A stretch of DNA of 60,509 bases, from the IMG/VR virus record IMGVR_UViG_3300046660_000212, positions 1 through 60,509 of that record, one strand, 5' to 3'. Every line of letters begins with the position of its first letter. Position 1 is the stretch's first letter. The notes under the pieces were generated by a model. That model searched no databases and was not told where the DNA came from. It saw nothing but the letters and a program-made list of their open reading frames with translations. The DNA is from a virus. Position numbers and translations under genes: made by a program. This document shows positions 1-60,509 of this stretch, piece by piece.

Positions 1-127
1 GGATGTGTGGCCGAACGGTCGCGATATCCTGAACGAAGTGCCGGGCCTTCGGGTGGTTCAGCGTGTGGGTGTCGATCGCCGTCTGCCAGTGATTGACGCA
101 GACGAGTTCCATTTCCAGGCCGAGTTC
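1..127. repeat. Terminal direct repeat, copy 1 (circular-contig overlap)
   Basis: Bases 1-127 are identical to 60383-60509. The repeat lies inside the coding sequence of a methyltransferase that reads continuously across the joined ends. It is therefore best read as the overlap of a circular assembly (127 is a common maximal assembler k-mer), not as a biological terminal repeat. Unique length is about 60,382 bp. Confidence 0.95.
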
Positions 128-208
128 ACGCAGGGCGCGCTCACAGCCGGTAGAAGATCCGCCGGCACCGCAAAGCAGATCGGCCACAAGGATTTTACGA
201 CGGCTCAT
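1..208 (-). CDS. DNA cytosine-5 methyltransferase, N-terminal part (continues at the other end of the window)
   Basis: This is the 5' end of the gene whose remainder lies at 58488-60509. The ATG at 208-206 begins MSRRKILVADLLCGAGG, which carries methyltransferase motif I (D-L-x-C-G-A-G-G-S, the S-adenosylmethionine-binding loop) at residues 10-18. Reading leftward through position 1 and continuing at 60382 gives a full protein of about 700 residues. The next upstream gene ends at 282 on the same strand, so this belongs to the long leftward early operon. No strong Shine-Dalgarno sequence is visible before the ATG. Confidence 0.9.
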   Translation of the reverse strand, partial: MSRRKILVADLLCGAGGSSTGCERALRELGLEMELVCVNHWQTAIDTHTLNHPKARHFVQDIATVRPHI

Positions 209-281
209 GCGAGGCCCCCATTGAATTGTTGATGCTTGAAGGCGGCCCGCGAGCGCCCCAGGTCTCCTCTCCCCCTGTCCA

Positions 282-824
282 TCAGGCACCAGCCTTAGTA
301 GAGCGGGGAGAAGATGAGTATTCATCCCGGAGTTGCCCGGTGTGGACGCGTTCCGCGCCACCCGCTGGCCGGTATTCCTGGACGACAGCGGCCATGTCGC
401 CCCCAGCCAGGAAGGCGGCATAGGTCGCTGCGGCAAGGGCGTCAGGGTCCATGCGATGCGCGGCCCACCAGGCGGCCTCGTTGCCCGCCGCATGCTGCTC
501 GGTATGGTGGGCCCGGCACAGCGGAGTTGCGAAACGGTCGTGGCTTTTCATGCCCATGCCCGGGTTGCGGCGGCCGACCGCCATGTTGGTGAAGCGGAGG
601 TGCGCGGCGTCTGAGGGAAGGGCGCCGCAGACGGCGCACGGCACGCGACGAAGGGCCTGCAGGTAGGCGTTGGCCTTCTCGCGCGGCTGGCGCTGGCCGG
701 GGGCCTTCGTCGCCACGATGGCGCGGATGTGCTGGCGAGCGGCTTCCTTGCGGGCCTTCCGAGCTTTGGCCTTGTCCGCCTTCACGATGGCGTAGGCGTC
801 TCGGGTTTCTGGGTCGCGGATCAT
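282..824 (-). CDS. HNH-type nuclease-like protein (DUF968-like)
   Basis: 180 residues. A basic N-terminal half (many K/R/A) is followed by a compact metal-binding region: CAVCG near residue 63, AAHLR, then D-R-F-A-T-P-L-C-R-A-H-H and H..G-N-E..W. This Cys/His pattern matches the small HNH/DUF968 phage proteins thought to act as nucleases in recombination or end processing. The C-terminus after about residue 150 looks unstructured. The start overlaps the stop of the next upstream gene by an ATGA (821-824), so the two are translationally coupled. Family assignment is by motif only; substrate unknown. Confidence 0.7.
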   Translation of the reverse strand: MIRDPETRDAYAIVKADKAKARKARKEAARQHIRAIVATKAPGQRQPREKANAYLQALRRVPCAVCGALPSDAAHLRFTNMAVGRRNPGMGMKSHDRFATPLCRAHHTEQHAAGNEAAWWAAHRMDPDALAAATYAAFLAGGDMAAVVQEYRPAGGAERVHTGQLRDEYSSSPRSTKAGA

Positions 825-1165
825 CGCGGCTGCGCCTCCGCCATCTCCTCGAAGTCCTCGAACACGGGCGCGTCCATACGCAGCTTGGTGCGGTCGTAGG
901 CGCCGAAGCGCTCGGCGATCCGCATCATCTGGTTTGGGGTCTCCAGCCGCTCCAGCATGATCAGGGCGCCGGCGCAGTGCTGTTCCTTCTGCGTCCGGAC
1001 TGGTTCGCCCTCGTCGTCGTACTCGACGGTCTTATGGCAGGCGAAGGTCTCTTGCCGACGCTCGCAGGCGTCGCCGATCTCGTAGACGCGCTCAGCCGTG
1101 AGATAGGGCGCGACGTCAGTGCGGAAGGGGCAGTCCTTGCACGGGGTGATCAAATCGAACTTCAC
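821..1165 (-). CDS. Cys-rich conserved phage protein (DUF6283-like)
   Basis: 114 residues. The N-terminus carries C-K-D-C-P-F-R, then F-A-C-H-K-T-V and H-C-A-G-A, a spaced Cys/His set that resembles the DUF6283 family and probably binds zinc or another metal. No enzyme signature is seen. It overlaps both neighbours by 4 bp, inside the recombination gene cluster with Bet/RecT and Gp157. Function not known. Confidence 0.65.
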   Translation of the reverse strand: MKFDLITPCKDCPFRTDVAPYLTAERVYEIGDACERRQETFACHKTVEYDDEGEPVRTQKEQHCAGALIMLERLETPNQMMRIAERFGAYDRTKLRMDAPVFEDFEEMAEAQPR

Positions 1166-1674
1166 GCCGGTTCCCCTTGCCGCTGAAGGGTGGATGGAGT
1201 GACGCCGATCATCTCGGACAGGACGGCCAAGACCTTGTCCTTCGAGTCCTGAAAGGTGGCTCGGTCCATGGACTTGCTGTCCTGGCTCTTGGCCTTGTAT
1301 TCCGTGACCATGTTGCCCGTAGTGATGATCAGGGCGAACTCGTCGGCCGGTCGCAGGAATGCCGCCAGGCGAAGGGCTTCGGCCCGAGACGCGGCGGGAA
1401 ACGACCGCTCGTCGTAGAAGCCAGCTTTGATCAGGGCGTATTTGCGCAGATGGTTTTCGGTCGGAAACCGCTCAGCCGCCGCCTCTGGCAGATTGACGAA
1501 AGCCTCCCGCACCAGGGCGAAGTAGTGACGATGGCTGGCCGACGAGCGGTCCTGAACCTCGACGAGCGTGTAGGCCTGGCCGACGACGAAGACTTGGTCC
1601 GCCCTGCGCGCGAAGGCGCGAGGCGGAACCATTGCCTCTCCGTTCCAGATGAAAGGGAAGGGCGCCTGTTCCAT
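1162..1674 (-). CDS. Hypothetical protein of the recombination cluster
   Basis: 170 residues, no family recognised with certainty. It is rich in charged helical sequence with a conserved-looking centre (ERFPTENHLRKYALIKAGF) and a C-terminal region KSMDRATFQDSKDKVL. It starts directly at the stop of the Bet/RecT gene (1674) and overlaps the next gene by 4 bp, so it is co-translated with the annealing protein. Position suggests a recombination accessory role, which is an inference. Confidence 0.6.
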   Translation of the reverse strand: MEQAPFPFIWNGEAMVPPRAFARRADQVFVVGQAYTLVEVQDRSSASHRHYFALVREAFVNLPEAAAERFPTENHLRKYALIKAGFYDERSFPAASRAEALRLAAFLRPADEFALIITTGNMVTEYKAKSQDSKSMDRATFQDSKDKVLAVLSEMIGVTPSTLQRQGEPA

Positions 1675-2633
1675 CAGGCGTCCGCCGTCTCGGCTTCGGC
1701 GGCCTTCAGCTCGACGGCCCGGCGCTCAAGCACCTTCTTGACCTCCAGAGCGTCGGCCTGGGCGCGAGCCCAGAACTCCTGCATGGCGGCGCGGTTGACG
1801 CTCTCGAACCAGGCCTGATGTTTGGTGCTGGTGAACTCCTTGGAGGCTCCGATCACCCGGTCAGCGATCTTGCCAACCGGCACGCTCTCCAGCGGCTCGT
1901 TCGGCATGAACTGGAAAAGGATGCCGCCGCCGCCGATGCGCGCCAGCCGTGTTTCCACGGCGGCGGCTTCGACTTGCTCGCTGGGCAGCATGTCGCCCGC
2001 GATGGCTTGATCCAGTTCGGCGCGCTCGTAGAGGCTGGAAAGATCCTCCGGGAACGCCTTGCGTAGGGCTTGGGACTCCGCGCACTTGGCCAGCATCAGG
2101 CGGGGCATGCGGCCCCAATTGCCGCCGGTGTCAAGAACCTTGCGGCCGGTGGGCTTGCGCCGGCCGGTGGCTTCATCCTCGCCCCATTCATCGGAGACGG
2201 GTGCGAACTCGTCCCAATAGGCCACGCCGGTCACGCGCTTCCATCCGCCCTCGCGCATGTCGTCGGCGATCCAGATGCGGACCAGGGCCTTTTCCAGGCC
2301 AAGCGGATTGGTCTCTGACTTCATGGCCGGGTCGGCGACGAACTCCGGCTCGTCCTCGTCGGGGCGATAGCGGCGCGAGCGGGCGGCGATGACGCGCAGA
2401 CCGTCGATCGTGGTGACGATGGCCATCCGGCGCTTGTCCGGTTTGTTTTTGTTGAAGACCAGGGCGCTGATCTGCTTGCGGAACGGATCCAGGCCGGCGT
2501 TCTGAGCGACCGTCACGAACAGGTCGAATTCTTGGGCGTTGCAGTCAGTCGCGACGGTGCGTTTGATCAGCGACAGTTGGGCGCCGGACCAGACGTTGGA
2601 GGCGGGGATAACGGCGAGAGCGCTCATGGTCAT
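1674..2633 (-). CDS. bet: Single-strand annealing recombinase, RecT/Bet superfamily
   Basis: 319 residues. Residues about 20-215 hold the Redbeta/RecT core: an N-terminal helix, then G-L-D-P-F-R-K-Q-I-S-A followed by R-M-A-I-V-T-T-I-D-G-L-R, both hallmarks of the lambda Bet-like family, and later N-W-G-R-M-P-R-L-M-L-A-K-C-A-E. Such proteins coat single-stranded DNA and anneal it to complementary strands during phage recombination. The Gp157-like gene lies immediately upstream (ATGA overlap at 2630-2633). No lambda Exo-like exonuclease is recognisable next to it, which is unusual; the adjacent 170-residue protein could be the partner, but nothing in its sequence shows that. Confidence 0.9.
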   Translation of the reverse strand: MTMSALAVIPASNVWSGAQLSLIKRTVATDCNAQEFDLFVTVAQNAGLDPFRKQISALVFNKNKPDKRRMAIVTTIDGLRVIAARSRRYRPDEDEPEFVADPAMKSETNPLGLEKALVRIWIADDMREGGWKRVTGVAYWDEFAPVSDEWGEDEATGRRKPTGRKVLDTGGNWGRMPRLMLAKCAESQALRKAFPEDLSSLYERAELDQAIAGDMLPSEQVEAAAVETRLARIGGGGILFQFMPNEPLESVPVGKIADRVIGASKEFTSTKHQAWFESVNRAAMQEFWARAQADALEVKKVLERRAVELKAAEAETADA

Positions 2634-3226
2634 TTCACCCGAATTGAGAGGGAGGGGGCGGCGTTGGACAGGGCCACGCCAGGGATTGGGGCGGGAAGCG
2701 CGGCCAGGGCGGCGGCGCGCTTCGCCTCGTCTTCGATCTTCAGGGCTTCATCACGAGCCTTGGCGGCCTCGCGCAGCGCGGCGGTAAGGGTGGTCTTGTC
2801 GAGGGTCGGCTTGCCCGCCTTCCAATAGTCGACGGGTATGTCCGCCTCTTCGACGACGACCAGCGAGGGCGCGCGCTTGGCGAGGGACAGCGTTCCGCCT
2901 GCCCGCTCCACCGGAGCGTCGATTTCCGCGATGGACAGCGCTTGCTCGATCAAGGCGCGGGCGCGCTCGATCCGGCTCTGAAACCGGGTCTTGCGGCCCT
3001 CCAACGCGTCTTGCATGCTGGAGATGCCGGCCACGACGCCCGTGTCAGCGTGGATGCCGACGAGAAGCGCGTCGATGGTTTCGAAAAGGTCGGTTTCGCC
3101 CTCGATCATGTCGACAAGCAGTTCACCGTCGCCGTCCGCCGACTCGGCCAGGCTGGCCCGCAGCGCAGCGGCGGCCCTGGCTTCGCGGATCGGGTCGGGC
3201 TCGTACTTCTTCTTTGCGGCGGCCAT
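2630..3226 (-). CDS. Siphovirus Gp157 family protein
   Basis: 198 residues. It matches the layout of the Gp157 family: an acidic helical region (EGETDLFETIDALL), a coiled middle with R-K-T-R-F-Q-S-R-I-E-R-A, then V-V-V-E-E-A-D-I-P-V-D-Y-W and a C-terminal G-V-A-L..L-S-I-R. Members are associated with phage resistance and recombination loci, and the mechanism is unsettled. It sits directly upstream of the Bet/RecT gene with a 4-bp overlap, a common pairing in temperate phages. Confidence 0.8.
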   Translation of the reverse strand: MAAAKKKYEPDPIREARAAAALRASLAESADGDGELLVDMIEGETDLFETIDALLVGIHADTGVVAGISSMQDALEGRKTRFQSRIERARALIEQALSIAEIDAPVERAGGTLSLAKRAPSLVVVEEADIPVDYWKAGKPTLDKTTLTAALREAAKARDEALKIEDEAKRAAALAALPAPIPGVALSNAAPSLSIRVK

Positions 3227-3385
3227 CTATTGGCGCTCCTTCAGCACCGCCAGCCGATCGGCATAGGCGGCTCGAATTGCGGTTAGGACGTACTCAGGAA
3301 GGCTCGCCAGGATCGCCGCGTGCTGTTCGCCCCAGGCCTTGAGAACAGCCGGGTTCCAGCAGAGGGAGATCGCAAGCCGAGCCAT
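3227..3385 (-). CDS. Small hypothetical protein
   Basis: 52 residues from ATG 3385, packed between a stop at 3391-3393 upstream and the ATG of the Gp157 gene downstream (the stop at 3227-3229 is directly adjacent). Sequence begins MARLAISLCWNP and is helical. Tight packing and same-strand context support it; no function can be read. Confidence 0.5.
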   Translation of the reverse strand: MARLAISLCWNPAVLKAWGEQHAAILASLPEYVLTAIRAAYADRLAVLKERQ

Positions 3386-3390
3386 GGCGA

Positions 3391-3603
3391 TCACTTCCTC
3401 CACGAGGCCGCGGTCGGCGTGACCAGCCGCAGGGTCGGGCGGATCGGCAGGCGAACGACCGTGGTGGTGACGGACTCGACGCGGGCGCCGGGGAAGAAGG
3501 TGTTCGAGCGCTCCCAGGTCTCGGCTTGGTCGACGGTTTCGAACGTGGTGATCGGCTGACCGTAGGCGGTGACGGCCTCGTATTGGGTGCGGGTCGTGCG
3601 CAT
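3391..3603 (-). CDS. Small hypothetical protein
   Basis: 70 residues, starting MRTTRTQYEAV. Its ATG overlaps the previous stop as TAATG at 3601-3605, indicating translational coupling. It has a beta-rich composition (many T, V and R) and no recognisable motif. Member of the leftward early operon. Confidence 0.6.
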   Translation of the reverse strand: MRTTRTQYEAVTAYGQPITTFETVDQAETWERSNTFFPGARVESVTTTVVRLPIRPTLRLVTPTAASWRK

Positions 3604-3800
3604 TATCGCTGCTCCCGTCCAAGAGAGCGCGCAGCCTGGCCCTCATGGATTGTGACGACGCTCGGAGTGGGAGCGGCTGCTGTCGGTGTTGAGCTGACCA
3701 GAACCTCGTGAGCGGCGTAGAGCGCGCCCTGGTCCGGGTGGTTGGACGGCAGGGCGAAGGACGCCTTGCGGATCTGACGGGCGAGGGCGGCGAGGGTCAT
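3603..3800 (-). CDS. Small hypothetical protein
   Basis: 65 residues. A helical N-terminus (MTLAALARQIRKASFALP) is followed by a Pro/Thr-rich tail. Coupled on both sides: ATGA overlap with the HNH gene upstream (3797-3800) and TAATG with the downstream gene. No function recognised. Confidence 0.55.
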   Translation of the reverse strand: MTLAALARQIRKASFALPSNHPDQGALYAAHEVLVSSTPTAAAPTPSVVTIHEGQAARSLGREQR

Positions 3801-4312
3801 GCCGCGGCTCCATCTTGGCCAAGAGCCTTGCGGAGCCCATCACGCATCGCGACCTTCTCCGGCGCGCTCAGGTGACCCGCCGTCTCGTTGCACTTGCTGT
3901 GCGCGAGGAAGAGGTTGCTGATGTGGTTTGGGCCGCCATGGGCGATGGCCACTAAGTGCTCGACGGTGACATCCTCGCCGAGGCGCTTGCCGCAGAAGAA
4001 GCAGCAGGGTCCGTCACGCTCCAGGATACGCTTCACCGAGCCCGCGTACTTCTGACGCGCTACGACCGGCACCGGAGCGAGAGTTTTAAAGCCGCCTGGC
4101 TGGTCCCGCAGATGCGTCAGCGCCAGCGTGGCCTCGGCGTTCTCTTTCCGGCGGCCCTTGGCGTTCGTGTAGATTACGCCGACACCGTAGCGGGTGCGAA
4201 AGCGCATCACCTCGTAGGGGTTTGTCGGCGCGAGCAATTCGGCGCCCGCCGCCACCAAACGGCGCGACAATGCCTCGTCTTCGCTTTCCTTGGGCTTCCG
4301 AAGAGCGTTCAT
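3797..4312 (-). CDS. HNH endonuclease
   Basis: 171 residues from ATG 4312, chosen because it overlaps the upstream stop as ATGA (4309-4312). The C-terminal half is a standard HNH fold: C-C-F-F-C-G-K-R-L, then V-T-V-E-H-L-V-A-I-A-H-G-G, N-H-I-S-N-L and K-C-N. The first His, the Asn and the CxxC zinc ligands are all present, so it is probably an active metal-dependent nuclease. The N-terminal 90 residues are unassigned. In phages such genes are either homing-type or serve packaging and recombination; here it sits in the early operon, away from terminase. Confidence 0.8.
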   Translation of the reverse strand: MNALRKPKESEDEALSRRLVAAGAELLAPTNPYEVMRFRTRYGVGVIYTNAKGRRKENAEATLALTHLRDQPGGFKTLAPVPVVARQKYAGSVKRILERDGPCCFFCGKRLGEDVTVEHLVAIAHGGPNHISNLFLAHSKCNETAGHLSAPEKVAMRDGLRKALGQDGAAA

Positions 4313-4596
4313 GCCGCCTTCCGCCCGAAGTAGACGCCATTCAGAGCCTCGGCGATTTCCGCCGCCTGGGTGAGGTTGACCCTCGCAAAGCCCATGGCGT
4401 ATTCCATGGACGGCATGTCGCCCTGGAGGCGGCACCGGTCGGCCTCGCCCTCGTATCGGGCACCGTCGCGCTCGCAGCGCCGCTGGCGGGCCAAGGCCTC
4501 GCGGACCAGCATCACGGTTGGAAAGACGTCACCTTCCTGGCGCTCGACTACGAAGTTGCCGCAGATGGACAGGGCGAAGGGGTTGGGGCGGGTCAT
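4309..4596 (-). CDS. Hypothetical protein
   Basis: 95 residues. The centre holds C-E-R-D-G-A-R-Y-E-G-E-A-D-R-C, and the C-terminus is helical (NLTQAAEIAEALNGVYFG). Overlaps both neighbours by 4 bp in the leftward operon. No family recognised. Confidence 0.55.
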   Translation of the reverse strand: MTRPNPFALSICGNFVVERQEGDVFPTVMLVREALARQRRCERDGARYEGEADRCRLQGDMPSMEYAMGFARVNLTQAAEIAEALNGVYFGRKAA

Positions 4597-5159
4597 TTCG
4601 CACCCCCAGCCTGAATAGTGGAGAGGAGGGCGCGAGCAGTCCTACGGGCGTTGTCGAGAGCGATCATGGCATCGGCCTGGCCAGCCGCGATCATGGCATC
4701 ATAGGTTGCCATGCCGCGGGTAGCGGCCAGTTGCTCGCACGCCCATTCCAAGCCCTGCACCGCCTCCACCAGAGCCGCGCGCTGGGCGATTAGCTCGGCT
4801 TGGTCGGTTACGAGGGTGCGGAGCTTAGATGCGACCGTGGGCATACCATCGGCGACAAGTTCGTCATGCCACTTCGCGGCCTCGGCCAGCAGCACACCTT
4901 GACCATATTCGTGGGGCTTGGACTGCTGCCATTCCCAGTTGATGCTGAACTCGCGCGGCTCGTCGTAGCCGTTGCCTGCGCTGAACGACTGGTGATCGTA
5001 GAGATATTCACCGATCTCAGCGAGGCGAACTGCTTCTTCGATCCAGTCTTCCGTTGCGCCGGAAGCGAGTGCAGCCGTCGCACCGATAGCAGCCTCAAGC
5101 TGCGAGCCGCACTGGTCGTCTTGAAGGTCCTGGGATGAGCTATGATCTTGATTTCCCAC
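4593..5159 (-). CDS. Hypothetical protein with C-terminal coiled coil shared with a second phage gene
   Basis: 188 residues from GTG 5159, directly after the TAG of the upstream gene (5161-5163), with a purine-rich GGGGGAATTAG before it. The middle (EFSINWEWQQSKPHEYG) resembles small phage proteins of unknown role. The C-terminal helix contains ELIAQRAALVEA, which recurs in the 110-residue protein at 49420-49752; the DNA is nearly identical there (4761-4798 versus 49573-49610). An ATG further upstream (5204) would overlap the previous gene and is less likely. Confidence 0.55.
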   Translation of the reverse strand: MGNQDHSSSQDLQDDQCGSQLEAAIGATAALASGATEDWIEEAVRLAEIGEYLYDHQSFSAGNGYDEPREFSINWEWQQSKPHEYGQGVLLAEAAKWHDELVADGMPTVASKLRTLVTDQAELIAQRAALVEAVQGLEWACEQLAATRGMATYDAMIAAGQADAMIALDNARRTARALLSTIQAGGAK

Positions 5160-5160
5160 T

Positions 5161-5541
5161 CTAATTCCCCCCCATCTGAGAGGGGGTAGAGACCGAAGCC
5201 TCAAGGGGGGAGAGGACAGGGTAGACGTTCCAGAACACCTTCACGTCGGCGACGTGCTTGTTCTCCTCGCGCCAGTACCGCTCTTCTTCGCGTTGGCGTT
5301 CGCACTCCGCTCGCGCCGACGCTTCGTGCAGATAGACGGCGTGGGGGAAGTCGTTGCGCTGCAAGACCCAGGCCTCGAAGGGACGGTGCTCGCCCGCAGC
5401 TCTTTTCAGCGCCTCTTCGGCTGCGTCGAGAGCGGCGGTGTACCCTTCGCCGAACCGGCTTTCCGTCTCCGCCTGCGAGTACGTACCGCCGCACGCGTCA
5501 ACGATGCTGAGCGCGTCGGCGAAGGTGATGAACTGAGCCAT
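5161..5541 (-). CDS. Hypothetical protein
   Basis: 126 residues. The N-terminal part (MAQFITFADALSIVDACGGTYS) is followed by a charged helix E-C-E-R-Q-R-E-E-E-R-Y-W-R-E-E. Its C-terminal L-S-P-L-E-A-S motif recurs in the next gene upstream (L-S-P-A-L-E-A-S), with similar local DNA, suggesting a small duplication. No function recognised. Confidence 0.55.
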   Translation of the reverse strand: MAQFITFADALSIVDACGGTYSQAETESRFGEGYTAALDAAEEALKRAAGEHRPFEAWVLQRNDFPHAVYLHEASARAECERQREEERYWREENKHVADVKVFWNVYPVLSPLEASVSTPSQMGGN

Positions 5542-5544
5542 AAC

Positions 5545-5973
5545 CTAGCCTCCCTTCGATTGGAGGGTTGAAGCCTCAAGGGCGGGGGAGAGACCAAGGG
5601 CGATGCGCTCGTCATCGGACAGCTTGGCTAAGCCCGACCGCCTCAGCTCGTCTTCGCGGCGGTGGCGCTCTTGCCACGCGAGGTCGGCCTTGAGTTGCTT
5701 GTCGCCGTCCGTGATCTTCCAGCCGAAGGACCGCCACCGGGCGTCATTCGGGAACAAGCGCCCGTAGCGATAGCGCTTCTCGCGCGGTCCACCTTCCATC
5801 AGGAGTCGGACCGACACGGCCTCACGGAGGCCAAAGCCATTGTCCGTGAAGTCGCCGCTCAGGCGCTCGATGAGGGCCTGGTCCTCGGGCGAGGCGACGC
5901 GGGCCTGGTCATGACGGAGCATGTCCAGCGGGAAGGGCCAATGACCCGATACGGTGTAGGGGCGTGAGACCAC
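5545..5973 (-). CDS. Hypothetical protein
   Basis: 142 residues, starting MVSRPYTVSGHWPFPLDML. It contains an arginine-rich helix (ERHRREDELRRSGLAKL) and ends with the L-S-P-A-L-E-A-S segment echoed in the neighbouring gene. The N-terminal part resembles small phage proteins that begin with a conserved H-W-P-F-P-x-D-M-L. Function unknown. Confidence 0.55.
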   Translation of the reverse strand: MVSRPYTVSGHWPFPLDMLRHDQARVASPEDQALIERLSGDFTDNGFGLREAVSVRLLMEGGPREKRYRYGRLFPNDARWRSFGWKITDGDKQLKADLAWQERHRREDELRRSGLAKLSDDERIALGLSPALEASTLQSKGG

Positions 5974-5976
5974 GAC

Positions 5977-6654
5977 TTATCCCTCCTTCTGTTCTACGGG
6001 GGAGGGAGGGGCTTGCGACTGGAGGGACTTGATCACCGCCTCGGCAGCCCACACACCGTTGCGGGTGAGTTGCCGTTGCCACGCACCCTCGCGAGGCGAC
6101 CAGCGGAAGGCGCGGCCCTTCAGTTCCTTGATGGTCTCGGCTTCGGGGCGGCCATCAAACACCAGTTGGATCCGGTCCAACGTGGTGTTGAAGACGAGGC
6201 GACCGCCCGCAAAGGCACGGTCCTGGTGCTCAGTCTCAGCCGACACGGCGGACAGCGCAGCTCGCTCAGCCGAACGGGTGCGGCGGCGGGCGAACTCAGC
6301 CGCGCCAGTGGCGTGCTGGTAGAACTCGTCGCACCGGCGCTGTTCGATCTCCATGCGCTTGCGGTTGCGCTCGACCGGGAAGTTAGCCGGGCCGGTGATG
6401 AACCAGTTCATGACCCGAGCGCCGGCGTGCTGGTAGGCCGTCCAGAGCTTCACGAACTTGGCCTGCCATTGCTCGGCGGCTTCCGCGTCCAGGCCAGCCT
6501 GGATCAATTCGGCCGTGCCCGCATCGTACAGGCTGACGGCGTCGGCCACGGCGCGCTCAGCAACCCGGTCAGGGTAGTGGCTGCGGCCGTGGAAGCTGCG
6601 AGCGAAGCGTTCAGCCCCGCCAACGGTTTGGAGGAGGGTATCTTGGGCGCTCAT
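5977..6654 (-). CDS. Conserved phage protein with C-terminal RWSPREGAWQR module
   Basis: 225 residues. Largely helical through residue 140. The C-terminal 60 residues hold L-V-F-N-T-T-L-D-R-I-Q-L-V-F-D-G-R-P then L-K-G-R-A-F-R-W-S-P-R-E-G-A-W-Q-R-Q-L-T, a beta-rich module I recognise from many phage and plasmid proteins (often called DUF3560-like or methylase-associated), where it is thought to bind nucleic acid. It overlaps the upstream gene by 4 bp. Role here is not known. Confidence 0.6.
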   Translation of the reverse strand: MSAQDTLLQTVGGAERFARSFHGRSHYPDRVAERAVADAVSLYDAGTAELIQAGLDAEAAEQWQAKFVKLWTAYQHAGARVMNWFITGPANFPVERNRKRMEIEQRRCDEFYQHATGAAEFARRRTRSAERAALSAVSAETEHQDRAFAGGRLVFNTTLDRIQLVFDGRPEAETIKELKGRAFRWSPREGAWQRQLTRNGVWAAEAVIKSLQSQAPPSPVEQKEG

Positions 6655-6935
6655 GCCGCCACCCGCTTCACTTGAGCGGCCGAAGCCTTGCGGAACCCGT
6701 ACGAGACGCCGCCGTCAGTCGTGAAAGCCTCGACCGAAGCGGGCAGGCCCTCGACGATCTGGCGAAGTTGCGCATCGGCGTTCAGGAAGGGGAGGATCGG
6801 GGCCGGGTTCGGCACGAAGCGCGGGCACTTGCGGCTCAGCGCTTCCTTGGCCGAGGCCGCGGCACTCACCGAGCGCGGCGCATCCAGTTGCGCTAGGGCT
6901 GCGGCAAGGGCGAGGGTCTTGGAGTCGGCGGACAT
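6651..6935 (-). CDS. Hypothetical protein
   Basis: 94 residues. The ATG at 6935-6933 is chosen over one 12 bp upstream because it forms a TGATG overlap with the preceding stop. The body is helical with an Ala/Ser-rich centre and K-C-P-R-F-V-P-N-P-A-P. Second gene of the PL operon. No family recognised. Confidence 0.55.
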   Translation of the reverse strand: MSADSKTLALAAALAQLDAPRSVSAAASAKEALSRKCPRFVPNPAPILPFLNADAQLRQIVEGLPASVEAFTTDGGVSYGFRKASAAQVKRVAA

Positions 6936-7120
6936 CACGCAGTACACCGAGCAGCGCGAGCGACGGCCGACCAGAAGTCAGCGCGAGCGGCGCTAACAGC
7001 ATTGGCCGCCATGCGGTCAGCATGGGCAACAGCAGCAGCGCGGCCAACAACCGAGACGCTGCACGCGGCAGATGCCTCGGGGCTGGAAGGGTCGGAGTGG
7101 TGGTTCGGCTGCGTCGCCAT
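6935..7120 (-). CDS. First gene of the leftward early operon, hypothetical
   Basis: 61 residues, starting MATQPNHHSDPSS, with an Ala-rich helical C-terminal half. A good ribosome-binding site (AGGAG) lies 10 bp before the ATG at 7120, and promoter PL starts the transcript about 23 bp further up. In lambda this position holds N, but no Arg-rich antiterminator motif is visible, so N-like function is not supported. Confidence 0.55.
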   Translation of the reverse strand: MATQPNHHSDPSSPEASAACSVSVVGRAAAVAHADRMAANAVSAARADFWSAVARAARCTA

Positions 7121-7149
7121 TTGGGCGGCTCCTGTGGGGTGACAGGATC

Positions 7150-7177
7150 ATTATGCACGTGTGCATAGGTGCCGCAA
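7150..7177 (-). promoter_or_regulatory. Leftward early promoter PL with embedded operator
   Basis: On the minus strand, -35 TTGCGG (7177-7172) and -10 CATAAT (7155-7150) are 16 bp apart. The spacer holds operator 1. A start near 7143 gives a short leader with AGGAG before the ATG at 7120. Confidence 0.65.
7152..7167. promoter_or_regulatory. Operator OL1 for the repressor/Cro pair
   Basis: TATGCAC-GT-GTGCATA: perfect 7-bp arms, matching the PR operator at 7711-7728 except for the centre. It lies within the PL spacer and touches its -10, so binding should block RNA polymerase. Confidence 0.75.
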
Positions 7178-7184
7178 CAGAAAA

Positions 7185-7202
7185 GATTGCGCGCGTGCAT
7201 AG
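7185..7202. promoter_or_regulatory. Operator OL2 (one good half-site)
   Basis: GATTGCGCGCGTGCATAG matches the 18-bp PR operator at 14 of 18 positions, with an intact right half (CGTGCATAG) and a degenerate left half. Its centre lies 34 bp from OL1, compatible with cooperative repressor binding. Confidence 0.55.
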
Positions 7203-7251
7203 TTCGTTGCGCGAGCTTTCGCATTCCGAGGTGCGTTATGGTGGGATGCGG

Positions 7252-7710
7252 CTAGCGGACGACCCTAAGGCGACGCTGAAGTTCGTCTAGCAGGGCTCGT
7301 TGGGCATCTTCCGGCTTGGCGAGCACGTCCTTGATCATCCGCTCGACCTCAGGGTTGCGCGGCGGAGCGGTGCCATGCGAAGCGGATCCCATAGCTAGGG
7401 CCTTAAGAGTTTCGGGTATCGGTAGGCCGGTTGCCGCCTCAATACGGAACAGGTTCGGATACTGCGTGTCGTGCTTTCCGCCGATCGCGCGGGATATTGT
7501 GGATTGTCCGACGTTGGCCGCCCTAGCAAGTTCAGCCCCGGACCAGCCTTTCAGGCGGCGCGCCTCCTGGACATAGGCGCTGATCGCCTTTCTGAGCTGA
7601 ACTTGGGCCTCGGTTGCCGTGTCTGGTGTCTTCTTCGCCATAGCATGCATGGTCGCACGGGCGCCTTGCGAGTCCCTAGTTTCATAGGCGCATAGAAATT
7701 CCGTTGACAT
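7252..7710 (-). CDS. CI-type phage repressor (XRE helix-turn-helix)
   Basis: 152 residues as drawn. A helix-turn-helix spans about residues 52-80 (W-S-G-A-E-L-A-R-A-A-N-V-G-Q-S-T-I-S-R-A-I-G-G). The C-terminal part is short and helical, with no S24 peptidase motif, so this is not a RecA-cleavable LexA/CI-type repressor; induction must work another way. The first ATG (7710) abuts the PR operator and lacks a ribosome site. Internal ATGs at 7650 or 7641 (MAKKTPD) fit the usual repressor N-terminus better. It lies between OL and OR and is divergent from the Cro-like gene, exactly as in lambda. Confidence 0.8.
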   Translation of the reverse strand: MSTEFLCAYETRDSQGARATMHAMAKKTPDTATEAQVQLRKAISAYVQEARRLKGWSGAELARAANVGQSTISRAIGGKHDTQYPNLFRIEAATGLPIPETLKALAMGSASHGTAPPRNPEVERMIKDVLAKPEDAQRALLDELQRRLRVVR

Positions 7711-7731
7711 CTATGCACGCGTGCATAGTGT
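7704..7731 (+). promoter_or_regulatory. Rightward promoter PR with operator OR in its spacer
   Basis: A perfect -35 TTGACA (7704-7709) and -10 TAGTGT (7726-7731) are separated by 16 bp. The 18-bp perfect palindrome CTATGCACGCGTGCATAG (7711-7728) fills the spacer. The predicted start falls on or next to the ATG at 7738, so the Cro-like mRNA may be leaderless. Confidence 0.75.
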
Positions 7732-7737
7732 TGGGGC

Positions 7738-7929
7738 ATGACCAAAGCACCGGAAGTCACTGAGATCGAAAGCCTGGCGAACGCCAAGGGTGTCGAAATG
7801 GGCACGGCGCTGGCCAGGGCCGGTGTCGCGACCTCGACCTATTGGCGCTGGAAGGAGGGGCGGACCGATCCTCAATCCAAAACCCTCCGCCGGATCAAGG
7901 CCGCGATCAGCGATCTGAGCGCCGCGTGA
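7738..7929 (+). CDS. Cro-like DNA-binding protein
   Basis: 63 residues. A helix-turn-helix covers about residues 19-43 (E-M-G-T-A-L-A-R-A-G-V-A-T-S-T-Y-W-R-W-K-E-G). Size and divergent placement opposite the repressor mark it as the lytic switch protein, expected to bind the same TATGCAC palindromes. The ATG is only 6 bp past the PR -10 box. No other rightward gene follows for about 1 kb; two leftward reading frames come next. Confidence 0.75.
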   Translation: MTKAPEVTEIESLANAKGVEMGTALARAGVATSTYWRWKEGRTDPQSKTLRRIKAAISDLSAA

Positions 7930-7933
7930 TGAC

Positions 7934-8230
7934 CTACGCCAGTGGCTCCTTGCAGCGCTTGGTGCACAGGCCACACCGTGCCCGCAGCATCAGTCGCGCG
8001 TCTTCCGCGCCAATGGCGATGGGCGTCGCGACGGGCTTTTCCGTCTCGGCCACGCCGACTTTCGCATACCTCTCGTCCATGGCCCGCATGCCCTTTCGGC
8101 ACGTCTTGCCGCCCCGGCCGATAAGCGCCGTGACCCCGATGTCGAACATCGAGAACACCGCGCGTGCTTCGTACTGTTGCACCGCCCAAACCCCGCACTG
8201 TCGTCCCCGCGGGGACCATAGCGGGAACAT
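7934..8230 (-). CDS. Hypothetical protein with C-terminal Cys cluster
   Basis: 98 residues from ATG 8230, or 71 from an internal ATG at 8149. Codon third positions are GC-rich as in real genes here, most clearly from 8149 onward. The C-terminus ends R-C-G-L-C-T-K-R-C, a possible metal site. It converges on the Cro-like gene with only 4 bp between stops, so PR transcription would run antisense through it. No function recognised; start uncertain. Confidence 0.4.
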   Translation of the reverse strand: MFPLWSPRGRQCGVWAVQQYEARAVFSMFDIGVTALIGRGGKTCRKGMRAMDERYAKVGVAETEKPVATPIAIGAEDARLMLRARCGLCTKRCKEPLA

Positions 8231-8338
8231 TGCGGCGCTGGCGCGTCGGAAACGGTCGCATCCTAGGTTGTGCGTCAAGCGGTCGCACGTTTCGCTGCGT
8301 CAACTTCTGGACGCTGGGGAAAACCCGCGTTTTGGGTC

Positions 8339-8635
8339 TCATTCGGGCTCAACCAGCGAGGCTTTGGCCCCACCGAGGAACAACGGCAGGTGCTGTTGGA
8401 AATATCGGTGCGCGGTGCGCCGGCAGGATAGCAGGGCGGCGTCGTCCCTTGGACGTCGCATCCGGCGCACCGCGGCTCCAGCCTCATACCCCCTGAACAC
8501 GCCGTCTATCGCCCGCAGGAAGGCGATGCGTCGTTTCGGCTTTGACACCCTGGCCAGCGCCATGATGACGGCGACCAGCAACTCCAGCTCGATGCTGGTT
8601 TTCACCTTGCCGTTGGGCTCTTCGGGTTCAGCCAT
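8339..8635 (-). CDS. Hypothetical basic protein
   Basis: 98 residues, MAEPEEPNGKVKTSIELELL then a strongly basic, helical stretch (RVSKPKRRIAFLRAI, RRMRRPRDD). It is divergent from the rightward operon across a 285-bp regulatory gap. Between this gene and the next leftward one (8231-8338) are copies of TGCGACCG at 8251-8260 and 8279-8286 (as CGGTCGCA on the plus strand). Possibly lysogeny-expressed; function unknown. Confidence 0.45.
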   Translation of the reverse strand: MAEPEEPNGKVKTSIELELLVAVIMALARVSKPKRRIAFLRAIDGVFRGYEAGAAVRRMRRPRDDAALLSCRRTAHRYFQQHLPLFLGGAKASLVEPE

Positions 8636-8920
8636 TCAAGCGCTCCTCAAGGCTGGTTGATATGGTCGGGGGCAACAATTCCAATTCCAACACCGGCTCA
8701 GGTTCCCCCCACCTGACGTCGGCGGCGCGGGGCTGTGACAGCCCTCCGGTCCCGCGCCAACCTCATTCGAACGCACGCGCGACAAACCCGGTTTGCTCCC
8801 TCTCTGGGTCCAAGCGTGCCGGGACCGGCGAGGATAAAACCGTACTCGCCGGTCCCAATCCTCATTCCGACCAATCGGAAACCCGCCCCGCGCCGGGTCT
8901 GCGCGAAAAGGAATGGTCAC
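8636..8920. promoter_or_regulatory. Divergent intergenic region with two hairpins
   Basis: 285 bp without a convincing gene. It holds a 12-bp perfect inverted repeat GGGACCGGCGAG/CTCGCCGGTCCC (8821-8832 and 8845-8856, 12-nt loop) and a second small stem TTCCGA-CCAA-TCGGAA (8865-8880), ending 40 bp before the ATG at 8921. No T-run follows either stem, so these look like a structured leader or regulatory RNA more than an intrinsic terminator. Confidence 0.5.
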
Positions 8921-9259
8921 ATGAGTTATGCGGAACCGGACATGGCGCCCGAAGCGGCTCGATACTCGGCCAAGTCTGTCGGGTCGGCCAATATGATCTC
9001 GCCGGTGGCCGATGCGCCGCTGACGCTCAAGGTCAGCGACATGCTGGACGAAGCGATGAAGCGGCTGCACTCGGCGGAGTCGGCGCTCAACGGCATCTCC
9101 TACCGCCTGTTCGGCGACAACAACAGCGAAGCGGAGAACGCGAAGGCCTCGGCAACGCCGTCCGACTTCAGCGGCATGATCACGGAACGGCTGCACTATC
9201 TGATCGGCCTGGCCGGCAACATCGCCAGCGCCACGAACCGTCTCGACTCCCGCCTGTAG
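8921..9259 (+). CDS. Conserved small phage protein, monocistronic
   Basis: 112 residues, MSYAEPDMAPEAARYSAK, mostly helical, with S-D-M-L-D-E-A-M-K-R-L-H-S-A-E-S-A-L-N-G. The start was chosen for the AAGGAA ribosome site 9 bp upstream, not the longer reading frame from 8735. A structured leader precedes it and a strong terminator follows at 9278, so it appears to be expressed as a single-gene unit. No function recognised. Confidence 0.65.
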   Translation: MSYAEPDMAPEAARYSAKSVGSANMISPVADAPLTLKVSDMLDEAMKRLHSAESALNGISYRLFGDNNSEAENAKASATPSDFSGMITERLHYLIGLAGNIASATNRLDSRL

Positions 9260-9277
9260 CGGCGCCCACGACGAAGC

Positions 9278-9308
9278 GCGGGTATGGCGCCAACCATACC
9301 CGCTGTTT
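9278..9308 (+). terminator. Intrinsic terminator
   Basis: Perfect 10-bp stem GCGGGTATGG/CCATACCCGC (9278-9287, 9294-9303), 6-nt loop, then TGTTT. It separates the rightward gene ending at 9259 from the leftward one ending at 9319. Confidence 0.75.
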
Positions 9309-9318
9309 CGAACTTCCG

Positions 9319-9504
9319 TCATCCTACCGGCTCATCCAGCCCATCCGCCACCAGTCCCATTGCCCGGGCTCTGTAGGCGCTCGCGACCTTCTTCAGGCCG
9401 TTCAGCTCGGGGTCTTCCCGGGCCATGTCGTCGTTACGCTTTGCCGCCCGCAGCAGGACCATGGCTTCCGTGAAGTCGATATCGGCCGCTGCTTGCCACT
9501 GCAT
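9319..9504 (-). CDS. Small hypothetical protein
   Basis: 61 residues from ATG 9504 (MQWQAAADIDFTEAMVLLRAA) with a GGAG ribosome site 11 bp upstream. Charged helical composition and GC-rich third positions support it. It diverges from the DNA-binding gene starting at 9549, the only leftward gene in this stretch. Function unknown. Confidence 0.45.
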   Translation of the reverse strand: MQWQAAADIDFTEAMVLLRAAKRNDDMAREDPELNGLKKVASAYRARAMGLVADGLDEPVG

Positions 9505-9548
9505 TCCCAAGGTCTCCGCTTCGCCCCGTGTTCCGAGGTCATCCCAAG

Positions 9549-9974
9549 ATGACTCAGACCATGGAGCAGTGCATGCGGGCCAATCCGCAACTTTTGTCCG
9601 ACCGTCTCAAGGCGTTCGTCCGATCCAAGGCCGACGCCAAGACTCTGGCGCGCATGATCGGGTGTGACGTCCGGACCGCTGAAAATATCCGCCGGGGCCA
9701 TTGGCCCGTTGCCCGTCACTGGGCTGGCCTTGTCGCCACGTTCGGGCGCGACCTGACCGATGCCGTCTTTCATCCGAGCGCAGCAGCGGCCCGCCTAGAG
9801 GCCGAAGTGAGGGAACTTGAACAACAACTCGCCGAACGGCGGGCCGCGCTTGGCATTGTGGCGGGCGCTTCGCCTGGCCGTTCGCAAGTTCTGGCTGCGC
9901 TGGAAAACCGGGCCTCCGGATCGGTGAGGCGCCGCCGGTCCACAGACCACCAACCCAACCACCATCAACCATAA
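9549..9974 (+). CDS. Helix-turn-helix protein with C-terminal coiled coil
   Basis: 141 residues from ATG 9549. A helix-turn-helix is plausible at about residues 20-45 (D-A-K-T-L-A-R-M-I-G-C-D-V-R-T-A-E-N-I-R-R-G), followed by a coiled coil (A-E-V-R-E-L-E-Q-Q-L-A-E-R-R-A-A-L) and a basic, disordered tail. It is the first gene of the long rightward early operon, a position held by CII-type activators in lambdoid phages, but sequence alone does not show that role. Confidence 0.6.
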   Translation: MTQTMEQCMRANPQLLSDRLKAFVRSKADAKTLARMIGCDVRTAENIRRGHWPVARHWAGLVATFGRDLTDAVFHPSAAAARLEAEVRELEQQLAERRAALGIVAGASPGRSQVLAALENRASGSVRRRRSTDHQPNHHQP

Positions 9975-9988
9975 AGGGAGGCCAGACC

Positions 9989-10591
9989 ATGGCCGAAGAG
10001 ACCGCGACCGCTGACGTTTTGAACCAGCAGGCCCAAGCCCAGCTGAAGTCCATCGTGGACCGGCTGGAACGGCTGGACGTGGAGCGCGCCGAGATCACCG
10101 AGCAGTTCAACGAAGTGCTCAAGGAGGCTCACGGCAACGGTTATTGCAAAAAGACCCTCCGCAAGGTCGTGCGCGCCCTGAAGATCGACCGTGCCAAGCG
10201 GGCCGAAGACGACGCGATGCTCGACCTCTACCTCGGAACCGTGGAAGGCACTGGCCACACCTCGGAACCCGTCCAACGCGCCGACACCTCGCTCGGCATC
10301 GCCACAGTCACCCTGACGATGGAAAACGGTTCCGCCGTCGCCGCGACGCCTGACCAGATGGCCGCAGCCCTCGCGATGATCGACGGAACCCCGGAAGACG
10401 AGGCGCTGTACGCCCAAGCCGTGGCCCTGGTCCGGCGGGATGGCAAGCCCTCCACCTCCTACGTCCAGCGCTGCCTCCAGCTCGGCTACAACCGCGCGGC
10501 CGCGATCATGGAGCGGATGGAAGCGGAGGGCATTGTCGGGCCGCCCAACCACGCCGGGGCTCGCGTCATCCTCCAGGCGGAGGCGGTGTAA
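9989..10591 (+). CDS. GapR (DUF2312)-FtsK-gamma domain fusion protein
   Basis: 200 residues. Residues about 10-86 match GapR/DUF2312, the alphaproteobacterial nucleoid protein that clamps overtwisted DNA: L-K-S-I-V-D-R-L-E-R-L, then F-N-E-V-L-K-E-A-H-G-N-G and T-L-R-K-V-V-R. After a Thr/Ala-rich linker, residues about 137-196 match the FtsK gamma winged helix that reads KOPS motifs: Y-A-Q-A-V-A-L-V, S-T-S-Y-V-Q-R-C-L-Q-L-G-Y-N-R-A-A and E-A-E-G-I-V-G-P-P. A good ribosome site (AAGGGAGG) precedes the ATG. The next gene overlaps by TAATG. I know of no described protein with this pairing; it may direct a DNA-topology factor to oriented sites or act as a decoy for host FtsK/GapR. Confidence 0.85.
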   Translation: MAEETATADVLNQQAQAQLKSIVDRLERLDVERAEITEQFNEVLKEAHGNGYCKKTLRKVVRALKIDRAKRAEDDAMLDLYLGTVEGTGHTSEPVQRADTSLGIATVTLTMENGSAVAATPDQMAAALAMIDGTPEDEALYAQAVALVRRDGKPSTSYVQRCLQLGYNRAAAIMERMEAEGIVGPPNHAGARVILQAEAV

Positions 10592-10800
10592 TGGCTGAGT
10601 CCAACACCACCCGCAGCGGCGGCTGCGGCATTTCCGGCCTGCTGTTCGTCGCCTTCGTTGTCCTCAAGCTCACCCACGTCATCGACTGGTCGTGGTGGTG
10701 GGTTACGGCGCCGCTCTGGATTCCCGTCCTCATCGTTCTGGGCATCTGCGCCATCGTCCTGTTGATCGCGCTCGCGGTCGAACTTTGCGATCGTCGCTGA
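10591..10800 (+). CDS. Small two-helix membrane protein (Fragile-X-F/TMEM185-like)
   Basis: 69 residues. Two transmembrane segments: about residues 15-32 (I-S-G-L-L-F-V-A-F-V-V-L-K-L) and 40-64, joined by V-I-D-W-S-W-W-W-V-T-A-P-L-W-I-P. The K-L-x-x-V-I-D-W-S-W-W-W-V pattern is typical of phage proteins annotated as transmembrane Fragile-X-F-associated. Inner-membrane location expected; role unknown. Confidence 0.65.
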   Translation: MAESNTTRSGGCGISGLLFVAFVVLKLTHVIDWSWWWVTAPLWIPVLIVLGICAIVLLIALAVELCDRR

Positions 10801-10802
10801 CC

Positions 10803-10988
10803 ATGCGCGCCGCTCAAATCCCCATGGTCGCGCCGATGCTGCCCAAGGCTGGCGCGGCCCGTCGTCCGGGCAATCTGACCCAGTCGCAACGCGGCAAGAT
10901 CTGGCTCGCCATCATCATCCTGTCCGTCCTTGGCTGGGCGGCCTTCTACGGCGCCGCGGTGCTGGTCTGCCGGTGGGTGGGTCTGTGA
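10803..10988 (+). CDS. Small single-span membrane protein
   Basis: 61 residues from ATG 10803. A basic N-terminal half precedes one transmembrane helix at about residues 33-55 (I-W-L-A-I-I-I-L-S-V-L-G-W-A-A-F-Y-G). It is adjacent to another small membrane protein and overlaps the next gene as TGATG. No family recognised. Confidence 0.55.
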   Translation: MRAAQIPMVAPMLPKAGAARRPGNLTQSQRGKIWLAIIILSVLGWAAFYGAAVLVCRWVGL

Positions 10989-11272
10989 TGGTCGACAACC
11001 CTGTCAGGGATGCCGAAATAATTCGCCGCCGCAAGGCTGGTGGAAGCTTCGGAGTCATCGCCGCCAGAATGAAAATCAGCCGCAGCACTGTCGCTGGCGT
11101 CATCAATCGCGCAGGGCTTTGTGAGCCCACTAAGCGGCCCAGAAAGTACAACGCGGGTTTTCGAAGCGCGGTCATCGCTTCCGCCATGAAGACATCTCAA
11201 AGTGCAGCCGCACGGGCCTGGGGTGTTTCGCAGCCGACCGTTTCAACTTGGTGTCGCGGGGTTTCAAAATGA
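10988..11272 (+). CDS. GcrA-like protein with two helix-turn-helix segments
   Basis: 94 residues. The first segment, about residues 10-44 (I-I-R-R-R-K-A-G-G-S-F-G-V-I-A-A-R-M..S-T-V-A-G-V-I-N-R-A-G-L), follows the pattern of the GcrA cell-cycle regulator's DNA-binding helix-turn-helix. A second HTH, about residues 61-90 (A-A-A-R-A-W-G-V-S-Q-P-T-V-S-T-W), looks more like a transposase/XRE type. GcrA's sigma-70-binding C-terminus is not evident. It is probably a transcription factor; a link to CcrM-methylated sites is inference only. Confidence 0.55.
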   Translation: MVDNPVRDAEIIRRRKAGGSFGVIAARMKISRSTVAGVINRAGLCEPTKRPRKYNAGFRSAVIASAMKTSQSAAARAWGVSQPTVSTWCRGVSK

Positions 11273-11478
11273 CCCGCACCTTCCACCTCCGCGACCTATT
11301 CCGCATCCGCTGGACCCGCCCCGTCTCCGACTATGACGCGGGCCGCATCCTGGCGCTCAAGGCCGCCGATAAGCGCCGCCGTGAAGCTCTGACGATCCAG
11401 GAGCGCCGCGACGAGATGAACCGCCGCCTGCGGGCTGAACGTGACGCGGGCTGGAACCTGACGGCGGGGTCGAAATGA
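11269..11478 (+). CDS. Small basic hypothetical protein
   Basis: 69 residues from the ATGA overlap at 11269-11272. Highly charged helical body (A-A-D-K-R-R-R-E-A-L-T-I-Q-E-R-R-D-E-M-N-R-R-L). No family recognised. Confidence 0.55.
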   Translation: MTRTFHLRDLFRIRWTRPVSDYDAGRILALKAADKRRREALTIQERRDEMNRRLRAERDAGWNLTAGSK

Positions 11479-11636
11479 TCGCCAACATCCATCACGCCCT
11501 CATAGCAGCGGCCATCGGCCTCGGCTTCGGCAGCCTGTGCGCATGCAATCCCTACCAGGAGTCTAATCGGCTGGCGTGGAAGCTGCTGACCGGTGCGTTC
11601 GTCTGCGTCGTCGCCGCATGTCTGGTGGCGCCATGA
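11475..11636 (+). CDS. Very small membrane protein
   Basis: 53 residues, MIANIHHALIAAAIGLGFGS with four Cys. Two hydrophobic segments (about residues 6-24 and 38-52) separated by N-P-Y-Q-E-S-N-R. Overlaps the flanking genes by 4 bp on both sides (ATGA at 11475 and 11633), which is the main support. Possibly a membrane toxin or antiholin type; not determinable. Confidence 0.5.
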   Translation: MIANIHHALIAAAIGLGFGSLCACNPYQESNRLAWKLLTGAFVCVVAACLVAP

Positions 11637-12010
11637 TCGGCTTCGATCTCCCCTTTCCGCCCTCGCTGAACAATCTGTTTCCGGACGGAACGGGTAAGCG
11701 CATTCCATCCAAGCGCTACAAGGCTTGGCGGGTCGAAGCGGGGTGGATGGTTCCGCCAGCCGCGAAAGGCAAGATCCCGGCGCACTTCAACGCCACCCTG
11801 ACTTTCGACCGCCCCGACCGCCGGGCGCGTGACCTAGACAACTTGGCCAAGGCCACATTGGACCTGCTGAAGTCCTCCGGCGTGATCGTCGGCGACCACC
11901 TCGCAGAGCGAGTTGTCCTGGCCTGGGCCAGCCCTTTCCACACCCCCGCCTTTCCGACCCGTCCGATGGTGCATGTCGCCATCGAACCCCTGACCGAGGC
12001 CGCCGCATGA
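11633..12010 (+). CDS. rusA: RusA-family Holliday junction resolvase
   Basis: 125 residues. It begins I-G-F-D-L-P-F-P-P-S-L-N-N and carries the RusA catalytic block R-D-L-D-N-L-A-K-A-T-L-D-L-L followed by G-V-I-V-G-D-H. The two Asp of D-x-D-N and the later Asp are the metal ligands of this dimeric endonuclease. It resolves four-way junctions during phage recombination and before packaging. The GDH in place of the usual DD is a small deviation. Coupled to both neighbours by ATGA overlaps. Confidence 0.88.
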   Translation: MIGFDLPFPPSLNNLFPDGTGKRIPSKRYKAWRVEAGWMVPPAAKGKIPAHFNATLTFDRPDRRARDLDNLAKATLDLLKSSGVIVGDHLAERVVLAWASPFHTPAFPTRPMVHVAIEPLTEAAA

Positions 12011-12564
12011 ACTCCGCAAAAGAGGCATCCTTGGATCGCGACCGCAGCGTGACCACAGACGCAAAGGGCTTCGGCCGGGCGGTGTTCGACCGATCGGCGC
12101 AGCGCCAGCACAATCCAGCCATCCAGATAGGTCTCAGCACCACGGGCGGCGCGGCCACCTATTTCACCGCGCGCCGGACCGAGATCGATCGCAAACCGGC
12201 TCGGGTGGTTCTGAGGCCGAATGATGGCCCCGGCGATTGGGAGGCCCGTCTATCCCGCGCCGAAGCCCTGCGCCTCGCCGCACGGTCCAAATCGCAACTC
12301 GCCGCCGAATCCGAAGCGCCGCCCAGATCCGTTGCCGAGCTTGAGCCGATGATCCTCGCCGCGCTCTCCATCGAACCGCGCGGCATGAAGGCCATCGCGC
12401 TCGCCCTGGATATAACTGAGAACCGCGCATCGATCATCACCTCAGCTCTAGCCGCAAGGGGCCTGATCACCAAGAACGAGGTCAAGACCGTCCGCCTCGG
12501 CGATCCGAAATGCCTCTGCACCATCACCCGGGCCGGGTCCGATTTTCTGGCGGCAAGCCAGTGA
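12007..12564 (+). CDS. Winged-helix DNA-binding protein
   Basis: 185 residues. The N-terminal half is basic and unassigned. The C-terminal 75 residues form a likely winged helix: E-P-M-I-L-A-A-L-S-I-E-P-R-G-M-K-A-I-A-L-A-L then I-I-T-S-A-L-A-A-R-G-L-I-T-K and a beta wing ending I-T-R-A-G-S-D-F-L. Next to RusA in the replication/recombination operon. Regulator or replication accessory, not resolved. Confidence 0.55.
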   Translation: MNSAKEASLDRDRSVTTDAKGFGRAVFDRSAQRQHNPAIQIGLSTTGGAATYFTARRTEIDRKPARVVLRPNDGPGDWEARLSRAEALRLAARSKSQLAAESEAPPRSVAELEPMILAALSIEPRGMKAIALALDITENRASIITSALAARGLITKNEVKTVRLGDPKCLCTITRAGSDFLAASQ

Positions 12565-12884
12565 GCCGCGATTTCGCCGCTGTTGAGGCCCGCATCGACC
12601 GTGGCCTGACCAAGGTTCGGCGCCAGGCTGAGTCCGCGGCGCTGGTCCACAAGGCCGACTCCACGGTCAAGGGCTACCTCGGCGGTCTCAGCGAGGCGTC
12701 ACAGCCCGACGCGTGCCGAACCCTGATCATCCGCGCCAGTGAGGCTTACGTGGCGCTCCTGGGGCTGGAGGACGCTCACGCGACCCTTTCCTACCTGACC
12801 GGGGTCTACGCGCCGGACATCGCCGGGCCGCGAGACGCCGCCCGCCAGGCCGCCACCAACATTTTCAAGGAGGTGAGCGCATGA
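12561..12884 (+). CDS. Hypothetical helical protein (GTG start)
   Basis: 107 residues starting at GTG 12561, which overlaps the preceding stop (GTGA). Helical throughout, with conserved-looking E-A-R-I-D-R-G-L-T-K-V-R-R and Y-L-T-G-V-Y-A-P. The next gene starts in an ATGA overlap at 12881. No family recognised. Confidence 0.55.
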   Translation: MSRDFAAVEARIDRGLTKVRRQAESAALVHKADSTVKGYLGGLSEASQPDACRTLIIRASEAYVALLGLEDAHATLSYLTGVYAPDIAGPRDAARQAATNIFKEVSA

Positions 12885-13201
12885 GCTTTCCATCGCTCCG
12901 CAACCGCATCCTCGACGCCATCCGCGACCTCACCGATGGCACTGTGTCTCCGAGCGTCCGCCAGATCGCCCAGCACGTCGGGTCCAGCACGACACCAATC
13001 TACAACGCGTTGGAGCAGATGCGCGACGACAAGATGATTTCTTGGACGCCAGGCCGAGCGTGCTCGTTCGTCATCGTCCGCGAAGGCCCACCACGCGAGC
13101 AGATCGAACGCTGGTCCGACGCTGAGCTATCCCGGGTCCAGGCTGAAATCCTGGCCGTCATGGTGGCTCGCGGAACGGCGAAGGGGAGGGCGGCGGCGTG
13201 A
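12881..13201 (+). CDS. Small winged-helix (LexA/GntR-like) DNA-binding protein
   Basis: 106 residues. Residues about 5-62 form a LexA-type winged helix: I-L-D-A-I-R-D-L-T..V-S-P-S-V-R-Q-I-A-Q-H-V-G-S-S-T-T-P-I-Y-N-A-L-E-Q-M, then a beta wing (I-S-W-T-P-G-R-A). There is no protease domain. It precedes the methyltransferase with a GTGA overlap. Likely a local transcription regulator; target unknown. Confidence 0.65.
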   Translation: MSFPSLRNRILDAIRDLTDGTVSPSVRQIAQHVGSSTTPIYNALEQMRDDKMISWTPGRACSFVIVREGPPREQIERWSDAELSRVQAEILAVMVARGTAKGRAAA

Positions 13202-14964
13202 GCGTCAACATCCTCATCGGCGATGTGCTCGCCCGCTTGGCTGAATTGCCGGACGACTACTTCGACATCGTCGTCACATCCCCGCCATATTGGGGCCTCC
13301 GCGACTACGGCGTTGTGGGTCAGATCGGCCTTGAGCCGACCTTGGCCGACCATATCACGAAGATGGTAGAGGTGTTTCGCGAACTGCGGCGCGTCCTGAA
13401 GCCGACCGGCACGTGTTGGATGAACTACGGCGATTGCTACGCCAGCGCTCCGAACGGAAGGAGCGCCGCCGATGGAAAAGCTGCAGGTCTTGATGACCGG
13501 ACGTTTCGCGACAAGCCAATGTCCACAGTCGGCGGCCTGATCAAGGCCAAGGATTTGCTGATGCTGCCGAACCGCTTGGCGGTTGCACTTCAAGAACCCT
13601 TCTACACCGGCAAAATATCGGCCCTGGCCGACCGCGTTTGGCTGGCCTGTCTAATCGACGGCGAGGGCTCTATTTTCGGCGCCACTCAGCCTGCAGGGTA
13701 TCCGACCGGGCGGGATCGAAAATCGGTGCGGTCCCAAGCGCACTTCGCGTCTGGCGTGACAATTTCCAACACCTGCAAGGCGCTCCTTGATCGCTGCGTT
13801 GCCATTACCGGAGTCGGAACGGTCCGTCCGGCCAAGATGGGCGCTACCAATAAGCGGCAGGCATACGTTTGGCGTATCGGAGACTCTAAGGCGAAGGCCG
13901 TTCTTCGCGAGGTTTACCCTCACCTAGTGGCAAAGCAGCACGAAGCGCGACTCGCACTCGGCATGCCGCCGAGCGGTGACGTAGCTAAGGCCTGTTTTGA
14001 GGGCCTCAAGGCATTGCACAGGGGCGAGGTTCCAGGCATCGACCGCCCAGCACCGACGAGCCTCTACGAACAGGGCTGGTTCGTGCGCGCGGAATGCATC
14101 TGGGGAAAGCCGAACGCCATGCCCGACTCGTCGGGATCGCAGCGGCCAGCCATCGCGCATGAGAAAATCTTCATGCTCACCAAGTCGGCCGATGCGGACA
14201 TCTGGCGGGCGCGGGATACAGGCGAACTGTCGTTCGCCCCCGACCTGCAAGAGCGCTGCGCCCTCGTGACCGACCCCAAGCGTGACGGCGCGCGGTGGCT
14301 CAAGATCGGGAGCTATTACGACGCCGACGAGGTCAAGCAGGGTCGCGCCAGCGACGAGGACGCGAACGGCTACCGGGGCGGCTCATACGTGGGCGGCTCA
14401 CCAGGGCCGCGCACCACGAAGGGCAATCGGCGCGTCAAGATGCCGGACGGCTGGGATACCGGCGCGGGTGGTCATGGCTCCTTCCATCGCGAAGGCCGCG
14501 GCAAGGGGAAAACAAAGGAAATTCGCGGGCGTTCGACGCATGGGCGCCACACGCTCGGAAACGCCATCCCATCCGCAGAACGGCGCGCGCCGAACATCGA
14601 CCCAGCGCACGCTGAAGGCAAGAGCCACACAGGCCTTATGGCCCTAGGTCGCGGTGAGGGCCGCTATCTCCGAAACTTCGAACCTGCCCCGCTCACGGTC
14701 TGGGAAATCGCCATTGAGCCGTTCAAGGGCGCGCACTTCGCGACGTTCCCGACGGAGCTTGCACGGCGATGCCTGCAGGCTGGTTGTCCGAAGGGCGGCA
14801 AGGTGCTCGATCCGTTTGGAGGCGCGGGGACCACGGCACTGGTCGCAGACCGCATGGGTTTGGACTGCACGCTGATCGAACTGTCGCCTGAATACGCCGA
14901 CATCGCTCGCAAGCGCATCAACGGCGACATGGGTTTGTTTGGAACCGTCGAGGTTGCCGCATGA
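13198..14964 (+). CDS. DNA methyltransferase (N4-cytosine/N6-adenine, beta class) with in-frame LAGLIDADG insertion
   Basis: 588 residues, GTG start overlapping the previous stop. Motif IV T-S-P-P-Y-W-G-L-R-D-Y lies at 27-37; motif I D-P-F-G-G-A-G-T-T lies near 538-546, so the order IV then I marks a permuted beta-class enzyme that methylates an exocyclic amine. Between A-V-A-L-Q (about 132) and Q-G-W-F-V-R (about 292), where such enzymes normally run straight through, sits an extra block of about 155 residues. It holds L-A-C-L-I-D-G-E-G-S at 149-158, the LAGLIDADG signature, followed by an I-S-N-T..L-L-D-R pattern and a basic end. No intein splice residues are apparent. It may be a homing endonuclease fossil, or a domain recruited for target recognition. 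Confidence 0.85.
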   Translation: MSVNILIGDVLARLAELPDDYFDIVVTSPPYWGLRDYGVVGQIGLEPTLADHITKMVEVFRELRRVLKPTGTCWMNYGDCYASAPNGRSAADGKAAGLDDRTFRDKPMSTVGGLIKAKDLLMLPNRLAVALQEPFYTGKISALADRVWLACLIDGEGSIFGATQPAGYPTGRDRKSVRSQAHFASGVTISNTCKALLDRCVAITGVGTVRPAKMGATNKRQAYVWRIGDSKAKAVLREVYPHLVAKQHEARLALGMPPSGDVAKACFEGLKALHRGEVPGIDRPAPTSLYEQGWFVRAECIWGKPNAMPDSSGSQRPAIAHEKIFMLTKSADADIWRARDTGELSFAPDLQERCALVTDPKRDGARWLKIGSYYDADEVKQGRASDEDANGYRGGSYVGGSPGPRTTKGNRRVKMPDGWDTGAGGHGSFHREGRGKGKTKEIRGRSTHGRHTLGNAIPSAERRAPNIDPAHAEGKSHTGLMALGRGEGRYLRNFEPAPLTVWEIAIEPFKGAHFATFPTELARRCLQAGCPKGGKVLDPFGGAGTTALVADRMGLDCTLIELSPEYADIARKRINGDMGLFGTVEVAA

Positions 14965-15128
14965 CCCAAGCCCAGAAATTCAACGTGCTCAAGACGACCA
15001 AGCGCCGCGATGGCTCGGTCCTGGCCATGTTCCACAACGGCGGTTCTGCCGTCTGGACCGGCCCTGGAGAGCTTGAGGAAGGCGAGAGAGTCCTCGTGGT
15101 CGACGGCAAGGTGGTGAGAGTCCGATGA
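14961..15128 (+). CDS. Small hypothetical protein
   Basis: 55 residues from an ATGA overlap with the methyltransferase (14961-14964) to an ATGA overlap with the replication gene (15125-15128). Beta-rich, ending G-E-R-V-L-V-V-D-G-K-V-V-R-V. Compact SH3-like barrel is conceivable; no family recognised. Confidence 0.55.
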   Translation: MTQAQKFNVLKTTKRRDGSVLAMFHNGGSAVWTGPGELEEGERVLVVDGKVVRVR

Positions 15129-16018
15129 GCGCTGGAGGCATTCCAGAACCATTGACGCCGCCTGACTGTGACCTTCGTGGCCTTCAGTTCATGCCTCTCG
15201 ACGTCATTCGCCTTTTGGACAGCGACGTCTTCGCGATGACTACGGGTGACGAGTTCAAGGCCGCCCTGGCTCTGTGGTGCAAGTCGTGGACCCAGGCGCC
15301 CGCCGCGTCCCTGCCCGACGACGATCGCATCCTGGCCCACCTATCGGGCGCGGGAGCCAGGTGGCGCAAGGTCAAGGATATGGCCCTGCGCGGCTGGATC
15401 AAGTGCAGCGACGGGCGCCTTTACCATCCCGTCGTCGCCGAGAAGGCCTTGGAGGCGCTTCCGTTCCGTCAGGACCACGTCGAGAAGAAGACCGCCGACG
15501 CCGAACGGAAAGCCCGGGAGCGCGAGGACCGCAAGGCCCTTTTCGCCATCCTGAGAGCCGCTGGACAGGTTCCGCCATACGATACCTCAACCCGGCAATT
15601 GCGGACAATGGTCGCTGACCTCGGCCAACAAAATCCTCCGCAAGTCACACCACCTGTCACGCCACCAGTCACGCTGGTCACAGTTGATGTCACGGCTAAG
15701 ACAGGGACAGGGACAGGGACAGTAAAGGATAGTTCCGAAGATAAATCTTCGGCGCTCGTCGACCCCGGAACGATGGCCTGGAATTTGGCGGTCATCCTCC
15801 TGACTGAGCGGGGAAGATCCTCTGAGCCCAAGGCCAGATCGTTCTTCGGCGCACTCCTCAAGCGGACCGGCGTCGAGGCGCGGGAAATGTACACCGCCTG
15901 CGCCGCCTGCCACGCCAACAGCACGCAGGATCCGCAAAGCTACCTGACCAGATCGGCTGAGGGCATCGCAAGCCGCAGGGCTGAGGCGAAGGCTCCCAAG
16001 CGCGTGAGCTTCGTGTGA
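15125..16018 (+). CDS. DUF1376-type replication initiation protein
   Basis: 297 residues. The N-terminal 110 residues match DUF1376, a winged-helix-like domain of phage initiators: L-T-P-P-D-C-D-L-R-G-L-Q-F-M-P-L-D, F-K-A-A-L-A-L-W-C-K-S-W-T and G-R-L-Y-H-P-V-V-A-E-K-A. A charged helix and a low-complexity linker (V-T-P-P-V-T-P-P-V-T..T-G-T-G-T-G-T) follow, then a helical C-terminal domain (about 215-290) that could recruit the helicase. The linker DNA carries short tandem repeats that may be origin iterons, as in lambda O. It lies directly upstream of the primase-helicase genes. Confidence 0.75.
   Translation: MSAGGIPEPLTPPDCDLRGLQFMPLDVIRLLDSDVFAMTTGDEFKAALALWCKSWTQAPAASLPDDDRILAHLSGAGARWRKVKDMALRGWIKCSDGRLYHPVVAEKALEALPFRQDHVEKKTADAERKAREREDRKALFAILRAAGQVPPYDTSTRQLRTMVADLGQQNPPQVTPPVTPPVTLVTVDVTAKTGTGTGTVKDSSEDKSSALVDPGTMAWNLAVILLTERGRSSEPKARSFFGALLKRTGVEAREMYTACAACHANSTQDPQSYLTRSAEGIASRRAEAKAPKRVSFV
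15644..15752. other. Candidate replication origin within the initiator gene
   Basis: GTCAC repeats at 15644, 15656, 15668, 15677 and 15689 (12-bp period for the first three and last pair), then ACAGGG repeats at 15701, 15707 and 15713, then an AT-rich stretch with the inverted repeat CCGAAGAT-AA-ATCTTCGG (15735-15752). Iterons plus AT-rich DNA inside an initiator gene mirror lambda ori. The repeats could alternatively reflect only a low-complexity protein linker. Confidence 0.45.
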
Positions 16019-16311
16019 TGGCGACTAAGGAGCAAAACGCCCAATCGGCGGGGATACAGGTCTGGTCCAATAGATCCGACTATCGAACCCCGTGCCCGAA
16101 GTGTTCGCCGAACCGTAAGAAAAAAAAAGACCCCTGCCTTCACGTCACGATCAACCGCGATGCGGTTCTAGCTTCGTGCTTCCACTGCGATTTCAAAGGA
16201 GCCTGGTTCGATGATCAGCAGCGCACACATGGATATTCTGACGGCGCGCGGTCTGGACGTGGAACTGGCCGACCGCATGGGCCTGTCGAGCGTCGACCGA
16301 GGTGGTGGTAG
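16018..16311 (+). CDS. Primase-type zinc-ribbon protein (split from the primase-helicase)
   Basis: 97 residues. Cys26, Cys29, Cys40, Cys54 and Cys57 (C-P-K-C..C..C-F-H-C) form the zinc-binding domain found at the N-terminus of T7 gp4-like primases, used for template recognition. After about residue 66 the protein reads through DNA that also encodes the next gene in another frame, giving an Arg/Gly-rich tail. A run of nine A (16120-16128) lies in its coding sequence. ATG 16018 overlaps the previous stop as TGATG. Either a true split primase or one half of a frameshifted gene. Confidence 0.7.
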   Translation: MATKEQNAQSAGIQVWSNRSDYRTPCPKCSPNRKKKKDPCLHVTINRDAVLASCFHCDFKGAWFDDQQRTHGYSDGARSGRGTGRPHGPVERRPRWW

Positions 16312-17689
16312 CGCCCTGGCTCTGCCGTTCGCCCGCAACAGCGAGATCGTCCGGCGCAAGTATCGCCGGTTCGACATCGTGGAAGGCGGCAAGGGGGCCA
16401 AGTGGGAGCAGGACAAGGGCGGCGTGCGGTGCGCGTTCAACGAAGACTGCCTCCGCGACGAGGAGATGGTTGGGCGCCCCCTGATCATCACCGAGGGCGA
16501 ATTCGACACCATGGCCGCGATTCAGGCCGGGTTCCTGCGCACGATCAGCGTTCCGGACGGCGCCCCGCCCCCTGGCGACCGCACCGCCGAGGATTTGGAA
16601 GGGTCGACCAAGTACGCATGGATCGGCGACATCAAGGCGTTTCTGACCAAGGATCGCGTCCCTGAAATCATCATCGCGGCCGATGGCGACCCGAACGGCG
16701 CCGCGTTGCTCCAAGACCTTTCGATCCAGCTTGGCCGGGCCAGGTGCAAGTACCTGACCTATCCGAAGTCCAAGGCCGATCGCGGCCGGGACCGGTGCAA
16801 GGATCTCAACGAGGTTTTGCAGGACTACGGCGCCAAGGGCGTCATCGAGACCATCAACCGGGCGCAATGGATCAAGGCGGACGGCGTTTACCGGATGGGC
16901 GAGCTGCCGCCGCTGCCGGCGATGCAGATTTTCGAGCCCAGGCACGCCCTGTTCCGGGAGAACTTCAAGCTGCGGCTTGGGGATTTCTCGGTCTTCACGG
17001 GGACGCCTGGGTTCGGCAAGACCTCGTTCGTCAACGATCTCATGTGTGGTATTTCCACCGACCACGATCTGCCTGTGGCATGGGCCTCTTTTGAGCAGGA
17101 ACCGCAGCGCGATCACCGCCGATCGCTGCGGACATGGTTCCACGGCATCCCGGAGCACACCCAGGATTTCCAGCAACGCAAGGCCGCTGACGCGTGGGTC
17201 GACCGCCTGCATATGTTCCTCATCCCCGGCGAGGATGACGACGCCAGCCTCGATTGGCTTCTGGACAAGATGGAACTGGCAGTCGTTCGGCACGGAGCCA
17301 AGATCATCGTCATCGACCCGTGGAATGAACTTGAGCACAACCGCCGCAGGGATGAGTCGGAGACGGAATACATCGGTCGCGCCATCCGACTTCTGAAGAG
17401 GTTCGCGAAGTCGTTCCAAGTTCACGTCGCCGTGATTGCTCACCCAACAAAAAGTGTGAAGGATGCAGACGGCAATTATAAGATGCCGACATTGTATGAC
17501 ATCGCAGGTTCTGCTAATTTCTACAATAAAGCTGACCTTGGCGTAATTATCCACCGTGTCAACGAAGATGACACGGTGATCAAGACGCAGAAGTCTCGCT
17601 ATCACGACACAATCGGCCGACCCGGAGAGGTAATCATGCACTTCTCCAAGGATGAGCGGCGCTTCATCGAGCAGGAAAGAGCGTCATGA
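16211..17689 (+). CDS. TOPRIM primase/DnaB-like replicative helicase (T7 gp4-like, no zinc domain)
   Basis: 492 residues. TOPRIM: P-L-I-I-T-E-G-E-F-D-T-M-A-A (about 95-108) and I-I-A-A-D-G-D-P-N-G (about 155-164). RecA-like helicase: Walker A G-T-P-G-F-G-K-T-S (about 263-271), Walker B I-I-V-I-D-P-W-N-E, and A-V-I-A-H-P-T-K-S. This is the combined primase-helicase that unwinds and primes the phage fork. The ATG has its own strong AGGAG site 9 bp upstream, inside the zinc-ribbon gene, which it overlaps by 101 bp in the +1 frame. That resembles T7's gp4B start, but here the zinc part is out of frame. Confidence 0.88.
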   Translation: MISSAHMDILTARGLDVELADRMGLSSVDRGGGSALALPFARNSEIVRRKYRRFDIVEGGKGAKWEQDKGGVRCAFNEDCLRDEEMVGRPLIITEGEFDTMAAIQAGFLRTISVPDGAPPPGDRTAEDLEGSTKYAWIGDIKAFLTKDRVPEIIIAADGDPNGAALLQDLSIQLGRARCKYLTYPKSKADRGRDRCKDLNEVLQDYGAKGVIETINRAQWIKADGVYRMGELPPLPAMQIFEPRHALFRENFKLRLGDFSVFTGTPGFGKTSFVNDLMCGISTDHDLPVAWASFEQEPQRDHRRSLRTWFHGIPEHTQDFQQRKAADAWVDRLHMFLIPGEDDDASLDWLLDKMELAVVRHGAKIIVIDPWNELEHNRRRDESETEYIGRAIRLLKRFAKSFQVHVAVIAHPTKSVKDADGNYKMPTLYDIAGSANFYNKADLGVIIHRVNEDDTVIKTQKSRYHDTIGRPGEVIMHFSKDERRFIEQERAS

Positions 17690-18258
17690 CAATCCGGCCG
17701 ATCGAAACCCGCTATGCCGGGGTGAAATATAGAAGTCGGGCAGAGGCCAGATGGGCCGTCTTTTTCGCGGTGGCAGGTATTCGGGTTCAATACGAGCCGG
17801 AGGGGTACGCTCTGCCAAGTGGCGCCTATCTGCCCGATTTCCTACTCACCGATCAGGACGTTTTCTTCGAAGTGAAAGGCCAACGCCCAACGCCTACGGA
17901 GTCGGGGAAGTGTCTTGAATTGTGTGCAGCGACTGAGCGGCGCGTTATTCTCGCCATCGGGGCTCCGGAGGAGTGCTTTAATCTCCTCCTGTTCGATCAC
18001 GATGGTCTGCGAGAGGACAGTTACATCCTGGCCGCTGACCGCCGCCCTGACCTCGGGCTGTGGCTCGTCGCCAGTCTGGAGGAGGGCGTTTGGCTTGGGC
18101 CAGATAACGCCAAGGGCCGACTGAAGCCGCTAGGCCCGCTTTTCACCCCGCTGCTGACTGCCTTCGACGCGGCCAGAGCATGTCGGTTCGATCGCGGCGA
18201 CGCTCGCCACCGGCCGATGTCGCGCACGACCAACGACCTCATGGAGGCTTCAGCATGA
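17686..18258 (+). CDS. PD-(D/E)XK nuclease-like protein
   Basis: 190 residues. Near the N-terminus: Y-R-S-R-A-E-A-R-W-A-V-F-F, then Y-E-P-E-G-Y-A-L-P, Y-L-P-D-F-L-L and F-F-E-V-K-G, giving the E..D..E-x-K catalytic core of the restriction-like fold. Proteins of this form are common in phages and probably cut branched or damaged DNA. The C-terminal third is variable. Coupled to the helicase gene (ATGA at 17686-17689). Confidence 0.75.
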   Translation: MTIRPIETRYAGVKYRSRAEARWAVFFAVAGIRVQYEPEGYALPSGAYLPDFLLTDQDVFFEVKGQRPTPTESGKCLELCAATERRVILAIGAPEECFNLLLFDHDGLREDSYILAADRRPDLGLWLVASLEEGVWLGPDNAKGRLKPLGPLFTPLLTAFDAARACRFDRGDARHRPMSRTTNDLMEASA

Positions 18259-18617
18259 CCTGGCTCACCCGACTTTTCGCCCGCCGCCCCGACCCGCTGG
18301 CGGTCCTCCGCGACCCGCCCTGCATGGCCGAGGAAATGGCGATCCGCGCCGAGCTGCTGGAGGAGACGTGCCTGGACCTCCTGCGGCAGGGCGAGCATCT
18401 CATCTCAGCCCACCCCAACGTCGACTCCGGTACGCCGGGTTACGCGCTGGTGACGATGCAGAACCGCGGCTGGATGGGCCTCACGCTCGACGAGGTGATC
18501 GACGACCTCCAGCACTACCGCTACAGCGCCACGCCCCTCGGCCTGAAAGCCCTGGCCATCGCCGACCAGACCCAGCGCATCGAGTGCGAGCAGGCCAAGC
18601 GGAGGGTGGCGCGATGA
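18255..18617 (+). CDS. Hypothetical helical protein
   Basis: 120 residues from ATGA overlap 18255-18258. Amphipathic N-terminus (MTWLTRLFARRPDPL), then acidic helices with E-E-M-A-I-R-A-E-L-L-E-E-T-C and L-T-L-D-E-V-I-D-D-L-Q-H-Y-R. No family recognised. Confidence 0.5.
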   Translation: MTWLTRLFARRPDPLAVLRDPPCMAEEMAIRAELLEETCLDLLRQGEHLISAHPNVDSGTPGYALVTMQNRGWMGLTLDEVIDDLQHYRYSATPLGLKALAIADQTQRIECEQAKRRVAR

Positions 18618-18757
18618 CCGGCCGCGTCTGTAAGGCTCCGAAATGCGCGGCTGAAATCGCCGACAAGTCGCGGTCGAAATACTGCAAGGCCTGCCGTGGT
18701 CCGAACACGCATGGGATCAAGCCGGCCGTGCGGTTTTTCGCGGAGGCGGTCCAGTGA
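18614..18757 (+). CDS. Small zinc-ribbon-like protein
   Basis: 47 residues, MTGRVCKAPKCAAEIADKSR then Y-C-K-A-C-R-G. Two Cys pairs (C..C and C-x-x-C) make a likely zinc knuckle. ATGA overlap upstream and TGATG downstream tie it to its neighbours. Probably nucleic-acid binding; not shown. Confidence 0.55.
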   Translation: MTGRVCKAPKCAAEIADKSRSKYCKACRGPNTHGIKPAVRFFAEAVQ

Positions 18758-19452
18758 TGACCGTTCACTACCACGGCACGCCGATCACTCCCAACGCGGT
18801 CATGCTGTCGCTCGCAGGCAAGAACTTCTGCGTCCGCCATGGCCGGCACGAACAGGTCGAGGTCGCTCACCAGATCGGGCAGAGCGTCATGCTCGACAAC
18901 GGCGCCTATTCCAAGTTCACCAAGGGTCACGCCACCGACTGGCCCGGCTACTATGCCTGGTGCGACCGCTGGCTCGACTATCCGACGACCTGGGCGATCA
19001 TCCCTGACGTGATCGACGCAGGCTCGCAGGAGCAAGACGCCTTGATCCGCGAGTGGCCGCACGGAACCCGTGGCGCGCCCGTATGGCACATGGACGAGCC
19101 GATCTCGCGCCTGGTCCGCTTGACCGAGTCCTGGCCTCGCGTCTGCATCGGCTCGACCGGCGAGTTCTGGAAAATTCTCTCCGACCCGTGGCGCGCCCGT
19201 ATGGATGAGGCGTGGAACGCGATAGCCGCCGCGCACCAGCGGACACCGGCCGTCCACATGCTGCGCGGAATGCAACTCAGCGGCATGGAATGGCCGTTCG
19301 CCAGCGTCGATAGCACCGACGTAGCCCAGAACCACAACCGCCCGCAGAACACCGCCCGCGCCATGGCTGACCGTTGGGATGCGGCGCAGTGCCCGGCGAC
19401 CTGGACGCCGCGCGAAATCCACCCCGATCTGTTCGAGGAGAGAGCAGCATGA
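18757..19452 (+). CDS. DpdA/TGT-like transglycosylase family protein
   Basis: 231 residues from ATG 18757. It fits the phage branch of the tRNA-guanine transglycosylase superfamily: H-Y-H-G-T-P-I-T-P at the start, M-L-D-N-G-A-Y-S with Asp47 in the place of the TGT substrate-binding Asp, W-A-I-I-P-D-V-I, P-V-W-H-M-D-E-P, C-I-G-S-T-G-E-F, and F-A-S-V-D-S-T-D-V-A-Q-N with Asp185 as candidate nucleophile. DpdA homologues exchange guanine for 7-deazaguanines in DNA. No queC/D/E or folE genes are in this genome, so any 7-deazaguanine would have to come from the host. Function beyond family is inferred. Confidence 0.65.
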   Translation: MTVHYHGTPITPNAVMLSLAGKNFCVRHGRHEQVEVAHQIGQSVMLDNGAYSKFTKGHATDWPGYYAWCDRWLDYPTTWAIIPDVIDAGSQEQDALIREWPHGTRGAPVWHMDEPISRLVRLTESWPRVCIGSTGEFWKILSDPWRARMDEAWNAIAAAHQRTPAVHMLRGMQLSGMEWPFASVDSTDVAQNHNRPQNTARAMADRWDAAQCPATWTPREIHPDLFEERAA

Positions 19453-19664
19453 CCGGCCCCAAGCCCACCGCGGCGCCCGCAGAGCCCCGGATCACCGGTC
19501 TGAGCCGCTATGACCCGATCGCGGCCCAGATCATCCCCCGATGCACCCGCAACGGCCGCGTCATCTGGACCGCAGTGGCCAACATGCTTGGCAAGGACGT
19601 CCACACCGTGCGGTGCAACTACGACCCGACGTATTTGAAGCCAGTACAGGACGCCAAGGCATGA
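19449..19664 (+). CDS. Small DNA-binding-like hypothetical protein
   Basis: 71 residues. The second half (W-T-A-V-A-N-M-L-G-K-D-V-H-T-V-R-C-N-Y-D-P-T-Y) looks like a helix-turn-helix unit. ATGA overlaps with both neighbours (19449, 19661). No function recognised. Confidence 0.5.
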   Translation: MTGPKPTAAPAEPRITGLSRYDPIAAQIIPRCTRNGRVIWTAVANMLGKDVHTVRCNYDPTYLKPVQDAKA

Positions 19665-20284
19665 GCAGGGCTCGCGGAAAAACCAAGATCAAGGTCTCGC
19701 TGGAGAATGCCCAGAAGCGCGCTGCGGAAGCGCGGCGAATGAACTTCGCCGCCGTCAACCTTCAGCCGGAGGCGTCGACGCTTCGGTCTCACACCGATGT
19801 CGCCATCGCCAGGGCGGGGGACAAAACCGCTGAAAGCCAGCGCGCCGCTAACGACGCCGTTAAGCGCCTCGACGCCTTCAGCGCCCTGCGTGACAGCTTC
19901 GTCCCCGGCGGCTATGATGCCGTTCGAGATTTCGAGGCTCTCCTGACAATTCGACGCGGAGAGCAGGACCGGGGCCGCAACTTCAGCCGTGTTGACTGCG
20001 ATGAGGCGAAAACCGATCGCACCGACGCCATGATCAGCGCTGGCCGCACCATCGACCTCATCGTCTCCCGCATGGGAGAGCGTAACGCCTGGCTGGTCTA
20101 CGAACTGCTCAGCCCGTCCAGCGTGACCACGCTGCGCGCCACGACATGGCGGGACATCGCCGCCTATGTGACCGGAGAGACCAACCCCGTCGCTCAGGCT
20201 GCGCTGGTGAAAGCCGCTGTGAAGGACCTCAAGGACGCCATTACGCCAGCCGCAGAGCGGCCCAAACTTTTCCACGTCAGTTAG
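19661..20284 (+). CDS. Last early gene; possible late-gene regulator (Q position)
   Basis: 207 residues. A basic N-terminus (R-G-K-T-K-I-K-V-S-L-E-N-A-Q-K-R) is followed by helices, then R-A-T-T-W-R-D-I-A-A-Y-V-T-G-E, a plausible helix-turn-helix, and a C-terminal helix. No Q family match is evident. Its place at the end of the early operon, before a 304-bp gap with a promoter-like element and the first late genes, is where lambdoid phages keep the late regulator. Assignment rests on position only. Confidence 0.45.
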   Translation: MSRARGKTKIKVSLENAQKRAAEARRMNFAAVNLQPEASTLRSHTDVAIARAGDKTAESQRAANDAVKRLDAFSALRDSFVPGGYDAVRDFEALLTIRRGEQDRGRNFSRVDCDEAKTDRTDAMISAGRTIDLIVSRMGERNAWLVYELLSPSSVTTLRATTWRDIAAYVTGETNPVAQAALVKAAVKDLKDAITPAAERPKLFHVS

Positions 20285-20588
20285 GGCAAAATGTCGCCAC
20301 ACAACCAGTTGACGATTAATCCGAAGCGGCACACATTCCCTAGTGTCGCTTCGCGCGTGAGGATGATCCTCCGGCGAAGCTTGACCGACCATTCCAACCT
20401 CTCCGCTACCCGACGCGCCTAGCCGACCAACAGCGCCAGGCCCAACGCCAGGAACCGGAGAGTCGGCGGTGCAGCCCGTGGCGCCCGCCGAACCCATCGC
20501 CCCAGCTCAGCCCTTCACCCCCAGAAGGCCGGTACGCCGAGCCTACACCCTGAGGCCTGAAGCTGCGGGCGATACCCATGAGGGCACC
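20285..20588 (+). promoter_or_regulatory. Early/late boundary with promoter-like box and hairpin
   Basis: 304 bp without a supported gene. TTGACG at 20309-20314 could be a -35 box. A 9-bp stem AAGCGGCAC/GTGTCGCTT (20324-20332, 20343-20351, one G-T pair, 10-nt loop) follows at once, with no T-run. It may be the late promoter with a pause or antitermination element; nothing else stands out in the rest. Confidence 0.4.
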
Positions 20589-20705
20589 ATGACCCACATC
20601 CTGTCCAACACCGGCTGGATGATTGCGGGTGGCGTCACCACCATCGCCGCCATGCTCTGGACCGGGGTTGTGCTGATCAAGCGGGCGCTGAGCGGGCGGA
20701 ACTGA
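20589..20705 (+). CDS. Tiny membrane protein
   Basis: 38 residues, MTHILSNTGWMIAGGVTTIA, one transmembrane helix (about residues 9-30) and a basic end (I-K-R-A-L-S-G-R-N). Purine-rich GAGGGCACC precedes the ATG. First gene after the early/late gap. Small size lowers confidence. Confidence 0.4.
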   Translation: MTHILSNTGWMIAGGVTTIAAMLWTGVVLIKRALSGRN

Positions 20706-20706
20706 A

Positions 20707-20847
20707 ATGGAAGCCATCATGCCCGACAATCTCGAAACGCTCCGCGACATTCTCCAGGAAGCCCTGGGGATCAAGGTCCCAATCACAGACGCCGAGGCGG
20801 TCGCCGCTCGGCTGGCGAGCCACAAGACCGCGGGCTCTGCTGAGTAG
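20707..20847 (+). CDS. Tiny helical protein
   Basis: 46 residues, MEAIMPDNLETLRDILQEAL, an amphipathic helix followed by G-I-K-V-P-I-T-D-A-E-A-V-A-A-R-L. It starts 1 bp after the previous stop (a second ATG at 20719 is possible). No function recognised. Confidence 0.4.
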   Translation: MEAIMPDNLETLRDILQEALGIKVPITDAEAVAARLASHKTAGSAE

Positions 20848-20851
20848 TTCG

Positions 20852-21022
20852 GTGTTCACCAGCTTTCAGCCCGACGCCCGCTGGTTCGTGTTCAACGAAG
20901 AGGGCCGGACCCTCATCAAGGATCTCCAGTCACGCGGCCAAGCCACGTTCTGGATCGCTAAGCACCAGGCAAAGGCCGGGTCGCAAACCCCCCATTTGGC
21001 GGATGACCGCCTGGAGGACTAA
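20852..21022 (+). CDS. Small hypothetical protein (GTG start)
   Basis: 56 residues from GTG 20852, 4 bp after the previous stop. Contains W-F-V-F-N-E-E-G-R-T-L-I-K-D-L and F-W-I-A-K-H-Q-A-K. Stop lies 3 bp before the next ATG. Packing supports it; function unknown. Confidence 0.4.
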   Translation: MFTSFQPDARWFVFNEEGRTLIKDLQSRGQATFWIAKHQAKAGSQTPHLADDRLED

Positions 21023-21025
21023 ATT

Positions 21026-21541
21026 ATGGCTACCGGCTCTCAACTCGGTAAGGGCGGCGTTGGCACCAACGGCCGCGGCGCCGTCTCGGTTCACGCCACC
21101 GGCGGCGCTCCGCCCATGGTCGCCACGGTCGGCACCGACACCACGCCTGTCGTGACCGAGACCTACATCGCTCGGGTGTTCATCCCGATCAACGCGACCC
21201 TGACCGGCGTCTCGATCCTGAACGGCTCGGCCGTCGCCGGCAACGTCACCGCGATTCTGTATGACCACAACGGCGCCCCAGTGGCTCAGTCGGCCAGCAC
21301 GGCCCAATCGGGCACGGCTGCGCTTCAGGCCATCCCGTTCTTGGCCGCCTACCAGGCCCAGGGTCCGGGCCTCTACTTCATCGGCCTGCAGTTCAACAAC
21401 ACCTCGGCCCGGTTCCGCAGCCACGCTCTGGGCGCCTTTACCGCGTTCAAGAAGACAGGCGAGACCTACGGCACAGCCACGGTGATCTCGAGCCCCAACA
21501 GCTTCACGGCCGACCTGGGGCCGATCGCGAGCACCTACTGA
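21026..21541 (+). CDS. Beta-rich virion-type protein
   Basis: 171 residues, Gly/Ala/Thr-rich with alternating hydrophobic strands (V-F-I-P-I-N-A-T-L-T-G-V-S-I-L-N, Y-F-I-G-L-Q-F-N-N). It looks like a jelly-roll or carbohydrate-binding sandwich, as in decoration or fibre proteins. It lies just upstream of the terminase genes, with a TGATG-type join to the next gene. Specific role unknown. Confidence 0.5.
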   Translation: MATGSQLGKGGVGTNGRGAVSVHATGGAPPMVATVGTDTTPVVTETYIARVFIPINATLTGVSILNGSAVAGNVTAILYDHNGAPVAQSASTAQSGTAALQAIPFLAAYQAQGPGLYFIGLQFNNTSARFRSHALGAFTAFKKTGETYGTATVISSPNSFTADLGPIASTY

Positions 21542-21768
21542 TGGCGGCGAGCGCCAGCATGACTAACGGCCCGCTCTTTCCTCCCCGCAACGAAGGCGAT
21601 GCAGTCACTTACGTCAGTGACTTCGGAGACGTCCGAATTCCGGCGGATCTCTATGACCGCGTCGCCGCCATGGATGACGAAGCCCAGGCAAGGTGGGAGC
21701 GGGGCCTTAAGCGCCACATCTCAGACGCTTGGGTTTCGGGCGTTCCACTGGCTGAAATAGTGCTCTGA
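21541..21768 (+). CDS. Small hypothetical protein
   Basis: 75 residues; acidic N-terminus, then Y-D-R-V-A-A-M-D-D-E-A-Q-A-R-W-E-R-G-L-K-R-H. Start overlaps the last base of the preceding stop. No family recognised. Confidence 0.5.
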   Translation: MAASASMTNGPLFPPRNEGDAVTYVSDFGDVRIPADLYDRVAAMDDEAQARWERGLKRHISDAWVSGVPLAEIVL

Positions 21769-21836
21769 CGCGGGCTGCGTCATGAAGGCGGGGTCGCGGG
21801 CGTAGGCTGGGCGACCAACACACTGAGGCGCAGAGC

Positions 21837-22049
21837 ATGGCAGATCTTCAACGCAAACCCTGGCTCAAGTCCCCGCCGGAGCGCCCCAGGCTCGGTGAGG
21901 CTGTCGTCGTTGATGGGCAGACAATGACCCTCGTGGCGCGAGTGCCGTTCTTTAGGCTGGGTGAGCTTCTGTCAGGAATGCCGCAGGACTCGTTGCGTTC
22001 CGGGTTGGAGCGTTTGGGCTATTTGAAAAACAAGCCGGAAATCAAATGA
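21837..22049 (+). CDS. Small hypothetical protein
   Basis: 70 residues, MADLQRKPWLKSPPERPRLG then V-D-G-Q-T-M-T-L-V-A-R-V-P-F-F-R. Immediately upstream of the terminase small subunit with a 4-bp overlap. Its C-terminal K-P-E-I-K is repeated at the start of the next protein (Q-P-E-I-K), suggesting a small sequence duplication. Function unknown. Confidence 0.5.
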   Translation: MADLQRKPWLKSPPERPRLGEAVVVDGQTMTLVARVPFFRLGELLSGMPQDSLRSGLERLGYLKNKPEIK

Positions 22050-22513
22050 GCCAGCCGGAAATCAAACGAGGCGGTGCTCGCAAGGGTGCGGGCCGGAAGC
22101 CTAAGGCTGCGACCAAGACGGTAGAAGCCGCCGCTCCCGAAGATACGCGTCCGAAACGCGATGACGTTGGGCCGGGCCGCCCGCCAGTCGAACATCAGTT
22201 CAAGCCCGGCAACGCAGGCCGCCCCAAGGGTGCGCGCTCCAAGCTGGGAGAGGCGTTCTTGCAAGCCCTGGCCGACGACTTCGACAGCCACGGCATCGCG
22301 ACCATCGCCAAGGTGCGCGAGGAGCGGCCTCAGGACTACATGAAGGTCGTGGCCTCGCTGCTCCCGAAGGAATTCAAGATCGAAACGACGAGCGACCTGA
22401 CCGATGACCAGCTCAATGCTCGAATTCGACAGCTCGCTTCTGTCCTTGAAATCGGAGTTGGCGACGCTCCTAGAGGAGGCAAAGCGCCGCAAGGATCGGC
22501 GACGGCTCACTGA
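22046..22513 (+). CDS. Terminase small subunit
   Basis: 155 residues. A Lys/Arg/Ala/Gly-rich N-terminus (R-K-G-A-G-R-K-P-K) and a DUF5681-type segment F-K-P-G-N-A-G-R-P-K-G-A-R-S-K-L, followed by D-Y-M-K-V-V-A-S-L-L-P-K-E, as in small subunits of P22/T4-like headful packaging motors. It selects the pac site and feeds DNA to the large subunit. The large-subunit gene starts inside its 3' end, a 110-bp out-of-frame overlap. Confidence 0.75.
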   Translation: MSQPEIKRGGARKGAGRKPKAATKTVEAAAPEDTRPKRDDVGPGRPPVEHQFKPGNAGRPKGARSKLGEAFLQALADDFDSHGIATIAKVREERPQDYMKVVASLLPKEFKIETTSDLTDDQLNARIRQLASVLEIGVGDAPRGGKAPQGSATAH

Positions 22514-23099
22514 GTACACGCCATACGCCAAGCAGATGGACTTCCACGAGGCCGGCGCGACGCATCGCGAACGGCTCTTGATGGCGGGTAATCAGCTTGG
22601 AAAGACCTACTGCGGAGCTGCGGAGGCGGCCTACCACCTGACGGGCCTCTATCCTGATTGGTGGCTTGGCCGTGAGTTTGATCGGCCGGTTCGAGCTTGG
22701 GCAGGGTCTAAGACCTCGGAGGTTACGCGCGACGGAGTGCAGCGCCTTCTTGTTGGTGAGCCGAAAGACGAAAGTCAGTGGGGAACCGGAATGATCCCCG
22801 GCGCCCAACTGGTGGATTGGTCTCGACGCCAAGGAATCGCCGATGCGCTCGACAGCGTCATCGTTAAACACGTGTCGGGTGGCAACTCCTCGTGCGGATT
22901 CAAAAGCTACGACCAGGGCCGGCAGAAGTGGCAGGGCGAAACGCTCGATGTGGTTTGGTTCGATGAAGAACCGCCGATGGACATTTACATGGAAGGCCTG
23001 ACGCGAACCAATGCGACGGGCGGTATGAGCTACCTGACCTTTACCCCCCTACTCGGCATGAGCGACGTGGTCAGCATGTTTCTGGAGCAAGGCGTGTGA
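22404..23099 (+). CDS. Terminase large subunit, ATPase part
   Basis: 231 residues holding the packaging ATPase domain: Walker A A-G-N-Q-L-G-K-T at about 62-69, Walker B L-D-V-V-W-F-D-E-E at about 185-193, and the coupling motif F-T-P-L near the end. The frame stops at 23097-23099, and the nuclease domain continues in the -1 frame from 23096. In relatives both domains form one protein of about 470-500 residues, the sum of the two parts here. The stop could be bypassed by -1 frameshifting, or the two parts may be separate coupled proteins, or a base is missing in the sequence. Confidence 0.85.
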   Translation: MTSSMLEFDSSLLSLKSELATLLEEAKRRKDRRRLTEYTPYAKQMDFHEAGATHRERLLMAGNQLGKTYCGAAEAAYHLTGLYPDWWLGREFDRPVRAWAGSKTSEVTRDGVQRLLVGEPKDESQWGTGMIPGAQLVDWSRRQGIADALDSVIVKHVSGGNSSCGFKSYDQGRQKWQGETLDVVWFDEEPPMDIYMEGLTRTNATGGMSYLTFTPLLGMSDVVSMFLEQGV

Positions 23100-23827
23100 G
23101 CAGGCACGTCACCTCGATGACTATCGAGGACGCAGAGCACTACACCCCGGAGCAGCGAGCGGAGATCATCGCCAGCTATCCAGAGCATGAGCGCGAGGCC
23201 CGAACCAAGGGTGTTCCGTCCATGGGCTCTGGCCGAGTGTTCCCGATCTCCGAGGAGCAGATCACTTGCTCCCCGATGGCGATTCCTGAGTCCTGGGCGC
23301 AAATCGCTGGTGTAGACTTCGGATGGGACCACCCGTTCGCAGCCATCCGACTGGCTTGGGATAGAGACAACGACGTCATCTACGTCACTGCGGAGTATGC
23401 GGTGCGAGAACAGACGCCTGTCGTGCAGAGTGCGGCGGTCAAGGCTTGGGGCGACTGGATTCCGGTGGCGTGGCCGCACGATGGCTTGCAGCACGACAAG
23501 GGATCTGGCGTGGCGCTTAAGGAGCAGTACGCCACCCATGGCCTGAAGATGCTTCCGGAGAAGGCGACCTTCGTGGATGGCGGCAACGGCGTTGAAGCCG
23601 GTGTGATGGACATGCTGGATCGCATGAAGACCGGCCGTTGGAAGGTGTTCTCGACCTGCGGCGGCTGGCTGCAGGAGTTCCGCCTCTATCACCGCGTGAA
23701 TGGTCAGATCGTCAAAGAGCGAGACGACCGCATCAGCGCGTCTCGCTACGCCGTGATGATGCTACGCCACGCCAAGACCAAACCTCGCGCTGACAAGCTG
23801 GTCATTCCGAACTTCGCCACGGCCTAG
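23096..23827 (+). CDS. Terminase large subunit, nuclease part
   Basis: 243 residues from GTG 23096, overlapping the ATPase frame's stop (GTGA). The RNase H-like headful nuclease is visible: G-V-D-F-G-W-D-H-P-F-A at about 77-87 (first catalytic Asp), T-F-V-D-G-G-N-G-V-E and D-D-R-I-S-A-S-R-Y-A-V-M-M. The region before it (T-K-G-V-P-S-M-G-S-G-R-V-F-P) joins seamlessly in other phages to the ATPase half. No ribosome site of its own is obvious, so translation depends on coupling or frameshifting. Confidence 0.85.
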   Translation: MSRHVTSMTIEDAEHYTPEQRAEIIASYPEHEREARTKGVPSMGSGRVFPISEEQITCSPMAIPESWAQIAGVDFGWDHPFAAIRLAWDRDNDVIYVTAEYAVREQTPVVQSAAVKAWGDWIPVAWPHDGLQHDKGSGVALKEQYATHGLKMLPEKATFVDGGNGVEAGVMDMLDRMKTGRWKVFSTCGGWLQEFRLYHRVNGQIVKERDDRISASRYAVMMLRHAKTKPRADKLVIPNFATA

Positions 23828-23904
23828 AGCGCCGCCCACATCCGCGACAACGCCGGCCTCCGCGGGCCTGGCGAGCGTCTGCGCGTCCACACCGGAGCCC
23901 TCCC

Positions 23905-24300
23905 ATGGCGCATGCGAACTATCGGTCGTCTGACGGCCTCAACGATGTGCCGGTCAGCCTGCAAACGCCACTGCCGGTTACCGCTGTAGATGAGGCCGGA
24001 CAGCCGATCTCACCGGGCACTGTGGCGGGCCTGACCTACACCGACACCTCCATCGCCAGTCTATCGGCCAACCAGGCCGCCGGCACGACCGCCATCCTCG
24101 CCGCAAGCGCGACCCGCAAAGCCCTGGTGATCAATCCGCCAGCCAATTGCGGCTTGGCCCTCAGCTCTGGCGGCCCCGTGATCTGGCCCCTGTTCGCCAA
24201 CGTACCCAACAGCTTCATCGGCCAGGAATGTCCAACCGCTGCGCTCTATCTGACGACCGGGCTGTCGGCCGCTCAGGCACTTCCGATCGCGGTGGCCTAA
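23905..24300 (+). CDS. Hypothetical virion-type protein
   Basis: 131 residues, Ala/Pro/Thr-rich beta composition, with [14 protein letters not shown] and [11 protein letters not shown]. The pattern resembles small head-decoration or tail-associated beta-sandwich proteins. Lies between terminase and the SGNH protein, 1 bp from the latter. Role unknown. Confidence 0.5.
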
Positions 24301-24301
24301 G

Positions 24302-26665
24302 ATGGGTTTCTCGGGTCCTACCTACGGCGCGGTCAAGTCTGACCTCTATCGCGGCGCGAGCACGGTTGGCTCTGTCGCCACCGAGGGCTTTGCGGCCTAT
24401 GGAGCGACCTTCCGGGGCTTCGCCTTCGGGGTGGACGTCGGGACCGACATCGCGGCCAACGCCCCCATCACGGCGGTGCGCTTTCCGGACATGACCGTCG
24501 CGGCCGGAGCGGTGACGCTGCGGCTCAAGGTGTTCACGCGTCCGCTGCTGTCCGCTGGCGTGGCCAATCCGGCCCTGAACAACGTGGTGGACTTCGCGAC
24601 CGACACCCTGGTCGGGACCTATGACTACCTGACGGATGTCGTGGGCCTGACCACGGCCGGCGTTCCGAACGCGGCCAGCGAGGTTCGCTTGGTTCTGCCC
24701 ACACCGATCCCGGCGGCGACGGTTCTGGGCCAGTGCGTCTATTTCGTGCGCCAGGTGCTAACGGCGGGTGGTGCGGCGCTGGGCCAGCTCGGCGTTGGGC
24801 GGGCTCTCGCCTCGGAATACGCCATCCCGCTGCGCAAGCGGGGTTGGAACCAGTCGAACACGTCCATCACCGCCCCAACCTGGTCTGTGTTGTCCACGGC
24901 CCCGGCCGCCGCGCGTCGTCTGGCCTACACGGTGGAGACCCAACAGTGGGTCAATGGGGTGGATTATCAGGCCCTTTCCGCAGCCCTTGCCGGCTCTCGG
25001 CCGTCGCCCAGCGACCGTATCAATCAGGCCCTGGACGCCTACGGCAACCTCAAGCGCTCGTTCAACGCCCAGTCGCTGCGTAACTACCATCGCATCCGCC
25101 GCTCCCTGACTCGCGCATCGCCCCCGGCCGCGGCGGTTCTCACGGCGTCGATCTCCAGCGCGACCATGACGGTGACGGCGGCTTCGGGCGGCCCCCTGGC
25201 GATCGGCTCGTTCGTCACCGGAACGGGGGTGACGCCTGGCACGGTGATTACCGCCCTCGGAACCGGCACAGGCGGAAACGGGACCTACACGGTCAATCCG
25301 CTCCAGACCGTCGCCTCGGGGCCGATGACCGCAAACGCGGGCAAGAGCGTCATCAGCCTGTCCGGCACGAGCTGGACGCAAAACTCCAATCGCTGGTCCG
25401 GAGGCTTCGCCAACGCCCTGGTCGCTGAGCAAGGTGACGGCGGCGGCGGTTGGACCGGCTTTGGGTTCGTGTCCGCCGGCTCTACGCCCTATGTCGATGG
25501 CGGCTCTCAGCCTGGATCGATCAACGGCAACGCTCGCTCGACCTATGGCCTGACCTATGTCGGGACCTGGACGTCCACTAACAACGGCGACTATTCGGCC
25601 GTTCCGTCGCCAGACAACGCCTGCGTCGCCAGCAGCACGGCCGGAGACTACATCAAGGCGACCGCTCCGGCCTCGCCGACCCTTTCGGGCGTCGACCTGT
25701 TCTGGATCGGCACGGCGAACGGCGTCTTGTCCTATAGCTGGGATAACGTCAGCTTCACCAATATCAACGTCCAGGGTACAGTCGGGGACTGCAGCTTCGC
25801 GGCCCTGACTGGTTTCCCGACCTCCGGCGCGATCAACCTCTATCTCAAGGTTGTGAGCGGGACCTGTAAGCCGGCCGGCGTCAACTGGCTGAGCGCGGCC
25901 TCTGGTGTCGTGGTCCACAAGTTGGGCTGCGGCGGCCACTCGGCGGCGGAGTTGGCGGTCCAGGCCATCAAGACCTCATGGCAGGCTGCCATGGCGCGTC
26001 TGGGCATTACGACCGCCCAGATCATGCACGGCACCAACGATCAGGGCGCGGCCGGTGTTGGGCCGGCTACGTACGCGAGCAACCACCAGGCGATCGTGGG
26101 CGGCATCAAGACGGCGCTCCCCGGCGCGGACATCATCATCGTGATGGAGGCGGAGAACGCCCGCACCACGAACGTGACCACGATGCCCGCGTTGTCCGCC
26201 GCCGCCGCTGCCGTAGCTGGGGCTGCGGACTATGCCTTCTACGACCTCCAATGGGACTTCGGCGATCCGACCAATCCGGGCGAATACCAGTCGACTGGAG
26301 CGCGCCCGCTGTTCAACGCCGCCGACCTCTTCCACCCGGAGCCCGCGACCGGCGGCCGGCTGATCGAGGCCGCGCTGCTGAACTTCTACAACCAGAAGAC
26401 CGGCAACCCCGCGTCCCAACTGTCGGGGACCTCGCCGGCCATTGGCGGGAGCGCTCTGTTGGCCGGTGGAACGGCAACGGACACGGTCAATATCTCTGGC
26501 GCGGCGGTAGGCATGGCGGTCGCCGTCACGCCTAACACCTATCCGGGCGCGGGGGTGGATTGGGACGCCTATGTCTCCGCGCCAGGCGTGGTCACGGTCG
26601 TCGTGACGGGGATCATCGCTGTCACTCCGACCGCCTCGACCTACAATGTTCGAGTTCTGGCCTAG
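24302..26665 (+). CDS. Tail protein with SGNH/GDSL hydrolase domain
   Basis: 787 residues. Residues about 276-345 form a fibre-type module common in phage tails ([25 protein letters not shown]). An SGNH hydrolase follows: candidate nucleophile Ser357 (S-G-T-S-W), Gly in G-C-G-G-H (about 542-546), Asn579 in H-G-T-N-D, and D-L-F-H-P with His678. The usual G-D-S is G-T-S here. A C-terminal Ig-like domain (about 710-787) ends it. It could deacetylate a surface polysaccharide during adsorption. Placement between terminase and portal is atypical for an adsorption protein. Confidence 0.7.
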
Positions 26666-26706
26666 CCCCATGGCCGAAAGCGCAGAACCCATCCTGAGGT
26701 CCCAGC

Positions 26707-28851
26707 ATGACCGATGACGATCTGCTGGCCATCGTCCGGAGCGAACAGCGCCGCTCGATCGGCTTCGATCTCGACAGCGAACTGACCGAGGAGCGCGAGC
26801 GGGCGCTGAACTACATCAAGGGCTATATGCCCGACGCTCCGACGCTGCCGGGCCGATCCAAGGCGGTTTCACTGGACGTCGCCGACGCCGTCGAGACGAT
26901 CCTGCCGGACGTTGTCGAGATATTCACGGGCGGCGATGACGTCGTGTCCTTCTCCCCGATCGGCGAGGAGGACGAGGATGCGGCCCAGCAGGAAACCGAT
27001 TACGTCCGCCACGTGATCTTCAACGAGAACCCTGGTTTCCTGATCATGACGTCCGCGTTCAAGGACGCGTTCCAGGCCAAGACTGGCGTTTTCAAGTGGT
27101 GGTGGGAAGAGAAGGCCTGCCCGCCGGAGACCTTCAAGGGCAAATCGGCCATTGAGCTTCAACTGGCCGAGGAAGACGGCAGCATCTCCGATGTCGTCCA
27201 GTCTCCCGAATGGGACGGGCAGGGCGAGCCGCTCTATGACTTCACGCTGACTAAACCGCCTCAGGGTCGGGCTGTGGTCGATGTCGTGGCGCCGGAGGAC
27301 ATCACGGTCTCGGCCGACACGGTCTGGCTGCGCCAATCGACCTACTGCGCCACCCGGTCACGTCCGCGGGCTCAGGATCTCATCGCTCAAGGCATCGACG
27401 CCGATCTGGTCGACGACCTGCCAGCCTACAGCGCCCCGCAGAACGACACGATCTCGCAGGCCCGCGATACGGTCGCCGAGAGCAGCCAAGGCTATGGCGG
27501 CAACGCCAACCACGGAATGCGCCAGGTGGAGGTGGTCGAGCACTACGTCCGCGTGATGGAGCCGCCGAACACCTACGCGACTCTGTATCAAGTGCTCACG
27601 GGCGGGAATGGCGAGAGCGCCAAACTGCTGCGCAAGCAGAAGGTCAACTCGATCCAGCTTTCGGCGATTACGCCGTTTCTCGTCACTCACCGATTTTACG
27701 GTGAGTCCATCGCCGACAAGCTGATGGAAGTCCAGAAGATCAAGACCGCCCTGACGCGGATGGACCTGGACAGCGGCTACTTCGCGCTCAACCAGCGCAA
27801 CGAAATCGACATGACGCGCGCCAACGAGTGGACGATTTCGGATTACCTAAACAACGTCCCCGGCTCGCCCGTTCGCACCAACGGCCAGGGGGTGGTCTCT
27901 CCGCTGCAGTCTGGCGGCCTCGGCTTCGACGCCCAGGCCAGGCTTGAATACTGGTCCACGGAGGCGGAAAAGCGCTCCGGCGTGGTTCGTAACGCCCAAG
28001 GCCTGAACCCGGACACGCTGCACGACACGGCTAAGGGCGCCATGGCCCTGATGGCGGCGGCTCAGAAGCGCATTCGAATGATCGCGCGCACCTTCGCTGA
28101 GACTGGGATCAAAGACCTGTTCATGGGCGTCCATGACCTTCTCCGCCAGCACGCGATGCAGGCCAAGGTCGTTAAGCTCCGCAACAAATGGGTGCCGGTC
28201 AATCCGTCGTCGTGGGCCGTCCGCAACGACATGACCATCGAGGTTGGCCTGGGGGCTTCGGGTCGTGAGCACGACATGATGGTTCTCGATCGCATCGCCA
28301 GCGATCAGGCCGCCATTGTCGGTGCCCAAGGTGGCATGAATGGCCCGCTGGTCAAGACGTCCAACGTCTACGCCCTGGCTGTGAAGCGCGCCGAGAAGGC
28401 TGGAGTCAAGAACCCTGAGGCCTACTTCTCCGATCCGAAGGATGCGCCGCCACCCGGACCGCCGCCGCCGGACCCCAAAGTGCTGGAGGCCCAGGCCAAG
28501 ATTGACCTGCAGCGCGAACAGATGGCGCAGCAGGCGCAGTCCGACCAAGCCCGCCTGGAGATGGATCAAGCCCAAGCGCTGGCAACTTTCCACCTCAAGC
28601 AACAAGAGCAAGAGGCGAATTTCACCCTCCAGCAACAGAAGCACGAGAACGAAATCGCGATCAAGCACCGCGAATTGGATCAACGTGAAGCTCAGATCGC
28701 AGCCGAACTTCAGCTAAAGCGCGAGGAGTTGGAGGCAGAACTGGCGCTGAAGGCCCGGGGTCAAACGATCGACGCCATGGTCGGGGTGCATGAGGCCGAA
28801 AGTGATGCCAACGTTACGTCTGACGTCGAGCCTGGCGGAGAGCCGGGATGA
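26707..28851 (+). CDS. Portal protein (P22-like, long C-terminal barrel)
   Basis: 714 residues. The N-terminal body begins with R-S-E-Q-R-R-S-I-G-F-D and E-R-A-L-N-Y-I-K-G-Y-M-P and includes a crown/wing core with T-P-F-L-V-T-H-R-F-Y-G-E-S-I-A-D. After about residue 585 a Pro-rich hinge leads to a 100-residue Gln/Glu-rich coiled coil, like the P22 portal barrel that senses headful packaging. Twelve copies form the DNA channel at one capsid vertex. The small gene at 28848 overlaps its stop by ATGA. Confidence 0.88.
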   Translation: MTDDDLLAIVRSEQRRSIGFDLDSELTEERERALNYIKGYMPDAPTLPGRSKAVSLDVADAVETILPDVVEIFTGGDDVVSFSPIGEEDEDAAQQETDYVRHVIFNENPGFLIMTSAFKDAFQAKTGVFKWWWEEKACPPETFKGKSAIELQLAEEDGSISDVVQSPEWDGQGEPLYDFTLTKPPQGRAVVDVVAPEDITVSADTVWLRQSTYCATRSRPRAQDLIAQGIDADLVDDLPAYSAPQNDTISQARDTVAESSQGYGGNANHGMRQVEVVEHYVRVMEPPNTYATLYQVLTGGNGESAKLLRKQKVNSIQLSAITPFLVTHRFYGESIADKLMEVQKIKTALTRMDLDSGYFALNQRNEIDMTRANEWTISDYLNNVPGSPVRTNGQGVVSPLQSGGLGFDAQARLEYWSTEAEKRSGVVRNAQGLNPDTLHDTAKGAMALMAAAQKRIRMIARTFAETGIKDLFMGVHDLLRQHAMQAKVVKLRNKWVPVNPSSWAVRNDMTIEVGLGASGREHDMMVLDRIASDQAAIVGAQGGMNGPLVKTSNVYALAVKRAEKAGVKNPEAYFSDPKDAPPPGPPPPDPKVLEAQAKIDLQREQMAQQAQSDQARLEMDQAQALATFHLKQQEQEANFTLQQQKHENEIAIKHRELDQREAQIAAELQLKREELEAELALKARGQTIDAMVGVHEAESDANVTSDVEPGGEPG

Positions 28852-29123
28852 CCGAAGACCAAGCCATCCACAAGGGCCGGCGAGCCGCCACCGAGCTGAC
28901 CGAGACCCAATGGGCCTTCGACCAGATGAAGGTACTCCTCGTCGAGAAGTTGGTCGCCACTGGCGTCGACGCTGTCGCCACCCGCGAGAAGTACTACGAC
29001 GCCCTCAAGGCCATTGAGATGGTCCGCAAGGCCCTCGTCGAGACCATGGCCAACGGCCAGGCCGTCGCCCACAACCGCGACATGGCATCGCTCCTTTCGC
29101 CCGCCGACCAAGACCGGCGCTAG
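28848..29123 (+). CDS. Small head-cluster protein
   Basis: 91 residues, helical and charged (MTEDQAIHKGRRAATELTET..L-V-E-K-L-V-A-T-G-V-D-A). ATGA overlap with the portal gene. Similar small genes sit between portal and scaffold in many podophages. Function unknown. Confidence 0.55.
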   Translation: MTEDQAIHKGRRAATELTETQWAFDQMKVLLVEKLVATGVDAVATREKYYDALKAIEMVRKALVETMANGQAVAHNRDMASLLSPADQDRR

Positions 29124-29150
29124 ACCAACACCCACCCCCAAGGTGAATTC

Positions 29151-30227
29151 ATGACCACCGAAGCTGCGGCCGACACCGGCCCGCTGAGCATTGACGCGGC
29201 TGTGGCGCTGATGACCGCGCCTGCTGTCGAGCCCGAGAAGATCGAACAACCCGCCGCCGTAGTGGCTGAGCAGGCGCCCGTCGAGGCCGCCGCCGAGCCC
29301 GAAACGGGCGGCGAGGAACCCCAATCTGAGTCCGCCACCACGGACGACGACGCTGGCGAGGCTGCAGAGCCCGGCGACGGCGAAGAAGCGGAAACCCCTC
29401 CGGAGGCTGCGGCCCAACCGGTGGATGCTCCGCAATGGTGGGAAGCCGACAAGAAGGCGCTGTTCGCGCAACTCACCCCCGAGCTTCAGGCCACGGTTAG
29501 GGCCATGGAAGACCGGCGAGAAGCGCTCACTGCCAAATCGAGGCAAGAGGCCGCCGAAGCGCGAAAGCAAGCCGAGTCCGAGGTCAACGGCGTCAAAGCC
29601 CTGGCCGAACAACTCAGCACCTTCGTGCCCCAAGCGGTCGAAATGTTCAAAACCGAGTGGGAAAATATCGATTGGGACGGATGGGTCGATCGCATCCAAG
29701 CCGAGGAAGACCCTGAAGTCGCCGCCCGTGATCTGGTGGCGTACAACAAGGCTAAGCTCGGCATGGAGCGCGCCCAAACCACCCTCCAAAAGCTTCAGAA
29801 GTCCCAGGTAGAAGCCGAGCAGATCGCCCGTCAAGCCTTCGTGCGCGAAGTCGTGGCGGACCTGCAGGAACACGCCCCGGAACTGCTGAAGCCCGACAAT
29901 CAGAAGGCCCTTGGCGAGTACATCGTCAAGTCTGGCCTTCCGCCCGAAGCCATGGGCCAAGCCTCCGCCAAGGAACTGATCGTCGCTCACAAGGCGATGC
30001 TCTGGGACCAGGCGCAGGCCGCCGCCAAGGCCAAGGCCGCCACCCCCGCTCCGAAACCCTTGACGCCGCCTGTCCGCACCGTCGCCCCTGTGGCGGCCCC
30101 GGCACAGGCAAGCAACCCCGCAAATCGTGAGGTCGCCCGTCTTTCCAACCGGCTGTCGCAGACGCACAGCCAAGAGGACGGGATCGCCCTCATTTTGGCC
30201 ATGGGCCAGAAAGGACGCGGCCAATGA
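29151..30227 (+). CDS. Scaffolding protein
   Basis: 358 residues. A very acidic, Ala/Pro/Glu-rich, disordered N-terminus (about 1-90), W-W-E-A-D-K-K-A-L-F-A, a long helical centre (K-S-R-Q-E-A-A-E-A-R-K-Q-A-E), then an Ala/Pro linker and a short basic C-terminal helix (about 315-345), the expected coat-binding end. Position between portal and capsid and this composition identify the assembly scaffold. The last codon region overlaps the capsid start by ATGA. Confidence 0.82.
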   Translation: MTTEAAADTGPLSIDAAVALMTAPAVEPEKIEQPAAVVAEQAPVEAAAEPETGGEEPQSESATTDDDAGEAAEPGDGEEAETPPEAAAQPVDAPQWWEADKKALFAQLTPELQATVRAMEDRREALTAKSRQEAAEARKQAESEVNGVKALAEQLSTFVPQAVEMFKTEWENIDWDGWVDRIQAEEDPEVAARDLVAYNKAKLGMERAQTTLQKLQKSQVEAEQIARQAFVREVVADLQEHAPELLKPDNQKALGEYIVKSGLPPEAMGQASAKELIVAHKAMLWDQAQAAAKAKAATPAPKPLTPPVRTVAPVAAPAQASNPANREVARLSNRLSQTHSQEDGIALILAMGQKGRGQ

Positions 30228-31183
30228 CCGCCCCAACCAATACCGTCACCTCGGTCAACAACATCGGCATCCGCGAAGACCTGGAGAACGTGATCTATCG
30301 CGTCGCTCCGGAATCGACGCCACTGTCGAGCAACATCGGCGCCGCCAAGGCCACCAACATCAAGCATGAGTGGCAGACCGAAAACCTCGCCGCGGCTGAC
30401 GAGACCAATGCCGCGCTGGAAGGCGACGATGTTTCCTCGCTGGACGCTGCCAACCTGACGACCCGCGTCTCCAACTACTGCCAGATCTTCACCAAGAAGG
30501 GTGGTGTTTCGCGGACCCAGGAAGTGGTGGACAAGGCCGGCCGCGACAGCGAGTTGGCTCGCCAAAAGATGCTGAAGGGCCTGGAAATCCGCCGGGACGC
30601 TGAAAAGCGCTTCGTCGGCAACTATGCCTCGGTCGCGGAATCGGGCGCCACCACCCGCAAGTCGGCCGGCGCCATCGCGTGGGCCACCAGCAACGTCTCG
30701 CGCGGCGCTGGTGGGGCTAACGGCGGCTTCTCGGCCGGCATCGTCGCGGCGGCCACCAACGGAACTCAGCGCACCTTCACCGAGGCGCTGGTCAAGTCGG
30801 TCCTGGCCACCGGCTTCTCGAACGGCGCCATGCTGAGCCAATGCTATCTGGACGGCACGCACAAGCAGCAGTTCTCGGCGTTCACTGGTATCGCCGACAT
30901 CCGCAACGAAGTGCGCGGCAACGCCCTGGCGACCATCACCGCCGCGGCGGATGTCTATGTCGGCGACTTCGGCGCCATCACCCTGATTCCGCACCCGTAT
31001 GCGGCGCTCAGCCGTGACGCGCTGTTCATCGATCCGAAGATGCTCGCCGTCGCCACCCTGGACGGCCTGAAGTCGACGCCGCTGGCCAAGTCCGGCGACA
31101 ACGAGCGTTTCCTGATGACCATGGAAAAAACCCTGGTCGTCCGAAACCAACTCGGCATCGCCGTCGTCGCCGACCTCCTCTAA
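30224..31183 (+). CDS. Major capsid protein, SU10/DUF5309 type
   Basis: 319 residues. Matches the SU10-family coat protein: G-I-R-E-D-L-E-N-V-I-Y-R-V-A-P-E-S-T-P-L near the start, K-H-E-W-Q-T-E-N-L-A, L-E-G-D-D-V, N-Y-C-Q-I-F-T-K-K-G, and a C-terminal K-T-L-V-V-R-N-Q-L-G-I-A. An HK97-fold shell subunit. It ends shortly before a strong terminator, consistent with setting high capsid expression apart from downstream genes. Confidence 0.88.
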   Translation: MTAPTNTVTSVNNIGIREDLENVIYRVAPESTPLSSNIGAAKATNIKHEWQTENLAAADETNAALEGDDVSSLDAANLTTRVSNYCQIFTKKGGVSRTQEVVDKAGRDSELARQKMLKGLEIRRDAEKRFVGNYASVAESGATTRKSAGAIAWATSNVSRGAGGANGGFSAGIVAAATNGTQRTFTEALVKSVLATGFSNGAMLSQCYLDGTHKQQFSAFTGIADIRNEVRGNALATITAAADVYVGDFGAITLIPHPYAALSRDALFIDPKMLAVATLDGLKSTPLAKSGDNERFLMTMEKTLVVRNQLGIAVVADLL

Positions 31184-31226
31184 CCGCGGCTCCAACCGGG
31201 CGCTGGTTCAGCGTCCAAACTCCAGC

Positions 31227-31252
31227 GGGGCGGTCTTCGGATCGCCCCTTTT
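31227..31252 (+). terminator. Intrinsic terminator after the capsid gene
   Basis: 9-bp stem GGGGCGGTC/GATCGCCCC (one G-T pair) closed by a stable TTCG tetraloop, followed by TTTTCTT. Probably partial, since more virion genes follow in the same direction. Confidence 0.85.
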
Positions 31253-31265
31253 CTTCGGATGACCC

Positions 31266-31766
31266 ATGACTGAACTTACCCCCGCTCAAGAGCGCATGGC
31301 CGCCGCCCGCGCCGCCCGCGCCAACAAGCAGGCTGGTGCGCCGCAAGGCCTGGCCACGACCGCCAGTTTCATCCCGCCGGTCTCCCCCGCCAATGCTGGT
31401 GACGAGGACATGGCCGCGCGCGCCGCCCTCCAAGCCGCCGAGCGCAAGATGGCCGAAACGCCGGTCTCAGAAGAGGGCATGACGGAGGCTCAGCGCAAGA
31501 CCAACAACGAACGCGTCGCCGAAAAGCTCGCCGCTGAAGCAGCCGTCAAGCTGGAAGCCGCGCGCACGCTGGCCGCCAATGGAGGCGTGGTTCCGGTTTC
31601 CAATCTCGTCAAGGTGCGCGTCACCAAACTTGGCGACGGTCGCGTCTCTATGGGCCAGCACTTCGCCGGCCTGGGCGACGCCTACTACAAGCGCGGCGAG
31701 GAGCCTTCGTTCGCGGCCGACATCGCCAGTCGCCTCGACGACGCCGGCTATGTCGAGCTGATCTGA
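31266..31766 (+). CDS. Hypothetical virion-cluster protein
   Basis: 166 residues. Ala/Arg/Glu-rich helical N-terminal two thirds (A-Q-E-R-M-A-A-A-R-A-A-R-A-N-K-Q), then a compact beta C-terminus (V-K-V-R-V-T-K-L-G-D-G-R-V-S-M-G). Directly after the capsid terminator, and joined to the next gene by overlapping stop and start. Possibly a head-completion factor; no family recognised. Confidence 0.5.
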   Translation: MTELTPAQERMAAARAARANKQAGAPQGLATTASFIPPVSPANAGDEDMAARAALQAAERKMAETPVSEEGMTEAQRKTNNERVAEKLAAEAAVKLEAARTLAANGGVVPVSNLVKVRVTKLGDGRVSMGQHFAGLGDAYYKRGEEPSFAADIASRLDDAGYVELI

Positions 31767-32113
31767 TGAGCCGCCAGCATCTTCTCACTTCAGCCGCGGG
31801 TGTGCGGCACGAGTGGGAGAATGTCGGTAATGGCGAGTATCTGATCCACAGCCGCCAAGACACCACGCCGGTCCTGGACCGCAACAGGGCGATGGCGAAC
31901 CATAACGACGGCTACACCCCGTCGCGCGACATGCGCCGCGTCGCCACCATCCCAACCATTCTGCGCAATAAGTGGCTAGCGGAGGAGGGGTGGGATGCGT
32001 TTCGACCTGACCTCTACGGCGACAAGTTGATGCGCAAGCTCAACGACCCGGACTGGGCTCACCTGCGCACCGCTGATGGCGTCCTTGGCGTGTCCAACGG
32101 CGTGATGAGGTAG
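31766..32113 (+). CDS. Conserved virion-cluster protein
   Basis: 115 residues: Y-L-I-H-S-R-Q-D-T-T-P-V-L-D-R-N-R-A-M-A-N-H-N-D-G-Y, then M-R-R-V-A-T-I-P-T-I and W-A-H-L-R-T. This pattern recurs between capsid and adaptor genes in podoviruses of this type. Function unknown. Confidence 0.6.
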   Translation: MSRQHLLTSAAGVRHEWENVGNGEYLIHSRQDTTPVLDRNRAMANHNDGYTPSRDMRRVATIPTILRNKWLAEEGWDAFRPDLYGDKLMRKLNDPDWAHLRTADGVLGVSNGVMR

Positions 32114-32116
32114 GCT

Positions 32117-32734
32117 GTGAGGTTCGCCAGCTACGCCGTCCTCAAGGCCCGCATCGCCGACTGGCTGAACCGGGCGGACCTGACCGATGCCATCGCCGAT
32201 TTCGTGGCCCTGGCTGAAGCCGAGATCACCGAGCGCGTCGATCATCCAGACATGGTTGTGATCAAGACAATCTCGATCACGGGCGAGACGCTGGGCAAGC
32301 CCTGCGACTTCGACGGCGTCCTGTCGCTGCGGATCAACTCCGACTGTGTCCGGGGCCTCAAGTTCATCACGATGGAGCAGATGGACGACGAGCCCATCGC
32401 AGCCAACGGCGTGCCGAACAAATACACCATTGCGGGCGGCAAATTCGTGTTCTCGCCATTCCCCGACGAGGATGCTGATCCGGTCTCTGGCCGGCTGCGT
32501 TATCGCTCCAAGATCTGCCTTCTGGAAGAGAACGGCTCCAACTGGGTGCTTTCTGACTACCCGGCGGCCTACCTCTACGGCGCCCTCAAGCACAGCGCGC
32601 CGTTTCTGCAGGACGACCCCCGCGTCGCGGTTTGGTCGAGCCTCTTCGACCAGGCCATCGACACCATCAACAACGCAGGCCGCCGCCAAAGCCTTGGGGC
32701 AAGCCTGCAGACCCGCTCGGGAGTGGCTGACTGA
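32117..32734 (+). CDS. Head-tail adaptor protein
   Basis: 205 residues from GTG 32117. Starts F-A-S-Y-A-V-L-K-A-R-I-A-D-W-L-N-R-A-D-L-T, D-F-V-A-L-A-E-A-E-I-T-E-R, the signature of podovirus adaptor proteins (P22 gp4 / SU10 adaptor type) that attach below the portal. The centre has L-R-I-N-S-D and a beta domain; the C-terminus is helical. Position after the capsid is right. Confidence 0.75.
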   Translation: MRFASYAVLKARIADWLNRADLTDAIADFVALAEAEITERVDHPDMVVIKTISITGETLGKPCDFDGVLSLRINSDCVRGLKFITMEQMDDEPIAANGVPNKYTIAGGKFVFSPFPDEDADPVSGRLRYRSKICLLEENGSNWVLSDYPAAYLYGALKHSAPFLQDDPRVAVWSSLFDQAIDTINNAGRRQSLGASLQTRSGVAD

Positions 32735-33279
32735 TGGGCACGACCACGAACTATGGCTGGGAGTACCCAGATAACGGCGGTGACGTCGACACCTGGGGCG
32801 GCATCCACACAACGATGGTTCAGGCCATCGACGCGCGCGTGAAGACCAACGCCGATCTGGTGACGACCAACTACCTTGCCAGGGCCGGCGGGACGATGAC
32901 TGGTGATATCATCTTGCCCATCCTTGGCTCGTCGAGCGCTGCGGTCGCCGGCTTCAAGGGCGCGCCCCAGAACGCTGTGGCGGCGGACTACACGTTCGTG
33001 CTCTCCGATCAGGGCCGCAGCGTTGTTCATACGTCTGGGTCGGCTCATGCTTGGACAATCCCGCCAAACTCCTCGGTCGCCGCTCCGGTTGGGACTGTGA
33101 TCGTCCTGCTGAACATCCCCACCGGGGGCGTCATCACCCTGACCAGGGGCGCGGGCGTGGAGCTCTATTTGGGCGGCGTCGCGACCAACGCCAACCGCTC
33201 GCTGGCGGCCGCGGCGATGGCGTCACTCATCAAGTTCGACACCGACAAGTGGTTTGTCCAGGGATCGGGCGTCGCCTGA
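32734..33279 (+). CDS. Small tail fibre-like protein
   Basis: 181 residues. N-terminus W-E-Y-P-D-N-G-G-D-V-D-T-W-G-G and A-R-A-G-G-T-M-T-G-D-I, typical of phage tail-fibre shafts, followed by a beta domain (F-V-L-S-D-Q-G-R-S-V-V-H-T-S) resembling collar or short-fibre heads. It starts at the last base of the adaptor stop and overlaps the next gene by TGATG. Confidence 0.6.
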   Translation: MGTTTNYGWEYPDNGGDVDTWGGIHTTMVQAIDARVKTNADLVTTNYLARAGGTMTGDIILPILGSSSAAVAGFKGAPQNAVAADYTFVLSDQGRSVVHTSGSAHAWTIPPNSSVAAPVGTVIVLLNIPTGGVITLTRGAGVELYLGGVATNANRSLAAAAMASLIKFDTDKWFVQGSGVA

Positions 33280-33599
33280 TGACCGGATGCATGGCGGTGA
33301 TCGGCTTTGCAAAGCTGCGGGTCGCGCTCTCGGTGTCGAGCCAGAACGCCACCGGGTCAGGAACGGTCACTGGCGCTCCGATCGGAAGCAGCGTGACCGG
33401 CGGAACGGCGCCGTATTCGTACCTATGGGACCCACCGCCGGGCTTTTCGGTCCTGAACCCTGTTATCGGTACTGGCACCTTCCGGGCCTCGCTCATGGAC
33501 CCGGGAGAGGTGCGGACCGGCACAGGAATCTTGACCGTCACTGATGGCATTGGCGCTGTCGCCACAGCCTCAGTCGAACTCACCTATACGGGCACCTAG
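33279..33599 (+). CDS. Small Ig/PKD-like protein
   Basis: 106 residues, beta-rich: G-G-T-A-P-Y-S-Y-L-W-D-P-P-P-G-F-S-V and I-L-T-V-T-D-G-I-G-A-V-A-T-A-S, an Ig/PKD-like repeat often used for surface binding on virions. TGATG start overlap. Probably an external accessory protein. Confidence 0.6.
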   Translation: MTGCMAVIGFAKLRVALSVSSQNATGSGTVTGAPIGSSVTGGTAPYSYLWDPPPGFSVLNPVIGTGTFRASLMDPGEVRTGTGILTVTDGIGAVATASVELTYTGT

Positions 33600-33606
33600 G
33601 CTGACC

Positions 33607-35076
33607 ATGCCCCTGATCACCTTGGATATCCCCCCCGGCATCGTCAGGGCCGGAACGGAGTATTTGAGCCGAGGTCGCTGGTACTCGGCGAATCTGTGGC
33701 GCTGGTTCTCGGGCGAGGCTAGGCCGGTGGGCGGATGGGCCACGCGATCATCAACCACGTTGGCCGGGAAGGCCCGCTGCGCCATCGCATGGAAGGACAA
33801 TTCGAATACGAGCTGGGCCGGCATCGGCACCCATTCCAAGCTCTACGCCATGACGATTTCCGGAGTCGTGGCGGACATCACGCCGGTCACCTATACACCT
33901 GGTCGGCCGGACGCCATCGCTGGCGGCGGCTTCGGGTCCGGCGCGTTCGGCGCCGGTGTGTTCGGCGGCCCGATCCCGTCCTCCGAGGCGATCGACGCGA
34001 CGGTGTGGAGCCTGGACACCTGGGGCGAAAATCTCGTGGGCTGCACGGCCGACGACCAGGTCATCTATGAATGGCCACCGAACACATCAGCTGTCGCCTC
34101 GCCAATCTCTGGAGCGCCCGAGGCGCGGGCGCTGGTCGTGACGGCCGAGCGCATCATGTTGGCCCTCGGAGCGGATGGCGATCCGCGCCTGGTGCGTAAC
34201 TCCGACCTGGAGGACAACACCACATGGACCGAGACGACCACCAACTACGCCCGTCGCCAGCAGTTGCAAACCACAGGCCGCTTGATGAGCGGCAAGCGCG
34301 TCAATGGCGGAACCCTGCTGTTCACGGATGTGGACGTGTGGCTCGCAACATTTCTCGGTCAGCCCTACGTCTACGGATACGCGCGGGCTGGCTCAGGATG
34401 TGGCGTGATCTCCCAGCAGGCCGTCGCGGCGACAGACTCCCAGGTCATGTGGATGGGCCTGAACGGCTTCTTCCGTTACAATGGCTTCGTCGAGCCGGTT
34501 GAATGTGACGTCCACGACTACGTGTTTTCGGACATCAACCTGTCCCAAGGCTCCAAGGTTTTCGCGCTTCACAACTCCTCGTTCGGCGAGATTAGCTGGT
34601 ACTATTGCTCAAACGCCAGCGTGGATATCGACCGGTATGTGACGATCAACTACCGCGAGGGACACTGGACCTTCGGGCTGATGGATCGGACCTGCGGCAT
34701 CGATCGGGGCGTGTTCCCCTATCCACTGATGGTCGATCTGGACGGCCAGGTCTGGGACCACGAGCGCGGGGTCAACCACCACGGCGCCCAGCCCTTCGCG
34801 CAGTCCGGGCCGTTTGAGTTGGGCCAGGGCGACAATGTCGTCTCAGTCATGCGCATCATCCCCGACGAGCGCAATGCGGGCGACGTCGCGGTGACGCTCA
34901 AGACCCGGTTCTATCCTAACGCGGCCGAGACGATCCATGGCCCCTATACCATGGCCAGCCCAACCGACGTGCGCATCACGGGCCGTCAGGTCAGTGTGCT
35001 CTACACCGCCGACGACAACGCCGATTTCCGGGTCGGATCCTTCCGGTACGACGCTCGGTCAGGGGGTAAGCGATGA
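33607..35076 (+). CDS. Tail hub protein (P22 gp10-like packaged-DNA stabilisation protein)
   Basis: 489 residues from ATG 33607. Starts I-T-L-D-I-P-P-G-I-V-R-A-G-T-E-Y with R-G-R-W-Y-S-A-N-L-W-R-W, then many W-x-G and Y-x-G repeats through about residue 480, compatible with a beta-propeller. This is how podovirus gp10-type hubs begin and run. It would plug and extend the adaptor ring and carry the spike. Next gene overlaps by ATGA. Confidence 0.72.
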   Translation: MPLITLDIPPGIVRAGTEYLSRGRWYSANLWRWFSGEARPVGGWATRSSTTLAGKARCAIAWKDNSNTSWAGIGTHSKLYAMTISGVVADITPVTYTPGRPDAIAGGGFGSGAFGAGVFGGPIPSSEAIDATVWSLDTWGENLVGCTADDQVIYEWPPNTSAVASPISGAPEARALVVTAERIMLALGADGDPRLVRNSDLEDNTTWTETTTNYARRQQLQTTGRLMSGKRVNGGTLLFTDVDVWLATFLGQPYVYGYARAGSGCGVISQQAVAATDSQVMWMGLNGFFRYNGFVEPVECDVHDYVFSDINLSQGSKVFALHNSSFGEISWYYCSNASVDIDRYVTINYREGHWTFGLMDRTCGIDRGVFPYPLMVDLDGQVWDHERGVNHHGAQPFAQSGPFELGQGDNVVSVMRIIPDERNAGDVAVTLKTRFYPNAAETIHGPYTMASPTDVRITGRQVSVLYTADDNADFRVGSFRYDARSGGKR

Positions 35077-35285
35077 ACCTGCCGCGCCCCCAGCCTGGAT
35101 ACAACGCCGAGAACGAGTCCCAGGCCCGGCTGATGATCAGCCAGGCCGACCAACAGAACCGAAAGCGCAGCCAGGACATCGAGGTCTCGCCTCCGGAGAG
35201 CCTGATCATGACCGACACCGTGACCGGGGTGAGGGGCGCGCTGACCATCGTCTCCGGGGTGCCGACCTGGACCGCGCTGCCCTGA
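35073..35285 (+). CDS. Small conserved tail-cluster protein
   Basis: 70 residues: Y-N-A-E-N-E-S-Q-A-R-L-M-I-S-Q-A-D-Q-Q-N-R-K-R and P-E-S-L-I-M-T-D-T-V-T-G-V-R, a well-kept motif set seen after the hub gene in related phages. ATGA overlap upstream. Function unknown. Confidence 0.6.
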   Translation: MNLPRPQPGYNAENESQARLMISQADQQNRKRSQDIEVSPPESLIMTDTVTGVRGALTIVSGVPTWTALP

Positions 35286-35635
35286 CCGTTTGGGAGCGCT
35301 GTCGGCCACACCTCGAGGCGGCGGTCGCGGACGGCGGTCCAGACATGGATGCCATTGACGAGATTGAGCGGCGCGTGCGGGCCGGAACCGCGCATCTGTG
35401 GCCCGGCGAGGGGTGCGGGGGGGTCACGGAGTACATCCCTGGCCCGGCCCTGCACATCTGGGCCGCTGGTGGTTCCCTGAGGGGTCTGCTGGCCATGCGC
35501 GAGAGCGTCGAGGCCTTCGCCTGGGCGTCGGGCTGCAAATGGATTGAACTCGACGGCCGGCGCGGCTGGTCGAGGGTGTTTTCCCGGTTCGGTTACGAGC
35601 GGGACGGAACGAGGATGTTCAAGCGTCATGGGTAA
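35282..35635 (+). CDS. GNAT-like small protein, apparently CTG-initiated
   Basis: 117 residues counted from CTG 35282, which overlaps the previous stop (CTGA). The sequence from T-V-W-E-R-C-R-P-H-L-E-A-A-V onward looks coding well before the first in-frame ATG (35345). The C-terminus (S-V-E-A-F-A-W-A-S-G-C-K-W-I-E-L-D-G-R-R-G-W) resembles GNAT-fold proteins found near podovirus tail genes. The unusual start, or a -1 shift from the preceding gene, should be kept in mind. Confidence 0.55.
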   Translation: MTVWERCRPHLEAAVADGGPDMDAIDEIERRVRAGTAHLWPGEGCGGVTEYIPGPALHIWAAGGSLRGLLAMRESVEAFAWASGCKWIELDGRRGWSRVFSRFGYERDGTRMFKRHG

Positions 35636-36392
35636 GAAATCCAAGACCACGCAGTCGAGCACGTCCACCAGCTCGCTTGACCCGTATACCCAGAACCTGC
35701 AGCGCGACAACTTCGCCCAGGCCCAAGCCAAGTTCGCTGGCGCGACCTATTCGCCGCTGACCGGCGACCAGATCGACAAGTACCAAAACCCGTACACCAC
35801 GGAGGTCATCGATGCGGCGCTGGGCGACAACGACCGCTCCCGGGTCATGGCCCGCAACGCCAACAATGACGACGCCATCCGCGCCGGCGCGTTCGGTGGG
35901 ACCGGCCGAAACGTCGAGCAAGCCCTGACCGAGGGCGAATACGACCGCAACGCCCAAAGCTTCATCGCCAATCTGCGCAACCAGGGCTTCAACACCGCCG
36001 CCGGCCTGGCGTCGAACGAAAACACCGCCGCCAACAACTACCCGCTGCTTCTCCAACAGCTCCTGAACGGCACGCTGGGCGGCGTGCAGGGCAACATCAC
36101 CCAGACCGGCAACGGGACCTCGACGACCAGGGAGACCAGCGCCGAAGATACGATGAAAACCATTGGAAAGGCGGCTCAGGTCGCTGCGATGTTCTCGGAT
36201 CTTCGCCTGAAGACCGATGTCGAGACCACCCACCACGACGCCAAAGGGCGCCGCTGGGTGAACTTCCGCTACATCGGCGACCCGGCCATCTATCACGGCG
36301 TGATCGCCCAAGAAGTCCGCGAGACCGACCCGCACGCCGTCATCGAGCACGAGAGCGGCTATCTGATGGTTGACTATGGGGCGCTGAACTGA
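35628..36392 (+). CDS. Virion protein with S74 intramolecular chaperone domain
   Basis: 254 residues from ATG 35628 (8-bp overlap with the preceding stop). A Ser/Thr-rich N-terminus, Asn/Ala-rich helical centre, and a C-terminal S74 domain from about 192: F-S-D-L-R-L-K-T-D-V-E, V-N-F-R-Y-I, H-G-V-I-A-Q-E-V and M-V-D-Y-G-A-L. S74 domains fold trimeric fibres and then cut themselves off at the Ser-Asp. Presence on such a small protein next to ejection genes suggests a fibre or injection component. Confidence 0.75.
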   Translation: MGKKSKTTQSSTSTSSLDPYTQNLQRDNFAQAQAKFAGATYSPLTGDQIDKYQNPYTTEVIDAALGDNDRSRVMARNANNDDAIRAGAFGGTGRNVEQALTEGEYDRNAQSFIANLRNQGFNTAAGLASNENTAANNYPLLLQQLLNGTLGGVQGNITQTGNGTSTTRETSAEDTMKTIGKAAQVAAMFSDLRLKTDVETTHHDAKGRRWVNFRYIGDPAIYHGVIAQEVRETDPHAVIEHESGYLMVDYGALN

Positions 36393-38344
36393 TGGCCGGC
36401 CTGTTCGGGAGCATCCGCCAGGCGGCGAGCAAGTTCAATACCGTGAACCCCGATAGCGGCCTGTCGTGGGCCGATCGGCTGTCGGGCATCGGTAGCGTCT
36501 TACAGGGCGACTCGAATGCACCGGCTGAATTGCGGCAACTGGCTGCTCAGCGAGGCGCGGCCCAACGTCAAGCGGCGGCCCGAAAGGCCTTGGAAGCGGC
36601 GTATTCCGCTAGCTCGGGATCACCCGCCGCGCCCGGCTCCCTGACTGTTCCGCCCATGCTTCAAGCCGGCGGACCGCCTGCGCCACACCCTCGCGACCCG
36701 TCCGCGGCCCTCTTTGAGGCTATCGGTGCGGGCCTGGATGTCGATCCCTATCTGAAGGTGCGCAAGTACCAGGACGACGCCAGCGCCCCCTTCATCGCCA
36801 AGCCGAACGAGGTGGCGTACCGCAGCGTGCAAGACTTCCAGGGCGGCGCCAAACCGCTCCTGACCAACCGCGCACCAGGCGAAGGGAACCACGTCGTCGC
36901 GGCCGGCAGCCAACTTCGCGGGCCTGATGGATCTCTGATAGCTCAAGCCCCGTTCGCGCCTCAGATCGTCACAGCGTCGCCGGAAAGCAATGTGCTGGTG
37001 GTCGACAAGAACGGCGACGCCGCGCCCGGAATCGGCGCTCCTGCCGCTCCTCGCGCCGATCGCAACAACAATCCCGGAAACCTCAAGGCCAGCGGCGACC
37101 AATGGTGGGGCATGACGGGTGTGGACCCCGATGGATTTGTCCAGTTCGATTCACCAGAAAACGGGCAACGCGCGGCTGGGATCAATCTGGCCAACCAAGC
37201 CAAGTTGCACGGGATCAACACCCTTGGCGGGCTGATCGGTAAATACGCGCCCGCCTCGGATGGAAACGACGAAACCTCCTACGTGGCGGCGGTTTCGAGA
37301 GCGACCGGTATCGCGCCAGACCAGCCCGTTGATTTCACCGATCCGGCCATTCAGGCCAAGGTCATGCCGGCCATGTTTGCGGTCGAGCGTGGCGGAACGC
37401 CGTCGCCTGCCACTTCGGAACCCGCTGGCGCTTCTTCGCAGTCGAGATCCCTCGCTCCGCCCATGCTTGGCGGAGGAAGCGGTGTGCGCGTTCTGCAACG
37501 AGGTGTTCCAAAGGCGGAAGACCCGATGGACAGCCTGACACCTGAAGCGATCGACTATGTCGCTCAGCAGTACATCTCGACCGGCCAGCTTCCTCCGTTG
37601 GGAATGGGCAAGGCGGCTGCGGCGACGCGAACGAAGATCATCAATCGCGCCCAGGCCATTGAGGCCGAGACCGGCGCGACTGGTCAAGAGGCTGTGGTTC
37701 GGCACGCCACGGTCAAAGCCGCGACATCGTCGCTCGCTGCGCTGACTAAGACCACAAGCATGGTCGAGAGCTTCGAAAACACCGCCAAGAAGAACGCGGA
37801 CCTGATGCTGGAACTGGCCCCAAAAGGCGGCGGCCAAACCAAAATGCCCGTCGTCAACCGGTGGCTCCAGGCCGGCCGCAAGCATATCGCAGGCGACGCT
37901 GACGTGGCGAATTTCGACATCGCGCTCGGCACGTTCGCCGACGAGTACGCCAAGATCGTCAGCGGCGCGACCGGTGCGCAAGGCTCGACCGACGCCAGCC
38001 GTCGCGAGGCCTATGAGCGGCTGAGCAAGTACGCGACCCAAGGGCAGCTTCAGGGCGGCATCGCGACCATGAAGCGCGAAATGGCCAACCGCATCGACTC
38101 GCTTCACGAGGAGAAGGCCGCGCTTGAGGCGACAATCCGCGGTGTGAAGCAGGGAACCTCCAAAGGCCCCGAGGCAGCGCTTCCACCACCGACGAAGCCG
38201 CCTGTCGAAGGCGCTAAGCGCGGCAAGGACGGCTGGTACGTTGAAGACCCAAACCGACCGGGCAGCTTCCCACGAATCGACCAAGGCCCCGACGGCAAGT
38301 GGCGTATCAAGTCGGCAAACGGCCAACTGCTGGAGTGGCAATAG
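36392..38344 (+). CDS. Ejection/internal virion protein with peptidoglycan-hydrolase-like domain
   Basis: 650 residues. After a Pro/Ala-rich N-terminus, residues about 224-330 hold R-N-N-N-P-G-N-L-K-A-S-G, W-W-G-M-T-G-V-D, F-D-S-P-E-N-G-Q-R-A-A and I-G-K-Y-A-P-A-S-D-G, the pattern of lytic-transglycosylase-like domains carried by phage internal proteins that open the cell wall during DNA entry. Long helical and disordered stretches follow (about 400-600), and a beta-rich G-W-Y-V-E-D-P end. Starts at the previous stop; next gene begins 1 bp after its stop. Confidence 0.72.
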   Translation: MAGLFGSIRQAASKFNTVNPDSGLSWADRLSGIGSVLQGDSNAPAELRQLAAQRGAAQRQAAARKALEAAYSASSGSPAAPGSLTVPPMLQAGGPPAPHPRDPSAALFEAIGAGLDVDPYLKVRKYQDDASAPFIAKPNEVAYRSVQDFQGGAKPLLTNRAPGEGNHVVAAGSQLRGPDGSLIAQAPFAPQIVTASPESNVLVVDKNGDAAPGIGAPAAPRADRNNNPGNLKASGDQWWGMTGVDPDGFVQFDSPENGQRAAGINLANQAKLHGINTLGGLIGKYAPASDGNDETSYVAAVSRATGIAPDQPVDFTDPAIQAKVMPAMFAVERGGTPSPATSEPAGASSQSRSLAPPMLGGGSGVRVLQRGVPKAEDPMDSLTPEAIDYVAQQYISTGQLPPLGMGKAAAATRTKIINRAQAIEAETGATGQEAVVRHATVKAATSSLAALTKTTSMVESFENTAKKNADLMLELAPKGGGQTKMPVVNRWLQAGRKHIAGDADVANFDIALGTFADEYAKIVSGATGAQGSTDASRREAYERLSKYATQGQLQGGIATMKREMANRIDSLHEEKAALEATIRGVKQGTSKGPEAALPPPTKPPVEGAKRGKDGWYVEDPNRPGSFPRIDQGPDGKWRIKSANGQLLEWQ

Positions 38345-40705
38345 ATGCCCTGGAAAGTCGCTAGCGCAACTCCCGCGCCGTCGTCCAAGGCCGGCGGCTG
38401 GAAGGTTGTTGAGGCCCCCGTAAGCGCGCTGGATGACGTCAAGAACGCCGTTCAGGGCGGCCTAATTCGAGGTGCGCGCGGCTTCTCCGATCAGATCAAG
38501 GGCGGAACCGCCAACGCCAATCCACTCCGGATGATTGGCCAAGCTGCTGACACGGCAGACCAAATCGGAGACCTCGTCCAGCTCGTGCGGGGCAAACATC
38601 CCGCCGCCCGAGTGGTTCAGCCCATTCCAGCCCCGCCGCCGGTGAAGGCGGGAAGCGTTGATCCGAACTACAGGGCCAAGACGACAGTCGGGCGCTATGC
38701 CGGTTCAATCGCCGAAATGGCGCCGGCAGCCGTTGTGCCGGGGTCCACTGCTGCGCGTGTGGCCAACGTTGTCCTCCCCGGGATCGGTGCTCAGGGAGCC
38801 GAAGACCTCGCTCGCGGGCTCGGCGCTGGTGATAAGGTCGCTGGCTACGCACGGGCCGCTGGCGGTATTCTTGGCGGCCTTGGAGCCAGCGCGAGAATTA
38901 GTGGCGTGCCCCAAATCGCCGACATTCCCGTCCTCAAGACCGCTGTGCGAGCCGCGAACAACGCCTCAGGCGGCCGGCTGCTAAACCCGGCGACCGAAGC
39001 GTCAAAGCGCCTCGCCGAAAAGCTGCGGATCGATGGTGCGACGCCGGAGGAAATCACTAAGATCACCCAGGCCTGGAAAGCGTCTGGAGCATCGGACCCG
39101 ACGCTGATGGATGTGGTGGCCAAACTTCCGAGTGGCGGTACGGCGACTATCGGCCTGCTTCGCGGCGCTGCGCTGAAGTCCGGTCCCGCCCAAGGCGCGG
39201 TCAAGACCTACCGGGCCGATATCGCGCGCAACCTGCAGCCTCGCGTCATCAATCGCACGGCCGAGCTAACTCCGGACCAGCGCACCGTTCCGCAGATGCT
39301 CTCCGAATTGACGGATCGCGTCCGCACCGCTGGTCAAGCCCCGGATTTCCAGTATGGTCAAGGTGGGGCTGCTGTATCGGACGCTCTCAACGCGCGCGCG
39401 ACTGCGGCCAAGGCTGCCGTCAATAGCGCTTATGCGGACGCCCGTTCTGCTGCGCCGGAGGCCGCGCACCTGCCAAAATCCGAACTTCCAAAGATCGCCG
39501 CTGGCGTCCGAGAGTCGGTGCGAGATTTCGCGCCGGACGCCGTGCCGCGCGTCACGTCGGCCCTATCCGATCTCGACAGGATGAATGCCCCGACGATCCG
39601 CGACCTGTTCGACCTTCGATCCAAGCTCAGCAATCTTCGGATGAGCGCCGATCCTGTCGAGGGGGCCGCCGCCGGCCGCGCATCTCAGGCCCTGGACAAA
39701 CACATCGACGAAGTGGTCGATAGCGGCGTAGTGACGGGCGATCCAGATGTTGTGGGCCTGTGGCGTAAGGCCATCGGGTTGCGGCGGGAGTTTGGACAAC
39801 AGTTCGAGGGCGACGACATCATCCACCAACTAACCGACCAGACCCGCCACGGCGCGGGCCGGGCAAATGCTGTGGCCCCGGAGGACGCCTCCAACCTCAT
39901 TCTGGGCCGGAATGGCGTTGCTCCGAGCGCGGATGCAACCAGGGACCTTCGCCGTATCATCTCAACACTTGGCGAGAAGTCCATCCCGGTCCAATCCTTG
40001 AGACAGGAAGCGACCGGCCGATTGCTGTCCAAGGATGCTGGAACGGCGAAGTTCGGCGACGAATTCAACCGCTTCCAAACTCGCAACCCGGAACTTTCTG
40101 GTGCGCTGTTCAACCCTGAAACGGTAGCGTCCATTGGTTCGGCGAGGCAGGAGATCGGTGGCTTGACGCGCGACCAGGCTGCGGTCGAGGCCGGACAGGG
40201 CGTGCTTGGCAAGCCGGCGCCCTACGAAGCCAGCCTCCAGCCGGACCGCATGGACCAGACCGGAGCCTCGGCGGCTCGCACCATCGAGGAATATCTTGGC
40301 GCGGCCAAGCCCGGCGCGGTCGGCAACATCAACGCCATGGGGTCGCAAAATACGACCAGGAACCTTGCGGCCACCTTTGGTCCGGACGAAGCCGCGCGCT
40401 ATCAAGAAGCTCTGGCCAACGAAGCGCACCGGATGGGAACGGCTAACTCTGTCGACCCGAACGTGAACTCAAGGTCTGCGCTCAACCTGTCTGACGATGC
40501 AGAACTTGGAAGCATCCCGACATCGAAGCTTGGCGTCGTGAAGGCCATCATGCAGAAGGTTCTCAACGGCGGAACGCTTACGGATGCCGAGCGCGCCGCC
40601 ATTGTCGAACTTGGCCTTGGTCCCGCAAAGCCTATGCCGCTACCGCCGCCTCCGATGCGTATCCGTGTGCAAATCCCACCAGTGTTTACTGGTGAGCAAC
40701 CCTAG
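38345..40705 (+). CDS. Large ejection protein
   Basis: 786 residues, mostly Ala-rich amphipathic helix, with a glycine-rich possible membrane segment around residues 130-190 (G-S-I-A-E-M-A-P-A-A-V-V-P-G..G-G-I-L-G-G-L-G). Size, composition and location at the end of the head/tail block fit P22 gp16/gp20-type pilot proteins that form the trans-envelope DNA channel. The last 20 bp overlap a small gene on the opposite strand. Confidence 0.65.
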   Translation: MPWKVASATPAPSSKAGGWKVVEAPVSALDDVKNAVQGGLIRGARGFSDQIKGGTANANPLRMIGQAADTADQIGDLVQLVRGKHPAARVVQPIPAPPPVKAGSVDPNYRAKTTVGRYAGSIAEMAPAAVVPGSTAARVANVVLPGIGAQGAEDLARGLGAGDKVAGYARAAGGILGGLGASARISGVPQIADIPVLKTAVRAANNASGGRLLNPATEASKRLAEKLRIDGATPEEITKITQAWKASGASDPTLMDVVAKLPSGGTATIGLLRGAALKSGPAQGAVKTYRADIARNLQPRVINRTAELTPDQRTVPQMLSELTDRVRTAGQAPDFQYGQGGAAVSDALNARATAAKAAVNSAYADARSAAPEAAHLPKSELPKIAAGVRESVRDFAPDAVPRVTSALSDLDRMNAPTIRDLFDLRSKLSNLRMSADPVEGAAAGRASQALDKHIDEVVDSGVVTGDPDVVGLWRKAIGLRREFGQQFEGDDIIHQLTDQTRHGAGRANAVAPEDASNLILGRNGVAPSADATRDLRRIISTLGEKSIPVQSLRQEATGRLLSKDAGTAKFGDEFNRFQTRNPELSGALFNPETVASIGSARQEIGGLTRDQAAVEAGQGVLGKPAPYEASLQPDRMDQTGASAARTIEEYLGAAKPGAVGNINAMGSQNTTRNLAATFGPDEAARYQEALANEAHRMGTANSVDPNVNSRSALNLSDDAELGSIPTSKLGVVKAIMQKVLNGGTLTDAERAAIVELGLGPAKPMPLPPPPMRIRVQIPPVFTGEQP

Positions 40706-40862
40706 CGCCGGATGCGATCGCCAGAGCAGTGATGATCCAAAACGCCATCGGCACCTTCATGAGTTGCCGCTCAATCCAAGACGGCGACGGATCACCTGGC
40801 GGCGGATAGATCACCTCGAACTCGGCGTCGATGATCGGCGGCGGCTTCCTGTCTGAGTGCAT
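40686..40862 (-). CDS. Antisense small membrane protein (possible moron)
   Basis: 58 residues from ATG 40862. P-P-I-I-D-A-E-F-E-V-I-Y-P-P-P precedes a C-terminal transmembrane helix (about 40-56, M-A-F-W-I-I-T-A-L-A-I-A-S-G). It is the only leftward gene in the 25-kb late block, sits between two transcription units and has TATGCT, a possible -10, just upstream. Such isolated opposite-strand genes are usually expressed from the prophage, for example for superinfection exclusion. Function not shown. Confidence 0.55.
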   Translation of the reverse strand: MHSDRKPPPIIDAEFEVIYPPPGDPSPSWIERQLMKVPMAFWIITALAIASGARVAHQ

Positions 40863-40914
40863 TCCCCAAGCATAGCCGAAACCCGGCCGCTTCGCACTAC
40901 CCCACACCGCCCGT

Positions 40915-40943
40915 AACCCCGCAGCCGACCGGCGCGGGGTTTT
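40915..40943 (+). terminator. Intrinsic terminator between ejection and tailspike genes
   Basis: 8-bp stem AACCCCGC/GCGGGGTT (40915-40922, 40934-40941) with an inner GCC/GGC stem and a TTTT run (40940-40943). It lies 18 bp before the tailspike start. Confidence 0.75.
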
Positions 40944-40961
40944 CGCATGAGGCCCCCAAGC

Positions 40962-42986
40962 ATGTCTTGCTCCCTAGACGCTCCTCGCGGGGCCGACTTC
41001 CTGCGTCGGTACATCTTTCCAGAAATCCAGGATCTGACCGGCTATCCGTGCGTCTTCAACGTCTATGAGGCTGTGGGTGGCGCGCTGCTGCTCAGTGTGA
41101 TTGCGATCTCCAACGCCAACGGCTCGGAGACGTTGAGTCTGGGCAACATCCTGACGGTAAACATCACCAAGGAGGACCTGGCGCTTCTGCCGGTCTCGGA
41201 CGACCCGACCGTGCCTGCGTTGCTGCGCTACGACCTCCTTCTGACTTCGCCAGATGAAACCGTCACAGATAAGCTCGCGGGCGGCTTGTTCCGCGTCCTG
41301 CCGACTGGGTTCAGCTACCGCCAGGGCAGCGACGATATCGTGGTTTCGCTGGGCGGCGAGGACATCGACGTCACCATCGACGGGGGCGCCCAAAACCTCT
41401 CCTACATCAACCAACAGGTAAACCAGCTTCAGGCGCAGATCGACCTTTCCAGCGCTGAAATCGCCCGTCTAGTGGCGTTGAACGTCAATCTGGAATCCTA
41501 CGTGCTGCCCGGGGATAGCGGAAACTACAAGCTGGCCATTGATCGCATCTTGGCCAGTTACCCGCAAAACGTGGTGATCAACCTGCGGCCTGGGGTGGTG
41601 TATAATCATACGCCCGTGACGATCGACCGCGATGGCGTGTGGTTCTCTTGCCCGGCCGGTCAAGCAGCGGCTACCTTCAATCTGACCACCTCGGCCCAGT
41701 ACCAGTTCGACGTTGGCGGCACGTCGGCGGTGCGCGCCAACGTCTATTTCCAGTCGATCACGTTTACCCGAAGCCTGGCGAACCATGGCGCGGTCGAGGG
41801 CGACTATTCGGCCACGATCCGGTTCCGCAACATCTTCAATTTCGGCTGCGACCGCTGCTATGTCTATGGCGACAACAAGGCCGACCGTTGGCTGGAGCTG
41901 AAGTATGTCCTCTATGGCACCTTCGACGGAAACTATAGCCAGAACCTAACCCGAGAGCACGTCTGGGCGCTCGGCGGCACAAACAACCCCGGTACATTGG
42001 GTATGCGATGCCAGGATGTGTGGTTCTCCAACCACAAGGCGGCTGGTAGCCATCTGTCGACGCCCAGCCCTCAGGACCAGGGCGTTTTCGTGCTGGAGGA
42101 CTGCTGCCAGGCCTTCAAGTGGCGCAATGTTCAGGTCTACGACCATTGCGGCTACGGGCTCTACATGAAGGGCACCCTGGCCAACCGGTCGATCAATACC
42201 ATCTGCCGCGCCTACGATCTTGACGTCGAGGCCGGCCACGCGTTCGCCGGAACCGTACGGGTCGACAACTTTGTTGGGTGTCTCATTCAGGGCGGATGGT
42301 CTGATGGCCGCGGCGCCGCATCTTCTGGCGGCGGGATCAACATGGCGGCCTGCCGCGCGGGGGTGAACAGTCAGAACTGCACCTTCGATTTCCCGAACAT
42401 GAATACCGCTGATTATGACGTCTATGCGGGGTGGGACGAGGGCGTCAACAACACCTTCAGCATCACGGTCTCCGGTGACGCCTCCAGGTCGGAGGGCGGC
42501 TATTTGATCGACACTACCGCGCTTCGCGGCCGATATTTCGGGGCCGTCGATCAGATGCGCTACGTGGTGAAAAACTCTGCCGCCGCCAACGCCGGCCACA
42601 CGATCAACATCCAGTTCGATACTGTCGGCGCAGCACTCCAGACTGGCCTCTCGGCGGCGAACAACTATCGGGTCGATTTCCAGTTCCAGGGGACTACGAC
42701 CCAGTTCGTGACGTCGGCCACAACGACGACGCTTGGTGGTACGCTCGCGGAATACCAGATCAATCTCGGCGCCACGCCGATCGACAACTTGGCGCTGACC
42801 CACGACTGGTATGGCCGGGAATTCCGGCTGCGGTTGGTGGATGTGATCACGGTTCGCGATGCAGCGGCTTCGGCTGGAAACATCACCTTGGGCGTCTCCG
42901 GCGTCCCGTTCGCCTCCACGGGACGTGGTATGATCTCGTTCAGTCGGGACGCGGCGAGTTTCCGCGAGATCAGCAGAAACGGATAG
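40962..42986 (+). CDS. Tailspike protein (beta-helix)
   Basis: 674 residues from ATG 40962, chosen for the GAGG 10 bp upstream (another ATG lies at 40947). An N-terminal head-binding region (about 1-150) ends in a short trimeric coiled coil (I-N-Q-Q-V-N-Q-L-Q-A-Q-I-D-L). Residues about 180-520 show repetitive strand-turn units with many Asn/Gly/Phe and Y-V-Y-G-D-N-K, as in parallel beta-helix spikes that bind or cut surface polysaccharide. The catalytic residues cannot be assigned. The separate O-acetyltransferase gene follows. Confidence 0.7.
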   Translation: MSCSLDAPRGADFLRRYIFPEIQDLTGYPCVFNVYEAVGGALLLSVIAISNANGSETLSLGNILTVNITKEDLALLPVSDDPTVPALLRYDLLLTSPDETVTDKLAGGLFRVLPTGFSYRQGSDDIVVSLGGEDIDVTIDGGAQNLSYINQQVNQLQAQIDLSSAEIARLVALNVNLESYVLPGDSGNYKLAIDRILASYPQNVVINLRPGVVYNHTPVTIDRDGVWFSCPAGQAAATFNLTTSAQYQFDVGGTSAVRANVYFQSITFTRSLANHGAVEGDYSATIRFRNIFNFGCDRCYVYGDNKADRWLELKYVLYGTFDGNYSQNLTREHVWALGGTNNPGTLGMRCQDVWFSNHKAAGSHLSTPSPQDQGVFVLEDCCQAFKWRNVQVYDHCGYGLYMKGTLANRSINTICRAYDLDVEAGHAFAGTVRVDNFVGCLIQGGWSDGRGAASSGGGINMAACRAGVNSQNCTFDFPNMNTADYDVYAGWDEGVNNTFSITVSGDASRSEGGYLIDTTALRGRYFGAVDQMRYVVKNSAAANAGHTINIQFDTVGAALQTGLSAANNYRVDFQFQGTTTQFVTSATTTTLGGTLAEYQINLGATPIDNLALTHDWYGREFRLRLVDVITVRDAAASAGNITLGVSGVPFASTGRGMISFSRDAASFREISRNG

Positions 42987-43017
42987 CTACTCAGGGTTGG
43001 TTGTGGTAAGTAGTGGC

Positions 43018-43794
43018 ATGCAAATCCAAGTCACCGACCAGCACATTGAGGCGTTTCGGCGGCATCGGCTGTTCTTCGATCAGTCGGGCCAATCGCGTCT
43101 CTCGACTGGCGACGTGATCCAGGTTGATGAGTGTGGAGTCGTCGAGCGCTACGCCGCTGTGCTTGGCGGGAATTCAATCCCGAACATTGGGTCATTCAGC
43201 TACACGTGGAGCGGCCTTCCGCCGGAAATCACCATAGGGCGCTATTGCTCGATCGCGCACTCGGTACGGGTCATAGATCCCAACCATCCGCTGTCCTTCG
43301 TCTCGACATCGTCGTTCAGTTATGACACCGGCTTTGGCCCGTTTGGCGCGTGCCTGCGGGATAATGGCGTGGGCCTGCGCTCTCGTCAGGTCGAGTCCCG
43401 AGCCGGGCGTAACGACCTTCCTGTCATCGGAAATGACGTTTGGATTGGCCAGGACGTCCTGCTAGCCCGTGGAATCACCCTTGGGACGGGCTGCGTGATC
43501 GGCGCCGGCTCTGTCGTCACCAAGTCGGTGCCGCCCTATGCGATCGTCGGCGGAAACCCGGCGAAACTCATCCGGATGCGGTTCGACGACGGGGTGATTG
43601 AGCGCCTGCTGGCCTCGCGTTGGTGGCGCTACAAGGTCTCAGACATCGGTCCGTTGAGCATTGATGACCCGGAACGATTCATGGATCAGCTTGAGGTGCT
43701 GAGGAGTTCGGGCCGCATCCGCGAATTCGATGGTGACGCGCGGTCAATCCCCGATCTCATCAACGAACTTGCGGGGCTGAAACTCGCCGGCTGA
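43018..43794 (+). CDS. Left-handed beta-helix O-acetyltransferase (CatB/XAT-like)
   Basis: 258 residues from ATG 43018. Hexapeptide repeats: I-T-I-G-R-Y-C-S-I-A-H-S-V-R-V, then I-G-N-D-V-W-I-G-Q-D-V-L-L-A-R-G and I-G-A-G-S-V-V-T-K-S-V-P-P-Y-A-I-V-G-G-N-P-A-K, with H-P-L-S-F in the catalytic loop region. These enzymes acetylate sugars with acetyl-CoA. Alone between tailspike and lysis genes, it is a candidate lysogenic-conversion gene that changes the receptor polysaccharide. A terminator follows at 43823. Confidence 0.8.
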   Translation: MQIQVTDQHIEAFRRHRLFFDQSGQSRLSTGDVIQVDECGVVERYAAVLGGNSIPNIGSFSYTWSGLPPEITIGRYCSIAHSVRVIDPNHPLSFVSTSSFSYDTGFGPFGACLRDNGVGLRSRQVESRAGRNDLPVIGNDVWIGQDVLLARGITLGTGCVIGAGSVVTKSVPPYAIVGGNPAKLIRMRFDDGVIERLLASRWWRYKVSDIGPLSIDDPERFMDQLEVLRSSGRIREFDGDARSIPDLINELAGLKLAG

Positions 43795-43822
43795 CGGCAT
43801 CTGTTCTCGACCATTTTACAAG

Positions 43823-43850
43823 GCCCGCCGTTCACCCCGGCGGGCTTTTT
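43823..43850 (+). terminator. Intrinsic terminator
   Basis: 7-bp stem GCCCGCC/GGCGGGC (43823-43829, 43839-43845) followed by TTTTT. Closes the tailspike/acetyltransferase unit before the lysis genes. Confidence 0.85.
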
Positions 43851-43867
43851 CATGCCTGGAGACCACC

Positions 43868-44080
43868 ATGTCCAAATCCGAAATGACCAACGCTCAGCTT
43901 CAGGCCGACGCGCACGAACTGATCATTGAGATCGAGCGTCGCGCCGCCGCCAATCCGCTGCTTCCGCCGAAGGTCCATCACCTGATCGGCCTGCTGCATT
44001 TCGTGCTGCACCAACTCCAGCGCGCCCTTCTGGCCAGGGGACAGGTCACGACCCTCTCCGGCGGCGCCAAACCCGACTAG
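43868..44080 (+). CDS. Small helical protein before the lysis cassette
   Basis: 70 residues, MSKSEMTNAQLQADAHELII then long helix (H-H-L-I-G-L-L-H-F-V-L-H-Q-L-Q-R-A-L-L). Good GGAG ribosome site 11 bp upstream. Function unknown. Confidence 0.5.
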   Translation: MSKSEMTNAQLQADAHELIIEIERRAAANPLLPPKVHHLIGLLHFVLHQLQRALLARGQVTTLSGGAKPD

Positions 44081-44083
44081 GCC

Positions 44084-44611
44084 ATGACCTTCTGGAGCCA
44101 GGTCTATCTTGTCCTGGCGACGAACACCCTGGCCCTGTCGATCTTCAGCCGCCGGCCGCAGTTGATGGTCGGCGGCGGGATCATCGCCTTCTCCTGGGTC
44201 CAAAGCACGGTCTTGGTCCTGACCCACGCCCCGCCAAACGACTTCCTCAACTATTTCGGGACAGATTTCGTCTGGACCGAAGTTCTGCTGTTCATGCTGC
44301 TGCGGCGGTTCTCGGTCTGGGGCCTCGTGTTCTGGTCGGCCCTGGTCTGCCAGCTCGGGGCACACATCTGGTACTGGCAGTTCGAGCCAAGCCCGAGACG
44401 CTACCACGAAGTCGTCAACGGCTTCTATTGGGTCCAGATCTTGGCCGTCGACATCGCTGCCGTGGTCCAGATCCTGCGGCGCCCGGCGCGGGTGGTGCGG
44501 TTCAAGCCGCGAATTGTGACCCAACCGTCGATCCAGTTCTACCGCCCGGCGCGGCCAATCCCCGCCGGGCCTCGGCTCTGCCCTCTCCTGATCCGCGCCT
44601 ACGCCATCTAA
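44084..44611 (+). CDS. Multi-span membrane protein
   Basis: 175 residues with about four transmembrane segments (residues about 5-22, 28-46, 65-92, 118-132) and a basic C-terminal tail. Positioned at the head of the lysis genes; might be an accessory holin or a superinfection-immunity protein. No family recognised. Confidence 0.5.
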   Translation: MTFWSQVYLVLATNTLALSIFSRRPQLMVGGGIIAFSWVQSTVLVLTHAPPNDFLNYFGTDFVWTEVLLFMLLRRFSVWGLVFWSALVCQLGAHIWYWQFEPSPRRYHEVVNGFYWVQILAVDIAAVVQILRRPARVVRFKPRIVTQPSIQFYRPARPIPAGPRLCPLLIRAYAI

Positions 44612-44636
44612 CCTCCGATCCGAAGGAAGCCTGTAA

Positions 44637-44930
44637 ATGCCGCCTAGCGCATGGATTTCGCTCGCAGGCCTCTTCGTCGCGATGAGCGCTTACGGGGCCA
44701 CGTTTTCGTACTTCCTCGGCAAGCAGTCGCAACGGATCACCAACCTCGAACGTGACGCTAATCGCGAGGCCGGCCTTTCGGAGAAAGTCACGCGGCTGGA
44801 AGTCCAAGTCGAGCACGCCGTCAAAGAGCTCGAAAGCTTGGGCCGCACCATGCAGGGCGTCAATCGCCAGCTCGCCAACATCGCCACCGGCAAGGGCGGC
44901 GTCTTTCACCTAGCGGAGCCGCAACAATGA
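44637..44930 (+). CDS. Membrane-anchored coiled-coil protein
   Basis: 97 residues. One N-terminal transmembrane helix (about 5-27) then a coiled coil (I-T-N-L-E-R-D-A-N-R-E..K-V-T-R-L-E-V-Q-V-E-H-A-V-K-E-L). Common in lysis regions, sometimes annotated DUF2730/hemolysin-like. Overlaps the holin-like gene by 4 bp. Confidence 0.55.
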   Translation: MPPSAWISLAGLFVAMSAYGATFSYFLGKQSQRITNLERDANREAGLSEKVTRLEVQVEHAVKELESLGRTMQGVNRQLANIATGKGGVFHLAEPQQ

Positions 44931-45247
44931 CCGAACCCACCGACACTCCCGTCAATGCGCCGTTCCCGCGCCCGACGGTCATGGAACAGATCAAGGGCTT
45001 TGTTGGCGATTTGGCCCGGCCGATCGCCATCATCGGAACCACCTACGGGTTCAACGTCGCCCTGATCAAGGCGGCCGACAAGATCGGGCCGGACGCCACG
45101 GCCGCGGCGATCTTCATCACCGCTGCTGGTGGCATCCTGGCCACCCTCTACGGCGCCAAGGCCTGGGAGGTCATCCAGGGCGGCAAGCACGCCGCGAATG
45201 TCGAGATCGCCAAGGCGACAACCGCGACGGGTGAGGCGCAGCCGTGA
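44927..45247 (+). CDS. Holin-like protein
   Basis: 106 residues. M-E-Q-I-K-G-F-V-G-D-L-A-R-P at about 19-32, then two hydrophobic spans (about 33-50, 58-78) and Y-G-A-K-A-W-E, a layout shared with alphaproteobacterial phage holins. Would form the inner-membrane lesions that release the endolysin, encoded next with a GTGA overlap. Confidence 0.65.
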   Translation: MTEPTDTPVNAPFPRPTVMEQIKGFVGDLARPIAIIGTTYGFNVALIKAADKIGPDATAAAIFITAAGGILATLYGAKAWEVIQGGKHAANVEIAKATTATGEAQP

Positions 45248-45870
45248 CCACCCTGACCAAGGCCCCAGCCTTTTTCGACTACCTGCGGACCAATGACATG
45301 CTCGGCCCTGTGCTGAGCCCTGGCGAGGTCGAGGGGCTGAACGTCATCACGGCCGCCGCTGGCGTCGCGGGCTGGCCCATCGCCTACACCGCCTACGCCC
45401 TGGCCACGGCCTACCACGAAACCGCTCACACCATGCAGCCGGTCAAGGAGATCGGCGGCGAGGACTACTTCCGCCGAATGTACGACATCAGCGGCCGACG
45501 GCCTGATGTCGCGGCGCGGCTCGGTAACACCCAGATCGGCGACGGCGCCAGGTACGCGGGCCGGGGCTACGTCCAGCTAACCGGCCGGTCTAACTTCGCG
45601 CGCGCCACTCGCGAAGTCGGCCAACCCTTGATCGACAATCCAGACCTGGCCATGAACGACGCCATTGCTGCCGCGATCATGGTGCGGGGCATGTCCGAAG
45701 GCTGGTTCACCGGCCGAAGCCTGAAGACCTACCTGCCCAGCCTCGCGCCGGCCACGCGCAACCAGTTCGTGGAGGCCCGCAGGATCATCAACGGCCAGGA
45801 CCGAGCGCAGGACATCGCCGGCTATGCGCTGGACTTCCAAGCGGCGTTGCAAGCTGGAGGTTGGTCATGA
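45244..45870 (+). CDS. Endolysin, glycoside hydrolase family 19
   Basis: 208 residues from GTG 45244. The GH19 core is clear: A-T-A-Y-H-E-T-A-H-T-M-Q-P-V-K-E with the catalytic Glu in H-E-T, R-Y-A-G-R-G-Y-V-Q-L-T-G-R-S-N-F, and N-P-D-L-A. Cleaves peptidoglycan glycan strands. No signal peptide or SAR helix, so release depends on the holin. It is followed by the spanin pair. Confidence 0.88.
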   Translation: MTTLTKAPAFFDYLRTNDMLGPVLSPGEVEGLNVITAAAGVAGWPIAYTAYALATAYHETAHTMQPVKEIGGEDYFRRMYDISGRRPDVAARLGNTQIGDGARYAGRGYVQLTGRSNFARATREVGQPLIDNPDLAMNDAIAAAIMVRGMSEGWFTGRSLKTYLPSLAPATRNQFVEARRIINGQDRAQDIAGYALDFQAALQAGGWS

Positions 45871-46433
45871 TCGCCCTCTCCGCCATCTGGTCCTTCCTGA
45901 AGTCCCCGATCGGCCGGTGGGTCTGTCTCGCCATCCTCGTCGGTGGAATGCTCTTCGCCGTGCGTGCGGAGGGCTACAAGGCTGGGGAGGGGGCTGAGAA
46001 GGCTGCGGAGGCCAAGCGGGTCGCCAAGGCCGTCCAGCACGTCGCCAAGGTCGAGAAGGCGGCAACGGCGATCAGCGCCGACGTCGGGCAGAAGCTCGAC
46101 ACCCGCAAGGTCGAGATCCGCACCGTCACACAAACCCTCACCAAGGAGGTTCCCTATGCAGTTCCGTCCGATCCTACTCGCGGGTCTCTCAGCGTCGGCT
46201 TTGTGCGCTTGCACGACGCCGCCATCCTTGGTGTGCCCCGCGTTCCCGATCCCGCCGGCCGCCCTGATGCAGCCCCCAGCGGCTATGCGGACGCTCAGCT
46301 CGCAGAAACCGACATCGCCAACGCCGGAGCCTGCCTCTCCAACGCTGAAACCGTGATCGCCTGGCAAGACTATTGGTCTCGTCAGGCCGCACTCTACGAC
46401 AAGACCATCAAGGCGCCAGACACGACGCCCTGA
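45867..46433 (+). CDS. Rz-like inner-membrane spanin
   Basis: 188 residues from the ATGA overlap at 45867-45870. One N-terminal transmembrane helix (about 15-32) and a periplasmic, Lys/Ala/Glu-rich helix (A-E-K-A-A-E-A-K-R-V-A-K-A-V-Q-H-V) typical of i-spanins. The Rz1-like lipoprotein is encoded wholly inside it in the +1 frame. Together they would fuse inner and outer membranes at lysis. Confidence 0.75.
   Translation: MIALSAIWSFLKSPIGRWVCLAILVGGMLFAVRAEGYKAGEGAEKAAEAKRVAKAVQHVAKVEKAATAISADVGQKLDTRKVEIRTVTQTLTKEVPYAVPSDPTRGSLSVGFVRLHDAAILGVPRVPDPAGRPDAAPSGYADAQLAETDIANAGACLSNAETVIAWQDYWSRQAALYDKTIKAPDTTP
46156..46356 (+). CDS. Rz1-like outer-membrane lipoprotein spanin, nested in Rz
   Basis: 66 residues. 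Perfect AGGAGG 7 bp before the ATG. Signal sequence M-Q-F-R-P-I-L-L-A-G-L-S-A-S-A-L with lipobox L-C-A-C, then a short Pro-rich mature part (T-T-P-P-S-L-V..P-T-S-P-T-P-E-P). This is the o-spanin pattern, and the nested arrangement is that of lambda Rz/Rz1. Confidence 0.8.
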   Translation: MQFRPILLAGLSASALCACTTPPSLVCPAFPIPPAALMQPPAAMRTLSSQKPTSPTPEPASPTLKP

Positions 46434-46458
46434 CCGCTCGCCTCGGCTGAGCTACACC

Positions 46459-46495
46459 GCGCCCGCTGGTCCTTCTGGATCGGTGGGCGCTTTTT
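46459..46495 (+). terminator. Strong terminator at the end of the late operon
   Basis: Stem GCGCCC/GGGCGC (46459-46464, 46485-46490) extended inward by eight more pairs with three G-T wobbles, TTCT loop, then TTTTT. It separates the lysis genes from the convergent rtcB gene. Confidence 0.85.
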
Positions 46496-46501
46496 GTCGT
46501 T

Positions 46502-47731
46502 TCAGCCCTTGACGCAGACAACTTGCTTCAGGGTATGGACGATCTCGACATGGTCGGCCTGCGCGGCCATCACGTCGTCAATCGGCTTATAGGCTCCCGG
46601 CGTTTCGTCGATCACGTCCGCGTCCAAGCGAGCCTCCACGCCAACCATGGCCTCGGCATGGTCCTCAAGCGAAAACCGGCGCTTGGCCTCAGTTCTGGAC
46701 ATGGCGCGGCCGGCGCCGTGCGAGCACGACGACAGCGATTCCATAAGCGGCGATCCTGCCTTGCCGCGCACGATGAACGACTTGGCGCCCATCGAGCCCG
46801 GGATGATCCCTAGATCGTCGGGGGTAATCCGCACCGCGCCCTTTCGGGTCACCATGACCTCGGAGCCAAAATGGCGCTCCTGAGAGACGTAGTTATGGTG
46901 ACAGTTCACAGCCTCACAGTCACATGTGAAGGCCTTCGGCACAGTGACCGACAGGGCCTCCAGCGCAGCCGACATCATCAGTTCGCGATTGTGACGAGCG
47001 AACCTTTGCGCCCATGACAGCGCCTTCATGTAGTCGCCGAAAAGTTCAGAGCCTTGCGGGATGTAGGCGAGGTCTTGATCGGGAAGATTGATGAACCAGC
47101 GGCGCATCTCTTCCTTGGCGCGCTCGATGAAGTACGAGCCGATCCGGTTCCCAATGCCGCGAGAACCGCTGTGCAGCATGATCCAAACGCGATCTTCGGT
47201 ATCCAGGCAAACCTCAACGAAGTGATTGCCGGTCCCCAGCGTGCCGAGGTGAGCCGGAGCCCGTTGAGAGGCCTGGGCGATCTTCGGATGTTTGGCGACA
47301 ATCTCGGCGAGATCCCGGCCAAGCGATCCCTTCATCAGGAAGTCCGCGCCCTTTTGGACGCTGCCCCACGCGCCGCGGTCGTTGGCGCCACCATTGTCGG
47401 TGCGACCATGCGGGATGCGCTGCTCGATTGCTGTACGGAGGCCGAATAGGTTATCGGGAAGGTCGGAGGCCGTGAGGGTGGTCCGTTGGGCCATCATGCC
47501 GCAACCGATATCTACGCCCACGGCGGCTGGGATGATCGCCCCCTTGGTGGGAATCACCGACCCCACGGTCGCACCCATGCCCCAATGTACGTCGGGCATG
47601 ATGGCGACGTGCTTGTGAATGAACGGCATCGCCGCGATATTGTCGAGCTGAGCGCGGGCCTGGGTCTCGACTTGAACCCCGTCGATCCACGCTTTGATGA
47701 GGCCGCCACGGGCGCCCTGAAAAACTTGCAT
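46502..47731 (-). CDS. rtcB: RtcB-family RNA ligase
   Basis: 409 residues, AAGGAG ribosome site 8 bp before the ATG. All signature blocks are present: P-D-V-H-W-G-M-G (Asp47, His49), G-V-D-I-G-C-G-M (Asp74, Cys77), G-T-L-G-T-G-N-H-F (His170), L-H-S-G-S-R-G (His187), H-H-N-Y-V-S, and S-H-G-A-G-R with His338, the residue that takes GMP in RtcB. The enzyme joins 2',3'-cyclic phosphate or 3'-phosphate to 5'-OH RNA ends using GTP. It lies 52 bp downstream of a tRNA-Pro gene on the same strand and converges on the late operon. No archease or RtcA gene is nearby. Confidence 0.93.
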   Translation of the reverse strand: MQVFQGARGGLIKAWIDGVQVETQARAQLDNIAAMPFIHKHVAIMPDVHWGMGATVGSVIPTKGAIIPAAVGVDIGCGMMAQRTTLTASDLPDNLFGLRTAIEQRIPHGRTDNGGANDRGAWGSVQKGADFLMKGSLGRDLAEIVAKHPKIAQASQRAPAHLGTLGTGNHFVEVCLDTEDRVWIMLHSGSRGIGNRIGSYFIERAKEEMRRWFINLPDQDLAYIPQGSELFGDYMKALSWAQRFARHNRELMMSAALEALSVTVPKAFTCDCEAVNCHHNYVSQERHFGSEVMVTRKGAVRITPDDLGIIPGSMGAKSFIVRGKAGSPLMESLSSCSHGAGRAMSRTEAKRRFSLEDHAEAMVGVEARLDADVIDETPGAYKPIDDVMAAQADHVEIVHTLKQVVCVKG

Positions 47732-47783
47732 TCGCCGTCTCCTTTAGTCGATCACCCGCACTGCATGGGAAATCGGGTTGGAT

Positions 47784-47861
47784 TGGTCTGTGTGGCGAGA
47801 TTCGAACTCGCGACCCCTCGTTTCCAAAACGAGTACTCTGACCTGTCTGAGCTACACACAG
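47784..47861 (-). tRNA. tRNA-Pro (anticodon UGG), CCA encoded
   Basis: Minus-strand cloverleaf: acceptor CTGTGTG/CACACAG (7 perfect pairs), D stem GCTC/GAGT, anticodon stem CTCGT/ACGAG with loop TTTGGAA (anticodon TGG), T arm GCGAG-TTCGAAT-CTCGC, discriminator A and an encoded CCA. 75 nt plus CCA. rtcB follows in the same direction. Confidence 0.92.
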
Positions 47862-47977
47862 TCACGCCCGCAAAAGCGGGTTGGGCAGTGCAGTCAGGGT
47901 CGCGGTCGAAGGATCATGGAGGCGAAACTAGCATCTGACTGGATCACAGTCCAGCTTGTCGTCTTGAGTTAAACCAT

Positions 47978-48013
47978 GGGCCTGGCCATCCTTCAGGGTG
48001 GTCCGGCCCTTTT
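47978..48013 (+). terminator. Stem-loop with T-run between leftward genes
   Basis: 14-bp stem with one mismatch (47978-47991 and 47996-48009, TTCA loop), followed on the plus strand by TTTT. It lies just downstream of the leftward gene ending at 48021; the T-run faces rightward, so it may block stray late transcription. Confidence 0.6.
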
Positions 48014-48020
48014 CTGCGTT

Positions 48021-48197
48021 TCAGCGCAGCACGATTTGAACGGTCGCATCTTCGAAATCTCCGGCCGCGTGGCGCTCACGCATGGCCTTCACGGAACTGG
48101 CGATCTGGCGCCGGGCCATCTCATCGCGCTCTTCCGGCGTGAGACTGTTCACGTAGGCGACGGCGCGGGCAAGAAGGTCAGAGAGGCGCTGTTCCAT
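48021..48197 (-). CDS. Small helical hypothetical protein
   Basis: 58 residues from ATG 48197: E-Q-R-L-S-D-L-L-A-R-A-V-A-Y-V-N-S-L-T-P-E-E-R-D-E-M-A-R-R-Q. A GGGG tract precedes the ATG. Upstream of the tRNA/rtcB pair on the same strand, possibly in one transcript. Function unknown. Confidence 0.5.
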   Translation of the reverse strand: MEQRLSDLLARAVAYVNSLTPEERDEMARRQIASSVKAMRERHAAGDFEDATVQIVLR

Positions 48198-48360
48198 CCC
48201 CGAACTTTGCCATGAAATGGTTAGAGATTCCAGCGGTCTCGCGCTATATTGGTCGGGCTGCGGAAGGGGTGTCCTTACGACAACCAACTGGCTGCTCAAA
48301 TGTGGAAGCCAGAGACCAAATAGGCCCCCTCGTCGCCGATGCCGTCAGGTCCGCCGGGGC

Positions 48361-48459
48361 GCAGCACTAAGACCTCTCCGGAGGCCGCCAGGGTTCCTAG
48401 GCCTGGCGTAGTAGCGTACCGTGGCGCGAACCGGCTCGATCCGGTGTAGTGCTGCACCA
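48361..48459 (+). other. tRNA-like fold ending in CCA
   Basis: GCAGCAC (48361-48367) pairs with GTGCTGC (48449-48455), followed by A-CCA. Enclosed are a 4-bp stem CCTC/GAGG, a 6-bp stem GCCAGG/CCTGGC (48387-48392, 48402-48407) and a T-arm-like ACCGG-CTCGAT-CCGGT (48430-48445). The T loop is one base short and 3 nt separate it from the acceptor, so it is not a standard tRNA. It may be a decayed tRNA or a tRNA mimic; chance is possible. Confidence 0.35.
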
Positions 48460-49018
48460 GGGGCGGCATGCGCTGGAGAAAACGCGGGTAGCTGGAAATC
48501 CAGTGACAGCGACCAGGGGCCGCCCCTTACTTCTCATCAACCGCGCAAAGAGCCAGACGGTGGCCGACCTGAAGCCCAGCACCATGCGTCCGTACTTCGC
48601 CTCTCTCAGCCGCTCCCGTCGCGCTTCTCGGGTGTTGCGGGCTGTATACGGGGAAACGCGCCGGTTCGCGGTGTGCGTGGTTGCTGACGACCCGCCCGCG
48701 CCAATGCCCACGAAGACGAAGGCGACGAGCAACCGCAATCGGGGCCGGGCAGGCTTTCCTAAGCCGCCCAACATCCTTCAGCAACTCACCAAGATCCAAA
48801 ACGGCCTCTGCTATCTGTGCGGATCGGAATGGTACCCTGGCCATGCCCTGCTATGGCCTACGCTGGACCATGTCGTACCTCACTCCAAGGGCGGTCGACG
48901 GTCCGGGAATCTTCTTGTCGCGCACGCTTGCTGCAACGTGGCCAAGGGCAATCGCAGTCCAAAGCCGTGCGAGATGATCTACCTGGCCGCCGCTAATGCG
49001 ATGCGGGTGGCGGCGTAA
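48449..49018 (+). CDS. HNH endonuclease
   Basis: 189 residues from GTG 48449; ATGs at 48587 or 48704 are alternative starts. The C-terminal 80 residues carry the HNH core: L-C-Y-L-C-G-S-E-W, L-D-H-V-V-P-H-S-K-G-G, N-L-L-V-A-H-A-C-C-N and K-G-N-R. Zinc ligands and the D-H pair are intact. The Ser/Arg-rich N-terminal half is less convincing, which is why the start is left open. Isolated rightward gene in the accessory region, beside a tRNA gene and rtcB; possibly a mobile homing-type gene. Confidence 0.7.
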   Translation: MLHQGRHALEKTRVAGNPVTATRGRPLLLINRAKSQTVADLKPSTMRPYFASLSRSRRASRVLRAVYGETRRFAVCVVADDPPAPMPTKTKATSNRNRGRAGFPKPPNILQQLTKIQNGLCYLCGSEWYPGHALLWPTLDHVVPHSKGGRRSGNLLVAHACCNVAKGNRSPKPCEMIYLAAANAMRVAA

Positions 49019-49039
49019 GGCGGTCATCCGGCGCCGCTC

Positions 49040-49108
49040 CTCATCCACCTTGTGGATCACCAAACCCCACCTGACGATCAGCAAAGCCGGTTGTGGATCG
49101 TGGATGAG
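49040..49108. promoter_or_regulatory. Inverted repeat with two DnaA-box-like sites
   Basis: CTCATCCAC (49040-49048) is inverted as GTGGATGAG (49100-49108). TGTGGATCA (49051-49059) and TGTGGATCG (49092-49100) read TGATCCACA and CGATCCACA on the other strand, 8/9 and 7/9 matches to the DnaA box TTATCCACA. The region lies between convergent genes. Confidence 0.4.
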
Positions 49109-49111
49109 CGG

Positions 49112-49423
49112 CTAGTACAGCTTGGCCGCCGAAAGGCGATCGAGGAGTCCCTTTTGGACCGGGCCTATAGCGGCGCAGGTCATCGTGCCGCTCGGAATTT
49201 CGGTTCTGCCAGCGTCGCGCACAGCGTAATAGCCGACACCGTTCTCCTCGGCTTCTTCCAGGATCGCCTGGAGGCCTTTGAAGTCGGCGACCTGAAGCCC
49301 GATCAGTGGACCGCTATCGGAGGCACCCAGACCAAGCACCGCATGGCAGGCCTGGGCGATCTCCTTGCCGCGCCGCATACCGAGGTCCCGCCGCATCACG
49401 ACATAGATCGTCGGCTCGCTCAC
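49112..49423 (-). CDS. Peptidyl-tRNA hydrolase, PTH2 family
   Basis: 103 residues from GTG 49423, overlapping the previous stop (GTGA). The PTH2 pattern is clear: Y-V-V-M-R-R-D-L-G-M-R-R-G-K-E-I-A-Q-A-C-H-A-V, then V-R-D-A-G-R-T-E-I-P-S-G-T-M-T and A-I-G-P..L-L-D-R-L-S-A-A-K-L-Y. PTH2 enzymes, best known from archaea and eukaryotes, free tRNAs from peptidyl-tRNA. It is the last gene of the leftward operon controlled by the ribbon-helix-helix regulator, within 2 kb of the tRNA-Pro and rtcB genes. Unusual cargo for a phage. Confidence 0.85.
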   Translation of the reverse strand: MSEPTIYVVMRRDLGMRRGKEIAQACHAVLGLGASDSGPLIGLQVADFKGLQAILEEAEENGVGYYAVRDAGRTEIPSGTMTCAAIGPVQKGLLDRLSAAKLY

Positions 49424-49752
49424 ATCTCCACCCCTGCAAGCTGAAGCGCGGCGCGAAGCCTTTCGGCCGCGATCGAAACGCGTTCTGGCGCACTGTCTGG
49501 CCAATTCCATCCGTTGCGCTGAACATCCATGGCCAGCTTCAGGCCGACCTCTTGGATAAACGCCAGTTGCGCCGCCTCTACCAGGGCCGCGCGCTGGGCG
49601 ATTAGCTCAGCCTCGCGGGCTTCGGCGGCGGCGGCGCGATCTTCGGCGGTCTTGGCCCAATCCAAGTTCTGCTGGCGCTGGACGTCCGCCCATTCGCAGT
49701 CGGAGCGAAGCTGGACATTCTCAGCCTCCAGCGCTTCTATGTCGATAGCCAT
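49420..49752 (-). CDS. Coiled-coil hypothetical protein
   Basis: 110 residues. N-terminal coiled coil (M-A-I-D-I-E-A-L-E-A-E-N-V-Q-L-R and T-A-E-D-R-A-A-A-A-E-A-R-E-A-E-L-I-A-Q-R-A-A-L), sharing ELIAQRAALVEA and its DNA with the 188-residue protein at 4593-5159. C-terminal W-N-W-P-D-S-A-P-E-R. Phage-type early protein; function unknown. Confidence 0.55.
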   Translation of the reverse strand: MAIDIEALEAENVQLRSDCEWADVQRQQNLDWAKTAEDRAAAAEAREAELIAQRAALVEAAQLAFIQEVGLKLAMDVQRNGWNWPDSAPERVSIAAERLRAALQLAGVEM

Positions 49753-49758
49753 AGGGTC

Positions 49759-49986
49759 TCAGTCCTTTACTGGAGGGGCGGGAAGGCGGGCTCGGTCAGT
49801 GAGTTGGTATCGACCTCCGCTGGACCGCTCCAGGCGGCGGCAATGCTCAGCCGCCTCCAAGCGGCTGGTGAAGTACCATCCACCATCGAACACGACGGGC
49901 GCGACGGCGTCATCCTCTTGAACGAGGTAGCGCCAGCGCTTGCCGGGCATGCTGTTGCGGGGATCAAAATAGGTCAGGGCGGCCAT
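49759..49986 (-). CDS. Small hypothetical protein
   Basis: 75 residues: K-R-W-R-Y-L-V-Q-E-D-D-A-V-A-P-V-V-F-D-G-G-W-Y-F-T-S-R-L-E-A, one alpha/beta unit with a possible helix E-A-A-E-H-C-R-R-L. Member of the leftward accessory operon; no family recognised. Confidence 0.5.
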   Translation of the reverse strand: MAALTYFDPRNSMPGKRWRYLVQEDDAVAPVVFDGGWYFTSRLEAAEHCRRLERSSGGRYQLTDRARLPAPPVKD

Positions 49987-49989
49987 CTA

Positions 49990-50754
49990 TCAGGCCTCCT
50001 TAGGAGTAAGAGCAGCAGTAAGGGCGACGGCAAGAACCCGTCGCGCTTCCGGTTCGAAATGCACCCATGAAGCCTCGACGTAGGCCGCCGCTTCAGCAGT
50101 CAGGTCGTCGTCAAGGTGCATGTATCCACCTGGAGCCCGCCCCTCTTCGAATTGAAGCAACGCCAATTCGCGAGCCGCCCGCTCCACCATGTTGTCGGGA
50201 ATCTCCGGGGAGGGGGATGTGGCGACCATGGCGCGATAAATCGCGACACAGACCATGCCGTCGTCCCAGTCCGTGGTCACGCCAGCGACATAGTTCATGT
50301 TGTCGTTGTCGCGCTGGTCGCAAACGGCGAGGCCGGCGTCGATCATGGCCCTCGGCAAGCCGCTGTCGGAGAAGGATCTGGCGCCGTCGTCAACCGGGAC
50401 CAGCTTCCACGTGGCCTTCCGGATCGGTTGCGCCACCTCTGCGGCGACTTCCTCATTGCCGCTGGCCGGCGTCGTCGATGCGGCCGCGCGAGGAGCGATG
50501 GCCGTCATGACGTCACGGGCCATTTCCATCGCGTCGTTGCCATAGACGTCGAGCAGGGCTCGGCGCGGCCCAAGGGTGGAGGCGAACATGGCGTAGTCGT
50601 GGAGGCGGCTCCGCAGGGCGTCTCCGATGGGGGCGAGCGCAGCCGTCGCAGGGGCGTCGGCCTCATCCCGCGAGCCGCTGGGGCGGTCCTGAGGGTCCCG
50701 GGAGGCGCTGCACCCCTCCCCAAGATCCTCTCCTGCCTTGTCTGGAGTGGTCAT
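49990..50754 (-). CDS. Phage-type modular hypothetical protein
   Basis: 254 residues, acidic and Ala-rich. Residues about 88-116 (A-S-T-T-P-A-S-G-N-E-E-V-A-A-E-V-A-Q-P-I-R-K) recur almost unchanged in the 520-residue protein at 55618-57180, and the 80-bp DNA segments differ at about six positions. The C-terminal part resembles proteins with A-I-Y-R-A-M and E-A-R-R-V-L. Function unknown. Confidence 0.5.
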   Translation of the reverse strand: MTTPDKAGEDLGEGCSASRDPQDRPSGSRDEADAPATAALAPIGDALRSRLHDYAMFASTLGPRRALLDVYGNDAMEMARDVMTAIAPRAAASTTPASGNEEVAAEVAQPIRKATWKLVPVDDGARSFSDSGLPRAMIDAGLAVCDQRDNDNMNYVAGVTTDWDDGMVCVAIYRAMVATSPSPEIPDNMVERAARELALLQFEEGRAPGGYMHLDDDLTAEAAAYVEASWVHFEPEARRVLAVALTAALTPKEA

Positions 50755-50933
50755 TGTTCGCGGGCCTTCATCATGGCGTCAGCGACTTGATAGGCCGTTT
50801 TTACCATCTGGTTGACTTGATACTCATTCGGGTTAGACCAGCCACCTCCGATGAACGAGGCGGCGACAGTCGCTAGGGCTGCCATCGCGAACTCGTCGCG
50901 GAGGGTCCGGGCGGCCATATTCTGTTCTTCCAA
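50751..50933 (-). CDS. Small conserved phage protein
   Basis: 60 residues: T-L-R-D-E-F-A-M-A-A-L-A-T-V-A-A-S and A-Y-Q-V-A-D-A-M-M-K-A-R-E, a pattern widespread among small phage early proteins. ATGA overlap with the next gene. Function unknown. Confidence 0.6.
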   Translation of the reverse strand: MEEQNMAARTLRDEFAMAALATVAASFIGGGWSNPNEYQVNQMVKTAYQVADAMMKAREQ

Positions 50934-50978
50934 GGTCTCTCTCCATACGGCTAGTGCCGCGTTGGGGGTGGTTAGGGG

Positions 50979-51377
50979 TCAGTCGATGTTTCTGACCACG
51001 ACATGGACCCTGCCGTCCGAGACGGTAAAATCCATGACGGCGTCACCCGAGGCGCTTCCGTAGGCCGAGACCCATAGTGGGGTATCGCTGTCCATCACGA
51101 AATCACCACCCTTGTAGCCCTCGAAAGTTGCGCCCAGCGCCGCGCGCAGATCTGCCAAGACCTGACCAGCAGTTTTCGGGGCGGCCGACATGACGTCGAA
51201 GGACAGGTCGGAATAGTAACCGCGATAGCTTTCGACCTCTCCAATGGGATCGGCCATCGGCGTTGTGGAATCGATCTCCTCCAACAAGGCAATCGCCTTT
51301 CCCAAGGTCAGGTGATAGCGACCACGCTCCTTGCGACCGGTGGCGCTGATGGCATCGACAAGCTTTTGAAGGTCCAT
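50979..51377 (-). CDS. Hypothetical protein
   Basis: 132 residues from ATG 51377, chosen for the GAGAGAG site just upstream. Acidic helical N-terminus, then V-E-S-Y-R-G-Y-Y-S-D-L-S-F-D and a beta C-terminus (D-F-T-V-S-D-G-R-V-H-V-V-V-R). Y-R-G-Y-Y-x-D-L resembles a family of phage proteins of unknown role. Confidence 0.5.
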   Translation of the reverse strand: MDLQKLVDAISATGRKERGRYHLTLGKAIALLEEIDSTTPMADPIGEVESYRGYYSDLSFDVMSAAPKTAGQVLADLRAALGATFEGYKGGDFVMDSDTPLWVSAYGSASGDAVMDFTVSDGRVHVVVRNID

Positions 51378-51420
51378 ATCTCTCTCCAGTTCTAGCGGGA
51401 CTTCCGCCTTGGGGGTGGGG

Positions 51421-51696
51421 TTAGCAGGGGAACGAGCACGAGCACTGCGTGTCGCCGCGCGGGCACTCGAAGGGCTCGACCTCCGCATCAAGTTCCGACT
51501 GCCATTCGTCGGCGAGCGCCTTCAGCTTCTTGGCCATGTCGTCGAAGTCGCCGGGAAACACCCTCCCATCGAGCAGTGTGTCCAGTGCGGTCCGCTTGCC
51601 GAACGGGACGAGGTTCACAGCCTTATAGGCAGCGAGAACAGCGTCAGCGGCCTTGTAGACCAGCTCGACGTCTTTGGCGGGGTCGGAGGCGGCCAC
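51421..51696 (-). CDS. Hypothetical protein with C-terminal Cys cluster
   Basis: 91 residues. Helical, ending F-E-C-P-R-G-D-T-Q-C-S-C-S-F-P-C: four Cys in 13 residues, a probable metal site. The start overlaps the previous stop. No family recognised. Confidence 0.5.
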   Translation of the reverse strand: MAASDPAKDVELVYKAADAVLAAYKAVNLVPFGKRTALDTLLDGRVFPGDFDDMAKKLKALADEWQSELDAEVEPFECPRGDTQCSCSFPC

Positions 51697-51923
51697 TAGC
51701 GCAGCCCTTCCGGCTTATGAACCGGCGGTCCCCACACGAAGGCGTCCAGGCGTTGCCCGCTCGCGATGCCGGGGACGGAGGCCATGAACGCAAATTCGCC
51801 CTCACCGTTGTTGTCGAATACCTGCACGACCTCCCAATCGGGCGAGTTGTCGTCGGGGTTTTCGGCCAATTTCAGCTTGGCCCACCAGTGGCCTTCGCGC
51901 GCGGGCGTCGGGTATTTGCTCAT
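51696..51923 (-). CDS. Small hypothetical protein
   Basis: 75 residues from ATG 51923 (GGAG site upstream): G-H-W-W-A-K-L-K-L-A-E-N-P-D-D-N-S-P-D-W-E-V-V-Q-V-F-D-N-N. Compact beta-rich protein of the kind common in phage early operons. Function unknown. Confidence 0.5.
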   Translation of the reverse strand: MSKYPTPAREGHWWAKLKLAENPDDNSPDWEVVQVFDNNGEGEFAFMASVPGIASGQRLDAFVWGPPVHKPEGLR

Positions 51924-51945
51924 CTCAGAAACTCCAGCGTCTTGA

Positions 51946-52155
51946 TTAGGCGTCGGCCGCGTAGGGAATGGATTGCAAGGCCGCGATGAGGGCTCGCCGC
52001 TGCTCGTCATCGATCTGAAAGCGAGCATCGCCGATCTCTTCCGAATGGGCGTGCGAGATGCCGACGAGGACACGATGCCCGTCGATGGTGGCGTAGGGCT
52101 CGGCGCGAACGGAAATGCTCTGACCGCCGCAACGAATGATGGTTTCCAATTGCAT
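51946..52155 (-). CDS. First gene of the leftward accessory operon
   Basis: 69 residues from ATG 52155 with GGAGA upstream. Beta N-terminus (L-E-T-I-I-R-C-G-G-Q-S-I-S-V), then a helix (D-D-E-Q-R-R-A-L-I-A-A-L). About 33 nt of leader follow the regulated promoter at 52195-52222. Function unknown. Confidence 0.55.
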   Translation of the reverse strand: MQLETIIRCGGQSISVRAEPYATIDGHRVLVGISHAHSEEIGDARFQIDDEQRRALIAALQSIPYAADA

Positions 52156-52184
52156 ATCAACATCTCCGCGCGGCCTCACGCCGC

Positions 52185-52270
52185 TTGCAAACCAACCATA
52201 GAGAATGTACATTCTTCGTCAATAGGAATGTACATCGATGGAGCCGCTAGTTGACCAACATGAATGTACA
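52185..52270. promoter_or_regulatory. Divergent promoters with three GAATGTACA operators
   Basis: AGAATGTACATTCT (52202-52215) is a perfect 14-bp palindrome; GAATGTACATC (52226-52236) and GAATGTACA (52262-52270) are partial copies. On the minus strand TTGACG (52222-52217) and TATGGT (52200-52195) flank the palindrome with a 16-bp spacer. On the plus strand TTGCAA (52185-52190) and TACATT (52208-52213) form a second promoter whose -10 lies in it. The third copy overlaps the regulator's start codon. Confidence 0.65.
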
Positions 52271-52448
52271 GGCTACCCCGCGCCCCATGGCTCCGAAGCA
52301 GTTCATCGGCGAGAACTTGAATCTCCTCATGCCCCTTGGCACAAAGGACAAGATCGACGCCGTCCTGCTGCCCGGGGAGAAGCGCTTGGCCTTCATCCGC
52401 ACCGCCATCGACCGCGAGATCAAGCGCCGCGAGAAGTCCAAGGGCTAG
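52260..52448 (+). CDS. Ribbon-helix-helix (Arc-like) regulator
   Basis: 62 residues from ATG 52260. N-terminal beta-strand candidate (K-Q-F-I-G-E-N-L-N-L-L-M-P) and helices with D-K-I-D-A-V-L-L-P-G-E-K-R-L-A-F-I-R-T-A-I-D-R-E-I-K-R-R-E, the ribbon-helix-helix ending. Size, fold and the palindromes at its own promoter point to an autoregulator that also controls the leftward accessory operon ending in PTH2. Comparable to Arc/Mnt of P22 immI. Confidence 0.65.
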   Translation: MNVQATPRPMAPKQFIGENLNLLMPLGTKDKIDAVLLPGEKRLAFIRTAIDREIKRREKSKG

Positions 52449-52510
52449 GCGCTTAACGCCGGGAGAGCGCCGCGAACCGCCAAGTCGTTGAAATCCCCCA
52501 AGGTCGCGCT

Positions 52511-52556
52511 GATTGCAAATCCGTGCACCCCGGTTCGATTCCGGGCCGGGCCTCCA
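52511..52556 (+). other. attP: attP core: 3' half of a tRNA-Cys gene
   Basis: Contains the anticodon loop TTGCAAA (GCA, Cys), T arm CCCGG-TTCGATT-CCGGG, acceptor 3' strand CCGGGCC, discriminator T (typical of tRNA-Cys) and CCA, then a T-rich tail. The 5' half of a tRNA is absent: the expected ACGGA of the anticodon stem is GCTGA here, with two mismatches. Integration would restore an intact host tRNA-Cys gene. Confidence 0.85.
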
Positions 52557-52585
52557 CCTTTTTTCCTTGCTGCATAAGGCTTTGC

Positions 52586-52713
52586 GGCGTTCCGATCTAT
52601 CGAACGCCTAGATTTGGCGTTCCGTTGAATTCCTTGAGGTTTCGCCGTATTCCGTCGCGCTCCGCCACACTCCGAACGCCGCGCGAGCGCCGCGATGTTC
52701 GGCAGGCGTTCCG
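52586..52713. repeat. Integrase arm-type sites
   Basis: GGCGTTCCG occurs at 52586-52594, 52616-52624 and 52705-52713; inverted CGAACGCC at 52601-52608 and 52673-52680. Five copies within 128 bp between the attP core and the integrase gene suggest recombinase arm-binding sites. Confidence 0.65.
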
Positions 52714-52719
52714 TGGCAA

Positions 52720-53946
52720 TCACGGACGCGGGGCATGGGTAATCACCCGCTCAGAGGCCTCGGCCATGGCCTGATCACCCTCGGCGTCGGTCCAGAGGTG
52801 GCCGTAGAGATCCATGGTCATCGCCAGGGTCGCGTGACCCATGAGCTTTTGCAGCCGCTTGGGTGTGACGCCGCTTTCGATCTGGATGCTGGCGTAGACG
52901 TGGCGCAGGGTGTGGGGTCCGAAATCGACGGCTTGACGCTTGAAGCGGCCCTTCTCGACGATACCGCCCAATCCCGCACGAATGAGCATCGGGTTCCAGC
53001 ACAGGCGGCGGAAGTCGGAATAGCTCCAGAACGGCCCATGGCGAAGCCCAGGAGGCGGCGGAAACAGGCGCCCCGTCACACGCTCGCCCATAACCGTCTC
53101 AGCCGCCACAGGCCCCCTTGCTACGCGCCACGCACGTAGAGCGGCGGCAGTTGATGGGCCTAGAGGGACATCGCGCTCGCCGTCCTCGCTTTTGGTCTCG
53201 CCAAGGGTGACGTGTCGGCTGCATAGCCGCTCGCGGATTCCGATCAGACCGCCCCCGCCAGATCCGTCCTGGCTTGGCCGGCGAAGATCAAGAGCCGAGT
53301 CCGCGGCGCCCAACATCTCAGATATGCGTAGGCCGCCGAACATCAGCAGATAGACAACGGCCGCGTCGCGCTCGCCACGCTCACCCTCTGGAGCCGCGCG
53401 CAACAGCGCCTGCAGATCAGCCTTCGGCGGGATTTCGACTTTCGATCCGCCTTTGCGCCGACGTTTGGCGACGACCTTGGCGGCCTCGGCTGGGTTGTTG
53501 GTCAGCCAGCCGTTGCGCTGGCCGTGCTCGAACCACGCGGAAAGGGTCGTCTTGACCCGGCGCGCAGTCTCGGCCGACGCGCTGGCGACTAGGCGGTCAA
53601 GGCATTGCTGGACGTCAGGCGCGGAGAGGTTGGCCAGCGTAAGGGCGGCAATCGGGTCGAAGGCGACGTGCACCTTCAGGTGACTGTCGTAGCCGTCCAG
53701 GGTGCGCTGCGAGCGCTCGCCCGATTTTACAAGGCCGTCGAACCATCTATTGTGGTCCAGAGCCAAGCCCTTGACCGTCATGTCGGCCGATCCGGTTGCT
53801 CCGGCGCCGTCGTTCTTCTTGGCCCACGCATCAGCGTCGCCCTTGCGCGGGAAGTTCTTGGACTTGCGCTTGCCGTCCAGGGTCTTGATCGTCGCCCGCC
53901 AGGCCGTTTCCCCCGATGGGTGCTTGACCTTGCGAACGTTGGCCAT
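52720..53946 (-). CDS. int: Tyrosine integrase
   Basis: 408 residues from ATG 53946 (AGGGGGG upstream). The N-terminal arm-binding region (about 1-60) and core-binding SAM-like domain (about 65-160) precede the catalytic domain with G-L-R-I-S-E-M (Arg I), H-T-L-R-H-V-Y-A-S-I (His-x-x-Arg) and G-H-A-T-L-A-M-T-M-D-L-Y-G-H (His and nucleophile Tyr). All five catalytic positions are visible. The attP core and arm sites lie immediately downstream, and the excisionase-like gene immediately upstream. Confidence 0.93.
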   Translation of the reverse strand: MANVRKVKHPSGETAWRATIKTLDGKRKSKNFPRKGDADAWAKKNDGAGATGSADMTVKGLALDHNRWFDGLVKSGERSQRTLDGYDSHLKVHVAFDPIAALTLANLSAPDVQQCLDRLVASASAETARRVKTTLSAWFEHGQRNGWLTNNPAEAAKVVAKRRRKGGSKVEIPPKADLQALLRAAPEGERGERDAAVVYLLMFGGLRISEMLGAADSALDLRRPSQDGSGGGGLIGIRERLCSRHVTLGETKSEDGERDVPLGPSTAAALRAWRVARGPVAAETVMGERVTGRLFPPPPGLRHGPFWSYSDFRRLCWNPMLIRAGLGGIVEKGRFKRQAVDFGPHTLRHVYASIQIESGVTPKRLQKLMGHATLAMTMDLYGHLWTDAEGDQAMAEASERVITHAPRP

Positions 53947-53954
53947 GTGCCCCC

Positions 53955-54170
53955 CTAGGCGGACTTCGCCGGCAGCGTTTCTGGCGCATGAAACCACGCG
54001 TCCAACTCGGATTTGAAGGCGTAGACACCCGCGCCCTCGCGCCGCCGGATCGGGATGGTCCACCCCTCCTCGCGCGCCTGGTAGACCTTGCGCGGCTTCC
54101 AGCTTCCGCCGAGATAGGCCGCTATAGCCTCGGCGCCGTCAAGACGATCGTCATTGCCGCGCATCATCAC
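53955..54170 (-). CDS. xis: Excisionase-like winged-helix protein
   Basis: 71 residues. L-D-G-A-E-A-I-A-A-Y-L-G-G-S-W-K-P-R-K-V-Y-Q-A-R-E-E-G then I-P-I-R-R-R-E-G-A-G-V-Y-A-F-K-S-E-L-D-A-W, a MerR/AlpA-type DNA-binding fold as in small excisionases. Its stop is 8 bp before the integrase ATG, and its ATG overlaps the previous stop. Confidence 0.75.
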   Translation of the reverse strand: MMMRGNDDRLDGAEAIAAYLGGSWKPRKVYQAREEGWTIPIRRREGAGVYAFKSELDAWFHAPETLPAKSA

Positions 54171-54403
54171 CCGCTCCTCCCCATTCGCGCCTTAACGGTC
54201 GCGCTAAACGAAAACACGTCCTCTTCGGCAGGTGCGGACGGCTCGACATCGTTGGACCCCTCCAGGATCGCCGCTACACCCCTCCAGTAGGCGGCGCAGT
54301 CGGCTTGCCCGGCGTGCATCTCGGCGATGTAGGTGGCCCGCTCTACGGCCTTGGCGCGGGGCATGCGGGTCAGCATGTCGGCTGCGGTGGACTGGCGGGT
54401 CAT
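54167..54403 (-). CDS. Small hypothetical protein
   Basis: 78 residues: A-E-M-H-A-G-Q-A-D-C-A-A-Y-W-R-G-V-A-A-I-L-E-G, a helical unit, then an acidic linker. 4-bp overlaps on both sides. Function unknown. Confidence 0.5.
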   Translation of the reverse strand: MTRQSTAADMLTRMPRAKAVERATYIAEMHAGQADCAAYWRGVAAILEGSNDVEPSAPAEEDVFSFSATVKARMGRSG

Positions 54404-54666
54404 TGGGCGCCGTCCTGGCTCTGGTTGTCGGTGAGAGAGGGGCCAGCGGTCAGGATTTCATGGTTCCGGGTGCGCAGAAACGGCACACAATCGGAGCCCT
54501 CATGTTTGATGTCCTCGCTGGACCGTGCCTCGATGATCTGGAACGCGTCTCCAGACCTAAGCTCGCGCATGGCTTGGCGTATGACCTCCTCGCGGGAAGC
54601 GCAGTCGCACGCGATATCGTAATTGTACTCGCCAGGATGGCCGGCAAACCAGCGCCACGGGGTCAT
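54400..54666 (-). CDS. Small hypothetical protein
   Basis: 88 residues: Y-N-Y-D-I-A-C-D-C-A-S-R-E-E-V-I-R-Q-A-M-R-E-L-R-S-G-D-A-F-Q-I-I-E-A-R. Looks like a small alpha/beta fold. Coupled to both neighbours; no family recognised. Confidence 0.55.
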   Translation of the reverse strand: MTPWRWFAGHPGEYNYDIACDCASREEVIRQAMRELRSGDAFQIIEARSSEDIKHEGSDCVPFLRTRNHEILTAGPSLTDNQSQDGAQ

Positions 54667-54941
54667 TGGTGATCTCCCTGGTTGTCGGAGATATAGGCGG
54701 CGCCCCGCATGGCCCGGTAGATCGCCGAGTACATATCCTCGTCTGCCCCCTGGACGCGATTCTGCGCGGCCTGGATCATGGCGGGGGTGATCGTGTCGGC
54801 CCGCGCCCGTTCTTCGGCTCTGACGGCATTGAACAGCCGCTCGAAAACGTTGGGGAAGTTTTCGACTACAGATGACACGCTCGTGACCCCTACCATGCCG
54901 CCAAGTTCTCTCTCGATCAGCGCCTTATTCTCCGGGCTCAT
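54663..54941 (-). CDS. Small phage early protein
   Basis: 92 residues from ATG 54941 (ATGA overlap with the upstream stop). Helical; R-A-D-T-I-T-P-A-M-I-Q-A-A-Q-N-R and M-Y-S-A-I-Y-R-A-M-R-G. The T-P-x-M-I-x-A-A and I-Y-R-A-M strings recur in other proteins of this operon, a shared phage module. Function unknown. Confidence 0.5.
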   Translation of the reverse strand: MSPENKALIERELGGMVGVTSVSSVVENFPNVFERLFNAVRAEERARADTITPAMIQAAQNRVQGADEDMYSAIYRAMRGAAYISDNQGDHQ

Positions 54942-55207
54942 GCCGAGGCATTTCCTGAAATAAGGCTGTCGCACGCCTTAACGATGAGGTGCGCGTGGCC
55001 GTCGCCCTGGGCGGTGGCGCGGATCAGGCGGATACCGGACTCCAGGCTCGCGATCCGCTCGGCTTGGGCGGCGTGGCTGGCAAGTAGGGTATCAATCACC
55101 CTGGCGACTTCGGCGGGATATGGCGGCTCGCCGGACGGCAGCAGCACACGAAGGCGCGCGGAAATGTATCGAGCGTGGGCGGCCACGTCTTCGGTCTTGT
55201 CGCTCAT
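54938..55207 (-). CDS. Small hypothetical protein
   Basis: 89 residues, helical (Y-P-A-E-V-A-R-V-I-D-T-L-L-A-S-H-A-A-Q-A-E-R-I-A-S-L-E). Member of the leftward operon; function unknown. Confidence 0.5.
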   Translation of the reverse strand: MSDKTEDVAAHARYISARLRVLLPSGEPPYPAEVARVIDTLLASHAAQAERIASLESGIRLIRATAQGDGHAHLIVKACDSLISGNASA

Positions 55208-55210
55208 TGG

Positions 55211-55405
55211 TCAGCCCCGCTTGATGGGGTAGGGGTTGACGAAGCCGAGGCCGCGCCGGTTCGCGATGGCGCAGATGGCTTCGACCTGCTTGGCGCTGAA
55301 GTACGCGGAGGACCAGCCGCCAGCGCCCTCGACGCGAGCAGCCCACTCGCATCCGGCCAGCGCCAGTTCAGCGTCGGTCATTTGGTGGTAGGGCTTATCG
55401 CTCAT
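55211..55405 (-). CDS. Small hypothetical protein
   Basis: 64 residues: M-T-D-A-E-L-A-L-A-G-C-E-W-A-A-R-V, G-A-G-G-W-S-S-A-Y-F and V-E-A-I-C-A-I-A-N-R-R-G-L-G. Starts like the next-but-one gene (MSDK). Function unknown. Confidence 0.5.
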   Translation of the reverse strand: MSDKPYHQMTDAELALAGCEWAARVEGAGGWSSAYFSAKQVEAICAIANRRGLGFVNPYPIKRG

Positions 55406-55614
55406 GTCTCGGTCCCTTGTTCAGATAGGGCAGAACGGCCGGCGGGTGTGATGCGAAAGAGGCCGTAGCCGTCCGCCTCAAGTTGCTCGGCGCGCACCGC
55501 CTTATCGACTTGGTCGCGCCATTTCTTGAGGTGAAGCCGCGGCGGAAATCCCCAGTACCCAAGACGCTCGAATAGGCTCAGAACGTAGCGGCGATCTTGC
55601 GTCAGTTTCGCCAT
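55402..55614 (-). CDS. Small winged-helix-like protein
   Basis: 70 residues: L-T-Q-D-R-R-Y-V-L-S-L-F-E-R-L-G-Y and L-E-A-D-G-Y-G-L-F-R-I-T-P-A-G-R-S-A-L, the usual ending of winged-helix proteins. Overlaps the next gene by 4 bp. May bind DNA. Confidence 0.5.
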   Translation of the reverse strand: MAKLTQDRRYVLSLFERLGYWGFPPRLHLKKWRDQVDKAVRAEQLEADGYGLFRITPAGRSALSEQGTET

Positions 55615-55617
55615 GTC

Positions 55618-57180
55618 CTACTCTCCCATAACCGTAGAATCGGAGGCGTCCTCGGGCTCGTTTTCCCACGGCACACGCGAGGCGAAGGCTTCAAGGGCCT
55701 TGTCAATGGCATCATACGCTTCGCTGTCGCCTGTCTCATAGGCGTAGACCCGAGCCGCGATAACGAGGTCGATCACGTCTTGAGGAAGCGCCTTCCGGAT
55801 CGGTTGAACCACCTCTGCGGCGACTTGCTCATTGCCGCTGGCCGAGGTCGTCGATGCGGTCGCGCGAGGGGTGAACTTCGGCATGTCGCGCCAACCCACC
55901 AGTTTGTCGCGCGCGCCAATTGCGAGCGGGAGGTAGCGGGAGCCGTCACCGTCGTCGTTGGCCTCTGCTTCCTGCCAGCCGGTGACGGCGCGATCCTCCT
56001 CGTCCTCGAACCTAAGAACCATCTGGTTCAGGTAGAGGGCAGGAAAAGTGTGGACCTTGCCCGTGTGCGCGCGATGAACGGCCACGATGAAGTAGGCGTC
56101 GCTGCCAACCGGCACCTGTGGCGTCTCATCTGGTGAGCGCCAATCGTCGGCGATCGCCACCGTCGTACTCACATCGGGAGCCGCGCCGAGAAAGCCGCTG
56201 TACGCCGCTCGCGCCTGCGCCCATCCAAACTGACCGCTCGAATGCGGAAGCTGGTCCCTGGCCTGGCCGATAGCCGCCGACATCATGTCGTTTGTAGCTT
56301 CGGCGGGAACCAGGACCCATCCATCGGGCGAGGTGAACGGGGCAAGCGCGCTTGCGTCCGCGCACGGCTGGCTTCGGGCGGCCCCCTGATCTCCCTGCAC
56401 CCCCTTATCCGGTATAGCCAGAGCAGCGGTGAGGGCGGCGCGACCTTCAAGGCTGTCGGCCGAAACCTCGATCATGGGCCAGGGCTCATCCTTGCGGACA
56501 CAATTGGGCGCGTGATCGCCCCGCCAGCGGCAGGTTTTGCACACGCTGTCCGTGTCGCGAACCATCACGGTCTTAGGCCCCGTGCCCACTTCCAGGCCCA
56601 GGGCGGCACAGATGCGTTCGAACTTCGCGACGGGGATCAGGACGTAATCGGGGGGGTGCTTCTCCGACGTCATGTAGTCGTCGCCGAAGCCCGCGAGTGC
56701 CTTCATCAGCTCCTCTGAGACAGGGACGGCTACTGGAGAGGTAGAGGCGGCGAGTTCGGGATTACAGGGCTTGCAGGCCGTTCCAATACGCTCCGTTGAA
56801 CCGCATTCGAAGCAGGGCTCCACCTCTCGCCCGGCATCAGGGCGGGCGGCGAGCATGGCGCGGTAAATGTCTACTGCGACGCCAGCCTTGGTCCGCCCGT
56901 TGTTGTCTCGCATCCGATCATCAAGGATGATGCGGCGAGGGGCGTCGATCATTGGCCCGGTCGGCTCAGCCGGAACCAAGACCCAGCCCTCAGACGAGGC
57001 GGCCATGCGGGAGGGGCGGGAGAGGATGGTGTCGGCGAAGGCCCATGCCTCCCATTCAAGGTCTTCCGTTGGGCCATCGAACGGCTCCACGAAAACCCCG
57101 TGATCGTTCTTCACGGCTGATCCTTGGAAAAGCCGTGCGATCTCTTCCCGCTCACCGGTGGTGCTGTGTTGGTTGGTCAT
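55618..57180 (-). CDS. Large modular phage early protein
   Basis: 520 residues from ATG 57180. It looks like several small phage modules strung together: two copies of G-W-V-L-V-P-A-E-x-T (about residues 67 and 290), I-Y-R-A-M-L-A-A-R-P, a Cys cluster C-F-E-C-G-S..C-K-P-C, a second C-K-T-C-R-W-R-G, and a C-terminal segment nearly identical to part of the 254-residue protein at 49990-50754. These modules usually occur as separate proteins of unknown function, so this may be a fusion by recombination. Confidence 0.55.
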   Translation of the reverse strand: MTNQHSTTGEREEIARLFQGSAVKNDHGVFVEPFDGPTEDLEWEAWAFADTILSRPSRMAASSEGWVLVPAEPTGPMIDAPRRIILDDRMRDNNGRTKAGVAVDIYRAMLAARPDAGREVEPCFECGSTERIGTACKPCNPELAASTSPVAVPVSEELMKALAGFGDDYMTSEKHPPDYVLIPVAKFERICAALGLEVGTGPKTVMVRDTDSVCKTCRWRGDHAPNCVRKDEPWPMIEVSADSLEGRAALTAALAIPDKGVQGDQGAARSQPCADASALAPFTSPDGWVLVPAEATNDMMSAAIGQARDQLPHSSGQFGWAQARAAYSGFLGAAPDVSTTVAIADDWRSPDETPQVPVGSDAYFIVAVHRAHTGKVHTFPALYLNQMVLRFEDEEDRAVTGWQEAEANDDGDGSRYLPLAIGARDKLVGWRDMPKFTPRATASTTSASGNEQVAAEVVQPIRKALPQDVIDLVIAARVYAYETGDSEAYDAIDKALEAFASRVPWENEPEDASDSTVMGE

Positions 57181-57182
57181 GG

Positions 57183-57659
57183 TCAGGAGTCCTTGAGGGT
57201 GGCGAGGGCCGATGCGACAGCCTCCCGGGCAGAGGCGGCGGTCCACGGGATGTCAGCGTCCATGTTCCAGGCACACCACAGCCGGGTGATTCCATGCCGT
57301 GACTTCCGGAAGCGAAGCTCGTGATCCTTGTGGCAGTCGAAGGCAATCAGAGTTCCAGTTGTCTGAGCCGTCTTGGGGCCACCTCGACAGGTGACTAGAG
57401 CGCCAGAACCGCGCAGAACCCAAAGAAGACTATGGGGCGGGAAGCCTTTGTCTTTGTGCGGCCCGATATCGCCGAGCGCGTAGATGATTTGCCCCTTACA
57501 GTTCTTCGGCCACGAAATCTCAACACAAGGCTCAACGCCGCTCTTGAGGTGGCCTCGAAAATCGCTCAGCGCATCCCGCATCGTGTGGCGCGTCCATTCG
57601 AGGCTGCGCTCACAGAGAAGGTCGCTGAAGTCTTCTTGAAGGTATATCGCGCCCATCAC
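57183..57659 (-). CDS. Possible double-stranded beta-helix (cupin/2OG-Fe(II)-like) protein
   Basis: 158 residues. I-G-P-H-K-D-K-G (His68, Asp70), L-L-W-V-L-R-G-S-G-A-L-V-T, G-T-L-I-A-F-D-C-H-K-D-H-E-L-R (His110/His113) and a later Arg-rich strand. An H-x-D..H arrangement on a beta-barrel suggests an Fe(II)-dependent oxygenase or cupin, but the match is weak and the substrate unknown. Tightly packed in the early operon. Confidence 0.4.
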   Translation of the reverse strand: MMGAIYLQEDFSDLLCERSLEWTRHTMRDALSDFRGHLKSGVEPCVEISWPKNCKGQIIYALGDIGPHKDKGFPPHSLLWVLRGSGALVTCRGGPKTAQTTGTLIAFDCHKDHELRFRKSRHGITRLWCAWNMDADIPWTAASAREAVASALATLKDS

Positions 57660-57949
57660 CCCACACCCCCATCAGCCGACCCGGTATCAGGGGATAGGGG
57701 CTCGGGGGAAAGTTCGGCGATCAAGCGCCACTCGCCGTCGATTTCTAGGCTGTCCTCGTCTGCGTAGACCTTGCAGCGCTCAACGGCGTAGACGCCCTTT
57801 GCAGTACCTTTCGGCACGTTCAGGCCCTCGTCTTCGGCCCACGACCCGACACCGTCAAACGTGTCGCCCTGAAAGCCGCCCCAGTTCAAAATTACTGCCG
57901 ACAGGTCTTTGTTGACCACAGCGACGATGATCCATGGTTCGACGCTCAT
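57656..57949 (-). CDS. Small hypothetical protein
   Basis: 97 residues; beta-rich start (W-I-I-V-A-V-V-N-K-D-L-S-A-V-I-L-N-W-G-G-F) and an acidic tail. 4-bp overlaps on both sides. Function unknown. Confidence 0.5.
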   Translation of the reverse strand: MSVEPWIIVAVVNKDLSAVILNWGGFQGDTFDGVGSWAEDEGLNVPKGTAKGVYAVERCKVYADEDSLEIDGEWRLIAELSPEPLSPDTGSADGGVG

Positions 57950-58491
57950 TGGCTTTGCTCCCCACCAGCATCTCCCCCAGAGGGGCGGGTATGGGCGCGC
58001 GAGACAGCGGCAGAGGCCCGCACAATGACTTCAAGGGGTAGCCGCACGGTCAAGGTCTCGGACGTACCGCTGACGATCTGAGCGCCCTTGACGTTGAATC
58101 CCTCCAGCGCCCCCACCAGTTCCCCGATGGTTTCCGCCTGTTCCTTGGCGACCTGTTGGGACGCACGTAGAGCGGAGACCGTGGCGGGGAACGCCTTCAA
58201 CACGTCCACGATGAGCTTTGTGCGTGCCCTGGAAGCCCGTTGGCGTTCACCGCCAGCCATGACCGACGCAAAGCCGTTTAGCTCAACGGTGCGCCCGTCA
58301 GGCCCCGTAACGCTGTGATATTCATCAATAGTCCAGTCGAGATTTTCGGCCTCAGTGGCCAGCCCATCCAGGTCTATCCCTGTAGTAGGAGTGGGAGTTT
58401 TCATGTCGTTGTCCTTGGGTTCAGCCGGTTCCGACCTTTCGCCCGCTAGCCGGTCACATGGCGCGGTGCGATCTGGAGAAGAGGGGGTCAT
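57946..58491 (-). CDS. Hypothetical helical protein
   Basis: 181 residues from ATG 58491 (ATGA overlap with the methyltransferase stop); an internal ATG at 58404 has AAGGA upstream and is also possible. Contains I-D-E-Y-H-S-V-T-G-P-D-G-R-T-V-E-L and a helix S-Q-Q-V-A-K-E-Q-A-E-T-I-G-E-L-V. No family recognised. Confidence 0.5.
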   Translation of the reverse strand: MTPSSPDRTAPCDRLAGERSEPAEPKDNDMKTPTPTTGIDLDGLATEAENLDWTIDEYHSVTGPDGRTVELNGFASVMAGGERQRASRARTKLIVDVLKAFPATVSALRASQQVAKEQAETIGELVGALEGFNVKGAQIVSGTSETLTVRLPLEVIVRASAAVSRAHTRPSGGDAGGEQSQ

Positions 58492-60509
58492 GCCGCCTCC
58501 GTCGCAACAGCGTGAACGGGCGCGGCGGCTGTCGCCTTGGCGGCCCGACGCCGCGGCACCGCATCGGCCATGATCGCGCCGACGCAGGCTTTCATCTTCG
58601 CCACCGAGACGGCGTTGCCGATCTGCTTGATCTGGTCGGTCTTCGTGCCGGCGAACTCGTATTCCTGGTCTTCGCTGGTGAAGCCCATCGCGGCGGCCAG
58701 TTCGTGCGGCTCCAGCATCCGGAACAGAATGTCGTAGCCCTCCAGGCCCTCGACGGCCTCGACCACGCCCTCGACTAGACCACCCTTGCCCAGGGTAAGG
58801 CCGGTCGGCGCCGGCTGCACCAGGTCGTGGGTGCGCGGCCCCTGACCTTCGCGCTCGCCGAACTGAGCTGTGACGAAGGCAAGTTCGCCCCGATTGGCGC
58901 CCGTGGCGGTCGGGATCGGCTCCTGGTCGACGTCGCGGGCCCGACTGGAGGTGTCGTGGTGCGTCACCGGCATGACCATGGCGAACTCGCCGCCCTTGGC
59001 CGTCGTCATGGTCGGGAGGGGCTCGTTCGTGGAGCGAGGGCCAGGGCCGCCGTTCTTGTTGGTGACCGGCACGACGACGCCGAAGCGGGCCACGGCGGTG
59101 AGTGTCGGAAGCGGGACTTGGTCCGTGGTGCAGGTCTCGCCGGATCCGGAGCCGTAGTAGGGCGAGATCAGTGCGTGGGCGCCATCCGTCGTGATGCTCG
59201 GGACCGGGCTCGAGGTTTGGCGTGCAACACCACCCGAAGCCTGGGAAAGGATGAACGGCTCGACGACAGCGAACTGCCCGCCGCCGGCCGTCAGAGCTCC
59301 CAACGGGTTGTCCACGCTGCTGACGCGGCGGGTGTCGGCCGTCGCATCGCCGGGCGAATTGCCGTGGGCCACGGTGGTGATGAAGGGCTCGACGAGCATG
59401 GGTCGCGCGCAGTCGGGATGCTCGACCGCTCCTGCGCCGCCGGTCGTGATCGTCGGGAGCGGATCTGCGGACGTGCGCGCCACGCCGCTGCTGTGCTGAG
59501 ACAGGACCAGCGGCTCGGCCAGCCAGACTCCGCCCTTGGTGTCCAGGGTCGGGACCGGCGCCGCCGAGACGCCCTTGGCCTGGTTGCCCTTGCGGCCATT
59601 CATGATCACGGGCTCAGCGAGGGCGACGTGACTTGCCTCGGCCGTCTGGGCGAACAAGGGCGCATCCATGTCCCTGGCGGTCGCGCCCTTCTTCATGTTG
59701 AGGGCGATCGGCTGGGCTAGACCGATGTGCGTGCCTTGAGCGGCGATCGCGGGCACGGGCAAGTCGAGGCCCTGGGCCGCCATGTGGTTGCGCAGGATGA
59801 CCAGATAGGGCTCAGGCCAGTTGTGCTTGGTGGCGCCGGCGTAGATGCGGGCCAGCGTCTTCGGGGCCAGTGGCTTCTTGCGGTTCAGGATCGACCGGCC
59901 CTTGAGGTTCCAGTCGATGATCTCGCGAGCCGGGCGCCAGGGCTGCACGGTGGGGAACAGCGCCAAGCCCTCGTCGGGCCGCCGCATGTGGGTCGGCGTC
60001 GGGTAGCGGATCCGCTTGCCGTCGCTGCGGGCCATCAGAATGAAGCGCTGACGCGTGGTGGCGTCGCCGTAGTCGGCGGCGTTCAGCTTGCGCCACTCCG
60101 GATCGAAGCCTAGCCGGCGAAGGGTGTCGATCCAGGCATTGAAGTACTCGCCCTTGCGCGCCTGAATAGGTTTGCCGGTCTTCGGATCGACCGGCCCCCA
60201 GCTGGTGAACTCCCAGACGTTCTCGATAATCAGCCGGGTGACGCGAAGCTCGGTCAGCCACGTGATGATGTGCCAGGGATCGCTCCGCTGCTGGTCCGAG
60301 GTCGGCTTGCCGCCGCGCGCATTGGAGTGGTGGGTGCACGTCGGCGACGCCATCAGAAGGTCTAGATAACCCTCGGGCACCAGGATGTGTGGCCGAACGG
60401 TCGCGATATCCTGAACGAAGTGCCGGGCCTTCGGGTGGTTCAGCGTGTGGGTGTCGATCGCCGTCTGCCAGTGATTGACGCAGACGAGTTCCATTTCCAG
60501 GCCGAGTTC
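58488..60509 (-). CDS. DNA cytosine-5 methyltransferase (main part; N-terminus at 1-208)
   Basis: 673 of about 700 residues. In full-length numbering: Cys85 in S-P-T-C-T-H-H-S (motif IV; the usual P-C-Q is P-T-C-T here), E-N-V at 123-125 (motif VI), T-T-R-Q-R at about 178-182 (motif VIII), E-L-A-A-A-M-G-F (motif IX) and Q-I-G-N-A-V at 656 (motif X). Between VIII and IX lies an expanded region (about 290-600) made of roughly eight degenerate units with a P-[VLI]-P-T-[ILM]-T-T core every 35-45 residues, where target recognition domains sit. Likely protects phage DNA from restriction. Upstream genes of the early operon feed into it across the contig junction. Confidence 0.88.
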   Translation of the reverse strand, partial: ELGLEMELVCVNHWQTAIDTHTLNHPKARHFVQDIATVRPHILVPEGYLDLLMASPTCTHHSNARGGKPTSDQQRSDPWHIITWLTELRVTRLIIENVWEFTSWGPVDPKTGKPIQARKGEYFNAWIDTLRRLGFDPEWRKLNAADYGDATTRQRFILMARSDGKRIRYPTPTHMRRPDEGLALFPTVQPWRPAREIIDWNLKGRSILNRKKPLAPKTLARIYAGATKHNWPEPYLVILRNHMAAQGLDLPVPAIAAQGTHIGLAQPIALNMKKGATARDMDAPLFAQTAEASHVALAEPVIMNGRKGNQAKGVSAAPVPTLDTKGGVWLAEPLVLSQHSSGVARTSADPLPTITTGGAGAVEHPDCARPMLVEPFITTVAHGNSPGDATADTRRVSSVDNPLGALTAGGGQFAVVEPFILSQASGGVARQTSSPVPSITTDGAHALISPYYGSGSGETCTTDQVPLPTLTAVARFGVVVPVTNKNGGPGPRSTNEPLPTMTTAKGGEFAMVMPVTHHDTSSRARDVDQEPIPTATGANRGELAFVTAQFGEREGQGPRTHDLVQPAPTGLTLGKGGLVEGVVEAVEGLEGYDILFRMLEPHELAAAMGFTSEDQEYEFAGTKTDQIKQIGNAVSVAKMKACVGAIMADAVPRRRAAKATAAAPVHAVATEAA
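60383..60509. repeat. Terminal direct repeat, copy 2
   Basis: Identical to bases 1-127; marks the circular overlap inside the methyltransferase gene. Confidence 0.95.

Follow-up and report, generated by a model that had tools for sequence, protein, structure and literature searches.

Peptidyl-tRNA hydrolases of the PTH2 family have previously been described in jumbo phages, for which it was proposed that they recycle peptidyl-tRNA left by tRNA cutting at the ribosome (PMC7824862). Earlier annotations of such a protein exist for phage RaK2 (PMC3622015) and for Agrobacterium phage Atu_ph07 (PMC6102473), while the peptidyl-tRNA hydrolase annotated in phage XacN1 is of unstated type. Although annotated repeatedly, a phage PTH2 was not found to have been put to an experimental test in the open-access papers searched. 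Phage-borne PTH2 and its proposed role are, accordingly, mostly known already, and the compact form described below represents a modest variant.

The PTH2 gene and its compact form

The window, i.e., the whole stretch of 60,509 nucleotides analysed here, carries a compact PTH2 gene (Table 1), the observation of which is real and well above chance. Translation of the minus strand of 49112-49423 yields 103 residues followed by a stop codon, with the GTG start at 49423, and the plus strand of the same interval holds an open frame unrelated to PTH2. The start codon overlaps the stop codon of the upstream ORF, as is typical of an operon. The first-pass annotation, which names no strand, had assigned the protein to the PTH2 family on the basis of two motifs (G-K-x-x-A-Q..H-A-V and D-A-G-R-T-x-I-x-x-G-T), and had named failure to match PF01981 as grounds for rejecting it. 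Both motifs are present in the translation (as GKEIAQACHAV and DAGRTEIPSGT), and PF01981 (PTH2) covers residues 6-97 with an E-value of 6.6e-21 and a score of 75.1 bits, far over the cut-off (23 bits). The protein scores under both NCBIfam Pth2 equivalog cut-offs (68.8 vs 82 bits for TIGR00283 and 69 vs 126 bits for NF003314), and its nearest PHROG, 1866, has its function listed as unknown.

Structural comparison substantiates the family assignment. The top matches of a PDB sequence search are Pth2 chains (E-values down to 1.8e-11), and the AlphaFold2 model, with a mean pLDDT of 95, contains the four strands of the Pth2 alpha/beta fold (residues 5-11, 40-45, 65-69 and 81-89). When this model was compared to the PDB using Foldseek, significant matches were returned only for archaeal and human Pth2, the best being 1xty (TM 0.88, E=2.3e-9). 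Furthermore, K20, Q24, H27, D70, T74 and T82 are invariant in 36 relatives of phage, bacterial and archaeal origin; the conserved GK-Q-H, D-x-G-x-T and GT residues of the pocket are presumably catalytic. A codon comparison with a 70%-identical copy on a viral contig (L002) returned a dN of 0.23 and a dS of 1.03 (dN/dS about 0.23), with 51 of the 90 differences at third positions, indicating that the PTH2 frame is real and under purifying selection.

Table 1. Positions of the features of the window discussed in the text
Feature	Position	Strand	Evidence or remark
Compact PTH2 peptidyl-tRNA hydrolase gene, 103 aa, GTG start	49112..49423	-	PF01981, AlphaFold2, Foldseek, dN/dS
Upstream ORF, 110 aa, without family	49420..49752	-	4-base overlap (GTGA) with PTH2 start
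HNH endonuclease ORF, convergent with PTH2, between PTH2 and tRNA-Pro	48449..49018	+	PHROG HNH/endonuclease VII
tRNA-Pro (UGG), complete, C1-G72, CCA encoded	47784..47861	-	ARAGORN; Rfam
RtcB RNA ligase, 409 aa	46502..47731	-	PF01139 E=1.5e-126; PHROG tRNA splicing ligase
Tyrosine integrase	52720..54063	-	PF00589 E=4.6e-12; PHROG integrase 1.2e-56
Probable attP core, 43 bp	52514..52556	+	Identical to 3' part of tRNA-Cys(GCA) gene
Terminal direct repeat, copy 1 (circular closure of assembly)	1..127	+	
Terminal direct repeat, copy 2	60383..60509	+	

Both the alignment and the AlphaFold2 model show that the window protein lacks 11-14 residues by which helix alpha-1 is connected to strand beta-2 in other PTH2 proteins. 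The absent part, comprising helix alpha-2 together with a W...K segment that is otherwise conserved, is typical of the family and lies outside the definition of the profile; given this loss, the substrate or activity of the compact form may differ. The compact clade is represented by four members, namely three phages (the window, L002 and L015) and a Rhodospirillaceae chromosome (L094). L002 (12 kb) differs from the window in its terminase and portal genes, which are of the GpA type as read from its ORFs; L015 is a 59-kb contig that has the gene at window positions 45244-45870 in common with the window. The clade spans unrelated phages, which argues that the PTH2 gene moves between them. L094, flanked by metabolic genes, is the nearest cellular relative at 54% identity.

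In the final tree the compact clade (support 100/99) and a separate archaeal clade (100/96) were recovered, the branch from the former to all other PTH2 proteins being long (2.6 changes per column). This tree left out L006, a long-branch row that fell inside the compact clade in a quick tree; its placement was regarded as unreliable. A viral scan with a dedicated compact profile revealed no clear further members, and the same profile returned few weak matches in the order of the Rhodospirillaceae MAG. A proposed signature separating bacterial and phage (DAGxTE) from archaeal (DAGxTQ) proteins was also dropped, as the Pth2 proteins of P. horikoshii and A. fulgidus have TE.

A profile scan identified 287 PTH2 relatives in IMG/VR. 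A further 266 came from genome contigs, among them Methanobrevibacter but also many bacteria, including Chitinophaga, Myxococcota, Gammaproteobacteria and Planctomycetota; mycobacteriophages and Sinorhizobium phages are among the named phages that possess the gene. Since PTH2 is common on bacterial chromosomes, the term ‘archaeal/eukaryotic’ names the family and not the donor, and the archaeal or eukaryotic origin implied by the first-pass annotation is not supported as stated. With regard to the donor, which it suggested finding by phylogeny, the nearest known cellular relative is bacterial, while for the deeper origin of the compact form a grouping with archaea is not rejected (AU p=0.20) and an archaeal affinity may be retained as a candidate. 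A phage PTH2 need not imply an archaeal or eukaryotic donor, which corrects that idea.

The phage genome and the neighbours of PTH2

The record has identical ends of 127 bp and corresponds to a circle of about 60.4 kb; a terminal repeat of this type is the usual sign of a circular assembly, and the phage genome is apparently complete. Its genes include those for portal, head, terminase, tail-fibre, primase/helicase, RecT and integrase functions, the structural genes being podovirus-like. PTH2 is therefore phage-borne, in agreement with the first-pass annotation. A host gene captured at a prophage edge was ruled out, as phage genes occupy both contig ends, which are joined by the repeat.

The 43 bp beside the integrase gene represent a probable attP because of their identity to part of a tRNA-Cys(GCA) gene, an intact matching copy of which was found in another viral contig. 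Judging from position, integration at this site would yield a prophage bounded on one side by the integrase and on the other by the run of minus-strand genes to which PTH2 belongs, and such a location fits an accessory region. A search for the host attB with a 46-bp pattern, allowing up to 2 mismatches, returned 0 matches in 385 genomes of the class to which the Rhodospirillaceae MAG belongs.

Within 46502-49423, i.e., in less than 3 kb, PTH2 is accompanied by tRNA-Pro and RtcB, as in the cassette of the Mycobacterium prophage prophi86-1, in which tRNAs, an RF-1-domain protein, RtcB and PTH2 follow one another in that order within 3.5 kb. The Rfam tRNA match (47787-47861) scores 65.6 bits, and rtcB lies about 52 bp downstream of the tRNA gene. 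PF00472, representing the RF-1-domain release protein, was unmatched in the whole record. The three genes do not form one simple operon, because an opposite-strand HNH gene separates PTH2 from the other two. The Pfam HNH match of this ORF is under the cut-off, translation may begin at a later position in it (e.g., near 48704), and it is regarded as separate from the salvage function discussed below.

Of note, the interval between PTH2 and tRNA-Pro also contains, just upstream of the HNH ORF or in its first codons, a full-model match to the Rfam DUF3800-VII RNA (48461-48530, plus strand; 35.6 bits vs a cut-off of 36.2, E=3.4e-4), which folds better than 200/200 shuffles (z=-3.3). This RNA and the HNH ORF possibly constitute an RNA-plus-endonuclease mobile unit. 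Elsewhere in the window, a 99-bp direct repeat with 86% identity (50414-50512 and 55790-55888) is located inside two different genes and is perhaps a duplicated coding segment. The domain of a 588-residue N6/N4 DNA methyltransferase (13198-14964, plus strand) is interrupted by what reads as an endonuclease inserted in frame, since a PHROG family of HNH endonucleases is matched by residues 145-254, in which a motif resembling LAGLIDADG (LACLIDGEGSIF) occurs. A C5-cytosine methyltransferase of 668 residues (58488-60494, minus strand) has a long central region between its catalytic parts, composed of repeated similar units of the type EPFI/EPLV...SGVAR...PLPTITTGG.

Association with RtcB and tRNA genes and the probable role of the PTH2 protein

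RtcB was found in 4/48 PTH2 contigs of at least about 50 kb and in 0/35 random contigs of at least about 40 kb; two of the four RtcB-bearing contigs are near-copies, and these counts alone are without significance. In the flanking regions, three independent IMG/VR lineages have RtcB at a distance from PTH2 of up to about 7 kb, as compared to 0/238 random loci. Such co-occurrence was rejected as proof of a module, being suggestive only. In two related phages (L023 and L024) the RtcB frame adjoining PTH2 is broken in two pieces about 740 bp apart, which suggests an inserted intron or other element. Another locus, on a contig of Mycobacterium sp. AZCC_0083 (L173), combines 13 tRNA genes, RtcB and PTH2 within 16 kb, resembles the prophi86-1 cassette and is possibly a prophage or plasmid island.

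tRNA genes were present near PTH2 in 20/40 large phages, as compared to 9/40 when a different region of these contigs was taken (McNemar p=0.027) and to 6/26 random large contigs (Fisher p=0.04). An apparently strong enrichment of about 29-fold relative to random viral loci was discarded as mostly an effect of contig size; with the same-contig and large-contig controls it amounts to about 1.7- to 3-fold, so that the size-matched association is modest. In a Pfam tally of the neighbours of PTH2, RNA ligase, CCA-adding enzyme and Ro60-type proteins each account for 2 of 133 and RtcB for 1, and among the 25 families listed for the controls CCA-adding enzyme accounts for 1 of 114; these counts are descriptive only.

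Recycling of peptidyl-tRNA, as put forward by the first-pass annotation, is the likeliest role. The product of the gene is probably a catalytically active peptidyl-tRNA hydrolase of the PTH2 type, by which tRNA is salvaged as part of a small tRNA-maintenance cassette. Its substrate would be peptidyl-tRNA that has left the ribosome, whether by drop-off or by stalling after tRNA or rRNA damage during infection; the enzyme would cleave the ester bond of this molecule and return the freed tRNA to the pool for phage translation. The cassette, situated in the accessory region beside attP, would unite PTH2 with the phage tRNA-Pro and with RtcB, the latter resealing cleaved RNA; RNA cleavage is to be expected in this setting because RtcB adjoins. 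While the family, the fold, the conserved residues, purifying selection, the phage location and the neighbours can be read from the data, catalysis and substrate as well as joint work with RtcB and a benefit to the phage are inferred. Several observations weigh against this reading, namely the NCBIfam scores, the loss of alpha-2 and the W...K segment, the weak RtcB numbers, the intervening HNH gene, the modest tRNA association and the other compact-clade loci, near which neither RtcB nor tRNA genes were found in the DNA searched.

A simpler proposal, to which we accord a distinctly lower likelihood, is that PTH2 merely tops up host Pth1 in the translation burst of the phage, independently of RNA damage and RtcB. 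As 44/48 PTH2 phages are without RtcB, the enzyme must be useful alone, and Pth clears drop-off peptidyl-tRNA (PMC10192219); however, host Pth1 should be there already, and the nearby tRNA and RNA-repair genes suggest a more specific setting. The lambda bar scenario invoked by the first-pass annotation belongs here. PMC12542629 cites a connection of lambda to Pth, and the analogy is plausible, but it finds no support inside the window, where RtcB and tRNA-Pro point to tRNA repair or salvage at least as much.

A more far-reaching version of the cassette reading, which we hold to be rather unlikely, regards the compact clade as a mobile, phage-adapted hydrolase whose substrate range might have been changed by the loss of alpha-2, e.g., in favour of tRNAs that anti-phage RNases or acetyltransferases of the host have damaged or blocked. 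Together with RtcB and a replacement tRNA, such a hydrolase would make up an anti-defence module restoring tRNA. Slightly less credible still is that PTH2 might deacylate N-acetyl-aminoacyl-tRNAs produced by host GNAT toxins of the TacT or AtaT type, allowing translation to resume during infection. Bacterial Pth reverses the acetylation of glycyl-tRNA by TacT (PMC9241777), and toxin-antitoxin systems can act against phages (PMC7438911); yet the reversal concerns Pth1 and not PTH2, making the case one purely of analogy, and a GNAT toxin or antitoxin was not found among the window genes scanned. The least probable option, that hydrolysis has been lost or altered in the compact protein and that its role is now a different one, e.g., the binding of RNA or protein, would accommodate the missing 11-14 residues and the long branch, but the three phage copies retain every strongly conserved residue of the pocket and the predicted core fold is intact.

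Comparison with known PTH2 systems

The window protein can be compared with four groups of known proteins. The PTH2 proteins of jumbo phages, including RaK2 and Atu_ph07, belong to the same family and are often encoded beside tRNA-related genes, with recycling as the proposed function (PMC7824862); they are, however, mostly 107-155 residues long and reside in very large genomes, whereas the window protein of 103 residues lacks alpha-2 and belongs to a 60-kb temperate phage. Closer in genome size (about 60-80 kb), and including temperate members, are the mycobacteriophages with PTH2 (prophi86-1 gp143, Sandalphon gp80, Baka gp70 and Myrna gp36). For example, prophi86-1 resembles the window in having RtcB and tRNAs beside PTH2, yet differs in its RF-1-domain protein, and the mycobacteriophage proteins are of the full-length form, share about 35% identity with that of the window and fall in a different clade.

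The archaeal and eukaryotic Pth2 enzymes (S. solfataricus 1xty, A. fulgidus 3erj and human bit1 1q7s) have the core fold, the conserved lysine, the aspartate and the threonines in common with the window protein, from which they differ in identity (27-32%), in the 11-14 additional residues and, for the archaea, in forming their own clade. The Rhodospirillaceae protein L094 shares both the compact clade and the missing segment, but differs in its chromosomal location among metabolic genes and in an altered C-terminal stretch. The PTH2 protein of the window is small and well predicted, and in this temperate phage of 60 kb it has two obvious partners only (RtcB and one tRNA); its compact form is a natural deletion variant that could reveal the part played by the alpha-2 segment in Pth2 enzymes.
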